Origin: Acidimicrobiaceae bacterium
Lineage (GTDB): Bacteria > Actinomycetota > Acidimicrobiia > Acidimicrobiales > Palsa-688
Length of the DNA stretch: 40,234 nucleotides
Assembly (NCBI GenBank): GCA_003166025.1
Contig: PMWT01000101.1
Span: 21,890-62,123, forward strand
Direction of reading: 5' to 3'
Of the stretch, positions 1 through 40,234 are shown piece by piece (the first letter of the stretch is position 1; every line of letters starts with the position of its first letter). Below the pieces are notes generated by a model that searched no databases, had not been told where the DNA came from, and saw nothing but the letters and a program-made list of their open reading frames with translations. The position numbers were made by a program, and so were the translations under genes.

Positions 1-255
1 GTACCGGCATCCGGGGTACCGGGCACCGCCAGAGATAGGCCGGGATGACCGTCTCCTCCGTTGCGGCTGAGTTGCTCCAAGTAGCAGCACGCTCATGCGG
101 CACCCCTTATCGGGGCCCGTTGAGGGCCCTGGCCTCATCGGGCACGGCCTTCACTGGGAGCAAAGGTCTTACATGCCCTCCCACGGCACCCGGTGACCGG
201 GCGTCCTGGCCGTCGTCAGTGTTGCAGGCGAGCGGGGCCACAGCTGGGCCCACCC
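1..255. other. Non-coding flank downstream of the MFS gene
   Basis: No reading frame here has a recognisable product or a convincing ribosome binding site. A short GC hairpin (GGGCCC, loop GTTGA, GGGCCC, about 116-132) lies past the stop codon of the leftward MFS gene and may help end its transcript, though no T-run follows. Confidence 0.4.
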
Positions 256-1602
256 TCAGCGCCGGCCACCGGCGGGCACCACGGCCAGGTCGGCGGGCGC
301 CCGGGACCGGGCCGGCTCCCCCCGGTCCGACAGAGCGCGCCACGCCAGTCCCGCCGTGACCAGTAGTGCGGCCCCGGACAGGCCAAAGGCGTCCCTGGCC
401 CCCGCCGCGCCTCCGGCCCAGGTGGCCACACCGCCGATGAGAAGGCTGGTGATGGGCGACGTGCCGGGAAGGACCATGGTCCATATACCCATGACCCGGC
501 CCCGGAGGCCAGGCTCGGTACGCAGTTGGACGAGGGTGTTGGCGAGGGCAATGAACCAGATTGACAAGAACCCGGTCAGGGCCACGCCGGCAAACAGCAG
601 GCCGACCCAGGGAGACGCCGCCGTCAGGCAGACGGCGGCCCCCGTCAGGACGGCCAGCCCGCGCACCCGCCGCCCGCTCGGCCAGGCCGGGCCGCCGCCG
701 GCCAGTAACGCGCCGAAGAGCGCACCCCCGCCGAAGGCTGCCATCAGGGCCCCGTAACCACCGGCGCCCATATGGAAGGCCCTGGTCGTCATGAGGGGCA
801 GGGTGACCCCCAGGTTGAACAACATCCCGGCGGCCACGGCCATCAACAACGAATAGCGGATGGCAGGGTTCCGCCAGGCAAAGGCAAGCCCCCGGCGCAC
901 CCGGCCTCGCCCCCGGCCCTCCTCGGCCACGGGCCGGCGCGACCACCCGCGGCGCCAAAGCAGGACTACCACCACGGTCAGCGGCGGCACGTAGGAGGCG
1001 GCGTTCACGAAGAAGCACGGGGCGAAGCCGACGGTCGCCAGCAGCACACCGCCCAGAGCCGGTCCGAGGACTCGCGAAGTGTTGATGACGACCTCGTTCA
1101 GGCTGATGGCATTGGCCACATACTCGGTGCCGACGAGTTCTAGGACGAAGACCTGGCGGGTGGGCGAGTCGATAGCCGAGATGCACCCGTTGGCGAAGGC
1201 GAAGGCGAACAGCATCCAGACCTGGACGGCGCCGGCCACCAGCACGGCCCCGAGCGTCACCCCGAGCACAATGTACGCGGACTGGGTGGCGAGGAGCACC
1301 CAGCGGCGGTCGAAGCGGTCCACCAGGGAACCCGCCCATGCGCTACCCAGCAGCAGGGGCGTGAAGGTGGCGGTGGACGTCAGGGCCAGTAGGAACGCGC
1401 TGTGGGTCAGGTGCAGCACGAGCCAGGACTGGGCCACCGCCTGGGTCGTCCCCCCCGACGCCGACATCACCTGCGAAAAGAACCACCAGCGGAAAGACCG
1501 CACCCGCATGGCCGGCGCGACCGTAGCCAGTCGCCCCAACCGCTTCACGGCTACGACTATGCCACGCCCTGCGACTATCCCTGTCCGGGAACGAAAAATC
1601 AC
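256..1602 (-). CDS. MFS-family exporter (EntS-like)
   Basis: Predicted 448-residue inner-membrane efflux transporter of the major facilitator superfamily. The protein is a run of hydrophobic segments. It has the loop motif GSLVDRFDRRWVL after the second segment, typical of the EntS-like MFS_3 group, and a later repeat-half motif LRGRVMGIWTM. Such proteins export siderophores, macrolides or other small molecules by proton antiport, and the substrate cannot be read from sequence. The start is uncertain: GTG at 1602 gives the longest frame, while ATG at 1509 (MRVRSFRWW) fits the usual family N-terminus better. Neither has a good ribosome binding site. It is divergent from two micro-genes, with a perfect palindrome between them. 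Confidence 0.85.
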   Translation of the reverse strand: MIFRSRTGIVAGRGIVVAVKRLGRLATVAPAMRVRSFRWWFFSQVMSASGGTTQAVAQSWLVLHLTHSAFLLALTSTATFTPLLLGSAWAGSLVDRFDRRWVLLATQSAYIVLGVTLGAVLVAGAVQVWMLFAFAFANGCISAIDSPTRQVFVLELVGTEYVANAISLNEVVINTSRVLGPALGGVLLATVGFAPCFFVNAASYVPPLTVVVVLLWRRGWSRRPVAEEGRGRGRVRRGLAFAWRNPAIRYSLLMAVAAGMLFNLGVTLPLMTTRAFHMGAGGYGALMAAFGGGALFGALLAGGGPAWPSGRRVRGLAVLTGAAVCLTAASPWVGLLFAGVALTGFLSIWFIALANTLVQLRTEPGLRGRVMGIWTMVLPGTSPITSLLIGGVATWAGGAAGARDAFGLSGAALLVTAGLAWRALSDRGEPARSRAPADLAVVPAGGRR

Positions 1603-1646
1603 TGGCGGCGACGGCCGGTATGGGCTGTAATGGTGGCCCAGCCCAT

Positions 1647-1667
1647 CGGGTGGTGGACCACCACCCG
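1647..1667. promoter_or_regulatory. Perfect 21-bp palindrome, candidate operator
   Basis: Half-site CGGGTGGTGG is mirrored exactly around a single central A. It lies between the divergent MFS gene and a rightward micro-ORF with a strong ribosome binding site, just downstream of a TGTAAT -10-like hexamer (1629-1634). A dimeric repressor site controlling the exporter is the simplest reading. A hairpin in the leader RNA is the alternative. No regulator gene lies next to it. Confidence 0.5.
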
Positions 1668-1688
1668 CCGAGTAGCAAGGAGGTGCGG

Positions 1689-1763
1689 ATGCCCATGATC
1701 TTCGAGCCCGCTCTTCCCGTCGCGCCTGGCATCGTGCAGGCCACGCTCACCTCAGCCCGCTAG
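1689..1763 (+). CDS. Micro-ORF, 24 residues
   Basis: ATG start with a near-perfect ribosome binding site AAGGAGGT (1677-1684) four bases upstream. The peptide begins MPMIFEPALPVAPG and ends TSAR. I do not recognise it. The strong binding site directly after the palindrome suggests that the palindrome controls this transcript, and it could be a leader peptide for the 56-residue gene that follows 81 bases later. No hydrophobic segment is obvious. Confidence 0.4.
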   Translation: MPMIFEPALPVAPGIVQATLTSAR

Positions 1764-1844
1764 AGCCGACCGCCGGCCCCGCCGGCCCCTCGTACGCCAA
1801 CGAACCAGCTGCGCTCCGGCGCGGCTCCCCCGATGGAGGCTGTC

Positions 1845-2015
1845 ATGTTGCCCAACCCTTATATTGCGGCGCGCCTTGTCCACGAGCGCCGGTCCGAAAT
1901 GGAAGCTGTTGCCCGTCGCCGCCGTCTCGCGCGACAGGCCGCCTCGGTCCACCGGGCGCCCCGCGACAGGGCCCCGTCCCGGGCCCCTCGCTACTGGCGC
2001 TGGAGGTACCTTTGA
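1845..2015 (+). CDS. Small basic actinobacterial protein, 56 residues
   Basis: ATG at 1845 is preceded by GGAGG (1835-1839) with five-base spacing, and the gene ends exactly at a strong terminator hairpin. The peptide (MLPNPYIAARLVHERR at the start) is rich in Arg and Ala and ends in an aromatic-basic tail. It resembles the short HPE/NPY-start, heavily basic hypothetical proteins common in actinobacteria, whose role is unknown. It is probably cotranscribed with the 24-residue micro-ORF upstream. Confidence 0.6.
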   Translation: MLPNPYIAARLVHERRSEMEAVARRRRLARQAASVHRAPRDRAPSRAPRYWRWRYL

Positions 2016-2046
2016 GCCCGCGCCTAAAAGCCCGAAGGCGCGGGCT
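2015..2046 (+). terminator. Strong hairpin terminator
   Basis: Perfect 11-bp stem AGCCCGCGCCT / AGGCGCGGGCT with a 10-base loop, starting at the last base of the 56-residue gene. There is no T-run, as is usual for high-GC actinobacterial terminators. Confidence 0.7.
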
Positions 2047-2174
2047 GATCCGCCGGCGGATGGGGGTTCGCAACTGTTCCCCGAGCAGTGAGCGATAGTA
2101 CCCATTGGTGATCGATAGGAGGTACTGGTGCGCCAAAGAGGGGTTATCGTCACACCCGCCTGGCAGAGTTGTTG

Positions 2175-2985
2175 CATCGCCGAACAGCTTGGGCGTGGCC
2201 GTCAGGTGCGACAGGCTCGCACCGAAAACCCCGGTCCCACACAGGGCGATGACGGCGAAGACCGTGCCCAACAGGGCAGGCCCGACGGGGGCGTTGGCGT
2301 GGCCGCTGCGGCGCTCGAATGCGTTGCGCACGCCGATCAGGGCGCTAGGCGGTGCCCCCAGTGCCGCCAGGCGCTCTACGAGGGAGGTCGTAGGAGGGAG
2401 CCAGGCCCGCAGGGAACTCGTAGTCGGTCGCCTCGAACCCGACCACATGGAAGGCGACCACCGGGCCATCGGGCACCGGCGGCGCACCAACAGCATTGTT
2501 GAACGCCGATGTCTGCCGCGAGGAGTAGAAGGGCACCCGGACCACGCTGCCCAGCCGGAGCCCGTAGTCCTGTTGAAGGGTGAACGACGCCACGACCTGG
2601 TCGGGGGCCGACGGGCCCGGCCAATGCCCGGACACCAGCTTGGACAGTGACCGTTCCCCGGGCGGCGCGAATATGACGCCGAAGTCCGTGGGGCCGATCG
2701 GGTGAGGGCAGCGGCAGGACGGCTGGCCCGAATCGAGGCCGACGAGCTCGGTGACAGAGGTGACCTCAGCCAGCTTGAGCCGGCTCGGCCATTGTTCCTC
2801 GGTAAAAACGCCGGCGTCGAAGCCGTGGGAGGCCAGAAAGCTTGGGAACGCAGCAGCCGTGCGGCGCCCGGCGGCGGCCGCAGCCAGCACGACGCCGCCG
2901 ACGAGGGCGGTCAGCAGGACGAGCACCACCCACGAGCGCCACCTTCGGCGGCCCAGAGGCTGCCCCCGACGGTCCCATCGGACAA
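2175..2985 (-). pseudogene. FtsX-type ABC permease remnant
   Basis: Reading leftward, the frame carries RRRWRSWVVLVLLTALVGG and a GRRTAAAF segment, the usual N-terminal anchor of large actinobacterial FtsX/MacB-like permeases. An extracytoplasmic stretch runs to about 2400. Sequence typical of the second half of the family (GVRNAFERR, then FGASLSHLTATPKLFGD) continues in another frame from about 2390 to 2175. The first FtsX domain between them is missing, so there is an internal deletion plus a frame change. No start codon is seen at the 5' end, which runs into the divergent aldo/keto reductase start, and the 3' end stops matching at 2175. No partner ATPase is present. This is a dead fragment. 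Confidence 0.7.
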
Positions 2986-2995
2986 GGAGACGGCT

Positions 2996-3826
2996 ATGGC
3001 AACCAACCCGGCACCCGCAGACGAGCGCTCCCGCGCACTAGCAGACGGTCACCAAATCCCGGTACTCGGGCTCGGCGTCTGGCAGGTCCCAGACGGGCCG
3101 GAGTGCGTAAACGCCGTGCGCTGGGCGCTGGAGCTCGGCTACCGGCATGTCGACACCGCTCAGGCCTATGGCAACGAAGAGAGCGTCGGGCAGGCCCTGC
3201 GCGACAGCGGTGTGCCGCGTGACGAGGTGTACATAACTACCAAGTTCTATCCCGGTGGTAAGGACCCGGCAACTGAAGTCGAGCACAGCCTGCGCCGGCT
3301 CGGCTTGGACTACGTCGACCTATACCTCGTCCACTGGCCGCAGGGCGGCGCACTGTGGGCCTGGTCGGGCATGCAGCGGGCGCACGAACGGGGCCATGCC
3401 CGCTCGATCGGCATCTCTAACTTCAACGCCACCGAACTCGGGGCTCTGCTCGAGGCGGCCACGGTCCCTCCCGCCGTAAACCAGCTTCAGCTGAGCCCGT
3501 TCGAGTACCGCCAGGCATTGATCGAAGCCTGCGAAAAACGCGACGTCGCCGTCGAGGCCTACAGCCCTCTAGGCACCGGCCGGCACCTTTCCCACCGGGC
3601 CGTCCACGCCGTGGCGCAACGGGTAGGGCGCACCCCGGCACAGGTGCTGCTGCGCTGGGGCCTGCAGCGTGGCCTCATCGTCCTGCCCAAGTCGACCCAC
3701 CGCGAGCGCATCGAGGAAAACTCCCAAATCTTCGATTTCGCCTTGTCCGACCAGGACGTGGCCGAGCTCGACGCCTGCGACGGCACCGCTGGCACCGACC
3801 GCGCCCTGGAACGCAAATGGTGGTGA
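2996..3826 (+). CDS. Aldo/keto reductase (2,5-diketo-D-gluconate reductase type)
   Basis: A 276-residue NADPH-dependent cytosolic reductase of the AKR superfamily, close to the AKR5 group that reduces diketogluconate, methylglyoxal and other carbonyls. The catalytic tetrad is complete: D53, Y58 (DTAQAYGNE), K83 (TTKFY) and H113 (LVHWP). The C-terminal cofactor motif VLPKSTHRERIEEN is present. The ATG at 2996 has AAGGAGA upstream. An in-frame extension reaches back to 2702, but it crosses the permease remnant on the other strand and carries no family sequence. The true substrate cannot be inferred. Single-gene unit. Confidence 0.93.
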   Translation: MATNPAPADERSRALADGHQIPVLGLGVWQVPDGPECVNAVRWALELGYRHVDTAQAYGNEESVGQALRDSGVPRDEVYITTKFYPGGKDPATEVEHSLRRLGLDYVDLYLVHWPQGGALWAWSGMQRAHERGHARSIGISNFNATELGALLEAATVPPAVNQLQLSPFEYRQALIEACEKRDVAVEAYSPLGTGRHLSHRAVHAVAQRVGRTPAQVLLRWGLQRGLIVLPKSTHRERIEENSQIFDFALSDQDVAELDACDGTAGTDRALERKWW

Positions 3827-4224
3827 CCCCAGCCTAACCCTTACCCCACAGCGACCGGCCCGGAAGGGCAATTTCGGCAACGCCTTGGTGGCGTCGACAG
3901 GACCGTGCCAGCCGACGACAAGCAAAGAGATCGCGGCTGGCGTTACACCGCTCTTATGCCAGTCCTGAAGAGGCAACCTGCGGGCCGAAACACTGTTGGT
4001 CGTGCGTTTCAAGGTGGCGCGCAATGTTGCCGCTGACCTGCCATAACGCGTCAGTGGCTTGCACGGGGCCGGAGCTAACACGAGATCTCAGCGCCTGTGA
4101 GCCAAGGCCTTTCCTGATGCCGGTAGGCCAAGGGGTACCGGGGGCCGCGCAATCATTTCGCCCCGCTCGGCGTCTTTAAAAGGCCGGAGTAGGTGCCAGG
4201 ACCAATACGATCGAGGCAAGCCAT
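3827..4224. other. Intergenic region before the ECF operon
   Basis: About 400 bases with no convincing coding frame. A promoter for the sigma factor must lie toward the right end, but I could not pick out a clear -35/-10 pair. No RNA gene or repeat was recognised. Confidence 0.4.
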
Positions 4225-4749
4225 ATGGACGACCAGGGACGCGCCTTCCTCGAGGCAGCTCTGCCACACCTCGACGCCGTCTACCGAGTGGCCCGGCACG
4301 CCGCCCGGGACCACCACCATGCCGAGGACCTCGTCCAGGAGACCTACTTGCGGGCCTTTGCTGCGTTCGACAGCCACCGGGGGCCGAGCACCAGAGCATG
4401 GCTGGTCACGATCTGCCTCAACCTGGCGCGCAGCGATGGGCGGCGCCGGGCCCGACGCGTCGTGGAGACGGCTATGCCCGAGCCCTACGAGCCGGAGGCG
4501 CCGGGGATGAGCGTGCCGGAGAAGGCAATGGCCAATATCGACCGCGCCGAAGTTTCGCGCGCTCTGGCCCAACTTCCCGACGAGCAGCGGCTGGCGATCG
4601 TCCTTATGGACCTGAGCGGCCACAGCGCCTCGGAGGTCGCCGAGATGCTCGGTTGCCCGCGGAATACCGTGCTTTCCCGCGTGTACCGCGGTCGGCAGCG
4701 CCTGACCTCGTTGCTCGTCCAGGAGGACATAAACCGTGACGTGCCCTGA
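4225..4749 (+). CDS. ECF-family RNA polymerase sigma factor
   Basis: A 174-residue extracytoplasmic-function sigma factor. Region 2 (DHHHAEDLVQETYLRAFAAF, then TRAWLVTICLNLARS) melts and recognises the -10 element. Region 4 (LPDEQRLAIVLMDLSGHSASEVAEMLGCP, then TVLSRVYRGRQRL) is the helix-turn-helix that reads the -35 element. It overlaps the following anti-sigma gene by 14 bases, so the two are translationally coupled, the standard sigma/anti-sigma arrangement. The signal is unknown. The neighbouring exported protein and molybdoenzyme stub suggest an envelope or redox stimulus. No ribosome binding site stands out before the ATG. Confidence 0.93.
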   Translation: MDDQGRAFLEAALPHLDAVYRVARHAARDHHHAEDLVQETYLRAFAAFDSHRGPSTRAWLVTICLNLARSDGRRRARRVVETAMPEPYEPEAPGMSVPEKAMANIDRAEVSRALAQLPDEQRLAIVLMDLSGHSASEVAEMLGCPRNTVLSRVYRGRQRLTSLLVQEDINRDVP

Positions 4750-5461
4750 AGAGCGCTTGATCGCCTTCCTCGCCGGCGAGCTCCCCCCGGACGAGGAACG
4801 GCGCTTTGACGAGCACCTGCTCAGCTGCGAGCCGTGCTGGCGGGCTGTGAAGGCGGACCAGGCGGCGCGCCTCGCCCTCGAAAAACTGCGCCAGCCCGCC
4901 CCGGCCGGCTTGCAGGAGCGCGTGGCCCTCGCCATCGCCCTCGCCTCGCAGGACGAGGCCAAGAGCGCTGCCGGGCAACGCCGGGCCGCACCCCGTTGGC
5001 GGCCCTGGGCGGCCGCCCGGCCCCGCCACCCACGCCTGGTGGTGGCGGCCTGCCTGGTCGTCATCATGGCTGTCGGCGCCACCGGTTGGCTCGCCGCCCG
5101 CGCGGCGCCATCCGATCCTGCCGAGGTGGCCGCCGTCGTCGCCATGATGACCCCGGGCTCGCCCCCTACCACCGCCCTCCGGGCCGGCGAGCATTTCGTC
5201 ATCGCCGGCCAGCCCCTGATGGTCCGGGCCTACCAGCTCGAAGGCACCGAGGAGCTTGTCGCCACCTCGGCCCGTCCGTTCCCCATGCCTTCAACCTCGC
5301 ACCTGCTCCCGGGATCCTCGTCACTGGCCTGGATGGCTACCAAAGGCCGGCTTTCGATGTACGGGGTCAACCAGCGCGGCGGTGGCCAGTCGATGTTCGT
5401 CGTCGCCGACATGCCCATGGCGGAGATGCCCCAACTGGCCGCCCGCCTAGACCTCATCTAG
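4736..5461 (+). CDS. Zinc-binding transmembrane anti-sigma factor
   Basis: A 241-residue partner of the preceding ECF sigma factor. The N-terminus carries the zinc anti-sigma signature HLLSCEPCW (His-x3-Cys-x2-Cys, about residues 27-34), which binds the sigma factor in the cytoplasm. A single membrane span lies at about residues 103-124 (LVVAACLVVIMAVGATGWLA), followed by a roughly 110-residue external domain rich in Met and Pro. GTG start inside the sigma gene. Release of the sigma factor by thiol oxidation of the zinc site or by proteolysis is known for the family, and which applies here is not visible. Confidence 0.88.
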   Translation: MTCPEERLIAFLAGELPPDEERRFDEHLLSCEPCWRAVKADQAARLALEKLRQPAPAGLQERVALAIALASQDEAKSAAGQRRAAPRWRPWAAARPRHPRLVVAACLVVIMAVGATGWLAARAAPSDPAEVAAVVAMMTPGSPPTTALRAGEHFVIAGQPLMVRAYQLEGTEELVATSARPFPMPSTSHLLPGSSSLAWMATKGRLSMYGVNQRGGGQSMFVVADMPMAEMPQLAARLDLI

Positions 5462-5469
5462 CTGGTCTA

Positions 5470-5485
5470 CGCCCCATTTGGGGTG
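5470..5485 (+). terminator. Short hairpin after the anti-sigma gene
   Basis: CGCCCC / GGGGTG stem with loop ATTT, eight bases past the anti-sigma stop codon. The stem is six base pairs with one G-T pair and no T-run, so this is only a candidate terminator. Confidence 0.4.
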
Positions 5486-5540
5486 CAGAGCTTGGGCGCC
5501 CAGGCCCGGTGAGCCTCGGGCCTGCAATCAACCCGGGCCC

Positions 5541-5747
5541 GTGGGCGTCTCCAGTGGTGTGGCTGATGACTTCAGGCCGGTCGGCCGGCGACTCTTTCTC
5601 GGGCTGATCGGGGCCGGCGCCGTCGGTACGGTTTTCGGCTCCCAGATCCAAAACGTCGTCGGCACTGTCCTCCAACCCCTTACCAACTCGAGCGGTGGCG
5701 GTCTCGCTCTGGTGACAAGACGGCGGCATGACGCCGGGTACCCATAA
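5541..5747 (+). pseudogene. N-terminal stub of a sulfite-oxidase-like molybdoenzyme
   Basis: About 68 codons from GTG 5541 (an in-frame GTG at 5559 is an alternative). The segment GRRLFLGLIGAGAVGTVFGS, followed by QIQNVVGTVLQPLTNSSGGGL, is the Tat-type anchor and first linker of actinobacterial membrane-bound SUOX/MopB oxidoreductases. In those proteins it continues for several hundred residues. Here the frame ends after a few unrelated residues, so the molybdopterin domain is absent. ECF/anti-sigma pairs are sometimes found next to such enzymes, so this probably marks the former partner. Confidence 0.6.
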
Positions 5748-5770
5748 AAAAACACAAGGAGGACAATTAA

Positions 5771-6115
5771 ATGCAGTTGAAGAAGTTCGTCAAGGTAATG
5801 CCGTTCGCCCTCGCCCTCGGCATTTCGAGCACGGTTGCGGTGGCCGCCCCAGCCGCCGACGCCGCGGGGATGCACAGCGCTCCCATGGGCCAGGTCACCA
5901 AGACGGGGACGTTCGAGAAATTGCTCTCTAGCACTTCGTTCAAGATGTCGGTGGACATGAAGTCCTATGTGGTCAAGACGAACTCTATGACCCACATAAC
6001 GCTGAACTCGATGAAGAGCAAGCTTTCTGCCCTGAAGACGGGTGACAGTGTCACCGTCCAGGGCGAGCTCGAGATGGGGGCGATCATCGCCACCAGCGTC
6101 CATATCGCGATGTGA
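5771..6115 (+). CDS. Small exported protein with DUF5666-like fold
   Basis: 114 residues with a strong binding site AAGGAGGA (5757-5764) six bases before the ATG. The signal peptide has a KKFVK start and an ALALGISSTVAVAAPAADA core with likely cleavage after AAPAADA. The mature part (TGTFEKLLSSTSF, then LKTGDSVTVQGELEMG, then IIATSVHI) has the alternating pattern of DUF5666-like single-barrel proteins, in which GDxVxVxG closes the fold. It is rich in Met, Lys and Ser, with codons less GC-rich than its neighbours. Ligand unknown. It may be regulated by the ECF pair upstream. Confidence 0.65.
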   Translation: MQLKKFVKVMPFALALGISSTVAVAAPAADAAGMHSAPMGQVTKTGTFEKLLSSTSFKMSVDMKSYVVKTNSMTHITLNSMKSKLSALKTGDSVTVQGELEMGAIIATSVHIAM

Positions 6116-6436
6116 GCAGCCCGGCGGGCCCCAGGGTCAAAGGGGTCAACTTCCACTGCCCCGCAGCGTCCGGCTGCGGGCAGTGAAGCCGCCAGTGGCG
6201 CGCCAGGTTGTCAGGACCATAACGGTCACATCGTGGTGAGAGGATCTGGGCCGGAGTGCGGGTGAGCTGGGAGGTGGACAGCTCCACGTCTCGCGCACTC
6301 AGTGACTAGCGAACGCTCTTGGCGCATGAATGGCCCCGCAAGCTCCCCAGTTGCGACGCACCCCTAAGGCGCTCGGGCCGCCGGCCGATACTGTCCCTGA
6401 CCATCCCTGAGACCACCGGGGACACAACACGTCGGA
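6116..6436. other. Intergenic region with a long hairpin
   Basis: No coding frame. The main structure is a stem at 6150-6187, in which CACTGCC and CGCAGC pair with GCTGCG and GGCAGTG around loop GTCCG, giving about 16 pairs with one bulge. It is the likely terminator of the exported-protein unit. A weaker GAGCTG / CAGCTC hairpin lies near 6264-6284. The kinase operon promoter must lie here but is not obvious. Confidence 0.55.
6150..6187 (+). terminator. Long GC hairpin, likely terminator
   Basis: The outer stem CACTGCC/GGCAGTG continues into CGCAGC/GCTGCG with a GTCCG loop. It lies 35 bases past the stop codon of the small exported protein. Confidence 0.6.
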
Positions 6437-9825
<3,389 letters not shown>

Positions 9826-9838
<13 letters not shown>

Positions 9839-10800
9839 TCGCCGACGACGATGTCACGAGCCGGCTCATGCTGGAGGCCATCGTCTCCAAGCTGGGCCAT
9901 GAATGCCTCGTCGCCCACGATGGGTCAAGAGCGTGGGAGCTGCTGTCCTCCGAGGTCATCGACGTCCTGCTCACTGACTGGCTGATGCCGGGGGTCGACG
10001 GCCCCGAGCTGTGCCGGCGAGTACGCCACGAGCTGAACGACCGCTACACCTACATAGTGCTAGTGACCCGTATTGGCCAGCCAGAGTTGGTCCTGGAAGG
10101 CATGGGCGCCGGCGCCGATGACTACCTCGTCAAGCCGGCCGACCCGTTCGCGGTCAAAACCCGCATGGTGGCGGCCGAACGCGTGACCGCCCTCCACCGC
10201 CAGCTGGCCAGCTTTCGCTCACAGCTCGAAGAGGCCAACATCGAGCTTCTCGGGCAGTCGCTCACCGACCCGCTCACGGGCCTGGGCAACCGCCGCCGCA
10301 TGGAAGAAGACCTGGAGCGCGCTCATGCCCGGGCGCTTCGGCTCGGTCGAGGCTATGGCCTGGCCCTGTTCGACATCGACCACTTCAAGCTCTTCAACGA
10401 CCGGTACGGGCACCTAGCCGGGGACGAGGCCTTGCGCCAGGTGGCCGGCTGCCTGGACAAGTTTTCCCGGGCCGACGAGAGCCTGTACCGCTATGGCGGT
10501 GAGGAGTTCCTCCTGCTCCTGTCGGATTGCAACCTCGACGCCGCCTCCACCGCCGCCGGCCGGCTCCGCCGGGCCGTGGCCGACATGGCGGTACCCCACG
10601 ACGCCCGGCCCACGTCGCCCAACGTGGTGACGCTGAGCGGCGGGGTGTCGTGCTGGACGGCGGGCTCGTCGCTCTCTCTCTCCGACCTGCTCCAGCAGGC
10701 TGACGGTGCGCTCTTCCAGGCCAAGTCGGCGGGCCGTGACCGGGTGCATGTGGTGGTCCAGCACGACGGGGAACCAGGACGCGCGCCCGTCGCCATTTGA
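9826..10800 (+). CDS. Response regulator with GGDEF domain (diguanylate cyclase)
   Basis: 324 residues. The receiver domain (1-120) has the acidic pocket DDD at 7-9, phospho-acceptor D51 (LLTDWLMPGVDG) and the lysine in DDYLVKPAD. A coiled linker (QLASFRSQLEEANIELL) leads to a GGDEF domain with DPLTGLGNRRRM, FDIDHFKLFND and an intact GGEEF active site. It should therefore make cyclic di-GMP in the cytosol. The usual product-inhibition site RxxD, placed nine residues before GGEEF, reads RADE here, so the Asp is replaced by Glu and feedback control may be weakened. The start overlaps the kinase and the stop overlaps the deaminase region. Confidence 0.93.
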
Positions 10801-10805
10801 GCAGA

Positions 10806-11288
10806 ATGTACGACATGGCGCTCAACGGTCTTGACCCTGAAGAACTGCTGGAGGTGGCCATCGAGGAAGCTCTGGCCGGGCTCGCTGAAGGAGGGATCCC
10901 CATAGGCGGCGCCATCTATGGCCCCACCGGCGAGTTGGTTGGCCGCGGTCACAACCGCCGAGTGCAGCACAACGACCCGTCGTCACACGGCGAGACGGAC
11001 GCGTTCCGCAACGCCGGGCGCCAATCAACCTGGCTCGACAAAATCTTCGTGTCCACCTTGAGCCCCTGCTGGTACTGCAGCGGCTTGATCTACCAGTTCG
11101 GTTTCCCGACGCTCATAATCGGCGACGACCAGGGACGCAAGCACGAGAGTACCGAGTGGCTGGAAAGCAACGGCGTGGAGGTCGTCCAGCTTCGTTCGCC
11201 AAGACTGTCGAAGATGTTCTCGGCCTGGGCCATCGCCAACTCGGAGGTGTGGGCCGAGGACGCCGGGCGGTGGCTGGCGGGCAGCTAG
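10806..11288 (+). CDS. Cytosine deaminase-like protein (Fcy1 family)
   Basis: 160 residues from ATG 10806; TTG at 10797, overlapping the preceding stop, is an alternative. Zinc-dependent deaminase of the CDA superfamily, closest in pattern to yeast cytosine deaminase Fcy1. EGGIPIGGAIYG corresponds to its EGGVPIGG segment, SSHGETDAF carries the zinc His and catalytic Glu (H61, E63), and STLSPCWYCSG carries the zinc cysteines (C88, C91). It likely converts cytosine or a related base to uracil with release of ammonia. Translational coupling to a kinase and a diguanylate cyclase is unusual. Substrate is inferred from the family only, and guanine or a modified base is possible. Confidence 0.8.
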   Translation: MYDMALNGLDPEELLEVAIEEALAGLAEGGIPIGGAIYGPTGELVGRGHNRRVQHNDPSSHGETDAFRNAGRQSTWLDKIFVSTLSPCWYCSGLIYQFGFPTLIIGDDQGRKHESTEWLESNGVEVVQLRSPRLSKMFSAWAIANSEVWAEDAGRWLAGS

Positions 11289-11617
11289 AGCTTCCAGGCC
11301 CGGCCCAGGTCAAGCGAGGGCGTCTCCCCCGCGGCGGCCAGAGCCCGCCTCACGGCGCCGACTACAGGGGGCCCGGCGGCCACGATGACCTCCGACGCGG
11401 GCAGTAACGACTGGATGTGTTGGCCGTTGCCTTCGTCATTTCCCTGTGCCCGGTGATGAGCCCGCCCCTCCCCGCTGTCGTCAGGCTGGCGCTGGGCGCA
11501 GAGCGCCCGGGCCGTCGTACCGTGGCGGGCGTGGAACCGGGCCATCTTCCGCACGGAAAGCTCGACCTCTGCGGCCGTGGCGCGATTGACCTCATAGCCG
11601 CCGAACCCCGTGCTCAT
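11285..11617 (-). pseudogene. Putative remnant next to sugar genes, possibly sugar kinase
   Basis: 110 codons starting at ATG 11617, which overlaps the stop of the MalG remnant (ATGA), and ending in a stop that shares CTAG with the convergent deaminase stop. The N-terminal part is unfamiliar. The C-terminal VIVAAGPPVVGAVRRALAAAG resembles the end of BadF/BadG-type N-acetylglucosamine kinases (pattern PPVxGAlxxAl..aG). The length is about a third of that family. Together with the adjacent permease and SIS-domain fragments, it is best read as what is left of an amino-sugar kinase gene, but this assignment is weak. Confidence 0.35.
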
Positions 11618-11905
11618 CCCTTCACCGCACCTGCAGTCAGGCCCGAGACGATCCGCTTCTGCACGAGGAGAAAGAAGATCACGACCGGCAGGGCAAAGAT
11701 CGTGGAAGCGGCCATGAGCCCGCCATAGTCAGTGCCCGTATTGGTCTGGAAACCGAACATCCACACCGACAACGTCCAGCGGTCCTGCTGCTGCATTATG
11801 ACATTGGCGTAGAGGAAGTCGTTCCACGCGGTGATGAAGGAAAAGACACCCGTGGTGATAAGCCCGGGCAGGACCAGAGGCAGCAGGATGTCGCCATAAC
11901 TTCGC
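11614..11905 (-). pseudogene. C-terminal fragment of a MalG-type sugar ABC permease
   Basis: About 95 codons match the end of carbohydrate ABC permeases (MalG family): LPLVLPGLITTGVFSFITAW, then NDFLYANVIM, then YGGLMAASTIFALPVV, ending QKRIVSGLTAGAVKG, the hallmark C-terminus. The EAA loop and the N-terminal two thirds are missing. Upstream the sequence becomes the antisense of an unrelated SIS-domain fragment. The frame stays open to 12150, but only the part up to about 11905 is family sequence. This is a truncated gene. Confidence 0.75.
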
Positions 11906-12157
11906 CGGAGCACAGCCACGCCGTAGCGTCTCGGCACCCGAGCGCGTGCGCCTGTTCGAGGTCGCGACCTCTGCTTCGACACCCTTGCCCCGTACGGCGA
12001 TACCGCGGTACATCTCAGAGACGGCCTCGGCGTGTGCAGCGTCTCCTCCATCGCCGGAGCCGTTCTGGCACAGGCCTTGACGGTTGAGATAATCAACGGC
12101 CACCTGAGGGCCGGCCTGGTCCCGCCCGTGCTCGTAAGCCGCAGCCTCAAGCGCTAG
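11905..12157 (+). pseudogene. SIS-domain phosphosugar isomerase fragment, frameshifted
   Basis: The C-terminal part of a COG4821-type sugar isomerase is readable only by changing frame twice: HAVASRHPSA in one frame, RLFEVA in the next, then DLCFDTLAPYGDTAVHL to the stop at 12155-12157. The last segment includes GVCSVSSIAGAVLAQALTVE and GLVPPVLVSRSL, which match the family pattern (PYGD, vSsiagA, pPv..S). The N-terminal half is absent. It abuts the MalG remnant tail to tail across a junction near 11905, which looks like a deletion scar in a sugar uptake locus. Confidence 0.65.
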
Positions 12158-12375
12158 GCCAAGATCCGGGCGGTACCATCCCAAAATGCGGGTGAGCTAT
12201 CATGATGGGTGGACTCTGAGCCCGGACGAGGCGATCGGCAGCGCCGTACGAACGGCGGCAACGCTCACCGAGGCGGGGATGGCCCCGAGCCCGGAGTGAG
12301 GCCGTTATGTACACTTCGCAAATGGCAACATCTTCGACCGGCTCTTGGGGCCCCAGGTAAGCAAGGCAGGCACTG

Positions 12376-12804
12376 ATGGCACGAGGGATCCCAAAGGTAG
12401 TCCTCGAGAAGTTGCACGCAGTGCCGCTTTTCTCGGGGTGCAACGCCAAAGAGCTACGACAGATCGCCAACCTGGGTGCCCGACTGAACGTTCGGGACGG
12501 GACTGTCCTGACCAAACAGGGTAAACCGGGCCGGGAGTTCTTTCTGCTTTTGAACGGTGCCGCCCGCTGCCTCGTGGACGGAAGTCAGGTGACAACCTTC
12601 GGGGCAGGCGATTTTTTCGGCGAAATGGCCCTTTTGGACCGCGGCCCTCGGCACGCGACCGTGATCGCCGAGGGCCCGATCGAGGTGCTCGTCCTGTATG
12701 CCGGCGAATTCGACAGCCTTATGGACGCTTCGCCTTCTATCACGAGGAAACTCCTGGCCGCCTTGGCCGAGCGGGCCAGGGCCAACGCCACCCCGCGCAC
12801 TTGA
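12376..12804 (+). CDS. Cyclic nucleotide-binding domain protein
   Basis: 142 residues consisting of one cNMP-binding (CRP-like) beta-barrel with no DNA-binding helix-turn-helix. The phosphate-binding cassette FGEMALLDRGPRHATVIA is well conserved, with the Glu and Arg that hold the ribose and phosphate of cAMP or cGMP in canonical members. Short stand-alone domains of this type are common in actinobacteria and are thought to sense nucleotides or serve as adaptors. The output partner is unknown. Weak ribosome binding site (AGGCAGG). It is transcribed alone. Confidence 0.82.
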   Translation: MARGIPKVVLEKLHAVPLFSGCNAKELRQIANLGARLNVRDGTVLTKQGKPGREFFLLLNGAARCLVDGSQVTTFGAGDFFGEMALLDRGPRHATVIAEGPIEVLVLYAGEFDSLMDASPSITRKLLAALAERARANATPRT

Positions 12805-12936
12805 CGTTGCGCTGCTCAGCCCCATCGGCAGGGCCCACACAACTCGACCAGCTCGTGCCGGCCGATGACTTTGCCTCCCGCTAGGGGTCCTAACACGCGG
12901 AGGGCGACCAAACCAGATCGTAAAGGAGGTTGGGCC

Positions 12937-13344
12937 TTGACAGGGAACCACACAGTAGTGCCGGACATGCGGCTCGAACTGGTACCGGTCCCGGTGTCTG
13001 ATGTCGACCGAGCGAAGGCCTTCTACGAGCAGGCCGGCTTCGGGAACGTGCACGACACCCAGGTGACGACCACGATGCGGGTCGTCCAGCTCACTCCCCC
13101 GGGGTCGAATTGCGCCATCGTCTTCGGCACCGGGATGGGCCCGATCACCGACATGGTCCCGGGCTCGGTGAAGGGCCTCCATCTTGTTGTGAAGGACATG
13201 GCGGCGACGCGGGCCGCTCTGACGGCGCGGGGCATCGAGCTGAGCGGCGTCGATGACCTAGGCGGGGTCCTGTATTCCTACTTCAGCGACCCGGACGGCA
13301 ATATGTGGGCGTTACAGCAGTGGCCGGACGGGTACCAAGCCTAG
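12937..13344 (+). CDS. VOC-superfamily (glyoxalase-like) protein
   Basis: 135 residues from TTG 12937, chosen because AAGGAGGT (12923-12930) sits six bases upstream. The longer frame to 12865 has no such site and unrelated sequence. It has two beta-alpha-beta-beta modules: VPVPVSDVDRAKAFYEQAGF opens the first and GLHLVVKDMAATRAALTARG the second, ending in YFSDPDGNMWALQQW, whose DPDGN turn is typical of the family. The first-module metal residue is not clear. Members act as dioxygenases, isomerases or resistance binders, and nothing here decides which. Confidence 0.85.
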   Translation: MTGNHTVVPDMRLELVPVPVSDVDRAKAFYEQAGFGNVHDTQVTTTMRVVQLTPPGSNCAIVFGTGMGPITDMVPGSVKGLHLVVKDMAATRAALTARGIELSGVDDLGGVLYSYFSDPDGNMWALQQWPDGYQA

Positions 13345-13355
13345 CCCGAGCATTA

Positions 13356-13377
13356 GGGGGGCCCAGCCGGGGGCCCC
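13356..13377. terminator. Hairpin between convergent VOC and YceI genes
   Basis: GGGGCC / GGCCCC stem in the 42-base gap between two converging genes, usable in both directions. Short stem, moderate confidence. Confidence 0.4.
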
Positions 13378-13386
13378 AGCCGAGAG

Positions 13387-14427
13387 CTAGAGCGTGAGCG
13401 GCGGCACTGTCGTCCGGGGGACCGAGATCGGCCCGGAACCCTGCGCCGGAAGAAGGTGGTCGCACGCCTTCATCGCAGCCGCCGTCTTGGGATTGGTAGC
13501 CTGCGGGCCGCCGCCCCCAAATCCACCCGGCCCGCTGCCACCCGGCCCGCTGCCACCCGGCCCGCTGCCACCCGGCCCGCTGCCACCCGGCCCACGGTGC
13601 CCTCCGGTGCCGGGGAAACCGGACGAGAGCTTTACGCCGTGCGCGGCCATGCATGCCCTGAAGCTGGCGAGCGAGCTAGCGCCGGGGGGTGCTGAGGTCG
13701 GGGTTGCTACCGGTACGGCCGGTGCCACCGAAGTACCATGCCTGAAGTCGAGCAGGAACTCGAGGGTCCCGTGGTCTTGTGTGGTAACCGGGCCAAAGCT
13801 GGGGTTGGGTATCTTCCAACGACTGAACAGGACCGGTACCGAACCCAGTACCTGGATCGTGGTCCCGACGTGGCGGGCCTCCACCTCGAAGCCGACCGTC
13901 CTGGTCTGGCCCCGCAGGGTAAGGGCCCCCTCGGCGGCCATTGCCTTGACCACGCCGCTGGCAGCCGGGGCCCCAACCTTGATCGGCTGGGAGAGCACGA
14001 AGGTGGCCGTCGGATAGGTAGTGACGTCCATGACCCGGCCGCGGAACTGCGAGTCCCGTTGGCTGAAGTCGCTCTTTACGGTAGCCATCTCTACCGTAAA
14101 GGTCCCGGCGACAACGTTGGTACCACTTATGGTGATCGAGCCCGTTACGTCAGAAGTACGGCCCACCGCCGTGTTGTCCTGGCCGAAGAGCACCTCTTTG
14201 ACCCGGTAGCCCACCACTGAGCCCGTTGTCACCGACCACTTGCCGTCCAGCGGGACGCTACCGGCGTTGGGACCGGCATGCCCCGTGGCGGCCGAGAGCG
14301 TTAGCTTGGCCGGCGCTTTGCCCTCGATGAAGTGGATGAAGACGAAGGGGCCGCCGACGACAAGCACTAAAAGCACAACAACAGCTAACACGCCACGTCG
14401 CAACCATCGTCTCGGTCGTCGTCGCAT
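13387..14427 (-). CDS. Membrane-anchored YceI-family protein with Gly/Pro-rich tail
   Basis: 346 residues. An N-terminal anchor follows RRRPRRWLRR (LAVVVLLVLVVGGPFVFIHF, about 14-33). A YceI lipocalin-like domain spans about 58-235 (GKWSVTTGSVVGYRVKEVLF, then VTTYPTATFVLSQP, then LTLRGQTRTVGFEVEAR). Such proteins bind isoprenoid-like lipids at the cell envelope. The C-terminal 110 residues are unusual: a GPGGS repeat region lies between two short cysteine motifs, FRACMAAHGVKLSSG and AAAMKACDHLLP. These motifs occur, with intervening disordered sequence, in small actinobacterial lipoproteins, and the fusion to YceI is notable. Divergent from nothing; convergent with VOC. Confidence 0.85.
   Translation of the reverse strand: MRRRPRRWLRRGVLAVVVLLVLVVGGPFVFIHFIEGKAPAKLTLSAATGHAGPNAGSVPLDGKWSVTTGSVVGYRVKEVLFGQDNTAVGRTSDVTGSITISGTNVVAGTFTVEMATVKSDFSQRDSQFRGRVMDVTTYPTATFVLSQPIKVGAPAASGVVKAMAAEGALTLRGQTRTVGFEVEARHVGTTIQVLGSVPVLFSRWKIPNPSFGPVTTQDHGTLEFLLDFRHGTSVAPAVPVATPTSAPPGASSLASFRACMAAHGVKLSSGFPGTGGHRGPGGSGPGGSGPGGSGPGGSGPGGFGGGGPQATNPKTAAAMKACDHLLPAQGSGPISVPRTTVPPLTL
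13526..13585. repeat. Four perfect 15-bp tandem repeats inside the YceI gene
   Basis: Unit CCCGGCCCGCTGCCA repeated four times in phase with codons, encoding GSGPG units. Exact copies suggest recent slippage expansion and probable length variation between strains. Confidence 0.9.
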
Positions 14428-14584
14428 GAGGATCCCGATCTGTCACTTTAAGCCCTGACGGTCAAGCCGTTCAGGTACTTGGCCATCTTCTTGGCTCTTT
14501 CGACCTGCGGCTGGCCAAGAGTACTCGACCGGGTTGTCGGCCCAAGTCGGCCCCCACAGACCATGGGGCCCGCCAGGGTGAGCC

Positions 14585-15325
14585 TCAGGCGGGCGTGGCC
14601 CGGGGTGCCCGGTCCAGGGCGGAAGCGGCCAGGGAGCCGCCGATGACCGCCTCTGCCACGTCGACGAGGCGCAGGTTGTGGTTGCGGGCATGGTTGCGCA
14701 GCGCCGAGAACGCCTGCTGCATGGTGAGGTTTTCCCTTTCGGCCACCATTCCCTTGGCCTGTTCGATGACGATCCGGCTGTTAAGGGCGTTCTGGAGCTG
14801 CTGGTTGACCACCTTGGCTTCGAGCGTGGCCCGGTGCTGGAGGATGGCGATGGTGGCGACATCGGCGAGGGCCTGGGCGGCCTCGACATCGGCCGCTTGC
14901 ATCTCGCCCGTCTCGACGTGGAAAAGGTTTAGAGCACCGATGACAGTGCCCCGCAGGCGCATCGGCAAGGCCTGCACGGAGTGGAACCCGGCGGCCAGGG
15001 CCTCGGAGGCGAACCGCGGCCATAGGGTGTTCGTGCCGGCGAGGTCCTGGTTTTCGACGGGCTTGCCGCTGCGGTAGCAGTCCAGGCATGGACCTTCCTC
15101 GGACTGCAGCTCGAAAAGTTCGAGGACCCGCATGGCCTCGCTGGACGACGCCATCACGCGTAGCTCGCCGTCCGGGCCCGCCAACATGAGGCCCGCCGCA
15201 CCGATGTCGAGCACGTCGACACAACGGTCCGCCAACCTGGTCAGCAGTTCGACTACGTCGAAGTCGGCCACGAGCGTGTCGGCCAACTCGACCAGCGTCC
15301 GGGCGAAAAGCGTCTGTTTGGCCAT
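14585..15325 (-). CDS. GAF-ANTAR antitermination regulator 1
   Basis: 246 residues from ATG 15325 (AGAGG upstream); a GTG at 15340 extends it by five residues. The GAF domain (about 15-165) senses a small ligand or redox state (GPCLDCYRSGKPVENQDL, then GFHSVQALPMRLRGTVIGALNLF). The C-terminal ANTAR domain (about 180-235: NSRIVIEQAKGMVAERENLT, then FSALRNHARNHNLRLVDVAE) binds paired hairpins in target RNAs and blocks termination. It belongs to the same leftward set as the second GAF-ANTAR gene but is separated by 124 bases that carry a small AT-rich tandem repeat, so it may have its own promoter. Confidence 0.9.
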   Translation of the reverse strand: MAKQTLFARTLVELADTLVADFDVVELLTRLADRCVDVLDIGAAGLMLAGPDGELRVMASSSEAMRVLELFELQSEEGPCLDCYRSGKPVENQDLAGTNTLWPRFASEALAAGFHSVQALPMRLRGTVIGALNLFHVETGEMQAADVEAAQALADVATIAILQHRATLEAKVVNQQLQNALNSRIVIEQAKGMVAERENLTMQQAFSALRNHARNHNLRLVDVAEAVIGGSLAASALDRAPRATPA

Positions 15326-15371
15326 CGGACCTCTGATCACCTCGTCATCCTCACTGGACCGCGAAGGGCGG

Positions 15372-15393
15372 TCAATTCCATATCAATTCCATA
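15372..15393. repeat. Two exact 11-bp tandem copies in a promoter region
   Basis: TCAATTCCATA twice in tandem, AT-rich against the high-GC background, about 45 bases before the GAF-ANTAR 1 start. On the minus strand the copies give overlapping TATGGAAT-like hexamers. Could be a duplicated promoter box or regulator site. Confidence 0.55.
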
Positions 15394-15449
15394 TCGTACG
15401 ACCGTCGTTCGTCTTCCTGGGGTTGGCCCGTCCACGAATGCTCCCGATC

Positions 15450-16196
15450 TCACGATCCGCGGTTTGTCCCACCACTGGCGGCGTCGAAACGAAGCTGCCG
15501 GTCCACCACCTCTTTGCCCACCTGGGCGAGGGAACGGTCGTTGCCGAAGGCGTACGCCCGCAGGCGGACCAACGCCTCGTGCACGCTCACCCCGAGCTGA
15601 GCGGCGACCATGCCGGCGGCCTGGTGCACCACGTAATGGAAGTCAGCGCCCGCTCCCAAAGCGGAGGCTAGCTTCCCCGGCGGCGCGTTGGCCTGCAAGA
15701 CGAGTACGGCCTGGGCGGCGACGTCCGCCATGACCAGGGCATCAGCGTGCTGGTCGTCGCTGAGAGGCCCTACCTGGTCGCAGCACAGGTTGAGAGCCCC
15801 CAGCCGGACCGATCCCACCTGGAGCGGGAAGCCGAACACGGCCCGCACGCCCCCGGCGATGGCCGGAGGAGAAAACGCCAACCACCGGGGTGTCTCGGGC
15901 CGGGCCAGATCGGGCTCGAGCACCGGCCAGTCCTGGCGGTAGGCGTCCACGCACGGGCCCTCGCCCAGGGCGTACTGGAGTTGCTCGATGAGGTCGCTCA
16001 TCTCGTTAGTGGTGCACAGCGAACCTTGAGCGACGTCGGCGGCCATCAGCATTATGCCGGCACCGCTCGTGCCGGTGACCTCGGCGCACACCTGGCACAG
16101 CCGCTTGGTGCCGAAAGCGCCGTCGCCGCCGCCCACGAGTAGGCCGAGGATCCGTTCCCGCCGTTCGCCGCCCACTGGCTGCTCACCGCCCCCCAC
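15450..16196 (-). CDS. GAF-ANTAR antitermination regulator 2
   Basis: 248 residues. The GAF domain (about 20-170) has LQYALGEGPCVDAYRQDWPV and AVFGFPLQVGSVRLGALNLC. The ANTAR domain (about 185-240) reads VVHQAAGMVAAQLGVSVHEALVRLRAYAF and so on, with the AxGM signature shared by the family. It begins 15 bases after the STAS gene stop, so the two form an operon. An STAS protein next to GAF-ANTAR RNA binders links partner-switching to RNA-level control. The two GAF-ANTAR proteins are clearly divergent paralogues. Confidence 0.88.
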   Translation of the reverse strand: MGGGEQPVGGERRERILGLLVGGGDGAFGTKRLCQVCAEVTGTSGAGIMLMAADVAQGSLCTTNEMSDLIEQLQYALGEGPCVDAYRQDWPVLEPDLARPETPRWLAFSPPAIAGGVRAVFGFPLQVGSVRLGALNLCCDQVGPLSDDQHADALVMADVAAQAVLVLQANAPPGKLASALGAGADFHYVVHQAAGMVAAQLGVSVHEALVRLRAYAFGNDRSLAQVGKEVVDRQLRFDAASGGTNRGS

Positions 16197-16211
16197 CCCT
16201 GGGTAGTTCCG

Positions 16212-16769
16212 TCATCCGCTCTCAGCCAGCCCTTCGACGCTCACCGCCCCGCCTCCCAGGTCGATGGCCGCCCCGCCGACCCGGGCAGGGATGTGCTCAG
16301 GTTCCCGAGGGGACGGGGCGGTCGGTCCGCCGCCCCTCCCGGCGGGTGGCACCGCTACCCAGGTGGCCAGCGCCTCCGCTCTCTCATCGCTCGCCAGTTC
16401 GGTGCTCTCAACCGCCGTCCCGTGGCTGGGGCCGAGGAGGCCGCTCAAGCCGCAGGCAAGCGCCACCCGCCCGACGGGAGCCGACGGCGACCGGACTGTC
16501 AACGACCGGGACCGCTGCCGCAGGAAGTCCCGGGCCCGGACTATGACCCCGAGCGTCGAGGCGGCCATGAACGTGACTTGGCTCATATCGAGGACCAGCC
16601 CGGCGCTGTCCAGGGCAATGGCACGGGCCAAGGTCAGGCATAGAGCATCGTCGGTGGAGAGGTCGTGCTCCCCCACCAGCCAGACGATGATCGGGCTCGC
16701 TTCAGTTTCGTTCCGCCTCGAGGTAGGTCGGTCGGAGACGGTGAAGAAAGAAGATCCGAGAAGGGCCAT
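16212..16769 (-). CDS. STAS-domain protein (anti-anti-sigma-like)
   Basis: 185 residues. An STAS fold lies at about 25-120 (IIVWLVGEHDLSTDDALCLT, then LVLDMSQVTFMAASTLGV). The remaining tail is low in hydrophobics and rich in Pro and Gly. In classic anti-anti-sigma factors the motif is FMDSSGLGV and the first Ser is phosphorylated by a switch kinase. Here it reads FMAASTLGV, so the Asp and the acceptor Ser are both Ala. The protein may be locked in one state or use the next Ser. ATG 16769 follows GGCAGGAG. The transcript carries the type A leader described separately and continues into GAF-ANTAR 2. Confidence 0.82.
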   Translation of the reverse strand: MALLGSSFFTVSDRPTSRRNETEASPIIVWLVGEHDLSTDDALCLTLARAIALDSAGLVLDMSQVTFMAASTLGVIVRARDFLRQRSRSLTVRSPSAPVGRVALACGLSGLLGPSHGTAVESTELASDERAEALATWVAVPPAGRGGGPTAPSPREPEHIPARVGGAAIDLGGGAVSVEGLAESG

Positions 16770-16886
16770 GGCTCTCCTGCCTCAGGCTGTGCGAAAAGGT
16801 CGCGTTACCAGGGTCTGGAGTACCGCCCCCGACCAGCTTATGCCAGCCCGACACGTCGGGGCTTTTGTCGTGTCCCCCTGACCGTA
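16770..16886 (-). ncRNA. Structured leader, type A copy 1 (upstream of STAS-ANTAR)
   Basis: On the minus strand a -10-like TACGGT (16881-16886), in the conserved context AAAAGGTG, is followed by GACACGAC and a GC stem with ACGTGTCGG inside. A sub-hairpin GCTGG / CTGGT comes next. The core hairpin (16802-16826) has outer stem GCGGTA / TAACGC, a CT bulge and tip CCAG-ACC-CTGG. A ribosome binding site and the STAS start follow. Two further copies (27083-27197 and 34935-35072) keep these parts, and the sub-hairpin varies by paired changes. Orientation toward a gene and position after a promoter-like box argue for a cis-regulatory RNA. I know no family matching it. Confidence 0.6.
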
Positions 16887-16959
16887 CACCTTTTCAGGTG
16901 ACCTGTTTGGGCTAGCGCCTGTCCGTCCACCTCGTCTGCGAGCGGCCAGGATTAGGGAC

Positions 16960-18630
16960 GTGAGCGCCTTTTGGGTACCGCCGACATTGCGGGGTTACCG
17001 CCGGGCCTGGCTGGGCGCAGATGCGCTGGCGGCCTTAACCCTGGTGGCCGTGGCCCTGCCGTCGCAGATGGCTACCGCCCGGCTCGCCGGCCTACCGGCC
17101 GTTGTCGCCCTGTACGCCTTCCTCTCCGGCTCACTGCTCTATGCCGCGCTCGGCACAAAGCCTCACCTGTCCGTCGGGGCCGATTCCACCATTGCCCCCG
17201 TACTGGCCACGGCGGCGACCGCAGTAGCGGCGGCGGGCTCGGCCGGCTACGCCGCCACCATGGCTTTTATGGCGTTGGTGGTAGGCGCCCTGCTCATAGT
17301 TGTCGGTCTCCTCCGGCTGGGATGGATCTCCGATTTCCTTTCCACGCCCGTTGTCACCGGGGTCTTGGCCGGGATCGCCGTGGAGATCGTGGTCCGCCAG
17401 CTACCGGTCATCTTGGGGGTGAAGGGCGGAGGAACGACCACGCTCGGGCGGCTGGGCGCGCTCTCCGGTCAGATCGGTCGTACCAACGGCTGGTGCGTTG
17501 GCATCGCGCTGGGCGTCCTGGCCCTGGTCATCGTTGCTCAACGGATCGACCACCGCCTGCCAGGGGCACTCGTGGGCCTCGTCCTGTCCATCATCGCCGT
17601 TGACGCCCTGGGACTTGCTTCCCATCACGGGGTGGCGGTCATAGGTGCCGTCCACGGGGGCCTGCCGCACATCGGCCTCCCATCGGCTCCCTGGTCGCAC
17701 CTCCGGCTTCTGGTGGCCCCGGTGCTGACCGTGGCCTTCGTGTGCATCGCGCAGACCGCGGCCACCGTCCGGGAGGCCGGTGCCGATGTCGCGGCGCCGG
17801 ACGACTTCAACCGGGACCTCATCGGAGTGGGAGCCGGGAGTCTCGCCGCGGGTCTCATGGGCGCTTTCGCGGTGGACGCCAGCCCCCCGAACACCGCCAT
17901 TGTGTCCGCGTCGGGCTCCCGCTCGCAGCTCACCAACGTCATGGCCGCCCTGATTGTCCTGTTGGTGGTGCTGGTGGCCACCGGGCCCATCCGTCAGCTG
18001 CCGGAGGCGACGCTAGGGGCCACCCTGGTTTTCATCGCCACCAAGTTGTTCCGGGCCGGGCAGCTGCGGACCGTTCTGCGCTTCGACCGCCTCGAGTTCG
18101 CCTTGGCTGTTTCCACCCTCGTCGTCGTGGCCTTTGTCGGTATCGAGCAGGGCGTGGCCTTGGCTATGGTCCTGTCGCTGGCCGACCGGACGAGGCGGAC
18201 TGCCCGGCCCCAGGACACGGTCCTCGGGCGCGAGCCCGGCACCGACCATTGGATCCCGGTCGACATCGGCCACACGACCGAGGAGGTACCCGGGATCGTC
18301 GTCTACCTCATGTACGCGCCGCTGTGGTACGGCAACGCCGACTACTTCCGTAACCGGGCCCGCCAGCTCGTCAGTGCTGCGCCCTCCCCCGTGCACGCAA
18401 TGGTCCTCGATGCCGTTGCCATCTCCGACATCGACTACACCGGGCTGCGGGCATTGGGGGACCTCGTGGCCGAGCTCCGCCGGCAAGGCGTGACCCTGGC
18501 GATCGCCCGCTCGTCGCACCTCGTACACCACGACCTCAAGCACGGCGCTCTCCTCGAGCAGCTCGGTCCCGGCCACCTCTTTACTTCCGTCGAAGCCGCC
18601 GTCGAAGCTCTCCAGCACCCACCTGCCTGA
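16960..18630 (+). CDS. SulP-family anion transporter with STAS domain
   Basis: 556 residues. An SLC26/SulP membrane domain of about 12-14 spans (about 15-400) has the family entry motif ALPSQMATARLAGLPAVVALYA, SVGADSTIAPVLATAA and the later PPNTAIVSASGSRSQLTNVMAA. A cytoplasmic STAS domain follows (about 440-550: PGIVVYLMYAPLWYGNADYF, then VLDAVAISDIDYTGLRALGD). Members carry sulfate, bicarbonate or dicarboxylates. No carbonic anhydrase or sulfur gene is adjacent, so the substrate stays open. GTG start with weak AGGGA upstream. It is divergent from the STAS-ANTAR operon, with the type A leader in the shared gap. Confidence 0.92.
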   Translation: MSAFWVPPTLRGYRRAWLGADALAALTLVAVALPSQMATARLAGLPAVVALYAFLSGSLLYAALGTKPHLSVGADSTIAPVLATAATAVAAAGSAGYAATMAFMALVVGALLIVVGLLRLGWISDFLSTPVVTGVLAGIAVEIVVRQLPVILGVKGGGTTTLGRLGALSGQIGRTNGWCVGIALGVLALVIVAQRIDHRLPGALVGLVLSIIAVDALGLASHHGVAVIGAVHGGLPHIGLPSAPWSHLRLLVAPVLTVAFVCIAQTAATVREAGADVAAPDDFNRDLIGVGAGSLAAGLMGAFAVDASPPNTAIVSASGSRSQLTNVMAALIVLLVVLVATGPIRQLPEATLGATLVFIATKLFRAGQLRTVLRFDRLEFALAVSTLVVVAFVGIEQGVALAMVLSLADRTRRTARPQDTVLGREPGTDHWIPVDIGHTTEEVPGIVVYLMYAPLWYGNADYFRNRARQLVSAAPSPVHAMVLDAVAISDIDYTGLRALGDLVAELRRQGVTLAIARSSHLVHHDLKHGALLEQLGPGHLFTSVEAAVEALQHPPA

Positions 18631-18756
18631 GTGTTACCGCGAGCTGAGAAGGCGTCGCTCCGGGACCGGTTAGCTGCCCATTAGGGTATGACCTGTAGTG
18701 GCGCACCACGCGGGCCCCCCGAAGGCGCCTAGCACTTCCAAGCGATTGGCTCCCAA

Positions 18757-19983
18757 TTGACTGGTCAGCCGACCTCCAAACCTGCACCGGGGCCGCCCCC
18801 ACTGTGGCGCCGTCTGCTCAGCAAGCACCCCATCCGGCGCGGAGGCCTTCTTGTCCTGCTGGCGCTGGTCCTCGAGTACTTGGTGCTTCCTCAGATCGCC
18901 GGCGTGCGCCGCTCTTTGTACCTGCTCGGACGGGTCAATATCGGTTACGTCGCGCTGGGGGCCCTGCTCGAGGTGGCCAGCCTGGCGAGCTACGCCCAAT
19001 TGACCAAAGCGGTGCTACCGCCGGAGGCCAGTAGCTTCTCGCGGATCTGGAGGATCGACCTATCGACGCTGGCCGTAAGCCATGTGCTCCCGGGCGGGAC
19101 GGCAGGCGGGGACGGCCTCGGGTACCGCCTGCTGACCAATGAGGGCACCAGTGGCAGCGATGCCGGCCTGGCCCTGGCCATCCAGGGGATCGGCTCGGCT
19201 CTGGTCCTGAACGCCATCTTGTGGCTGGCTTTGATCGTTTCGGTCCCGGTGAGCGGGTTCAACCCGATTTACGCCACGGCTGCCATCGTGGGCGCCTTAC
19301 TACTGGCCGCCTTCGCCGGGCTGGTGCTGCTCTTGACCCGAGGCGAGGAAAAAGCCGCGGTCCTTATCAGGAGCCTTGTGGCGCGGCTGCCGTTCCTGAA
19401 GCCGGGCACCGCCGAGAGCGCCGACCGCGTCGTTCACGAGATTGCCAACCGGGCGAAGATCATGCTCGCCGATCGCGCCCTGTTGCGCCGCGCCATTTTT
19501 TGGGCGGCCGCTAACTGGCTGCTCGACGCCGGGTCGCTGTTTGTCTTCCTGCTCGCCTTCGGCCACGTCGAAAATCCCGACGGCCTGCTCGTAGCTTACG
19601 GCCTCGCCTACGTACTGGCTGCCATCCCTATCACTCCGGGAGGCTTGGGAGTCGTCGAGGGAGTGCTCGTGCCGAGCTTGGTCGGTTTCGGCGCGACGCG
19701 CGGCGCCGCCATCGTCGCCGTGATCGGCTACCGCTTGGTCAACTTCTGGCTACCGATCCCCGTGGGCGCGGGTTCCTACCTGTCGTTGCGAGTAACTGGC
19801 GACCGCAAGGCAGCCAGTCGAAGAGAGGATCTGAGAAGGGCCGTGGCGGTCGCCAAGTCATTGGGCCCCCTAGTGCGCCACCCCGGTCTTCCGGTCGGTG
19901 CCTCACCCGGCGTGACGCCCTCTCCTGGCAGTGGCCCGGAGGAGCCCGGAGAGGGCCGACTGCCTCCCTCACCGGGCAGCTAG
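18757..19983 (+). CDS. Flippase-like membrane protein (UPF0104 / LPG synthase TM domain)
   Basis: 408 residues from TTG 18757, with no clear binding site. About eight membrane segments of the lysylphosphatidylglycerol-synthase-TM/AglD/YbhN type. Family landmarks are SHVLPGGTAGGDGLGYRLLT, FWAAANWLLDAGSLFVFLLA and IPITPGGLGVVEGVLVPSLV (PGGLGVVEG). Such proteins are proposed to move lipids or lipid-linked sugars across the membrane. The last 50 residues are Pro/Gly-rich and probably disordered. It follows SulP by 126 bases in the same direction. Confidence 0.88.
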   Translation: MTGQPTSKPAPGPPPLWRRLLSKHPIRRGGLLVLLALVLEYLVLPQIAGVRRSLYLLGRVNIGYVALGALLEVASLASYAQLTKAVLPPEASSFSRIWRIDLSTLAVSHVLPGGTAGGDGLGYRLLTNEGTSGSDAGLALAIQGIGSALVLNAILWLALIVSVPVSGFNPIYATAAIVGALLLAAFAGLVLLLTRGEEKAAVLIRSLVARLPFLKPGTAESADRVVHEIANRAKIMLADRALLRRAIFWAAANWLLDAGSLFVFLLAFGHVENPDGLLVAYGLAYVLAAIPITPGGLGVVEGVLVPSLVGFGATRGAAIVAVIGYRLVNFWLPIPVGAGSYLSLRVTGDRKAASRREDLRRAVAVAKSLGPLVRHPGLPVGASPGVTPSPGSGPEEPGEGRLPPSPGS

Positions 19984-20071
19984 CTGGTAAGATGGCTAGT
20001 TCTTAGGCGTTGCTCCGGACCCCGGTAGCGCATGCGACCCGAACGTGCCTACCAAGGGTGGTGTTTGTGCA
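19984..20071 (+). ncRNA. Structured leader, type B copy 1 (upstream of lemA)
   Basis: Extended -10 TGG-TAAGAT (hexamer 19988-19993) is followed 13 bases later by the core hairpin at 20007-20031: outer stem GCGTTG / TAGCGC, CT bulge, tip CCGG-ACC-CCGG. Then come a conserved ACGTG, the ribosome binding site AAGGGTGGTG and the lemA ATG at 20072. Bases GCGCA at the end of the core can instead pair with TGTGC just before the start codon, which would compete with the core stem. Copies at 27328-27407 and 29227-29307 keep all these parts. Confidence 0.65.
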
Positions 20072-20719
20072 ATGCCCAGTTTGCTTATTGTTGCCGTAGT
20101 CGTTGTCGCCTTGCTCTGTCTCGGCGGGCTTGCTTTCAACGGCCTGGTCCGCCGGCGCAACCGCGTCCAGGAAGCCTGGTCGGAGATAGACGTCGAACTG
20201 AAGCGCCGACATGACCTCATCCCCAACCTGGTAGAAACCGTAAAGGGTTACGCCTCCCACGAAAGCAAGACTTTCGAAGCCGTAACAGCAGCGCGCGCCG
20301 GTGCGGTGAGCGCCGGGGCCACGGGCGACCCTGCCAAGGTCGGGGCGGCAGAAAACGTGCTCTCCCAGACGCTGCGCTCGCTTTTCGCCGTGTCGGAAAA
20401 CTATCCGCAACTGCGCGCCGTTGAGACTTTCCTTCAGCTCCAGGAACAGCTCACTGCCACCGAGGACAAGCTCGAGTACGCCCGCCGTTTCTATAACACC
20501 AGTGGACGGGACTACAACATCGCGCTGCAGAGCTTCCCACGGAACCTGTTGGCGGGGCCGTTCGGGTTCCATGCCGTCGCTTTCTTTCAGACCGACGAGG
20601 CCGAGCGCCAAGTCCCCGAAGTCAACTTCACAGGCCCGCCCAGCGCGACCACGTCCAATGGTTCATCGGCTCCTTCCGCCCCTCCGGTCTCGACCGGGTC
20701 GGGCCCTCCGACGGCTTGA
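20072..20719 (+). CDS. lemA: LemA family protein
   Basis: 215 residues. One N-terminal membrane span (LLIVAVVVVALLCLGGLAF) leads to a cytoplasmic or surface helical bundle with the family signature NRVQEAWSEIDVELKRRHDL followed by IPNLVETVKGYASHE, and the terminal ENKLEYARRFYN-type motif (here EDKLEYARRFYNTSGRDYN). The Ser/Pro-rich tail is extra. LemA proteins are usually encoded next to an HtpX-type protease, as here (11-base gap), and are linked to membrane protein quality control. The start at ATG 20072 is set by AAGGGTGG and by the conserved leader. An in-frame GTG at 20045 would run through the leader. Confidence 0.95.
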   Translation: MPSLLIVAVVVVALLCLGGLAFNGLVRRRNRVQEAWSEIDVELKRRHDLIPNLVETVKGYASHESKTFEAVTAARAGAVSAGATGDPAKVGAAENVLSQTLRSLFAVSENYPQLRAVETFLQLQEQLTATEDKLEYARRFYNTSGRDYNIALQSFPRNLLAGPFGFHAVAFFQTDEAERQVPEVNFTGPPSATTSNGSSAPSAPPVSTGSGPPTA

Positions 20720-20730
20720 GCTGAGCGCCG

Positions 20731-21675
20731 ATGTACGAGCAGATAGCGCGCAATAAACGGCGAACTGCGGCCTGCGTCCTGTTGTTCTTTGGGGTGTGGG
20801 TGGGGATCGGGGCGCTGGTCGGGTTCCTATGGGCCGAGGTGTCCCGGGCGCCTTCAGGGCCGAGCCCGGGCGTCGGGGGCGACATGACGGTGGGCCTGGC
20901 CGTGGCCGGCGCCTTCGCCCTGCTCGGCATCGCCTTCTCTTTCACCACGGGCAAACGTCTGGTACTTGCGGTATCGGGGGCCCGCCCCGCCGACCCCGAG
21001 CAATATCGCCAACTCCACGACCTGGTCGAAGCCCTGGCCCTCGGGGAGGGCTTTGCCAAGCCCGATGTCTACGTCATCGACGACCCCTCGCCCAACGCTT
21101 TCGCCACCGGCATGAGCCCCCGGCACGCCGCCATCACGGTAACGACAGGCCTACTGTCGATAATGGACCGCGAAGAGCTCGAGGGCGTCTTGTCTCACGA
21201 AATGAGCCACATAAAGAACTACGACGTGCGCCTCCTGCTTATCGTCAGTACCCTTATCGGCCTGGCCGGCCTGTTGGCCAGCCTGGTGTGGCGTTCGGTG
21301 TTCTTCATGCGTGGTCGGGGACGCCAGGCGGGCCAGTTCATGGTGATCGTGTTCGGCGCCGGAGCTCTCTTAGCCGTCGTCGCTTGCATCTTCGGTCCGC
21401 TGGTCCGTTTGGCCCTGTCCCGGCGACGGGAATCGCTGGCCGACGTGAGCGGCGTCGAGCTGACCCGCAACCCAGTTGGGCTGGTCAGTGCCCTGAAGAA
21501 GCTCCAAGCCAATGACAAGCCGTTCGTCAAGTTCAACCACGCCACGGCGGCGATGTGCATCGATGACCCGCTCCAGCACCACGAAGGCCGGTTCCACCAC
21601 CTTTTCGATACCCACCCCCCGATCGCTGAGCGGATAGCGGCCCTGGAGCAGCTGTCCTACGCCCGAGCGGCATGA
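20731..21675 (+). CDS. M48-family membrane zinc protease (HtpX-like)
   Basis: 314 residues, M48B peptidase. Two N-terminal spans (about 13-35 and 51-72), zinc motif HEMSH at 156-160 within LEGVLSHEMSHIKNYDVR, then two more spans (about 167-187 and 205-232). The third zinc ligand Glu lies in RRRESLADVSGVELTRNP. A substrate-loop motif HPPIAERIAALEQL is near the end. The enzyme degrades damaged membrane proteins from the cytoplasmic side. It sits in the operon lemA, this gene, PRC-barrel, which is controlled by the type B leader. Confidence 0.94.
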   Translation: MYEQIARNKRRTAACVLLFFGVWVGIGALVGFLWAEVSRAPSGPSPGVGGDMTVGLAVAGAFALLGIAFSFTTGKRLVLAVSGARPADPEQYRQLHDLVEALALGEGFAKPDVYVIDDPSPNAFATGMSPRHAAITVTTGLLSIMDREELEGVLSHEMSHIKNYDVRLLLIVSTLIGLAGLLASLVWRSVFFMRGRGRQAGQFMVIVFGAGALLAVVACIFGPLVRLALSRRRESLADVSGVELTRNPVGLVSALKKLQANDKPFVKFNHATAAMCIDDPLQHHEGRFHHLFDTHPPIAERIAALEQLSYARAA

Positions 21676-21690
21676 GGTGCCATTCAAACT

Positions 21691-21707
21691 CGGCTCTGTC
21701 TGAGCCG
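21691..21707 (+). promoter_or_regulatory. Intercistronic hairpin between HtpX-like and PRC-barrel genes
   Basis: CGGCTC / GAGCCG with loop TGTCT in the 49-base gap, followed by AAAGGAAG before the PRC-barrel start. May attenuate or stabilise the downstream message. Confidence 0.45.
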
Positions 21708-21724
21708 GTGAAAGGAAGTCAATT

Positions 21725-22405
21725 ATGAGCGGACCGACAGACTTTACGATCGGGAGCGAGGTTTCCTGCATCGACGGTGCCTGTGGCGAGCTGAGACGCG
21801 TGGTCATCGACCCCGTGGCTCGTGCCCTGACCCACCTAGTGATCGAACCGAAGCACGGCCGGCAAAAAGGCCACCTGGTACCGATCAACATCGCCGCCTC
21901 GACGACCGGCGGCATCAGGCTCGCCTGCACCACGGCTGAGTTCGAAAAGTTCGATGAAGCAGAAGAGACGCAGTTCATCCCGGGCGGGGACGCGCAGTTC
22001 GGCTACGCCCAGGAACATATGGTCTCGTGGCCCTACTATGGCGTGGGAATGGGGTCGTACGGTCTTGAGAGCCTGAGCCGGGGCACGGGCATGGGGGGGA
22101 GCACGGGCGTACCCAGTGGCCAAGTGATCACCAATGACCGCGTACCCGTGGGAGAGGTCGAGGTGCGCCGAGGCGAGCACGTGTTCGCCACCGACGGCGC
22201 CATCGGGCAAGTGCAGGGACTGGTCGTCCATCCCGGCGACCACTGCGTCACCCACGTCCTACTTGACGAGGGTCATCTCTGGGGCCAAAAACGGGTGGCC
22301 ATCCCTATAGGCGCCGTCAAGGACGTCGAAGACGGCGTACGGCTCAACTTGACCAAGGACGAGGTGCGCGACCTGCCTGCGGTAGAGGTCGACGAGCGGG
22401 ATTGA
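21725..22405 (+). CDS. Tandem PRC-barrel protein, copy 1
   Basis: 226 residues with two PRC-barrel domains. The first is at about 6-55 (FTIGSEVSCIDGACGELRRV, ending HLVPI) and the second at about 145-200 (VRRGEHVFATDGAIGQVQGL, ending RVAIPIGAVKDV). A flexible Gly-rich linker lies between them. PRC-barrel proteins act as docking or RNA/protein-binding modules. No catalytic residues are expected. A close paralogue lies at 34131-34799. Both sit downstream of leaders of the same RNA family, this one as third gene of the lemA operon. ATG after AAAGGAAG. Confidence 0.88.
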   Translation: MSGPTDFTIGSEVSCIDGACGELRRVVIDPVARALTHLVIEPKHGRQKGHLVPINIAASTTGGIRLACTTAEFEKFDEAEETQFIPGGDAQFGYAQEHMVSWPYYGVGMGSYGLESLSRGTGMGGSTGVPSGQVITNDRVPVGEVEVRRGEHVFATDGAIGQVQGLVVHPGDHCVTHVLLDEGHLWGQKRVAIPIGAVKDVEDGVRLNLTKDEVRDLPAVEVDERD

Positions 22406-22410
22406 ATCCC

Positions 22411-22432
22411 TGAGCAGGTCCGGACCTGCTCA
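22411..22432. terminator. Perfect 22-bp palindrome between convergent genes
   Basis: Half-site TGAGCAGGTCC is mirrored with no spacer, followed by a second GGCCC-rich inverted repeat to about 22452. Located between the stops of PRC-barrel copy 1 and ftsH, so a bidirectional terminator is most likely. Confidence 0.65.
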
Positions 22433-22459
22433 GGCCCGGACCTGCTGGGCCCGGCCCGT

Positions 22460-24502
22460 TCAGATGGGGCCGGCTGCGCCCCACTCCGCCAGCGGCGAGG
22501 GGTTTCGCCTGACAGCCCGGTGCAACAGGACCAACTCTCGCTCCACGGCCTGAGCGTCCCCCGTGATGGTGGCGAGCTCGGCACCGTCGATGGTCTCCCG
22601 GTCGAGGAGCAGCTCTATAACCCGGTCAAGAGTGGCTCGATTGTCCTTGAGCAATTTGGTCGCCCTGCTCTCGGCGTCGCGCAGCAGCGTCGCCACCTCT
22701 CGGTCTATGGCGCGTTGGGTCTCCTCGGCATAGGGGCGGCCGGCGAAGGGGTTATCCCGGCTCGGTCCCTCGGGCCCGTAACCAATGGGGCCGATGTCAA
22801 TGGAGAACCCCCATTCCCGGACCATACGCGTGGCCAGGTCGGTGGCGCCGGCGAGGTCGTTGGACGCTCCCGTGGATGGCTCCCCGAGCACGAGGATCTC
22901 GGCTGCCCGGCCGCCGAGGCGGACGGTGAGCGAGTCGGTCAAGTAGCTCTGGCGGTAAAGGTGGCGCTCGGAGATGGGCAGCTGCTCGGTAACCCCAAGA
23001 GAGGCGCCCCTCGGAAGGATGGTGACTTTGGCCACCGGGTCGGCGTTCACGGACAGCGCGGCCACAACGGCGTGCCCGGCTTCGTGCACGGCGACGGAGT
23101 GCTTTTCCTCCGGCAAGAGCGCGTTCGAGGCATCACGGCGGCCGATCAGGAGGCGGTCTCGAGCCGCGTCGAAATCTGCCGCCGTGAGGATGTCCCGCCT
23201 GTCCCGGACGGCATTGATGGCCGCCTCATTGACGAGGTTGGCGAGATCCGCCCCCGAAAACCCGGGTGTGCCACGGGACACGGCGTCGAGGTCGACGCCG
23301 CCCGCGAGCTTCTTGCCCCGGCCGTGTATGCCGAGGATGGCCGTGCGCTCGACCTGGTTGGGGAGCGGGATCTCTACGGTCCGGTCGAAACGCCCGGGCC
23401 GCAACAGGGCGGTGTCGAGGATCTCAGCCCGGTTGGTGGCAGCGATGACGACCACGCTGGCCCCGGGCTCGAAGCCGTCCATCTCCGAGAGCAACTGGTT
23501 GAGCGTCTGTTCGCGCTCGTCGTTGGACCCGAAACCCCCCGGGCCTCGCCGGCCCCCGATGGCGTCGATCTCGTCGATGAAGATGATGGCCGGGGAGCGC
23601 TTGCGCGCGTCGGCAAAGAGATCCCGCACTCTGGACGCGCCCACGCCGACGAACATCTCGACGAAGCTCGACCCGGACAGGGCGAAAAATGGCACGCCCG
23701 CCTCGCCGGCGACAGCCCTCGCCATGAGCGTCTTGCCGGTACCAGGAGGACCGACCATGAGCACCCCCTTGGGGCCGACCGCCCCCGCCGCGGCATAACG
23801 CTGGGGGTATTTGAGGAAGTCCACAACCTCCATAACCTCAGCCTTCGACCCTTCGTAGCCGGCGATATCGGCAAAACGCGTCGTCGGCCTGTCCTCGTCG
23901 TACACCTTGGCCTTGGACCGCCCTATACCCATGATGCCGCCCAGCCCTCCGCCCATCTGCTTGCGACTGCGACGGTAGAACCAGATCAAGGCACCAAAGA
24001 TGAGAACGAACGGCAACAGGTCCTCGATCAGGCCCAGGACCGATGTCGCGCTCGCGTTGGTGCCGGTCACCTGGACCTTGTGGTCGAGTAGGAGCGGGGT
24101 CAGAGCGGTGTCGTCGAGGGCGATGGGGATTTGCGAGGTATAGGCCTCGCCCTTGACGAGCTTGCCGCTGACGGCACCGGCCGAGGTGATAGTGGCCGTT
24201 GAGACCTTGTTGGACGACACTTCGTTTACAAAGCCGGTATAGCTGAAGTTGACAGTGGCGGCCGGTTTGACATCTGCGTGGAAAAACACGACCACGGCCA
24301 AGAGGCAACCGAGCCCGAGCACCCAGGACTTCCAGCGGGCCGGCCGGCCGGGAAGGTTGACCGGAGGCCGGCCACCGGGTGGCCCCGGCGGGCCAGTAGG
24401 CCCCGACGGGCGCCGGGACGGGCCCGACGGGGTCGGCGGGCGCCGCGACGGAGCCGTCGTCGGCGCGTCACTTTTGTGCCGTGTGCTGCCGGACAGCGTC
24501 AC
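22460..24502 (-). CDS. ftsH: ATP-dependent membrane zinc protease FtsH
   Basis: 680 residues from GTG 24502; the frame is open to 24595 but would then overlap the upstream PRC-barrel gene. A Pro/Arg/Gly-rich N-terminal tail (about 60 residues) precedes the first span (WVLGLGCLLAVVVFFHADV). A periplasmic domain and second span (LLPFVLIFGALIWFYRR) follow. The AAA domain has Walker A GPPGTGKT, Walker B IIFIDEIDAI, an SRH with NRAEILDTALLRPGRFDR and pore motif FVEMFVG. The M41 protease has zinc motif HEAGH and a distal Asp in GASNDLAGAT. It degrades misfolded membrane and regulatory proteins. Preceded by a single PRC-barrel gene in the same direction. Confidence 0.95.
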   Translation of the reverse strand: MTLSGSTRHKSDAPTTAPSRRPPTPSGPSRRPSGPTGPPGPPGGRPPVNLPGRPARWKSWVLGLGCLLAVVVFFHADVKPAATVNFSYTGFVNEVSSNKVSTATITSAGAVSGKLVKGEAYTSQIPIALDDTALTPLLLDHKVQVTGTNASATSVLGLIEDLLPFVLIFGALIWFYRRSRKQMGGGLGGIMGIGRSKAKVYDEDRPTTRFADIAGYEGSKAEVMEVVDFLKYPQRYAAAGAVGPKGVLMVGPPGTGKTLMARAVAGEAGVPFFALSGSSFVEMFVGVGASRVRDLFADARKRSPAIIFIDEIDAIGGRRGPGGFGSNDEREQTLNQLLSEMDGFEPGASVVVIAATNRAEILDTALLRPGRFDRTVEIPLPNQVERTAILGIHGRGKKLAGGVDLDAVSRGTPGFSGADLANLVNEAAINAVRDRRDILTAADFDAARDRLLIGRRDASNALLPEEKHSVAVHEAGHAVVAALSVNADPVAKVTILPRGASLGVTEQLPISERHLYRQSYLTDSLTVRLGGRAAEILVLGEPSTGASNDLAGATDLATRMVREWGFSIDIGPIGYGPEGPSRDNPFAGRPYAEETQRAIDREVATLLRDAESRATKLLKDNRATLDRVIELLLDRETIDGAELATITGDAQAVERELVLLHRAVRRNPSPLAEWGAAGPI

Positions 24503-24548
24503 GCCGTCCCCGCCCGGGCGGGGTTGAGCCGGTCGGGCCTCGTGGCGG

Positions 24549-24923
24549 TCAACGGCGGGCGAGACGGCGCCCGCTCGGGGTGGTAGGCGGGGCATAGTTC
24601 ATCTCGAAATGGTGGTACAGCGCCGACTCGTCGTCCTGGGAAAGCTCCTCGCCATGCATCTCGATGTCGGGTGCAGCGCGGACCTGCTCCTTGGTCGCCG
24701 TTACCTGCAGGTCATCAGGACCGACGTGGATGCCACCCAGGGGCACGAAGGTCAAGTGGCGGCCGATAAAGCCTTCCTTGACCGTGCCGAACTGCGGCTC
24801 GTCCGTCTCCACGTCGACGTACACATCTTGGAGCTTGCCGATCTTGTCGCCATCGCAGTCCACGAGCATCTTGCCGTGCCACTGAGCGGCGCTCCACTTA
24901 GCCTGGACATCATTTTCGGACAT
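24549..24923 (-). CDS. Single PRC-barrel domain protein
   Basis: 124 residues from ATG 24923, fixed by AGGAGGATGGA directly upstream; the frame extends to 24965 without a better start. The PRC-barrel core is at about 15-75 (WHGKMLVDCDGDKIGKLQDV, then GRHLTFVPLGGIHVG). The acidic tail has HGEELSQDDESALYHHFEMN, a motif I have seen with this domain in actinobacterial stress proteins. It lies 46 bases before ftsH, so cotranscription is likely. The function may be scaffolding or RNA/protein docking; nothing catalytic is visible. Confidence 0.85.
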   Translation of the reverse strand: MSENDVQAKWSAAQWHGKMLVDCDGDKIGKLQDVYVDVETDEPQFGTVKEGFIGRHLTFVPLGGIHVGPDDLQVTATKEQVRAAPDIEMHGEELSQDDESALYHHFEMNYAPPTTPSGRRLARR

Positions 24924-24971
24924 TCCATCCTCCTCGTCTCCTGGACGGTCGCACGTACTATTCAAGGTTGC

Positions 24972-26726
24972 TCAGGTGCCGGCGATCGCCGTCACCGGCA
25001 GGTTGGCGGCCACTCCGGCGGGCATGCCGCCGGCTTGGGCGTCACCGAAACCGTAAACCAGCCCGTTAGAGCCGGCCATCAAATAACCGCCATTGTCGGG
25101 GCTAAGGGCGATCCCCACTATGTCGGCGACTCTGATCCTCTCTCCCGGCAGGGAGCCGTGGAACTTCACTCCCGAACCGAAGCTGAAGGCACCGCCGTCG
25201 GCGCCCACGAGGATGTAGCCCCGGCCCGTGGAGGAGGGCAGGATGGCCCGCACATCGCTCACATGTTTGCCCAAGCCGGGCAGGGACCCATAAAAATGGG
25301 TCGTCCCGAAAGTGAACACGCCACCGTCCGACCCCACCAACAGGTAACCATCCCCCCCGGGGGAGCCAACCATCCCGACCACGTCTTTCACGCGGAGGTG
25401 GATGCCGGGGAGCGAGCCGTGGAACTTGGCGTCCCCAAAGGTAAAGAAGCCGCCGTCGGCGCCTACGAGGTAGTAGCCGAGGCCATCGGCGGTCGGGGCG
25501 ATGGCCACCACGTCCGAGACGTGCTTATTGAGGGCGGGCAGGTCACCGTAGAACCTGGCGTCGCCCACGGCGGTAACGCTGCCGTTGGCCGTCACGACCC
25601 AGTACCCTTTGGCCGTCGGGCTGGCGGCTATTCCCACCACGGCCCCGCTCGCCGCCGAGGTCGTCACGCCCCCGAGCGACGGTGCCGCTCCCGAACTGAA
25701 GACCTGGCCGTTCCCCGTGGCGAGCCAGTAACCGGGAGCGGGCAAATCGATGACTTCGGCATAAACTGCCGACCCGGAAGCTCCGAAAAGGCCCTGGCCG
25801 GAGAAAAACGCTTGCACGCCGCGGCGCCCGCTGGAGAAGTACGTGGCCGCACACGTGGCCTCACCGGTAGGAGCGCTTAGGGCAACCTTGGCACAACCCG
25901 TTATGGGCGCCCCGTTGTCGAAGAAGTTGACGGTACCGCCACCGGGCCCGGGGAGCACCTTTGCCGTATATGTCACGGCCTGGCCCACCGACGCCGGGTT
26001 GGCAGAGGACCACAATGACGCCGTGGTGCGGGCTATTGACGGCTTCGTGGTGGTGGTTGTAGTCGGGGCCGGAGCGTTGCCGTAGAGGTTGAGCTCGTCG
26101 ACCGACCACCACTTTGTGGCCGCCGAGGTCAAGATAACCCTCAGGTAACGGGCGCTTTGAGCGTCGAAGCTCACCGTCTCCGGGGTGGTCGTACCTGTGC
26201 ATCTGGCGACGGTCGCCCAAGACGTCCCGTTGGCAGAGACGTCCACGTCATAGCCCCGGGCGTAGTCGGTCGCTGAGCTCGGCACCGCCATCTGCAACTC
26301 ATAGAAGCCCTGCGCCGAGCCTAGGTCGACTTCGAGGTACAAGCCTGCAGCCTGGTCTTCGTTGGTGCTGAAGCGGGTCGTCAGTTTGCCGTCCAGAGCG
26401 TAGGCGGGAGCGTCGGCGCTATTGGTGGGCGCGTTGGTGCTGGCCACCCAACCAGAACGGTCAAGAGCACTACCGCTTGCCGGCGCCGCGCAGTTAGAGC
26501 CGGCCACGGCAGTCGTGGTGGTCGTTGTCGGCGTTGTCGTGGTGGTCGTTGTCGGCGTCGTCGTTGTGGTCGTTGTGGTCGTTGTGGTCGTCGTCGTAGT
26601 GGCGGCGCCCGCCGAAGGGGCGGAAATCGTGGAGGCCATGAAACCGGCCACGACGGCGATCGTTGCCAGTATTGCCGTCCCAGGCACAGCATGCCGGCTG
26701 CGCCGGCCCTGCCGTCTGTAGGTCAT
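24972..26726 (-). CDS. Exported protein: discoidin domain plus propeller-like repeats
   Basis: 584 residues, ATG after AAAGGAAG. A signal peptide (ILATIAVVAGFMASTISAPS) is followed by a Thr/Pro stretch of about 30 residues. An F5/8-type-C (discoidin) domain lies at about 75-215 (GWVASTNAPTNSADAPAYAL, then ARYLRVILTSAATKWWSVDE) and usually binds carbohydrate or cell surfaces. An Ig-like domain (about 230-320) comes next. At the end are about six repeats of the form GYYLVGADGGFFTFGDAKFH, about 40-45 residues each, probably a beta-propeller. No catalytic domain is seen. It is likely a surface adhesin or matrix protein. Such repeats are a hallmark of Acidimicrobiia exported proteins. Confidence 0.85.
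   Translation of the reverse strand: MTYRRQGRRSRHAVPGTAILATIAVVAGFMASTISAPSAGAATTTTTTTTTTTTTTTPTTTTTTTPTTTTTTAVAGSNCAAPASGSALDRSGWVASTNAPTNSADAPAYALDGKLTTRFSTNEDQAAGLYLEVDLGSAQGFYELQMAVPSSATDYARGYDVDVSANGTSWATVARCTGTTTPETVSFDAQSARYLRVILTSAATKWWSVDELNLYGNAPAPTTTTTTKPSIARTTASLWSSANPASVGQAVTYTAKVLPGPGGGTVNFFDNGAPITGCAKVALSAPTGEATCAATYFSSGRRGVQAFFSGQGLFGASGSAVYAEVIDLPAPGYWLATGNGQVFSSGAAPSLGGVTTSAASGAVVGIAASPTAKGYWVVTANGSVTAVGDARFYGDLPALNKHVSDVVAIAPTADGLGYYLVGADGGFFTFGDAKFHGSLPGIHLRVKDVVGMVGSPGGDGYLLVGSDGGVFTFGTTHFYGSLPGLGKHVSDVRAILPSSTGRGYILVGADGGAFSFGSGVKFHGSLPGERIRVADIVGIALSPDNGGYLMAGSNGLVYGFGDAQAGGMPAGVAANLPVTAIAGT
26515..26607. repeat. Low-complexity Thr-codon tract
   Basis: GTCGTTGTGGTC-type repeats on the plus strand, encoding runs of 15, 7 and 6 threonines split by prolines in the exported discoidin protein. 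Prone to slippage. Confidence 0.9.
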
Positions 26727-27014
26727 CTTCTTCCTTTTCTTTTGGTCTTCTTTTGGTCTCGAGCCTTCTGCTCGAGCTTTCTCAGGCCTGAGCTCTGCTG
26801 TGCTCTACGTCAGGAGGGCGGGGACATTGCGAGCACCGGAGAACTCGCTCGGCAATGATCGTGCGCGTCATACGAGCCGGCTACACCTGTAGCTCTGGAC
26901 AACGGTCCCAAGCATCAAGGGCGATGGGTTCGCGCAACCCCAGTTCTTCACGCGCTATTGGTTTTGCAGAGGAACTCTTTCACCGCCCGGGACCACAGCA
27001 TGGTGAGCTCGGCC
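26727..27014. other. Upstream region of the discoidin gene
   Basis: About 290 bases without a convincing gene. On the minus strand it holds the ribosome binding site of the discoidin gene (AAAGGAAG), short inverted repeats around CTCGAGC (26759-26775) and CAGGCCTG (about 26783-26790), and a TTGTCC hexamer near 26901-26906. No clear -10 partner was found. Transcription may also enter from the tandem leaders upstream. Confidence 0.4.
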
Positions 27015-27083
27015 TCAGATCCCCCCCCAAAGAAACCGCGTTGACCGCGGAACAGAGGCGAAGAAAGAACCGACGTCGACCAT
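27015..27083 (-). CDS. Micro-ORF after type A leader, 22 residues
   Basis: ATG 27083 sits at the same place relative to the type A leader as the STAS start does at 16769, and the first residues (MVDVGSFFASVPR) resemble those of the STAS protein (MALLGSSFFTVSDR). The frame stops after 22 codons. Either a leader peptide, or the decayed N-terminus of a duplicated gene. Confidence 0.35.
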   Translation of the reverse strand: MVDVGSFFASVPRSTRFLWGGI

Positions 27084-27197
27084 GGCACGCTCCCACCGCA
27101 GGCATTGTGATGTCGCTACCAGGGTCTGGAGTACCGCCCCCAGCCAGTGCGGCTGGCCCAACACGTCCGGGGCTGTTATCGCGTCACCACAATTGTA
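27084..27197 (-). ncRNA. Structured leader, type A copy 2
   Basis: -10-like TACAAT (27192-27197) in context AAAAGGTG. Next come GACGCGAT, the GCCCC/GGGGC stem with ACGTGTTGG, and a sub-hairpin GCCAG / CTGGC. The core (27115-27140) has tip CCAG-ACC-CTGG. The sub-hairpin differs from copy 1 (GCTGG / CTGGT) by paired changes. The outer core stem is weaker here than in copies 1 and 3. Confidence 0.55.
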
Positions 27198-27234
27198 CAC
27201 CTTTTGGGACGGTGGCGGCAGCAGGCAGTACTGG

Positions 27235-27327
27235 CTACCCACGCCGTTTGGCCTCGCCTTTTGTAGCAAAAACCACACTACTCAGCAGGCCGACAGGGAT
27301 GAGGGCCCCGATCACCCATATAAGCAT
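27235..27327 (-). CDS. Small membrane peptide after type B leader, 30 residues
   Basis: ATG 27327 with binding site AAGGGTGGTG in the same position as for lemA. It encodes 30 residues: MLIWVIGALIPVGLLSSVVF forms one membrane span, then the tail ATKGEAKRRG is positively charged, so an N-out/C-in single-pass peptide is expected. Its first codons resemble those of the micro-ORF before the SPFH gene (VLIY against MLIW). The presence of a full leader, good binding site and clean span-plus-charge layout makes it a credible gene despite its size. It may regulate a membrane protease or complex; function unknown. Confidence 0.5.
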   Translation of the reverse strand: MLIWVIGALIPVGLLSSVVFATKGEAKRRG

Positions 27328-27407
27328 TGCATCAACACCACCCTTGAGGCACGTCTAAAAGAACATGCGCTACCGGGGTCCGGAGCAACGCCGAGGAACT
27401 CATCCTA
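27328..27407 (-). ncRNA. Structured leader, type B copy 2
   Basis: Extended -10 TGG-TAGGAT (27402-27407), ten bases, then the core hairpin (27367-27391) with sequence identical to lemA copy 1 over all 25 positions. ACGTGCC and AAGGGTGGTG lead to the 30-residue ORF. GCAT at the core edge can pair with ATGC before the start codon. Confidence 0.6.
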
Positions 27408-27583
27408 CCACCGCTGGGCCTGGGTTTTCGCCGTTAAACGGAAGCGAAGAAAGTACGTGAGCGGCAGAAGATCTTGATGAGCCGGCCCCGCCAGGTACCC
27501 ATATAACGATAGGCTTTTACAGGTCTCGCTCACGTCCGGGCACTCCCGCCCCGACGCCAAAGCAGGCAGATCGGGAGGCCCAC

Positions 27584-28144
27584 ATGGGATCTCCATCAGC
27601 AACACCGACCGCTTCTGGGACAGTTGACCTTAGCCGTCCCAGTGAAGAAGAAGTTGCAACTTCCGACACACTAGACGGTTTCGGCCCAGTTCTGGCGGCG
27701 GTGGCCCAAAGGGACCACGATTCGGACGAGCTCACCGCCGATCGGCTGGAAGCGGGCCACAAGTTCTTGGAGGACTTCGCCGCGGCCTGTGCGGCCGAGG
27801 TCCGGCCGGCGATGGATGCCGTGGTCAGCCGGCTCCAACAGCTCGGCGGCGGCGGAGTCGTCGAGGAGCACACCGGTAACGAGGTTCGCTTTCGCAACCC
27901 ACGAGTGACCCTGTGGATGTCGCTGAAAGGCGAGATCGTCGGGGAACCACGCCTTGACCGTTACCCCTACCTGCAACTCGAGGCTGACGTCGAGAGGCGA
28001 AAGGTTCAGGTCGACGAGGGCGATATGTGGCGTGGGGCCGGAGGGCACAGTAGTGGTCGCGTGGCCGCTTGGGACCTCTCCGAGCTCACCGGCGACAAGG
28101 TGACCAAGGAGCTGCTAGCGATCGCCCGCCGCGCCGCGGAGTAA
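27584..28144 (+). CDS. Hypothetical protein, 186 residues
   Basis: ATG with GGGAGG six bases upstream. No signal peptide or membrane span. A helical, acidic N-terminal half (DELTADRLEAGHKFLEDFAA, then VRPAMDAVVSRLQQLGGGGV) is followed by a beta-rich half (NEVRFRNPRVTLWMSLKGEI, then YPYLQLEADVERRKVQVDEG) and ends ELTGDKVTKELLAIARRAAE. I do not recognise a family. The overall pattern, a helix pair followed by a small sheet, is like small cytosolic proteins that score a ligand or partner rather than enzymes. Convergent with the SPFH gene 79 bases away. Confidence 0.75.
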   Translation: MGSPSATPTASGTVDLSRPSEEEVATSDTLDGFGPVLAAVAQRDHDSDELTADRLEAGHKFLEDFAAACAAEVRPAMDAVVSRLQQLGGGGVVEEHTGNEVRFRNPRVTLWMSLKGEIVGEPRLDRYPYLQLEADVERRKVQVDEGDMWRGAGGHSSGRVAAWDLSELTGDKVTKELLAIARRAAE

Positions 28145-28222
28145 GCGTGGGCTAGGGCGCTGAGGTGGCTTGTGGCTACGTCCCGCCACCTCCGCGGCTC
28201 GGCCGCCGCTCCCGAGCCCGGG

Positions 28223-29071
28223 TCAGGTGCCCTTCGGCTCGGGCGGCACCTCTGCGCCTTTCCCCCTGCCGTTGGCCGAGGGTGGAGGCAGCTTGGCCAT
28301 GGCGCCCGTCTCTCGGGACAGGAAGGCGCCGATCTCTTGGATCGTGCTCATGAGCGGACCAGGGAAGACCACCGTCGTGTTCTTGTCGACACCGATCTCG
28401 ATCAGGGTCTGCAGGTTGCGGAGCTGGAGCGCCAGCGGGTGGACCATCATGATGTCGGACGCTTCCCCGAGAGCGGTAGCGGCCAGGGACTCGCCTTCTG
28501 CCGCGATGATCTTGGCCCGCTTCTCGCGCTCCGCCTCCGCCTGACGGGCCATGGCCCGCTTCATCGTGTCCGGTAACTGGATGTCCTTTAGCTCCACCAG
28601 GGTCACGAGCACGCCCCAATCCGCGGTTTGGATGTCGAGGATCTCCTTGATGTCCACGTTGATGCGGTCGGTCTCCGCCAGCATCTCGTCGAGGGTGTGC
28701 TGGCCCACGACCTTGCGCAGCGTTGTCTGGGCGATCTGGTTGATCGCGGCCTCGATATTCTCGATGGCGATGACCGACTTGGTCGCGTCCACGACGCGGT
28801 AGTAGGACACGGCCGACACGTCAACGCTCACGTTGTCCCGGGTGATGATGCCCTGGGACTGGATCGGCATCGTAACGATCCGGAAGGACACCTTGCGCAG
28901 CACGTTGACGAACGGCACGATAGCGACAAGTCCCGGGCCCTTTTCACCGGTGACCCGGCCGAAGCGGAAAACGACCCCCTTTTCGTACTGCTGGACTATG
29001 TGAAAAGCGGACGCGAACACGATCAGCGCAACGACCACCACAACGACGATGGCCACGACTACGCCGGTCAT
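28223..29071 (-). CDS. SPFH/band-7 protein (slipin, stomatin-like)
   Basis: 282 residues. One N-terminal span (VVVAIVVVVVVALIVFASAF) is followed by the PHB domain: VQQYEKGVVFRFGRVTGEKG, GPGLVAIVPFVNVLRKVSFR, then NVSVDVSAVSYYRVVDATKS and the helix QAEAEREKRAKIIAAEGESL. This is the bacterial slipin type, which forms oligomeric membrane microdomain scaffolds and usually pairs with an NfeD-type protease partner. No NfeD gene is next to it. Instead, its ATG overlaps the stop of a 52-residue ORF (ATGA) that follows a type B leader, so translation of the two is coupled. Confidence 0.93.
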   Translation of the reverse strand: MTGVVVAIVVVVVVALIVFASAFHIVQQYEKGVVFRFGRVTGEKGPGLVAIVPFVNVLRKVSFRIVTMPIQSQGIITRDNVSVDVSAVSYYRVVDATKSVIAIENIEAAINQIAQTTLRKVVGQHTLDEMLAETDRINVDIKEILDIQTADWGVLVTLVELKDIQLPDTMKRAMARQAEAEREKRAKIIAAEGESLAATALGEASDIMMVHPLALQLRNLQTLIEIGVDKNTTVVFPGPLMSTIQEIGAFLSRETGAMAKLPPPSANGRGKGAEVPPEPKGT

Positions 29072-29226
29072 GTGCGCTCAGCTCCGGGTTGCGGCGCACC
29101 TTTGCCGAGGCGACCACGAGGGACAGGCCCGGCCCACGTAACCGCCGCCCAGGGACGCAAGCTGTAGCCCTTTAGAGTTCCCTCCAGGCCGAGGACGACG
29201 TCATGGCGGGCTTGGTAGATGAGCAC
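29068..29226 (-). CDS. Upstream ORF coupled to the SPFH gene, 52 residues
   Basis: GTG 29226 follows AAGGGTGGTG and the type B leader exactly as in the other two copies, and the stop overlaps the SPFH start (ATGA). The peptide begins VLIYQARHDVVLGLEG and is Gly/Pro/Arg-rich later, with no membrane span. An in-frame GTG at 29250 lies inside the leader and is less likely. It is either a regulatory leader peptide whose translation opens the SPFH start, or the decayed descendant of a small protein gene like the 30-residue one at 27235-27327. Confidence 0.5.
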   Translation of the reverse strand: MLIYQARHDVVLGLEGTLKGYSLRPWAAVTWAGPVPRGRLGKGAPQPGAERT

Positions 29227-29307
29227 TGCGTCAACACCACCCTTGTTCACGTGTTAGGGAGCGCAGACGCCACCGGGGTCCGGAGCAACGCTGACCAGCT
29301 CACGCTA
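29227..29307 (-). ncRNA. Structured leader, type B copy 3 (upstream of SPFH)
   Basis: Extended -10 TGG-TAGCGT (29302-29307) with a -35-like TTGTCA 16 bases upstream. Core 29267-29291: stem GCGTTG / TGGCGT (pairs kept by G-T exchange), CT bulge, tip CCGG-ACC-CCGG. ACGTG and AAGGGTGGTG follow. GCGTC at the core edge can pair perfectly with GACGC directly before the start codon, whereas copy 1 uses GCGCA with TGTGC: a compensatory change supporting an alternative pairing. Confidence 0.65.
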
Positions 29308-29371
29308 CCACCGCTACCGCCGTTGACAAGACCGCCCTGCGGGCCCGTGTGACCACTGCTGCGGTGGTCCC

Positions 29372-29400
29372 GGCTCCTTGACGGGTACGTGGCCGCGGTT
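29372..29400 (+). promoter_or_regulatory. Promoter of the glutamine-synthetase-like gene
   Basis: TTGACG (29372-29377), 17-base spacer, TATCCT (29395-29400): a good housekeeping-type actinobacterial promoter about 85 bases before the leader ORF. Confidence 0.6.
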
Positions 29401-29486
29401 TATCCTTCACGCAAGCGTCGAGCCGCCCGCACCACATTGCCAGGCGGTAACGATCGGGGAGCAGCGCTCCCAGGAAAGGGAATGTC

Positions 29487-29537
29487 ATGTCCGCCGAGTT
29501 CGACCAGCTCAACAAAGCCCTAGAGGAGGTCAGTTGA
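29487..29537 (+). CDS. Leader micro-ORF overlapping the glnA-like start
   Basis: Encodes MSAEFDQLNKALEEVS, 16 residues, with AGGAAAGG upstream. Its TGA stop shares bases with the TTG start of the synthetase (TTGA), and the synthetase binding site AGGAGG lies inside it. The layout implies reinitiation or coupled translation. The peptide is a short amphipathic helix with no attenuator-type run of one amino acid. Confidence 0.45.
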   Translation: MSAEFDQLNKALEEVS

Positions 29538-30910
29538 CTCGTGGTCCGTCCTCGGGCGGGTTTTTGAGCATCGAGCAGTTGGCTAACGAGGTCGACTCAG
29601 GGCGGGTCGACACCGTCCTGGTCGCGATAGCCGACATGCAGGGCAGGCTCCAGGGAAAGCGCTGCGATGCGCGCTTCTTCCTCGACCATGTGCGCACCGA
29701 TGCCACCGATGCCTGCAACTACCTGCTCGCCGTGGACATCGAAATGAGGACGGTCGACGGCTACGCGATATCGTCGTGGGAGCGTGGCTACGGCGACTTT
29801 GTCATGCGGCCCGACCTGAACACCTTGCGGTGGGTGCCCTGGCAGCCGGGCACCGTCTTATGCCACGCCGATGTCGAGTGGGAGGACGGCGGCCCTGTCA
29901 GCCCCGCCCCGCGCCAGGTACTGCGCCGCCAGATTGCACGTTTGTCCGAGCGAGGCTGGAGCGCGTTCGCCGGTACTGAGCTCGAGTTCATGGTCTTTCG
30001 CGACACGTACGAGGAGGCATGGTCCCGGGGGTACCGGAGCTTGACACCGTCAACGCAGTACAACGTCGACTACTCGCTGTTGGGCACAGCCCGGGTCGAG
30101 CCGTTGCTCAGGCGGATCCGTCTCGAGATGACAGGGGCAGGCATGCAGGTCGAGTCGGCCAAAGGAGAGTGCAACCTGGGCCAGTTCGAGATCGCGTTCT
30201 ACTACTCCGGCCTGTTGGAGAAGGCCGACGAGCATGTCCTGTACAAGTTAGGGGCAAAGGAGATCGCTGCCCAAGAGGGCATGAGCCTCAGCTTCATGGC
30301 CAAGTTCGACCAACGGGAAGGCAATTCTTGCCACGTCCACATATCGTTGCGTGACGATGACGGCACGCCGCTGTTCGTGGGCCGCGAGCCCAAGGCTATG
30401 TCCGAGACTTTCCGGCACTTCCTGGCCGGCCTTCTCGCCACCACCCGTGAGCTGACCTTCTTCTACGCTCCCACTGTCAACAGCTACAAGCGCTTTGCCC
30501 CCGGGACGTTCGCCCCGACGGCGGTGGCCTGGGGCCACGACAACCGGACGTGTGCGTACCGCGTTATCGGCCATGGTCCGGGCCTGCGGGTGGAATGCCG
30601 GATCCCGGGCGCTGACGTCAACCCTTACCTGACATTGGCCGCGCTGGTAGCCGGGGGCCTGCACGGGATCGAGAACGAGATCCCGCTCATCGCTGCCTTC
30701 GAGGGCAACGCCTACGCCTCCGAGCGGCTCACACACGTCCCAAGGTCTCTGTCCGAAGCGGCCACCTTGTTCGAACAGAGCACCGTCGCCCGCCACGCCT
30801 TCGGCGATGACGTGGTCGACCACTACGTGAACATGGCCCGGGTAGAGCTCGACGCTTTCAGCGCCGCCGTAACCGACTGGGAACTGGTCCGCGGGTTTGA
30901 ACGCTACTGA
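29534..30910 (+). CDS. Glutamine-synthetase-family enzyme (gamma-glutamylamine synthetase type)
   Basis: 458 residues from TTG 29534 with AGGAGG four bases upstream. The catalytic domain shows metal-binding ELEFMVF, ESAKGECNLGQFEI, the HVHISL helix, the Asn-rich NSYKRFAPGTFAPTAVAWGH ATP-loop region and the RVECRIPGADVNPYL motif. The N-terminal domain (VDTVLVAIADMQGRLQGKRC) matches the PuuA/GlnT-like branch rather than nitrogen-assimilation GlnA. It lacks the adenylylation-loop Tyr context of GlnA. It likely ligates glutamate to an amine such as putrescine or ethanolamine. No polyamine genes are adjacent. Its transcript carries a 16-residue leader ORF. Confidence 0.88.
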   Translation: MTRGPSSGGFLSIEQLANEVDSGRVDTVLVAIADMQGRLQGKRCDARFFLDHVRTDATDACNYLLAVDIEMRTVDGYAISSWERGYGDFVMRPDLNTLRWVPWQPGTVLCHADVEWEDGGPVSPAPRQVLRRQIARLSERGWSAFAGTELEFMVFRDTYEEAWSRGYRSLTPSTQYNVDYSLLGTARVEPLLRRIRLEMTGAGMQVESAKGECNLGQFEIAFYYSGLLEKADEHVLYKLGAKEIAAQEGMSLSFMAKFDQREGNSCHVHISLRDDDGTPLFVGREPKAMSETFRHFLAGLLATTRELTFFYAPTVNSYKRFAPGTFAPTAVAWGHDNRTCAYRVIGHGPGLRVECRIPGADVNPYLTLAALVAGGLHGIENEIPLIAAFEGNAYASERLTHVPRSLSEAATLFEQSTVARHAFGDDVVDHYVNMARVELDAFSAAVTDWELVRGFERY

Positions 30911-30989
30911 TCAGCGCTTTGCGGGCGAGGAGGGGGACGTGTACAGCGGTCTTCTTTCGCCAGAAGATCATCTTGGTCCGGCTCGCATC

Positions 30990-31019
30990 AGCACCCGGGG
31001 AGCTCAGCCCCCGGGTGCT
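30990..31019 (+). terminator. Strong terminator after the synthetase
   Basis: Perfect 11-bp stem AGCACCCGGGG / CCCCGGGTGCT with an eight-base loop, 80 bases past the stop. Confidence 0.8.
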
Positions 31020-31064
31020 CAAAGTTCGCCGCGGACCTCTACACGGGAGGCCCGATGGTCCCAG

Positions 31065-31123
31065 GCGATATTAGGTCCAAGCGATATTAGGCCCAAGCGA
31101 TATTAGGCCCAAGCGATATTAGG
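31065..31123. repeat. Four 16-bp direct repeats with AT-rich core
   Basis: GCGATATTAGG recurs at 31065, 31081, 31097 and 31113 with exact 16-base period and spacer TCCAA or CCCAA. The last copy runs into the stop codon of the exported-protein gene on the minus strand. The spacing is not a multiple of the 10.5-base helical turn. Could be a protein-binding array or simple slippage. Confidence 0.85.
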
Positions 31124-31640
31124 AAGGACAGGAGTTGCTACCGGCATACCCACCGGCACCAGCGGCAATCCCGGCCGGGATCCAGTTGCTGTTGACGATG
31201 ACGCCGGCGGGAACGTCCCCGGGAGCGTACAGGTCAATGGCGTCCTGGGCCGCGGTCATCACCTGTGCAGCTGACATGCAACCGACAAGTGTGATCTGGT
31301 CGGGCGCAAGGACCGACGAAACCTGAGGGCCGGCACACGGGCTGGCGCCGATGTACTCAGCAGAATTGGCCACCATCGCGGCAGGCAGCCAGTTCCCGTT
31401 GACGATCAGGCCGGCGGGCTGGCCTCCCGGCAGGTAAAGGGCTACAGCTTGTTCTGCTGCTGCCGATACCTGAGTCGACGAGATGCAACTTCCGTTGAGC
31501 ACGATCTGGTCCGAGGGCAGGACCGGCGGTGGGTCGGTCGGGTTGGCGGCTGCAGCCACCCCGGCGAACCCGAGGACGAGCGGTGCCATCATGATGGGGA
31601 TGGCAAGGAACCTCTTTAGGTGAAGCTTAGACGTGTGCAA
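31119..31640 (-). CDS. Exported protein made of two copies of an unknown ~60-residue domain
   Basis: 173 residues from TTG 31640 (AAAGG upstream). A signal peptide (FLAIPIMMAPLVLGFAGVAA) is followed by two tandem repeats: LPSDQIVLNGSCISSTQVSA opens the first and LAPDQITLVGCMSAAQVMTA the second. Each contains (V/I)ALYLPGGQPAGLIVNGNWLP or its counterpart DLYAPGDVPAGVIVNSNWIP and a closing cysteine. So each unit has two Cys, one near the start and one at the end, probably disulfide-bonded. I do not recognise the domain. A type C copy of the RNA leader lies 320 bases upstream. Confidence 0.8.
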   Translation of the reverse strand: MHTSKLHLKRFLAIPIMMAPLVLGFAGVAAAANPTDPPPVLPSDQIVLNGSCISSTQVSAAAEQAVALYLPGGQPAGLIVNGNWLPAAMVANSAEYIGASPCAGPQVSSVLAPDQITLVGCMSAAQVMTAAQDAIDLYAPGDVPAGVIVNSNWIPAGIAAGAGGYAGSNSCPS

Positions 31641-32153
31641 CTTCCTCTACCTTTCTTTGTTTGTCTTTCCAGACCGGCCCGCCTATAGTGTTCAGAGTTC
31701 TGACCATCTCGGCGTAGCCGGGTAAGCATTGACGCGGCCCAACATGTAGCGGGGGAGCCAAATGAAAGGGCCCTAAAACTAAGCGTTTTGTTCATAAATC
31801 AGCTTTGGGCCCGTCCGAGGGACGTTCGGCTTCACGGGTCATGCGACCAGGGTCCCCTCGCGGGGCCAAGGAAGGCACGGTAACCAAAGCTTGCTAGCCG
31901 CCAAGGAAATTATTTTGCCTCTCTCGGCACCGGTCGACCTTGGCTTAGCACTATGGCCGTCACCAGGGACTGGAGCAACGAGGCACTCGAAGGTGCTCTT
32001 GGCGCTATCTTACAGGGCCCAGGGCGCAAACCGCACGACAAAGCGCCAACCTTCCGGGTCGGGGGCACCGAGGAAAGAGCTTCCCCGGTCCTAAAGCGAC
32101 GGCACGAGTGTCCCGACTAAACGAATTAGCCACAAGGCACCGATGGGGGAACA
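31641..32153. other. Intergenic region with type C leader and AT-rich hairpin
   Basis: No gene. It contains the type C leader (31958-32012, minus strand). A long-loop inverted repeat GGGCCC (about 31770 and 31810) encloses AAAACTAAGCGTTTT, a palindrome with possible terminator function. An ACTATAGG -10-like site near 31682-31689 lies on the minus strand, closer to the exported-protein start. Confidence 0.45.
31958..32012 (-). ncRNA. Structured leader, divergent type C copy
   Basis: -10-like TAAGAT (32007-32012) is followed by a small hairpin (GCAC, loop CTTCG, AGTGC region) and then the core at 31958-31980: stem CGTTG / TGACG, CT bulge, tip CCAG-TCC-CTGG. The stem pairs are kept although several bases differ from types A and B. 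The nearest gene in this direction is the duplicated-domain exported protein, 318 bases away, so the link is less sure than for other copies. Confidence 0.4.
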
Positions 32154-34058
32154 TTGGGACCGCGTTTCAAGGGGATAATTGTGCTGTTCGCGCTGGTCGC
32201 GAGCCTGGTCGTAACGATGGGGCCCGCAGGTGCGGGGGCGGCCGGCACGGCCTACGTGGCACCTAGCCGGGGCGACCTGTTCGACGCCCGGCTGGTGGGG
32301 GCGGGCTCCCGTCTTCCCATCACCTCGGCCGCCGGCCAGGACGTGTGGCTGGTGACCCGGGCCGGTCGGGTTTTCGCCTACGGCGACGCCCGCGACTATG
32401 GCGACGCCCACGCCTCTACGCCCGTGGTGGGCGCCGCTGCCACCCCCGACGGCGGGGGCTACTGGCTGGCCACGGCGGGTGGCGGGGTCTACAGCTTCGG
32501 CGACGCGGCCCAGTTCGGGTCGTTGGGCAGTCACCACCTGGCCAGCCCCGTGGTGGGCCTGGCCGCCACCGCCGACGGGAAGGGCTACTGGCTGGCCACG
32601 GCGGCCGGCGCGGTCTACGGCTTCGGCGACGCCGCCGGCCACGGCCTGGGCGCGGCCAGCGCCCTGGGTGTAGGCCCGACAACGGGCCCGGTGGTAAGCA
32701 TCGTCGCCGACCCGGGAACGCTGGGCTTCTGGCTGGCCACCGCCAGAGGGACCGTGCTGGGCTACAGCGGCGCCCCCACCTACGGCCCGGCCCACCTGCC
32801 GGCGGCAGTGGTGGCCGTGGCGGCCACGCCCGACGGCCGAGGGTACTGGGTCGTGGCCGGCGACGGCCGCACCGCCACCCGGGGCGACGCCGGCAAGCAC
32901 GGCGCTCTCAACGGCGCCTACCCGCAGCCCGTGGTCGGGATGGCTATCGACCGCACGGGCAACGGCTACTGGATGGCCACCGCCAACGGGCACGTTTTCT
33001 CCTACGGCACCGCCGGTACGGTCGTCTCTCCCCCCGGCTCGCCCCGCGTGGCCGCCATTGTGGCCGCGTCCCCCGCCAAAGGATCGCCCAGCCTCACCGC
33101 CTCCACGCCGGGCGGGCTGAACATCACTACGACGGCCTTGCCTGGCCTGGTAGCCGGCCACGCTTACTCGGCCCAATTGGCAGCCTCCGGGAGCACCGGG
33201 CCCTACTCCTGGACAGAGGTCGGCGGGGCACTGCCCCCCGGCTTGGCCATGAGCGCGGCCGGCGCCATCAGCGGGACGGCTGACCCCGGGCTGAGTGGCG
33301 CGTTCGGTTTCACCGTCCAAGTTACGGGCTCTTCGGTAATGTCGCCCCGGCCCGCCACGGCCACCTTCACCATTGCGGTAATGAGCAGCCCGGCAGCCTC
33401 ACCGTCACTGACCCAACTCCCGCTTTCCGAAGTGCACAGCCAGAACTGGTCGGGCTACGTGGCTACTGCAGGACCGTACACAGCCGTTTCGGGCAGCTTC
33501 ACAGTCCCGTCGTTGAGCCCCGGCACGCCCGCTCAGGACATGGTGTCGGAGTGGGTAGGGATAGACGGCTCCGGCAACACCTCGCTGGTACAGGCCGGCG
33601 TCTCCGAAGTCCCCGACCCGAACAGCACGGCGACGTTCGACGTGATCGCGTGGTGGGAAGTCCTCCCGATCGCCAGCCAACCCATAACGACCATGACGGT
33701 GAGCCCCGGCGACGAAGTGAGCGTAACAATCGACCAGGTGAGCGGTGCCAGCTGGACCATCCACCTCACCGATGCGACAAAGGGACAGGGCTTCACTCAA
33801 GACGTGGGTTATACGGGACCGGGCACGTCCGCCGAATGGATCGTGGAGGCGCCTACTGACAGCCAGACCGACCAACAGATCAGCTTGGCCCCCTACAGTC
33901 CGGCCGTGACGTTCAGCGGCCTTGCCGCGACCGGTGGCTCTGCTGGCTTGTCGGAACTGGCCATGGTGCAGGAAGGCCAACAGGTCGCGAGCCCTTGTGC
34001 GCTCAACCCGGCTGGGTTCAGTGTGGCTTATGGGGCCACCGCCCCCTCGGCCCCGTAA
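32154..34058 (+). CDS. Exported G1 (glutamic) peptidase with propeller-like repeats
   Basis: 634 residues from TTG 32154 (GGGGGA upstream). A signal peptide (IIVLFALVASLVVTMGPAGA) leads to about six GGGYWLATAGGGVYSFGDA-type repeats (about 55-300), then an Ig-like domain (about 320-415). The C-terminal peptidase G1 (eqolisin) domain is at about 425-630: NWSGYVATAGPYTAVSGSFT, VSEWVGIDGSGNTSLVQAGV, FDVIAWWEVLP, and SAEWIVEAPT. The catalytic Gln is expected at Q480 and the Glu in the AEWIVE box (E561/E565). G1 peptidases work at acid pH outside the cell. Fusion to propeller repeats suggests surface attachment. Confidence 0.85.
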   Translation: MGPRFKGIIVLFALVASLVVTMGPAGAGAAGTAYVAPSRGDLFDARLVGAGSRLPITSAAGQDVWLVTRAGRVFAYGDARDYGDAHASTPVVGAAATPDGGGYWLATAGGGVYSFGDAAQFGSLGSHHLASPVVGLAATADGKGYWLATAAGAVYGFGDAAGHGLGAASALGVGPTTGPVVSIVADPGTLGFWLATARGTVLGYSGAPTYGPAHLPAAVVAVAATPDGRGYWVVAGDGRTATRGDAGKHGALNGAYPQPVVGMAIDRTGNGYWMATANGHVFSYGTAGTVVSPPGSPRVAAIVAASPAKGSPSLTASTPGGLNITTTALPGLVAGHAYSAQLAASGSTGPYSWTEVGGALPPGLAMSAAGAISGTADPGLSGAFGFTVQVTGSSVMSPRPATATFTIAVMSSPAASPSLTQLPLSEVHSQNWSGYVATAGPYTAVSGSFTVPSLSPGTPAQDMVSEWVGIDGSGNTSLVQAGVSEVPDPNSTATFDVIAWWEVLPIASQPITTMTVSPGDEVSVTIDQVSGASWTIHLTDATKGQGFTQDVGYTGPGTSAEWIVEAPTDSQTDQQISLAPYSPAVTFSGLAATGGSAGLSELAMVQEGQQVASPCALNPAGFSVAYGATAPSAP

Positions 34059-34130
34059 CCCGGTCGGCGGTCGGGGCGTCTGACCGTAGTACTTTTGGCT
34101 GGTCTAAGAGCCCACGGTTGGCCCGTCGTT

Positions 34131-34799
34131 TCAGTCCGGTTCATCGACTTCCACCGCAGGCAGGTCGCGCACCTCGTCCTTGGTCAGGTTGAGCCGGACG
34201 CCGTCTTCGACGTCCTTGACGGCACTTATGGGTATGGCCACACGCTTTTGGCCCCAGAGATGGCCCTCGTCGAGCAGGACGTGGGTGACAGAATGGTCAC
34301 CGGGATGGACGACCAGTCCCCGCACTCGCCCGATGGCGCCGTCGGTGGCAGATACGTGGTCGCCCCGACGCACCTCGACTTCGCCCTCGGGCACGCTGTC
34401 GTTGGTGACGACCACCGGACCGGGCGCTTGCATGCCCAGGCCCATACCCACACCACCCATGCCGAGTGACCCTACGCCCAACCCGTAGTAGGGCCACGAC
34501 AGCATTTGGTCTTGGCCGTAGCCAAACCGGCCGTTCCCGCCGGGGATGAACTGGGTCACTTCGGCCTGATCGAGCTTTTCGAACTCAGCCGTGGTACATG
34601 CCAGGCTGACCCCGTCGGTGGTCGGGGTAGCCAGGTTTATCGGCACGAGACGGCCTTTTTCTCGGCCGTGCTTCGGTTCGACCACGAGATGGGTGAGCGC
34701 ACGCGCTATGGGGTCGATCACCACGCGTCTCAGCTCCCCGCACGGCCCATCGCTGGAGGACACTTCGCTCCCGATCGTAAACTCTGTCGGTTCGCTCAT
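34131..34799 (-). CDS. Tandem PRC-barrel protein, copy 2
   Basis: 222 residues, clearly paralogous to the protein at 21725-22405 throughout (FTIGSEVSSSDGPCGELRRV against FTIGSEVSCIDGACGELRRV). The divergent part is the Gly/Met-rich linker (GLGVGSLGMGGVGMGLGMQA). Two PRC-barrel domains, no catalytic residues. No strong ribosome binding site, but a type A leader lies 136 bases upstream in the same direction. Convergent with the G1 peptidase gene. Confidence 0.88.
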   Translation of the reverse strand: MSEPTEFTIGSEVSSSDGPCGELRRVVIDPIARALTHLVVEPKHGREKGRLVPINLATPTTDGVSLACTTAEFEKLDQAEVTQFIPGGNGRFGYGQDQMLSWPYYGLGVGSLGMGGVGMGLGMQAPGPVVVTNDSVPEGEVEVRRGDHVSATDGAIGRVRGLVVHPGDHSVTHVLLDEGHLWGQKRVAIPISAVKDVEDGVRLNLTKDEVRDLPAVEVDEPD

Positions 34800-34934
34800 G
34801 GTTAACTGCTCTTTCTTCTCTAAGCGGCCTTAGGCCGGTGCGACGACGTTCATATCCTGGGGAGAAGGGGCCCGGCAGCTCGGGCGACCCTGCAGATGGC
34901 GGCGCCGTAACTCGGCCAGAGATGGTGAGGAAGA
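34800..34934 (-). other. Spacer between type A leader copy 3 and PRC-barrel copy 2
   Basis: Homology to copy 1 continues past the core into the segment that encodes the STAS N-terminus (GGATCTTCTTCCTCACC against GGATCTTCTTTCTTCACC), but the start codon is changed (CCATGG to CCAAAA). So the duplicated N-terminus is not translated here, and the leader now serves a different gene. Confidence 0.45.
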
Positions 34935-35072
34935 AGATCCGGAAAAGGTTTTTGGCACTGTCCTGCCTCAGGCACTGCGAAAGATCGCGTTACCAGGGTC
35001 TGGAGTACCGCCCCCGGCCAGCTCGTACCGGCCCGGCACGTCGGGGAATTTGTCGTGTCCCTCCTAACCTTA
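34935..35072 (-). ncRNA. Structured leader, type A copy 3 (upstream of PRC-barrel copy 2)
   Basis: -10-like TAAGGT (35067-35072) is followed by GGGACACGAC, the CCCCG/CGGGG stem with ACGTGCCGG, and a sub-hairpin GCCGG / CTGGC with loop TACGAG. The core (34987-35011) is identical to copy 1. Then GCGATCTTTCGC and GCCTGAGGC hairpins. Confidence 0.6.
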
Positions 35073-35155
35073 CACCCATTTTGGGTGGCGCGAGCTCCGG
35101 AACGACTTCCACGTCCGCCATCTTGCTGATCTTGTCGCCGCCGACCGCGCCGATC

Positions 35156-35503
35156 TTATACGGCATTGCCGGCGGCACCTGGACGGGACCTCCGCGGCTT
35201 GCCCGGGGACCCGGTAGGGCCCGTCTTGCCGACAAGGACGTCTAAGACCTCGCCGATGGTCCGTTCCCGGCCTACCGCTTCCCGGAGGGGCAGGTGGGCC
35301 TGGATCTGGTAGCGGTTACGACGGGCATCGCTGTCCTTGTCCTTGACGACGTACCCCGCGGCCGCCAGGTCGGTCACGATGGCATAGGTGCGACGCTCAG
35401 TTATGCCCAGGGTGTCAGCGATGTCGCGCAGGCGCGCTCCGGGGTCATGGGCGATGCAGACCAGCACCCGGGCATGGTTGGTAAGAAACCCCCACTCTGA
35501 CAT
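35156..35503 (-). CDS. Winged-helix (MarR-like) transcription regulator
   Basis: 115 residues from ATG 35503; GTG 35509 is possible. A single winged helix-turn-helix (about 7-70) reads FLTNHARVLVCIAHDPGARL, RDIADTLGITERRTYAIVTD, LAAAGYVVKDKDSDARRNRY, then QIQAHLPLREAVGRERTIGE as a dimer helix. The tail is basic. It lacks the long dimerisation helices of true MarR proteins. It is divergent from hsp20 across a 135-base AT-rich gap, so it probably controls itself and hsp20. Confidence 0.85.
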   Translation of the reverse strand: MSEWGFLTNHARVLVCIAHDPGARLRDIADTLGITERRTYAIVTDLAAAGYVVKDKDSDARRNRYQIQAHLPLREAVGRERTIGEVLDVLVGKTGPTGSPGKPRRSRPGAAGNAV

Positions 35504-35509
35504 CCTCAC

Positions 35510-35638
35510 TTACCCTACCGTACAAACTTCTAGAAATATATGACTGGTACTGTAAATCTAAAGTAGGATTGGGTAGACGTTCGAGGCACAGTGGTCGCAG
35601 ACCGCCAGCTGTTCGAGCGTCAATGAAAGAGTGCAGCC
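35510..35638. promoter_or_regulatory. Divergent promoter region of the regulator and hsp20
   Basis: Markedly AT-rich against the rest of the window (TTCTAGAAATATATGACTGG). Rightward -10-like TAGGAT near 35563-35568. The sequences TACCCTACC and GGATTGGGTAG flank the core as an imperfect inverted repeat, a plausible operator. No HspR-type HAIR box (CTTGAGT-N7-ACTCAAG) was found. Confidence 0.45.
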
Positions 35639-36076
35639 ATGTTGATGCGATTCGAGCCGTTCCGCGAGTTCGACCGGCCCTCCGAGGATCTCCTTGCCGA
35701 TAACCGCCTCCACCACGTACCGGTGGACGCCTACCGTCGGGGCAATGATTTCAAGGTAGACCTCGACCTGCCCGGCGCCGACCCGGGCTCGATCGACCTG
35801 AGCGTCCAGGCCGACCTACTCACCGTGCGTGCCACACGGTCGTCACATGAGGCTGAGGGCGACGAGGTCCAGGTGGCCGAGCGCGGCCACGGGCAGTTCG
35901 GTCGTCAACTGTTCCTTGGTGAGAGCCTCGACCGGGAGCACATCGCCGCCAATTACCACGACGGGGTGCTGACCATCACCATCCCGGTGGCCGAACAGGT
36001 CAAGCCCCACAAGGTCGAGATAACCCACATGGGCAATGTGCCCGGCCCCGTCGAGGCCAGCACGGTCGGCGCCTGA
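35639..36076 (+). CDS. Hsp20-family small heat-shock protein
   Basis: 145 residues. Alpha-crystallin domain at about 25-125 (VPVDAYRRGNDFKVDLDLPG, PGSIDLSVQADLLTVRATRS, and GVLTITIPVAEQVKPHKVEI with the conserved GVLTxxIP motif). The N-terminus MLMRFEPFREFDR and the short C-terminal tail match the actinobacterial Hsp18 type. It holds unfolding proteins for refolding. It is under the divergent winged-helix regulator. Confidence 0.95.
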   Translation: MLMRFEPFREFDRPSEDLLADNRLHHVPVDAYRRGNDFKVDLDLPGADPGSIDLSVQADLLTVRATRSSHEAEGDEVQVAERGHGQFGRQLFLGESLDREHIAANYHDGVLTITIPVAEQVKPHKVEITHMGNVPGPVEASTVGA

Positions 36077-36167
36077 ACCGCGGGGACTTCAACCGGCAGC
36101 ACTGTGCACCCATGGTGCTCGCCGGCGCGGTCGTCGCTGGCGGCTCGGGCACGGAGGTACAGCCACA

Positions 36168-36413
36168 ATGTTGCTAATAGAACACGGTCCCCGCGGAGCC
36201 GTCGATGTCGGCCGCCGCAGGCCCACTTGGGTCATTTACGATGGAAAACGAGTCGCCAAGTTCCAATTTGTCGGAGCCGAGGGCCGCGGCGGCTACCTCA
36301 CCCTCGTACCCGTCGACAAGTGCGGGGCACAACCCCGGACCGAGTACCTGGCCCACAGGACCATCTCCCGTGAGGCGACCACTACCGAGCCGCCTGTTAT
36401 GTTCCCGTCGTGA
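36168..36413 (+). CDS. Small hypothetical protein, 81 residues
   Basis: ATG 36168 with GGAGGT nine bases upstream. Soluble, beta-rich (VDVGRRRPTWVIYDGKRVAK, then GGYLTLVPVDKCG), no signal peptide. I do not recognise the family. It overlaps the stop of the convergent helicase remnant by 17 bases, which is consistent with a real gene boundary. Confidence 0.6.
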   Translation: MLLIEHGPRGAVDVGRRRPTWVIYDGKRVAKFQFVGAEGRGGYLTLVPVDKCGAQPRTEYLAHRTISREATTTEPPVMFPS

Positions 36414-39307
36414 GGACTTCCTGGCCCGAAGCCACCAGGTCCCGTACGTGGGCGACAACCTCGTCGAGGTCCGCCATGTCGCGCTCGAAAGCGCCCGCTG
36501 GCGTAAGGAAAAGGAAGGTCACGCGCATCACCGGTTCGCCCGTCGCCCCGGCCACGGCCAACGCGTACGAGGCCCCCTGGTTCCGGTAGGCAGCCACCCT
36601 GCTGTCGAGCGAAGCGGCATCGGACGTGGACGCCGTCTTGTGGTCGACCACCACCAAGCCGTCATTTCCTCGATATAGAAGGTCGATGTAGCCCTCGAGC
36701 AGGCGGCCCCCGACGGGAGTGCACACGTAGACCTCTCGCCAGTGAGGGCAGCGGGCCGCCTCTCGCACCGATGGTGAGCCCAGTGCGGAAACGGCCAGCT
36801 GCTGGACTGTCTCTTGGCGTTCCTGGACTGCTTCTGCCTCGCATTGTGCCGCCACCGCCGCCTCTAGGCCCGCCCCGGTGGCGAGGTCGACCGTCTGGAG
36901 CACGCCGTGGACGGCCCGGTCCACGGACGTGCCGTAGCGGCCCTTCAACCACGGCGGGAGGTCCAGGTCCCGCGGCCACTTGTCCAGCCCGGGACCGGGC
37001 TCGGCCTCGACATCGGACGTGCCCTCGTCGGTAAGGGCGGTCGCCGCCACCACCCTCGGCACGGACGCGGAGGCCAGGGCCGCTGCGAGCTCGGCCTCCC
37101 AGACGGCGAACGGTGGCAGGGCTGCGGGAGGCCCGGCCACCGCTTGGTGCACCGCGGCCGAGCCCTCGCTGGCGGCCCCGTCCACCAACCCGGCAAGTAC
37201 GTCCCCCATGCCGTCGACGAGAAGCTCGGCGTTCGTACGCTTGGCCGGCTCGGGCTCGTTCTTGCGTTGCTTGCGGTGCAGGGAGACCACCAAGTGGTCC
37301 TGTGCCCGGGTGCAGGCCACGTACAGGAGGCGGGCCCGTTCGTGCAGGCTCATCTGCTCGTCGATGGGCACCCACGCCCGGTACTCCTCGGTGGCCACGT
37401 CCTGGCCGAAGCTGTAACCAACTCCCCCACCGGGCGGGAAGACGACCTGAGCCGGGGCCGGCCAGGCCCTCGGGACCGTCGACATCCCCGACAGGACAGC
37501 GATGGGGAACTCCAGGCCCTTGGCGGCATGGACGGTCATGACGCGCACGGCGTCGTCGTCGCTCTCGGGCAGTACGGCCTCGGCCACCCTCGCCCCCTCG
37601 GCCGTCTGACGGCTCACCCAGGCCAGGTACTGGCGGACGTTGCCACCGACGGCGTCGTGCCAGGCTCGGGCCTGGTCGATAACAAAGCGCAGGCGCCGCC
37701 AAACGTCGCGCGGCCTGCCCTCGCCGAAGCCCAGCTCGAAGGCGCGCCGGTCCCGGGCGACGCGGTCGAGCAGTTCGGAGGGGGCGAGCCAGTGGTGCTG
37801 GTCATAAAGCGAGCGCAGGTACCCCAGCCCGGCCAGGACGGGGTCGTCGGCCGGCACGCTGGCGGGTTGGTCGGCCAGGTAGCTGAGGTGCCCGCCGCGC
37901 TCGGCCCGGAACCGGAGCAGGTCGTCGTCCCCGCAGGCCAGCAACGGGGTACGCAAGGCCGAGACGGTAGTGAGGCGATTGGTCGGGTCGTCGACCGCCC
38001 GCAGCACCATCAACAGATCACGGACCGGCCGGTTGGCATACACGAGCGAGCTGGCTTCGGCCCGGAAGGCGGTCCCGGCCCTGTCCAGGGCGTCTTCCAG
38101 GAACGGCAGGGACGTGCGGGCCGGGACGAGGACGGTGATGTCGCCGAGCCGGGCCGGGGCGCCAACCACCCTGGCCGTCGTGGACCTGCCAGCCCTCGTT
38201 AACGGCCCGGGCCACCGTCGCGGCCACGTCGGCCGCTTCCGCGGCGCGCAGCTCGTCGGCCCCGGTACCCGCGGGATGGGGCTCGCGCCCCAGGACCGAA
38301 ACGGCTGGGCCGCGCTCGGCGGCGGTCCGCGTCGGGACCAGGGGGATGAAGTCGGGCTGGCACGGAGCGGGCAGGGCCACGGTCGCGACCTCGCTCATGA
38401 GAGCGCCGAAGGTGGAGTTGACCCATGCGATGATCGGCCCGACGGTTCGGAAGTTGGCCGTGAGCTCCACCCGGCCGCCCGCGGCCCCGAAGCGGCGGGC
38501 GGCACCGAGGAACGTAGAAATGTCGGCTCGGCGGAACCGGTAGATGGACTGCTTGGGGTCGCCCACCACGAACAGGTGCCCCGGGGCCACCTCCACCTCG
38601 TCCCACGGGGCCGTCCCCGCCCGCCCGCGTACGTCGGGCCGGCGCAGCAAGGCGCGGGCCAGCACCAGCAAGTCGTGGAACTGGAGCTCACCGGAGGCCC
38701 GGCGTTCTGCCGCCGCCTCCAACGTGAAAAGGCGCAGGACGGTGGCTACCTTCCGGGCACTGGCCTGGGCCAGCTCACCTCGGATGGCGCCCAGGCCCGC
38801 CTCCAGATCCCTAACCCTTTGCTTGAGGTTGAGGATATCGTCCCACGCTCTCTTCCCTCCGACGTTCCCCACTGCGAAGCTGGGCCGTTGCGGTCGCGCA
38901 CCGGGTGCCAGGGCCTCGACCAGCTCCAACTCGTCGGATATAGCAGAGAGCTGGTCCAGGTACTCCCCGATCTCCGCCAGCCGGTCCGCCAGTTTGTCGG
39001 TGGGGGCCCGGCACGGTTCGGCGCACACCTCCCTGCCCGCGGTGAGGACCGGCACTAAGAGCTCGCGCGCCGGAGGTGGGCCCGGGCAGTGATCGGGGGC
39101 CCTTTCCTCCACCAGGTCCCAGTTGTCCTCGAAGGCGGCGGCCAGGGACCGAAGTGCCTCCGGCCTCACCCCGCAGGCGAAGAGCAGGAGCAGCGGCCGG
39201 GCCAGGTCCGGGTCGGCTAGAAGCTCGTCTTGGAAGGCCGCCCAGCGCTGCTCGGACGCCACCGCCGAGCTGACCTCGTCGGGGACGGACAGGCGCTCAG
39301 GCTTCAA
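36397..39307 (-). pseudogene. AddA/UvrD-like helicase-nuclease, truncated and frameshifted
   Basis: Readable in two frames. The upstream part (39307 to about 38160) carries LSVPDEVSSAVASEQRWAAF, the helicase motif FVVGDPKQSIYRFRRADIST and ANFRTVGPIIAWVNSTF. The downstream part (to 36397) carries ITVLVPARTSLPFLEDALDR, VMTVHAAKGLEFPIAVLSG, RLLYVACTRAQDHLVVS and a C-terminal PD-(D/E)XK-type nuclease (GYIDLLYRGNDGLVVVDHKT). The frames join at a GGGG run (38156-38159), consistent with one extra base. The roughly 170-residue N-terminus with Walker A (GAGTGKT) is missing; the frame starts in the middle of helicase domain 1B. So it should be inactive even if the one-base shift is a read error. Confidence 0.8.
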
Positions 39308-40234
39308 GGCTCTCCGTCTCCCCGCCGTTCCCCTCGTCCGCGACCTCGGGCAACGGAGGCTCAGCCAGGTCAAAGAATGGGGCCAGAGCCGGGTCTGCCC
39401 TCTTGCGCTCCAGCCGGTGGTGCAGTTCGACCACCCCCAGGGCGTCGGGGTCTCAGTAAGCGCACTCGACGAACGGGCTGGTGCTCGTTGCCGTCGGATA
39501 ATTCGGGAAGACGCCGTGCTCGATGCCGCTGACGATCTGGCCCAGGGTCTGGCTGACCCGGTCGAGGACCTCGGCGGTCACCGGGTAGCCGACCCGCTTG
39601 AAGCTTTCCCGGTCAGAGACAAACCAGTAGTCGCCTCTCACCGGAGCTTCGGGCATGCCCTCAAAGAGGCGTCCGGCCAACGCATAGACGACCAGCTGGA
39701 GCTTCGTGCCTCTGGCGTCAGGTTCGGCCTCGGACAACCCGCCAAAGTGGCCCGAGCCGCCCGTCTTGTAGTCGATCACTTCGATCGAGCCGTCGTCGGC
39801 CATAGATGGGCCGGCCCACGACACCACGGGCCTCGTATCGGTCGCAGATCTCGCTCGCCAGCCTGGCCAGCAGCTCGCCATCGGCCTCCGACCACCCTTG
39901 GCCGGCGCCTGGCTGCTGGTCCGGAGACCGGGCCAGGACATGGACGACGAACTTCTCCAATATCTCGTGGACCAGCGACCCGCGATCGAGCGGAGAGATG
40001 GTCAGGCGGTCTTCGGGGTCCTCCACCGGCTCGACTTTCAGGACCTCGTGGAGGAAGTGAGCGAACGGGCAGGTAGACCAGCCCTCCAACCTGGTAGCGG
40101 ACGTGACGAACTCGGCCGGTGAGGGCACCGCCAGGCCGGCCAGGTTGCCGTCGAAGCGGGTGAACCGGTCGCTCGCCCGGGCGGCCACAACATCGGCCCC
40201 GGCCGACAGGGCCCGGTCGCCGAGGCTGTCCAGC
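39297..40234 (-). pseudogene. AddB-like PD-(D/E)XK nuclease remnant, runs off the window
   Basis: From the right edge leftward the frame reads PAEFVTSATRLEGWSTCPFA, then RGSLVHEILEKFVVHVL, the start of an AddB/RecB-type nuclease domain. It breaks at YEARGVVGRPIY (about 39810), where about 70-80 residues are missing and the frame changes to MADDGSIEVIDYKTGGSGHF (catalytic DYKTG). It continues to FPNYPTATSTSPFVECAY, where TGA (39453-39455) replaces what should be the second Cys of a CxxC-type iron-sulfur motif. The conserved tail DPDALGVVELHHRLERKRAD continues after it to TGA at 39297. Three lesions make this a pseudogene. It lies directly upstream of the helicase, as AddB does. Confidence 0.75.

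Follow-up and report, generated by a model that had tools for sequence, protein, structure and literature searches.

A family of leader RNAs with a predicted two-state translational switch in Acidimicrobiia

ANTAR domains bind RNA hairpins, and the minimal unit of their targets is one hexaloop, of which G4 is contacted (PMC8934654). The known targets are hairpins whose hexaloop has A at position 1 and G at position 4 (A1 and G4); in Actinobacteria, many of them overlap the ribosome-binding site (Mehta and Ramesh 2021, PMC8164766). The published predictions of actinobacterial targets rely on a diverse and weakly scoring motif (bit score ≥15, PMC8164766). Here, we analysed a window (the whole stretch of 40,234 nucleotides under study) from a genome of Acidimicrobiaceae, in which we found seven copies of a leader hairpin, one of them in front of an operon with two GAF-ANTAR genes.

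Three of the copies, which we call type B, had been pointed out in an earlier note, and were found as claimed: an extended -10 box, a hairpin 10–13 nt later, a Shine-Dalgarno sequence (SD), and a start codon 38–39 nt past the hairpin core. The leader B1 is encoded on the plus strand, with the -10 box TGGTAAGAT at 19985–19993, the hairpin (P3) at 20006–20032 (42.4 bits), and the SD, assigned by sequence, at 20054–20061 (AAGGGTGG). It precedes lemA (20072–20719; PF04011, 7e-56), which is followed on the same strand by genes for an M48 peptidase (20731–21675) and a PRC-barrel protein (21725–22405). The leaders B2 and B3 are on the minus strand, with the -10 boxes TGGTAGGAT (27402–27410) and TGGTAGCGT (29302–29310), and P3 at 27366–27392 and 29266–29292, both retrieved by the core pattern and by the covariance model. 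All three boxes were assigned by sequence and spacing statistics. The start codons are ATG at 20072 (B1), ATG at 27327 (B2), and GTG at 29226 (B3), each about 10 nt downstream of AAGGGTGG or AAGGGTGGTG.

The gene contexts of the three sites are less varied than the note had suggested. The 30-codon open reading frame after B2 (27235–27327, minus strand), described as a micro-gene, is a lemA remnant that corresponds to the N-terminal membrane segment of a paralogue (tblastn, 55% over 29 aa, 1e-6). The 52-codon frame after B3 (29068–29226, minus strand), described as an SPFH-coupled frame, is also a lemA remnant (58% over 36 aa, 2e-9), and overlaps by 4 nt the start of the SPFH/Band 7 gene (28223–29071, minus strand; PF01145, 1e-37). 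The conserved distance to the start codon had been taken as an argument against a random repeat, and this stands in part: the three copies are duplicated lemA leaders, so their fixed spacing results partly from common descent, whereas the evidence from the family as a whole is independent of these three copies.

The core pattern, allowing up to three mismatches, had six matches in the window and none in 100 shuffled sequences, and chance does not account for the type B leaders. The six matches correspond to the three type B sites and to three others previously called type A (at about 16801, 27112, and 34986, minus strand), whose core is the same and which are members of one family with type B. 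A full-length class A leader, A1, was found at 16800–16874 on the minus strand (89.5 bits with model R2, see below). It contains two further hairpins (P1 and P2), a pseudoknot strand, and P3, and is followed by genes encoding a STAS protein of the anti-anti-sigma type (16212–16769), two GAF-ANTAR proteins (15450–16196, with an ANTAR score just under the Pfam cut-off, and 14585–15340, with 66.6 bits), and YceI, in this order and all on the minus strand for the positions given. The two other full-length class A leaders are also on the minus strand: A2 (27111–27185) precedes a short open reading frame (MVDVGSFF...) that is apparently a truncated first gene, and A3 (34985–35059) is upstream of a PRC-barrel gene (34131–34799). 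The covariance model R1 added a seventh copy, D (31956–31982, minus strand), with a -10-like TAAGAT and a hairpin GCAC...GTGC in front.

The organisation of the window has some further features. B2 and A2 are arranged in tandem at 27060–27410, each followed by a truncated gene start, like leftovers of a duplication. The PRC-barrel genes at 21725–22405 and 34131–34799 form an inverted pair, with arms 77% and 83% alike, one after lemA and the M48 gene behind B1, the other behind A3. Close to D, at 31060–31123, a 16-bp unit (CCAAGCGATATTAGGC) is present in head-to-tail copies.

We built the model R1 from 18 genomic copies, and the model R2 (75 positions) for the long class. Together with the pattern search, R1 identified about 24 copies in the genome of the window (E<0.005). 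It matched 36 of 61 relatives at E≤0.1, and 22 of the 395 genomes of the class Acidimicrobiia, from many families, at E≤0.003. R2 identified full-length leaders in 11 of these 395 genomes, including places outside of its training set (e.g., G262:C406:866-944 at 3e-11); in a sample of 277 genomes from the phylum, it identified none beyond the class. R1 had one match in each of seven genomes outside of the class at E≤0.003, about six above the E-value expectation; for the three of these seven that could be located by the pattern, neither a matching promoter nor a leader context surrounded the core. Among named genomes, an exact-pattern scan retrieved 30 stretches, all from metagenome-assembled Actinomycetota, many of them labelled Acidimicrobiaceae, Acidimicrobiia, or Ilumatobacteraceae. 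The final collection has 148 non-redundant matches from dozens of genera of Acidimicrobiia, including some probable chance matches, certainly so in the mixed class “X”.

The note had recognised no riboswitch, T-box or ribosomal-protein leader in these sites, and our searches agree. Rfam 15 had no match at the gathering threshold anywhere in the window. With permissive thresholds, there was none at E≤10 around B1 and none at E≤1 in eight other loci; at A1 we obtained only Yfr1, with a chance-level E-value of 8. T-box and ribosomal-protein leaders were rejected for lack of Rfam matches and for the nature of the downstream genes, which are neither aminoacyl-tRNA or amino-acid genes nor ribosomal protein genes. 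In open-licence papers we found nothing relevant on the motif, or on leaders of STAS or ANTAR genes in Acidimicrobiia.

P3 is a 27-nt hairpin and the core common to all classes. Its strands read CGUUGCUCC and GGURRCG, and its bulged C (in a CU bulge) and loop GACC are nearly invariant. We analysed covariation in 127 distinct cores. The pair 12–18 is A-U in 45, G-C in 38, and G-U in 34 of them, with 38 double changes (0.3 in shuffled alignments). The pair 6–22 had 13 double changes (6.7 in shuffles), a number reached in none of 1000 shuffles, and the pair 7–21 is standard in 99% of the cores. Two details of the earlier description had to be revised. The tip given as CCGG-ACC-CCGG is better described as CCR-[GACCN]-YGG, since the R-Y pair covaries and the loop has 5 nt. 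The ACGTG thought to follow the hairpin is not conserved across type B leaders as a whole; when B1 is folded, it forms the 3' side of an alternative helix. Recognition of the CsrA type was dropped, as many cores read AGA and lack GGA.

The covariation of the stem bears on the idea that the 5' ends of lemA and STAS genes were merely duplicated and spread without regulatory function. B2, B3, and probably A2 do precede truncated first genes, and class A leaders often travel with the GSSFFTVP codons of otherwise unrelated proteins. Yet, the compensatory changes, the conserved spacing, and the presence of the leaders before different genes in many genera, families, and orders make this explanation extremely unlikely. 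The interpretation of the sites as cis-regulatory 5' leaders is borne out: they are promoter-proximal, have a fixed spacing to the ribosome-binding site and a covarying stem, lack Rfam matches, and were found by covariance-model searches well beyond the source genome, in other genera, families, and orders.

The classes differ in what precedes P3. The long classes, A and E, have P1 (GACACG/CGTGTC) and P2 in front of it. In the 28 sequences of class A, P1 is paired in 98.8% of the cells and P2 in 90.7%. The whole structure had 14 double changes, a value reached in none of 500 shuffles, and 91.6% of the cells were paired, against 32–42% when the structure was slid along the alignment. Class E by itself had little covariation, its sequences being too uniform. 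The P1 loop of the long classes contains a CCC that is complementary to a GGG adjoining P3. This complementarity reaches 96% without variation, and the pseudoknot is therefore plausible rather than proven; we regard it as likely in both classes. Type B, class C, and desaturase leaders keep P3 and have no P1, P2, or pseudoknot, so the common element is one 27-nt hairpin. In three desaturase leaders a GAGC-UUCG-GCUC-like hairpin is found directly before P3, replacing P1 and P2. Seven leaders of a subclass associated with MFS transporters and other genes have a conserved GAGACGCCTGGTTCGGG.AGGACGA-like block 3' of P3, possibly a second RNA element.

The leaders follow predicted promoters at characteristic distances. 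In classes A and E, a TAnnnT box was found 5–8 nt 5' of P1 in 57 of 63 leaders (6–7 nt in 52 of them), with GTG in front of it in 42. For type B, the -10 box is 9–13 nt before the core, and seven of the ten boxes follow TGG. Given these spacings, the predicted transcription start is the first base of P1 in classes A and E, or a few bases before P3 in type B, and the hairpins are predicted to lie within the RNA.

Both strands of P3 are also complementary to the downstream ribosome-binding region, which defines an alternative fold, P4. In class C, the first P3 strand (CGTTGCTCC) finds its complement in GGAGCAACG at the SD. The second strand of class E, CCCTGG, is complementary to CCAGGG immediately 5' of the SD, and GGCGTTGC of type B to GCAATGCC across the start codon. 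P4 of B1 is predicted at 20006–20076 (plus strand), where GGCGUUGC would pair with GCAAUGCC over the start codon, and the second P3 strand with a stretch reaching to the SD. We assessed P4 by joining each core to a downstream part taken from a different leader within its class and comparing minimum free energies (2000 permutations). The observed and permuted values were -32.8 and -30.9 in class C and -25.2 and -22.5 in the mixed class, with no permutation as good as the observed set in either case, -25.3 and -23.9 in class E (three as good), -22.2 and -21.1 in class A (14), and -28.8 and -27.6 in type B, the weakest class (43). The effect size per class is modest, and a version of the test based on duplex energies agrees in sum.

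We then compared the energies of the two folds using soft constraints. With the pseudoknot and any bound factor left out of the energies, P4 was favoured over P3 in 109 of 120 leaders; the mean difference was about 7 kcal/mol, and 12 in class C. The mean probability that the SD is unpaired decreased from 0.53–0.62 in P3 to 0.28–0.36 in P4 for classes A, E, C, and the mixed class. For the start codon of type B, the decrease was from 0.50 to 0.15. The exception is B3, where the two folds have about the same energy and P4 leaves the start codon no less accessible. In full-length folds of B1 and A1, P4 was the minimum; z-scores for the whole leaders were weak (-2.3 for B1 and -1.1 for A1). Two mutually exclusive conserved folds at the ribosome-binding site, the functional mark of a riboswitch, were thus found by computation: P3 by covariation and P4 by permutation.

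These results also weigh on two simpler explanations. Stress genes are typical targets of RNA thermometers, and the hairpin is at the predicted 5' end of the transcript, as expected if it were a passive element, either one that shields the mRNA against degradation or a thermometer in which warming melts P4. However, a stabiliser has no need for a conserved loop and bulge, here nearly invariant, and a thermometer requires P4 but no covarying P3, which makes a passive role rather improbable. We regard as very unlikely that the near-palindrome CCRGACCCYGG, 3' of the -10 box, is a DNA operator bound by a transcription factor. The motif does look like an inverted repeat and is promoter-proximal in type B, but its distance from the -10 box varies from 9–13 nt in type B to about 50–60 nt or more in classes A and E, G-U pairs are common in the stem, and the P3 strands pair better with the sequence that follows them than with the corresponding part of other leaders.

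We propose, with a probability of roughly 0.6, that these leaders are an undescribed class of cis-regulatory RNA acting as a two-state translational switch, OFF by default and turned ON by a factor that holds P3. The pairings of P1, P2, and P3, the complementarity behind P4, the position after a predicted promoter, and the gene associations on which the model builds were all established by computation. In one state, the two strands of P3 would pair with each other as a local hairpin, leaving the ribosome-binding site free (ON). In the other, both would pair downstream and bury the SD, or the start codon in type B (OFF). As P4 is predicted to be more stable, the default would be OFF. A factor reading the conserved GACCN loop, the CU bulge, and the stem would then hold P3. 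In classes A and E the module made of P1, P2, and the likely pseudoknot lies directly on P3 and would probably help recognition, and the remaining classes have different hairpins, or none, in this position. Three elements of the model are inferred: the assignment of ON to P3, the direction of control, and the protein nature of the factor.

The genes downstream of the leaders look like a regulon for stress and the envelope, with its own regulators among the members, and the leaders would link these stress and signalling functions. Across the collection, the first gene encodes a STAS protein in 30 cases, a GAF-ANTAR protein in eight, LemA in seven, and a PAS-GGDEF(-EAL) protein in six; others are desaturases, SPFH and CsbD proteins, sigma factors, and MFS transporters. 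A GAF-ANTAR gene is found within 3.5 kb downstream of 26 leaders. Pfam and NCBIfam profiles confirmed fatty-acid desaturases, SPFH, GGDEF-EAL, CsbD, and HlyIII proteins behind leaders. Sigma factors of the SigB/F/G family and an anti-sigma factor antagonist were the best NCBIfam matches of their proteins, just below the curated cut-offs.

Two other features of the gene contexts were observed. The products of class A genes, i.e., the STAS protein at 16212–16769 and those behind six other leaders, share an N-terminal peptide of about MxxxGSSFFTVP. One of the six is a sigma factor, which has this type of N terminus though it is otherwise unlike STAS proteins. The class A leader and the first codons seem to move as one unit, and the RNA element may extend into the stretch that encodes GSSFFTVP. 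Divergent gene pairs, represented by nine leaders of the collection, have a separate leader at each of the two promoters, with cores about 130–260 nt apart. Often, a GAF-ANTAR or STAS gene faces away from a GGDEF-EAL gene in these pairs.

Signalling genes such as those encoding GGDEF-EAL proteins would also be expected downstream if P1, P2, the pseudoknot, and P3 formed an aptamer for a stress metabolite or second messenger, with P4 as the expression platform. The compact and apparently pseudoknotted build, the strong conservation of unpaired bases, and an alternative fold that hides the SD are in line with such a riboswitch. Yet, type B, class C, and desaturase leaders retain P3 in the absence of P1, P2, and the pseudoknot, and the genes have no single metabolic pathway in common. 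We therefore consider a small-molecule riboswitch unlikely. Since no part other than P3 is shared by all classes, a factor reading P3 is likelier than a metabolite read by P1 and P2.

GAF-ANTAR proteins, encoded in the same operons, are the most likely candidates for this P3-holding factor. The genome of the window has 11 ANTAR matches, and all 22 leader-bearing genomes of the class have at least one. Three or more were found in 17 of these 22 genomes and in 28 of the 373 others (Fisher's exact test, 7e-14, for genomes that are related). The median number was four in leader-bearing genomes and one in 38 ANTAR-bearing genomes of a similar size range (p=1e-7, uncorrected for kinship). The same comparison for TetR regulators revealed no difference (p=0.70). 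This is an association and not a proof, and it is expected whether or not these proteins are the factor, because the GAF-ANTAR genes are inside the regulon. Canonical hexaloops with A1 and G4 were not enriched in the leaders (31 observed, 28.9 expected), and the loop of P3 is GACCN. Any binding by ANTAR domains would therefore use an unfamiliar mode. We tentatively suggest, as a possibility with odds well below even, that P3 is a GAF-ANTAR target recognised other than through A1 and G4, and that these sensors directly switch the translation of the entire stress regulon, including that of their own operon, of the anti-anti-sigma factors, and of the SigB/F sigma factors, which would unite partner switching and RNA switching in a single circuit.

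The leader family is real, larger than first described, and absent from Rfam, and its ribosome-binding sites are bistable by prediction. It would add a class of leader RNA missing from Rfam to the Acidimicrobiia, little-studied inhabitants of soil and water that are known mostly from environmental genomes. Two traits are unusual: one switching hairpin is joined to several distinct 5' modules, and a single translational regulon would bring together sigma factors, anti-anti-sigma factors, membrane-stress genes, and candidate RNA-binding sensors. P3 also provides a concrete and strongly conserved candidate target for GAF-ANTAR proteins.

Several known systems resemble these leaders in part. The STAS anti-anti-sigma factors, the SigB/F/G-family sigma factors, and CsbD behind them recall the general stress response of SigB and SigF. 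That system works by protein partner switching and transcription, whereas the leaders would be a layer of RNA; we know of no such shared layer on partner-switching genes. Like the protein-responsive translational leaders, e.g., those of ribosomal proteins, they have a short conserved hairpin near the ribosome-binding site of several operons, but these operons encode stress and signalling functions, and no ribosomal-protein leader of Rfam matches them. With translational and orphan riboswitches they share two exclusive predicted folds, one of which hides the SD, and, in classes A and E, a likely pseudoknotted 5' module. Unlike these, they have no match in Rfam, and only the switching hairpin is shared, joined to varied 5' modules. 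Finally, they resemble the ANTAR-target RNAs of the EutV/NasR type and of the actinobacterial set, which are 5' leader hairpins with an alternative fold, and in Acidimicrobiia an ANTAR gene is often in the operon behind the leader. What sets them apart from the hexaloops of these targets is P3 itself, with its 5-nt GACCN loop and its CU bulge.

Follow-up and report, generated by a model that had tools for sequence, protein, structure and literature searches.

Mutually exclusive predicted folds of a conserved core element in mRNA leaders of Acidimicrobiaceae: a candidate translational switch

The stretch of DNA analysed here, hereafter the window (40,234 nucleotides of an Acidimicrobiaceae bacterium), carries three short leaders built around copies of a multi-copy core with the consensus GUUGCUCCRGACCCYGGURRCG. 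The three copies are one RNA-sense element. Judged from sequence and predicted folding, the core would be a conserved cis-acting element at the 5' ends of mRNAs, able to adopt mutually exclusive folds and thereby to act as a translational switch, an explanation to which, taken as a whole, we give an even chance of being correct. The best reading of these core leaders would be an unlisted, order-restricted family of translational leaders, in which the core probably decides whether the protein is made.

The distribution of the core was established with the pattern GTTGCTCCRGACCCYGGTNRCG, allowing at most two mismatches, the reversed pattern serving as a control. The window's genome possesses 19 sites vs. 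none with the reversed pattern, and the tally over the 32 genomes of the family is 107 vs. 4, with 21 of the 32 genomes holding the core pattern. At one mismatch, the core was found in 25 of the 248 genomes of the order (own genome included) and in a single one of 149 genomes across the phylum, which is the own genome. The named records with a form of the core pattern are metagenome-assembled genomes of Acidimicrobiaceae or other Actinomycetota, four out of five being from palsa peat according to their isolate names. A start codon with a Shine-Dalgarno sequence follows the core at 70 of 131 sites in the sense direction, vs. 8 in antisense. Concerning the core itself, 8 of its 22 positions are occupied by one base in at least 97% of 138 sites, a conservation inflated by the selection of these sites for core similarity, and UYGCU is present at positions 2-6 in 93 of them. 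Divergent pairs of cores, oriented outwards and spaced by no more than a few hundred bases, are common (L141, L134, L132, L125, L128, L058 and L073; about 1.1 kb at L142). Rfam 15 (4227 families) gave no gathering-level match in the window and no match at E <=1 for 12 loci; when E was relaxed to 5, an unrelated cow-rumen-1 match (E 2.7) was the only one for the region holding copies 2 and 3. Known Rfam families were thus rejected, none fitting the core leaders. A literature search of limited scope found no description of the core element, which does not show that the element is unpublished.

The positions of the features found in the window are given in Table 1. Copies 1 to 3 belong to a short leader type (type C), with a common layout: a -10-like TANNNT, the core, a variable stretch, AAGGGTGGTG and the start codon. 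TANNNT lies 11-16 nt upstream of the core in all 11 scored type C leaders; from the distance of TAAGAT in copy 1, the core would sit near the 5' end of the mRNA. Copy 1 precedes lemA, and similarity to parts of LemA is seen in the open frames after copy 2 (30 aa, E 0.044) and copy 3 (52 aa, E 3.7e-5); the three copies therefore probably go back to duplication. The frame behind copy 2 (27327-27238, minus strand) resembles the LemA N-terminus and is probably a LemA remnant. The frame behind copy 3 (29226-29071, minus strand), resembling a LemA fragment with 38.8% identity, overlaps at its end the start of an SPFH/Band_7 gene (28223-29071) by an ATGA, and the copy 3 leader may therefore act on this gene by translational coupling. 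Short lemA-like genes are also present behind type C leaders in relatives (L056, L066, L075 and others), and lemA leaders seem to have been duplicated repeatedly.

Table 1. Positions and strands of core leaders and their parts in the window
Feature	Position	Strand	Remark
-10-like hexamer TAAGAT	19988..19993	+	15 nt upstream of core 1
5' arm GGCGTTGC, copy 1	20006..20013	+	Able to pair with start codon region; minimum-energy fold
Core of copy 1, GTTGCTCCGGACCCCGGTAGCG	20009..20030	+	5' end of lemA leader
GGTAGCGCATG, 5' strand of rival hairpin P2	20024..20034	+	Overlaps 3' arm of core; minimum-energy fold, leader-specific complementarity
GCGCA, copy 1	20028..20032	+	Segment of the preliminary description
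CGTGCCTACC, 3' strand of P2	20044..20053	+	Directly before Shine-Dalgarno
Shine-Dalgarno-like AAGGGTGG, copy 1	20054..20061	+	Conserved in type C alignment
TGTGC, copy 1	20066..20070	+	Segment of the preliminary description
GCAATGCC, including lemA ATG (20072-20074)	20069..20076	+	Partner of 5' arm, minimum-energy fold
lemA, 215 aa	20072..20719	+	Pfam LemA, E 7.4e-56
Core of copy 2	27368..27389	-	
5' arm GGCGTTGC, copy 2	27385..27392	-	Minimum-energy fold
GCAATGCT, including copy 2 ATG (27327-27325)	27323..27330	-	Partner of 5' arm, minimum-energy fold
Core of copy 3	29268..29289	-	Inside the segment treated in the preliminary description
5' arm AGCGTTGC, copy 3	29285..29292	-	Type C alignment
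GCAGTGCT, including copy 3 GTG (29226-29224)	29222..29229	-	Possible partner of 5' arm; minimum-energy fold uses another helix
Hairpin GCGUC-U-GCGCUCCCU...AGGG-U-GGUGU-U-GACGC, copy 3	29228..29270	-	Minimum-energy fold; buries Shine-Dalgarno, contains helix of the preliminary description
Shine-Dalgarno-like AAGGGTGG, copy 3	29237..29244	-	
3' arm GCGTC, copy 3	29270-29266	-	
GACGC, copy 3	29232-29228	-	Directly before GTG
Longer leader	16801..16875	-	Upstream hairpins and core (16824-16803), before STAS gene (ATG at 16769)
Longer leader	27112..27186	-	Core 27135-27114; short open frame only after
Longer leader	34986..35060	-	Core 35009-34988; start codon apparently lost
Further core	31958..31979	-	One mismatch

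As for the longer leader types, they possess an upstream module made of a GKTGTANNNT element (39 of 60 A/B leaders), the hairpins P_a (GACACG/CGUGUY) and P_b, and a GGGAGC directly before the core, able to pair with its GCUCC. In an alignment of 27 leaders, P_a, P_b and the GGGAGC/GCUCC hairpin together hold 19 cells changed on both sides of a pair vs. 4.5 in shuffles, none of 500 being as high; all 19 are located in P_a and P_b, and the P_a pairs include G-U besides G-C and A-U. The 26 leaders of alignment A5, a sister type, displayed no covariation above shuffles in their upstream hairpins. A covariance model of the 27-leader set finds both longer types in 11 of the 32 genomes, with 14 in the own genome, including three in the window. 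One of these three, at 35009-34988, is a full longer leader with AAA where its relatives have ATG, and seems to be a decayed copy. In the P_a loop of alignments A4 and A5, a nearly invariant CCC could form a pseudoknot with the GGG before the core, these bases being too conserved for covariation testing. In a further leader type, several leaders carry GGAGCAAC at the Shine-Dalgarno, to which GUUGCUCC is exactly complementary. Two AGGGTGGTG matches (L161 and L164), which lie in an apparent coding region and are devoid of the core, were dropped. The window also contains four intergenic tandem repeats of 16 nt of the type CCCAAGCGATATTAGG (31060-31123) and a tandem 15-nt repeat, CCACCCGGCCCGCTG (13523-13597).

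The genes following the core leaders are diverse, many of them serving stress responses and signalling. A protein census was made on 109 of 124 called frames, and the Pfam families, which overlap, include, among the 25 of 36 listed, STAS (28), fatty acid desaturase (7), GAF_2 (6), GGDEF (5), ANTAR (5), EAL (4), sigma-70 region 4 (4), LemA (3) and CsbD (1).

The folding analyses started from 156 core sites at up to three mismatches, narrowed to 140 at up to two and to 126 with a called start. A set of 98 leaders was defined by a Shine-Dalgarno energy of -5 or better and a start within 85 nt, three starts being set by hand; 97 of them have 12 nt upstream. The type C alignment comprises 12 rows, L060 being left out for its displaced start. 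Leader specificity was assessed by comparing each leader's own partners with swapped ones in 86, 68 and 39 non-redundant leaders. As starts were called by Shine-Dalgarno score, sites were chosen by core similarity and the leaders are related, all p values are guides only.

Three helices compete for the core: its two arms can pair with each other (hairpin P1), its 5' arm with the initiation region, and its 3' half with the bases preceding the Shine-Dalgarno (hairpin P2). P1 draws on bases that its two rivals also need, which makes these helices mutually exclusive. The minimum-energy folds predicted for copies 1 and 2 have GGCGUUGC bound to GCAAUGCY, AUG included, around P2, which in copy 1 is formed by GGUAGCGCAUG with CGUGCCUACC. 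The start helix of the 5' arm is paired in 94.8% of the cells of the 12 type C leaders; the 5' arm being nearly invariant in this type, this is complementarity without covariation. The count of the longest unbroken 5' arm helix was set aside for the window copies, as it includes wobble-rich Shine-Dalgarno pairings.

In the 86 non-redundant leaders, the 5' arm binds its own initiation region at -10.16 kcal/mol vs. -9.36 for those of other leaders (p 0.0002; 0.0006 in the 68 and 0.0039 in the 39), and the 3' half its own pre-Shine-Dalgarno segment at -12.48 vs. -11.35 (p 0.0001 in all three sets). The core arms prefer each other as well, at -7.58 vs. -7.22 (p 0.021, 0.028 and 0.0099 in the 86, 68 and 39 leaders, respectively), and the P1 pairs (-1,23), (3,19) and (9,15) exceed shuffles over the 138 sites (p 0.008, 0.001 and 0.012); the second pair of P1 is broken in 24 of 27 type B leaders. 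By these comparisons, the leader-specific partner of the 5' arm is the initiation region, and that of the 3' half is the stretch upstream of the Shine-Dalgarno. Folding energies of whole leaders are ordinary in six type C leaders (z -1.44 to +0.12).

When the 98 leaders were folded freely, the mean probability of the 5' arm/initiation helix was 0.58, vs. 0.43 for swapped regions and 0.29 for shuffled ones, and the equilibrium probability of P1 was about 0.03. In prefix folds of copies 1 to 3, the core hairpin is kept until the start region is made, at which point copies 1 and 2 go over to the fold with the start hidden. With the core out of play, the initiation region becomes more open in 83 of the 98 leaders (from 0.35 to 0.47). 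A "no P1" constraint, which barred the core from all pairing, and the forcing of P1 give practically the same openness of the start (0.469 barred vs. 0.474 forced), the opening being therefore not specific to P1.

The leader-specific signal varies between sets. Among the 27 leaders of other families, p was 0.067 for the 5' arm with the initiation region, 0.66 for P1 and 0.0004 for P2; among the 13 leaders of the own genome, it was 0.0004 for the 5' arm, 0.51 for P2 and 0.46 for P1. Of 11 leaders that the covariance model yielded at a later stage, L203 and L205 were dropped for want of a clear start; in the nine others, which served as a held-out set, complementarity was not specific to the leader, either for the 5' arm (p 0.68) or for P2 (p 0.89). 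As a whole, a pair of exclusive folds with the initiation signals buried in one of them finds backing in the ensemble, prefix and swap tests and none in the nine held-out leaders.

The preliminary description had proposed another helix, in which the 3' arm of the core pairs with the bases directly before the start codon, with partners that differ between the three copies and stay complementary. The letters and places do exist, on the plus strand for copy 1 and the minus strand for copies 2 and 3: GCGCA/TGTGC in copy 1 and GCGTC/GACGC in copy 3 are as described, whereas GCAT/ATGC in copy 2 is in a different register from the two others. Among relatives, the helix does not exceed chance. It is paired in 70.0% of the cells of the 12 type C leaders, a value reached by 293 of 500 shuffles, and all five bases are paired only in copies 1 and 3. 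In the 97 leaders, at least four pairs between the 3' arm and the nine pre-start bases occur in 52, vs. 51% of swapped combinations, and at least five in 22 (22.7%), vs. 21.3%. The same description had cautioned that pairs of four to five bases may arise by chance. Duplex energies are likewise no better than swapped ones in the 98 leaders (p 0.42) or in the non-redundant sets (p 0.64, 0.41 and 0.42). Homologous leaders keep the core while this complementarity is at chance level (p 0.41-0.64 in the non-redundant sets, 0.64 in the 27 leaders of other families), the outcome that the preliminary description had named as a refutation, and the helix was rejected as a property of the family. Only in copy 3 does GCGUC/GACGC appear in the predicted minimum-energy fold, at the foot of the hairpin burying the Shine-Dalgarno, and this leader folds no more stably than its shuffles (z 0.12). 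The idea that one fold frees the start and the other hides it is supported for the core folded on itself vs. the core covering the initiation region, which are mutually exclusive, and not for the helix named; the 5' arm would be a better candidate than the 3' arm for the start-hiding strand.

Translational control, also suggested at that stage, agrees with the composition of the leaders. Among the 98 leaders, runs of T in the stretch from core to start reach 4 at most, on which ground transcription attenuation was rejected. No terminator-like site is present at copy 3, and the two found at copy 1 are weak, one lying inside lemA. The leaders thus support a control that would be translational.

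A possible course of events would be as follows. In the emerging RNA, the core would fold on itself as P1. Once the initiation region is made, the 5' arm, with its anti-Shine-Dalgarno CUCC, would pair with the Shine-Dalgarno and start codon, and the 3' half would pair with the segment just before the Shine-Dalgarno, giving P2. In this predicted equilibrium fold the start would be hidden (OFF). Were the core held in its own fold by a protein, a metabolite, a small RNA or slow refolding, the start would be free (ON). In a subset of leaders, the upstream P_a and P_b followed by GGGAGC beside GCUCC may offer another way of occupying the 5' arm. The computation shows the shared multi-copy element lying in sense before starts and the leader-specific complementarity of the two rival helices; switching in cells, its direction and any trigger are what we infer. 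According to PMC2817708, adjacent RNA folds exchange fast in cells, which argues against a long-lived kinetic trap.

Several other explanations were weighed. The core might be read by a trans-acting RNA-binding protein or small RNA, the initiation pairing being each gene's own coupling. The core is indeed more conserved than its partners, and the platforms vary between leader types around the same core; a metabolite would nevertheless give the same picture, and the selection by core inflates the conservation, so that we hold this explanation to be unlikely. We think equally little of the possibility that the core has another function and that its complementarity to the initiation region is a by-product of an anti-Shine-Dalgarno-like CUCC and shared ancestry. 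Any CUCC pairs with GGAG, the held-out leaders lack a leader-specific signal, and the copies in the window have the look of relatives of a single lemA leader; yet swapped-partner controls with the same Shine-Dalgarno signals still score lower, including in the non-redundant sets.

An RNA thermometer of the ROSE kind, in which the 5' arm (U-U/C-G-C-U before CC) would close the Shine-Dalgarno and start in the cold and melt in the warm, appears improbable. Many copies per genome and the frequent UYGCU, which is the short ROSE motif given in the review PMC9450479, speak for it. Against it stand the Rfam results given above, with cow-rumen-1 as the only hit, and the predicted starts, closed up to 65 C in copies 1 and 2 and partly open at all temperatures in copy 3; melting not being predicted for copies 1 and 2, a melting thermometer is disfavoured. 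Moreover, it leaves the conserved half CCRGACCCYGG without a role, and no small heat-shock family is present among the 25 of 36 Pfam families listed for the 109 downstream proteins. Fatty acid desaturases, found among these proteins, would rather be needed in the cold. The least probable reading is a DNA-level element, i.e. part of a promoter or a dyad operator, without a role in RNA. At the DNA level, the sequences of the core hairpin and of P_a likewise form inverted repeats, and GKTGTANNNT lies upstream in many A/B leaders; in the scored type C leaders, however, the core is downstream of TANNNT at the short distance given above, hence within the transcript (about 67 nt in A/B), G-U pairs occur in P_a besides G-C and A-U ones, and the complementarity to the initiation region is leader-specific.

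Returning to the translational switch, a wider form of it, which we put forward as tentative and somewhat doubtful, would be a regulon-wide, order-restricted class: one signal, read by the 22-nt core (in many leaders together with P_a/P_b and possibly the P_a loop CCC/GGG pseudoknot), would set the translation of about 20 genes per genome related to stress signalling, second messengers and the membrane, each of them using a distinct anti-initiation pairing with the one core strand. Should this hold, uncultivated Acidimicrobiia-type soil bacteria would control a stress and signalling regulon at the level of translation through one reused RNA element, whereas better-known bacteria use sigma factors for such a regulon. 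A new family would then be added to the known leader RNAs, together with natural variants of the expression platform built on the same switching strand.

Compared with known systems, the core leaders share with ROSE elements their short, multi-copy 5' leaders and a UYGCU strand able to cover the Shine-Dalgarno or start; in the predicted folds of copies 1 and 2, this strand is paired to the start codon and not to the Shine-Dalgarno. They differ by the lack of an Rfam match, other genes, no predicted melting in the biological range, the extra conserved half CCRGACCCYGG and a clear alternative hairpin. Some downstream genes encode GAF-ANTAR proteins, as might suit ANTAR targets, but the aligned leaders are devoid of the dual stem-loops bearing hexanucleotide A1/G4 loops described in PMC8164766: by eye, in alignments A3-A5, the loops measure 3 nt in the core, mostly 4 nt in P_b (in A4) and at least 12 nt in P_a. 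Loop sizes not fitting, ANTAR targets were rejected, and the core leaders are filed as members of neither ROSE nor ANTAR targets. With cspA-type leaders, as outlined in PMC9450479, they have in common two exclusive folds, here predicted ones, one hiding the initiation region; they are shorter and precede many unrelated genes, with no cold-shock domain gene among the listed families. For copies 1 and 2, the equilibrium prediction gives no exchange of folds at temperatures from 4 to 65 C. As in translational riboswitches, a conserved core strand would double as a start mask, expression platforms are variable and some leaders have an upstream, covarying multi-hairpin module, but no known class matches them. 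The core leaders would work like a switching translational leader, of the cspA type or a riboswitch, while recalling ROSE through UYGCU.
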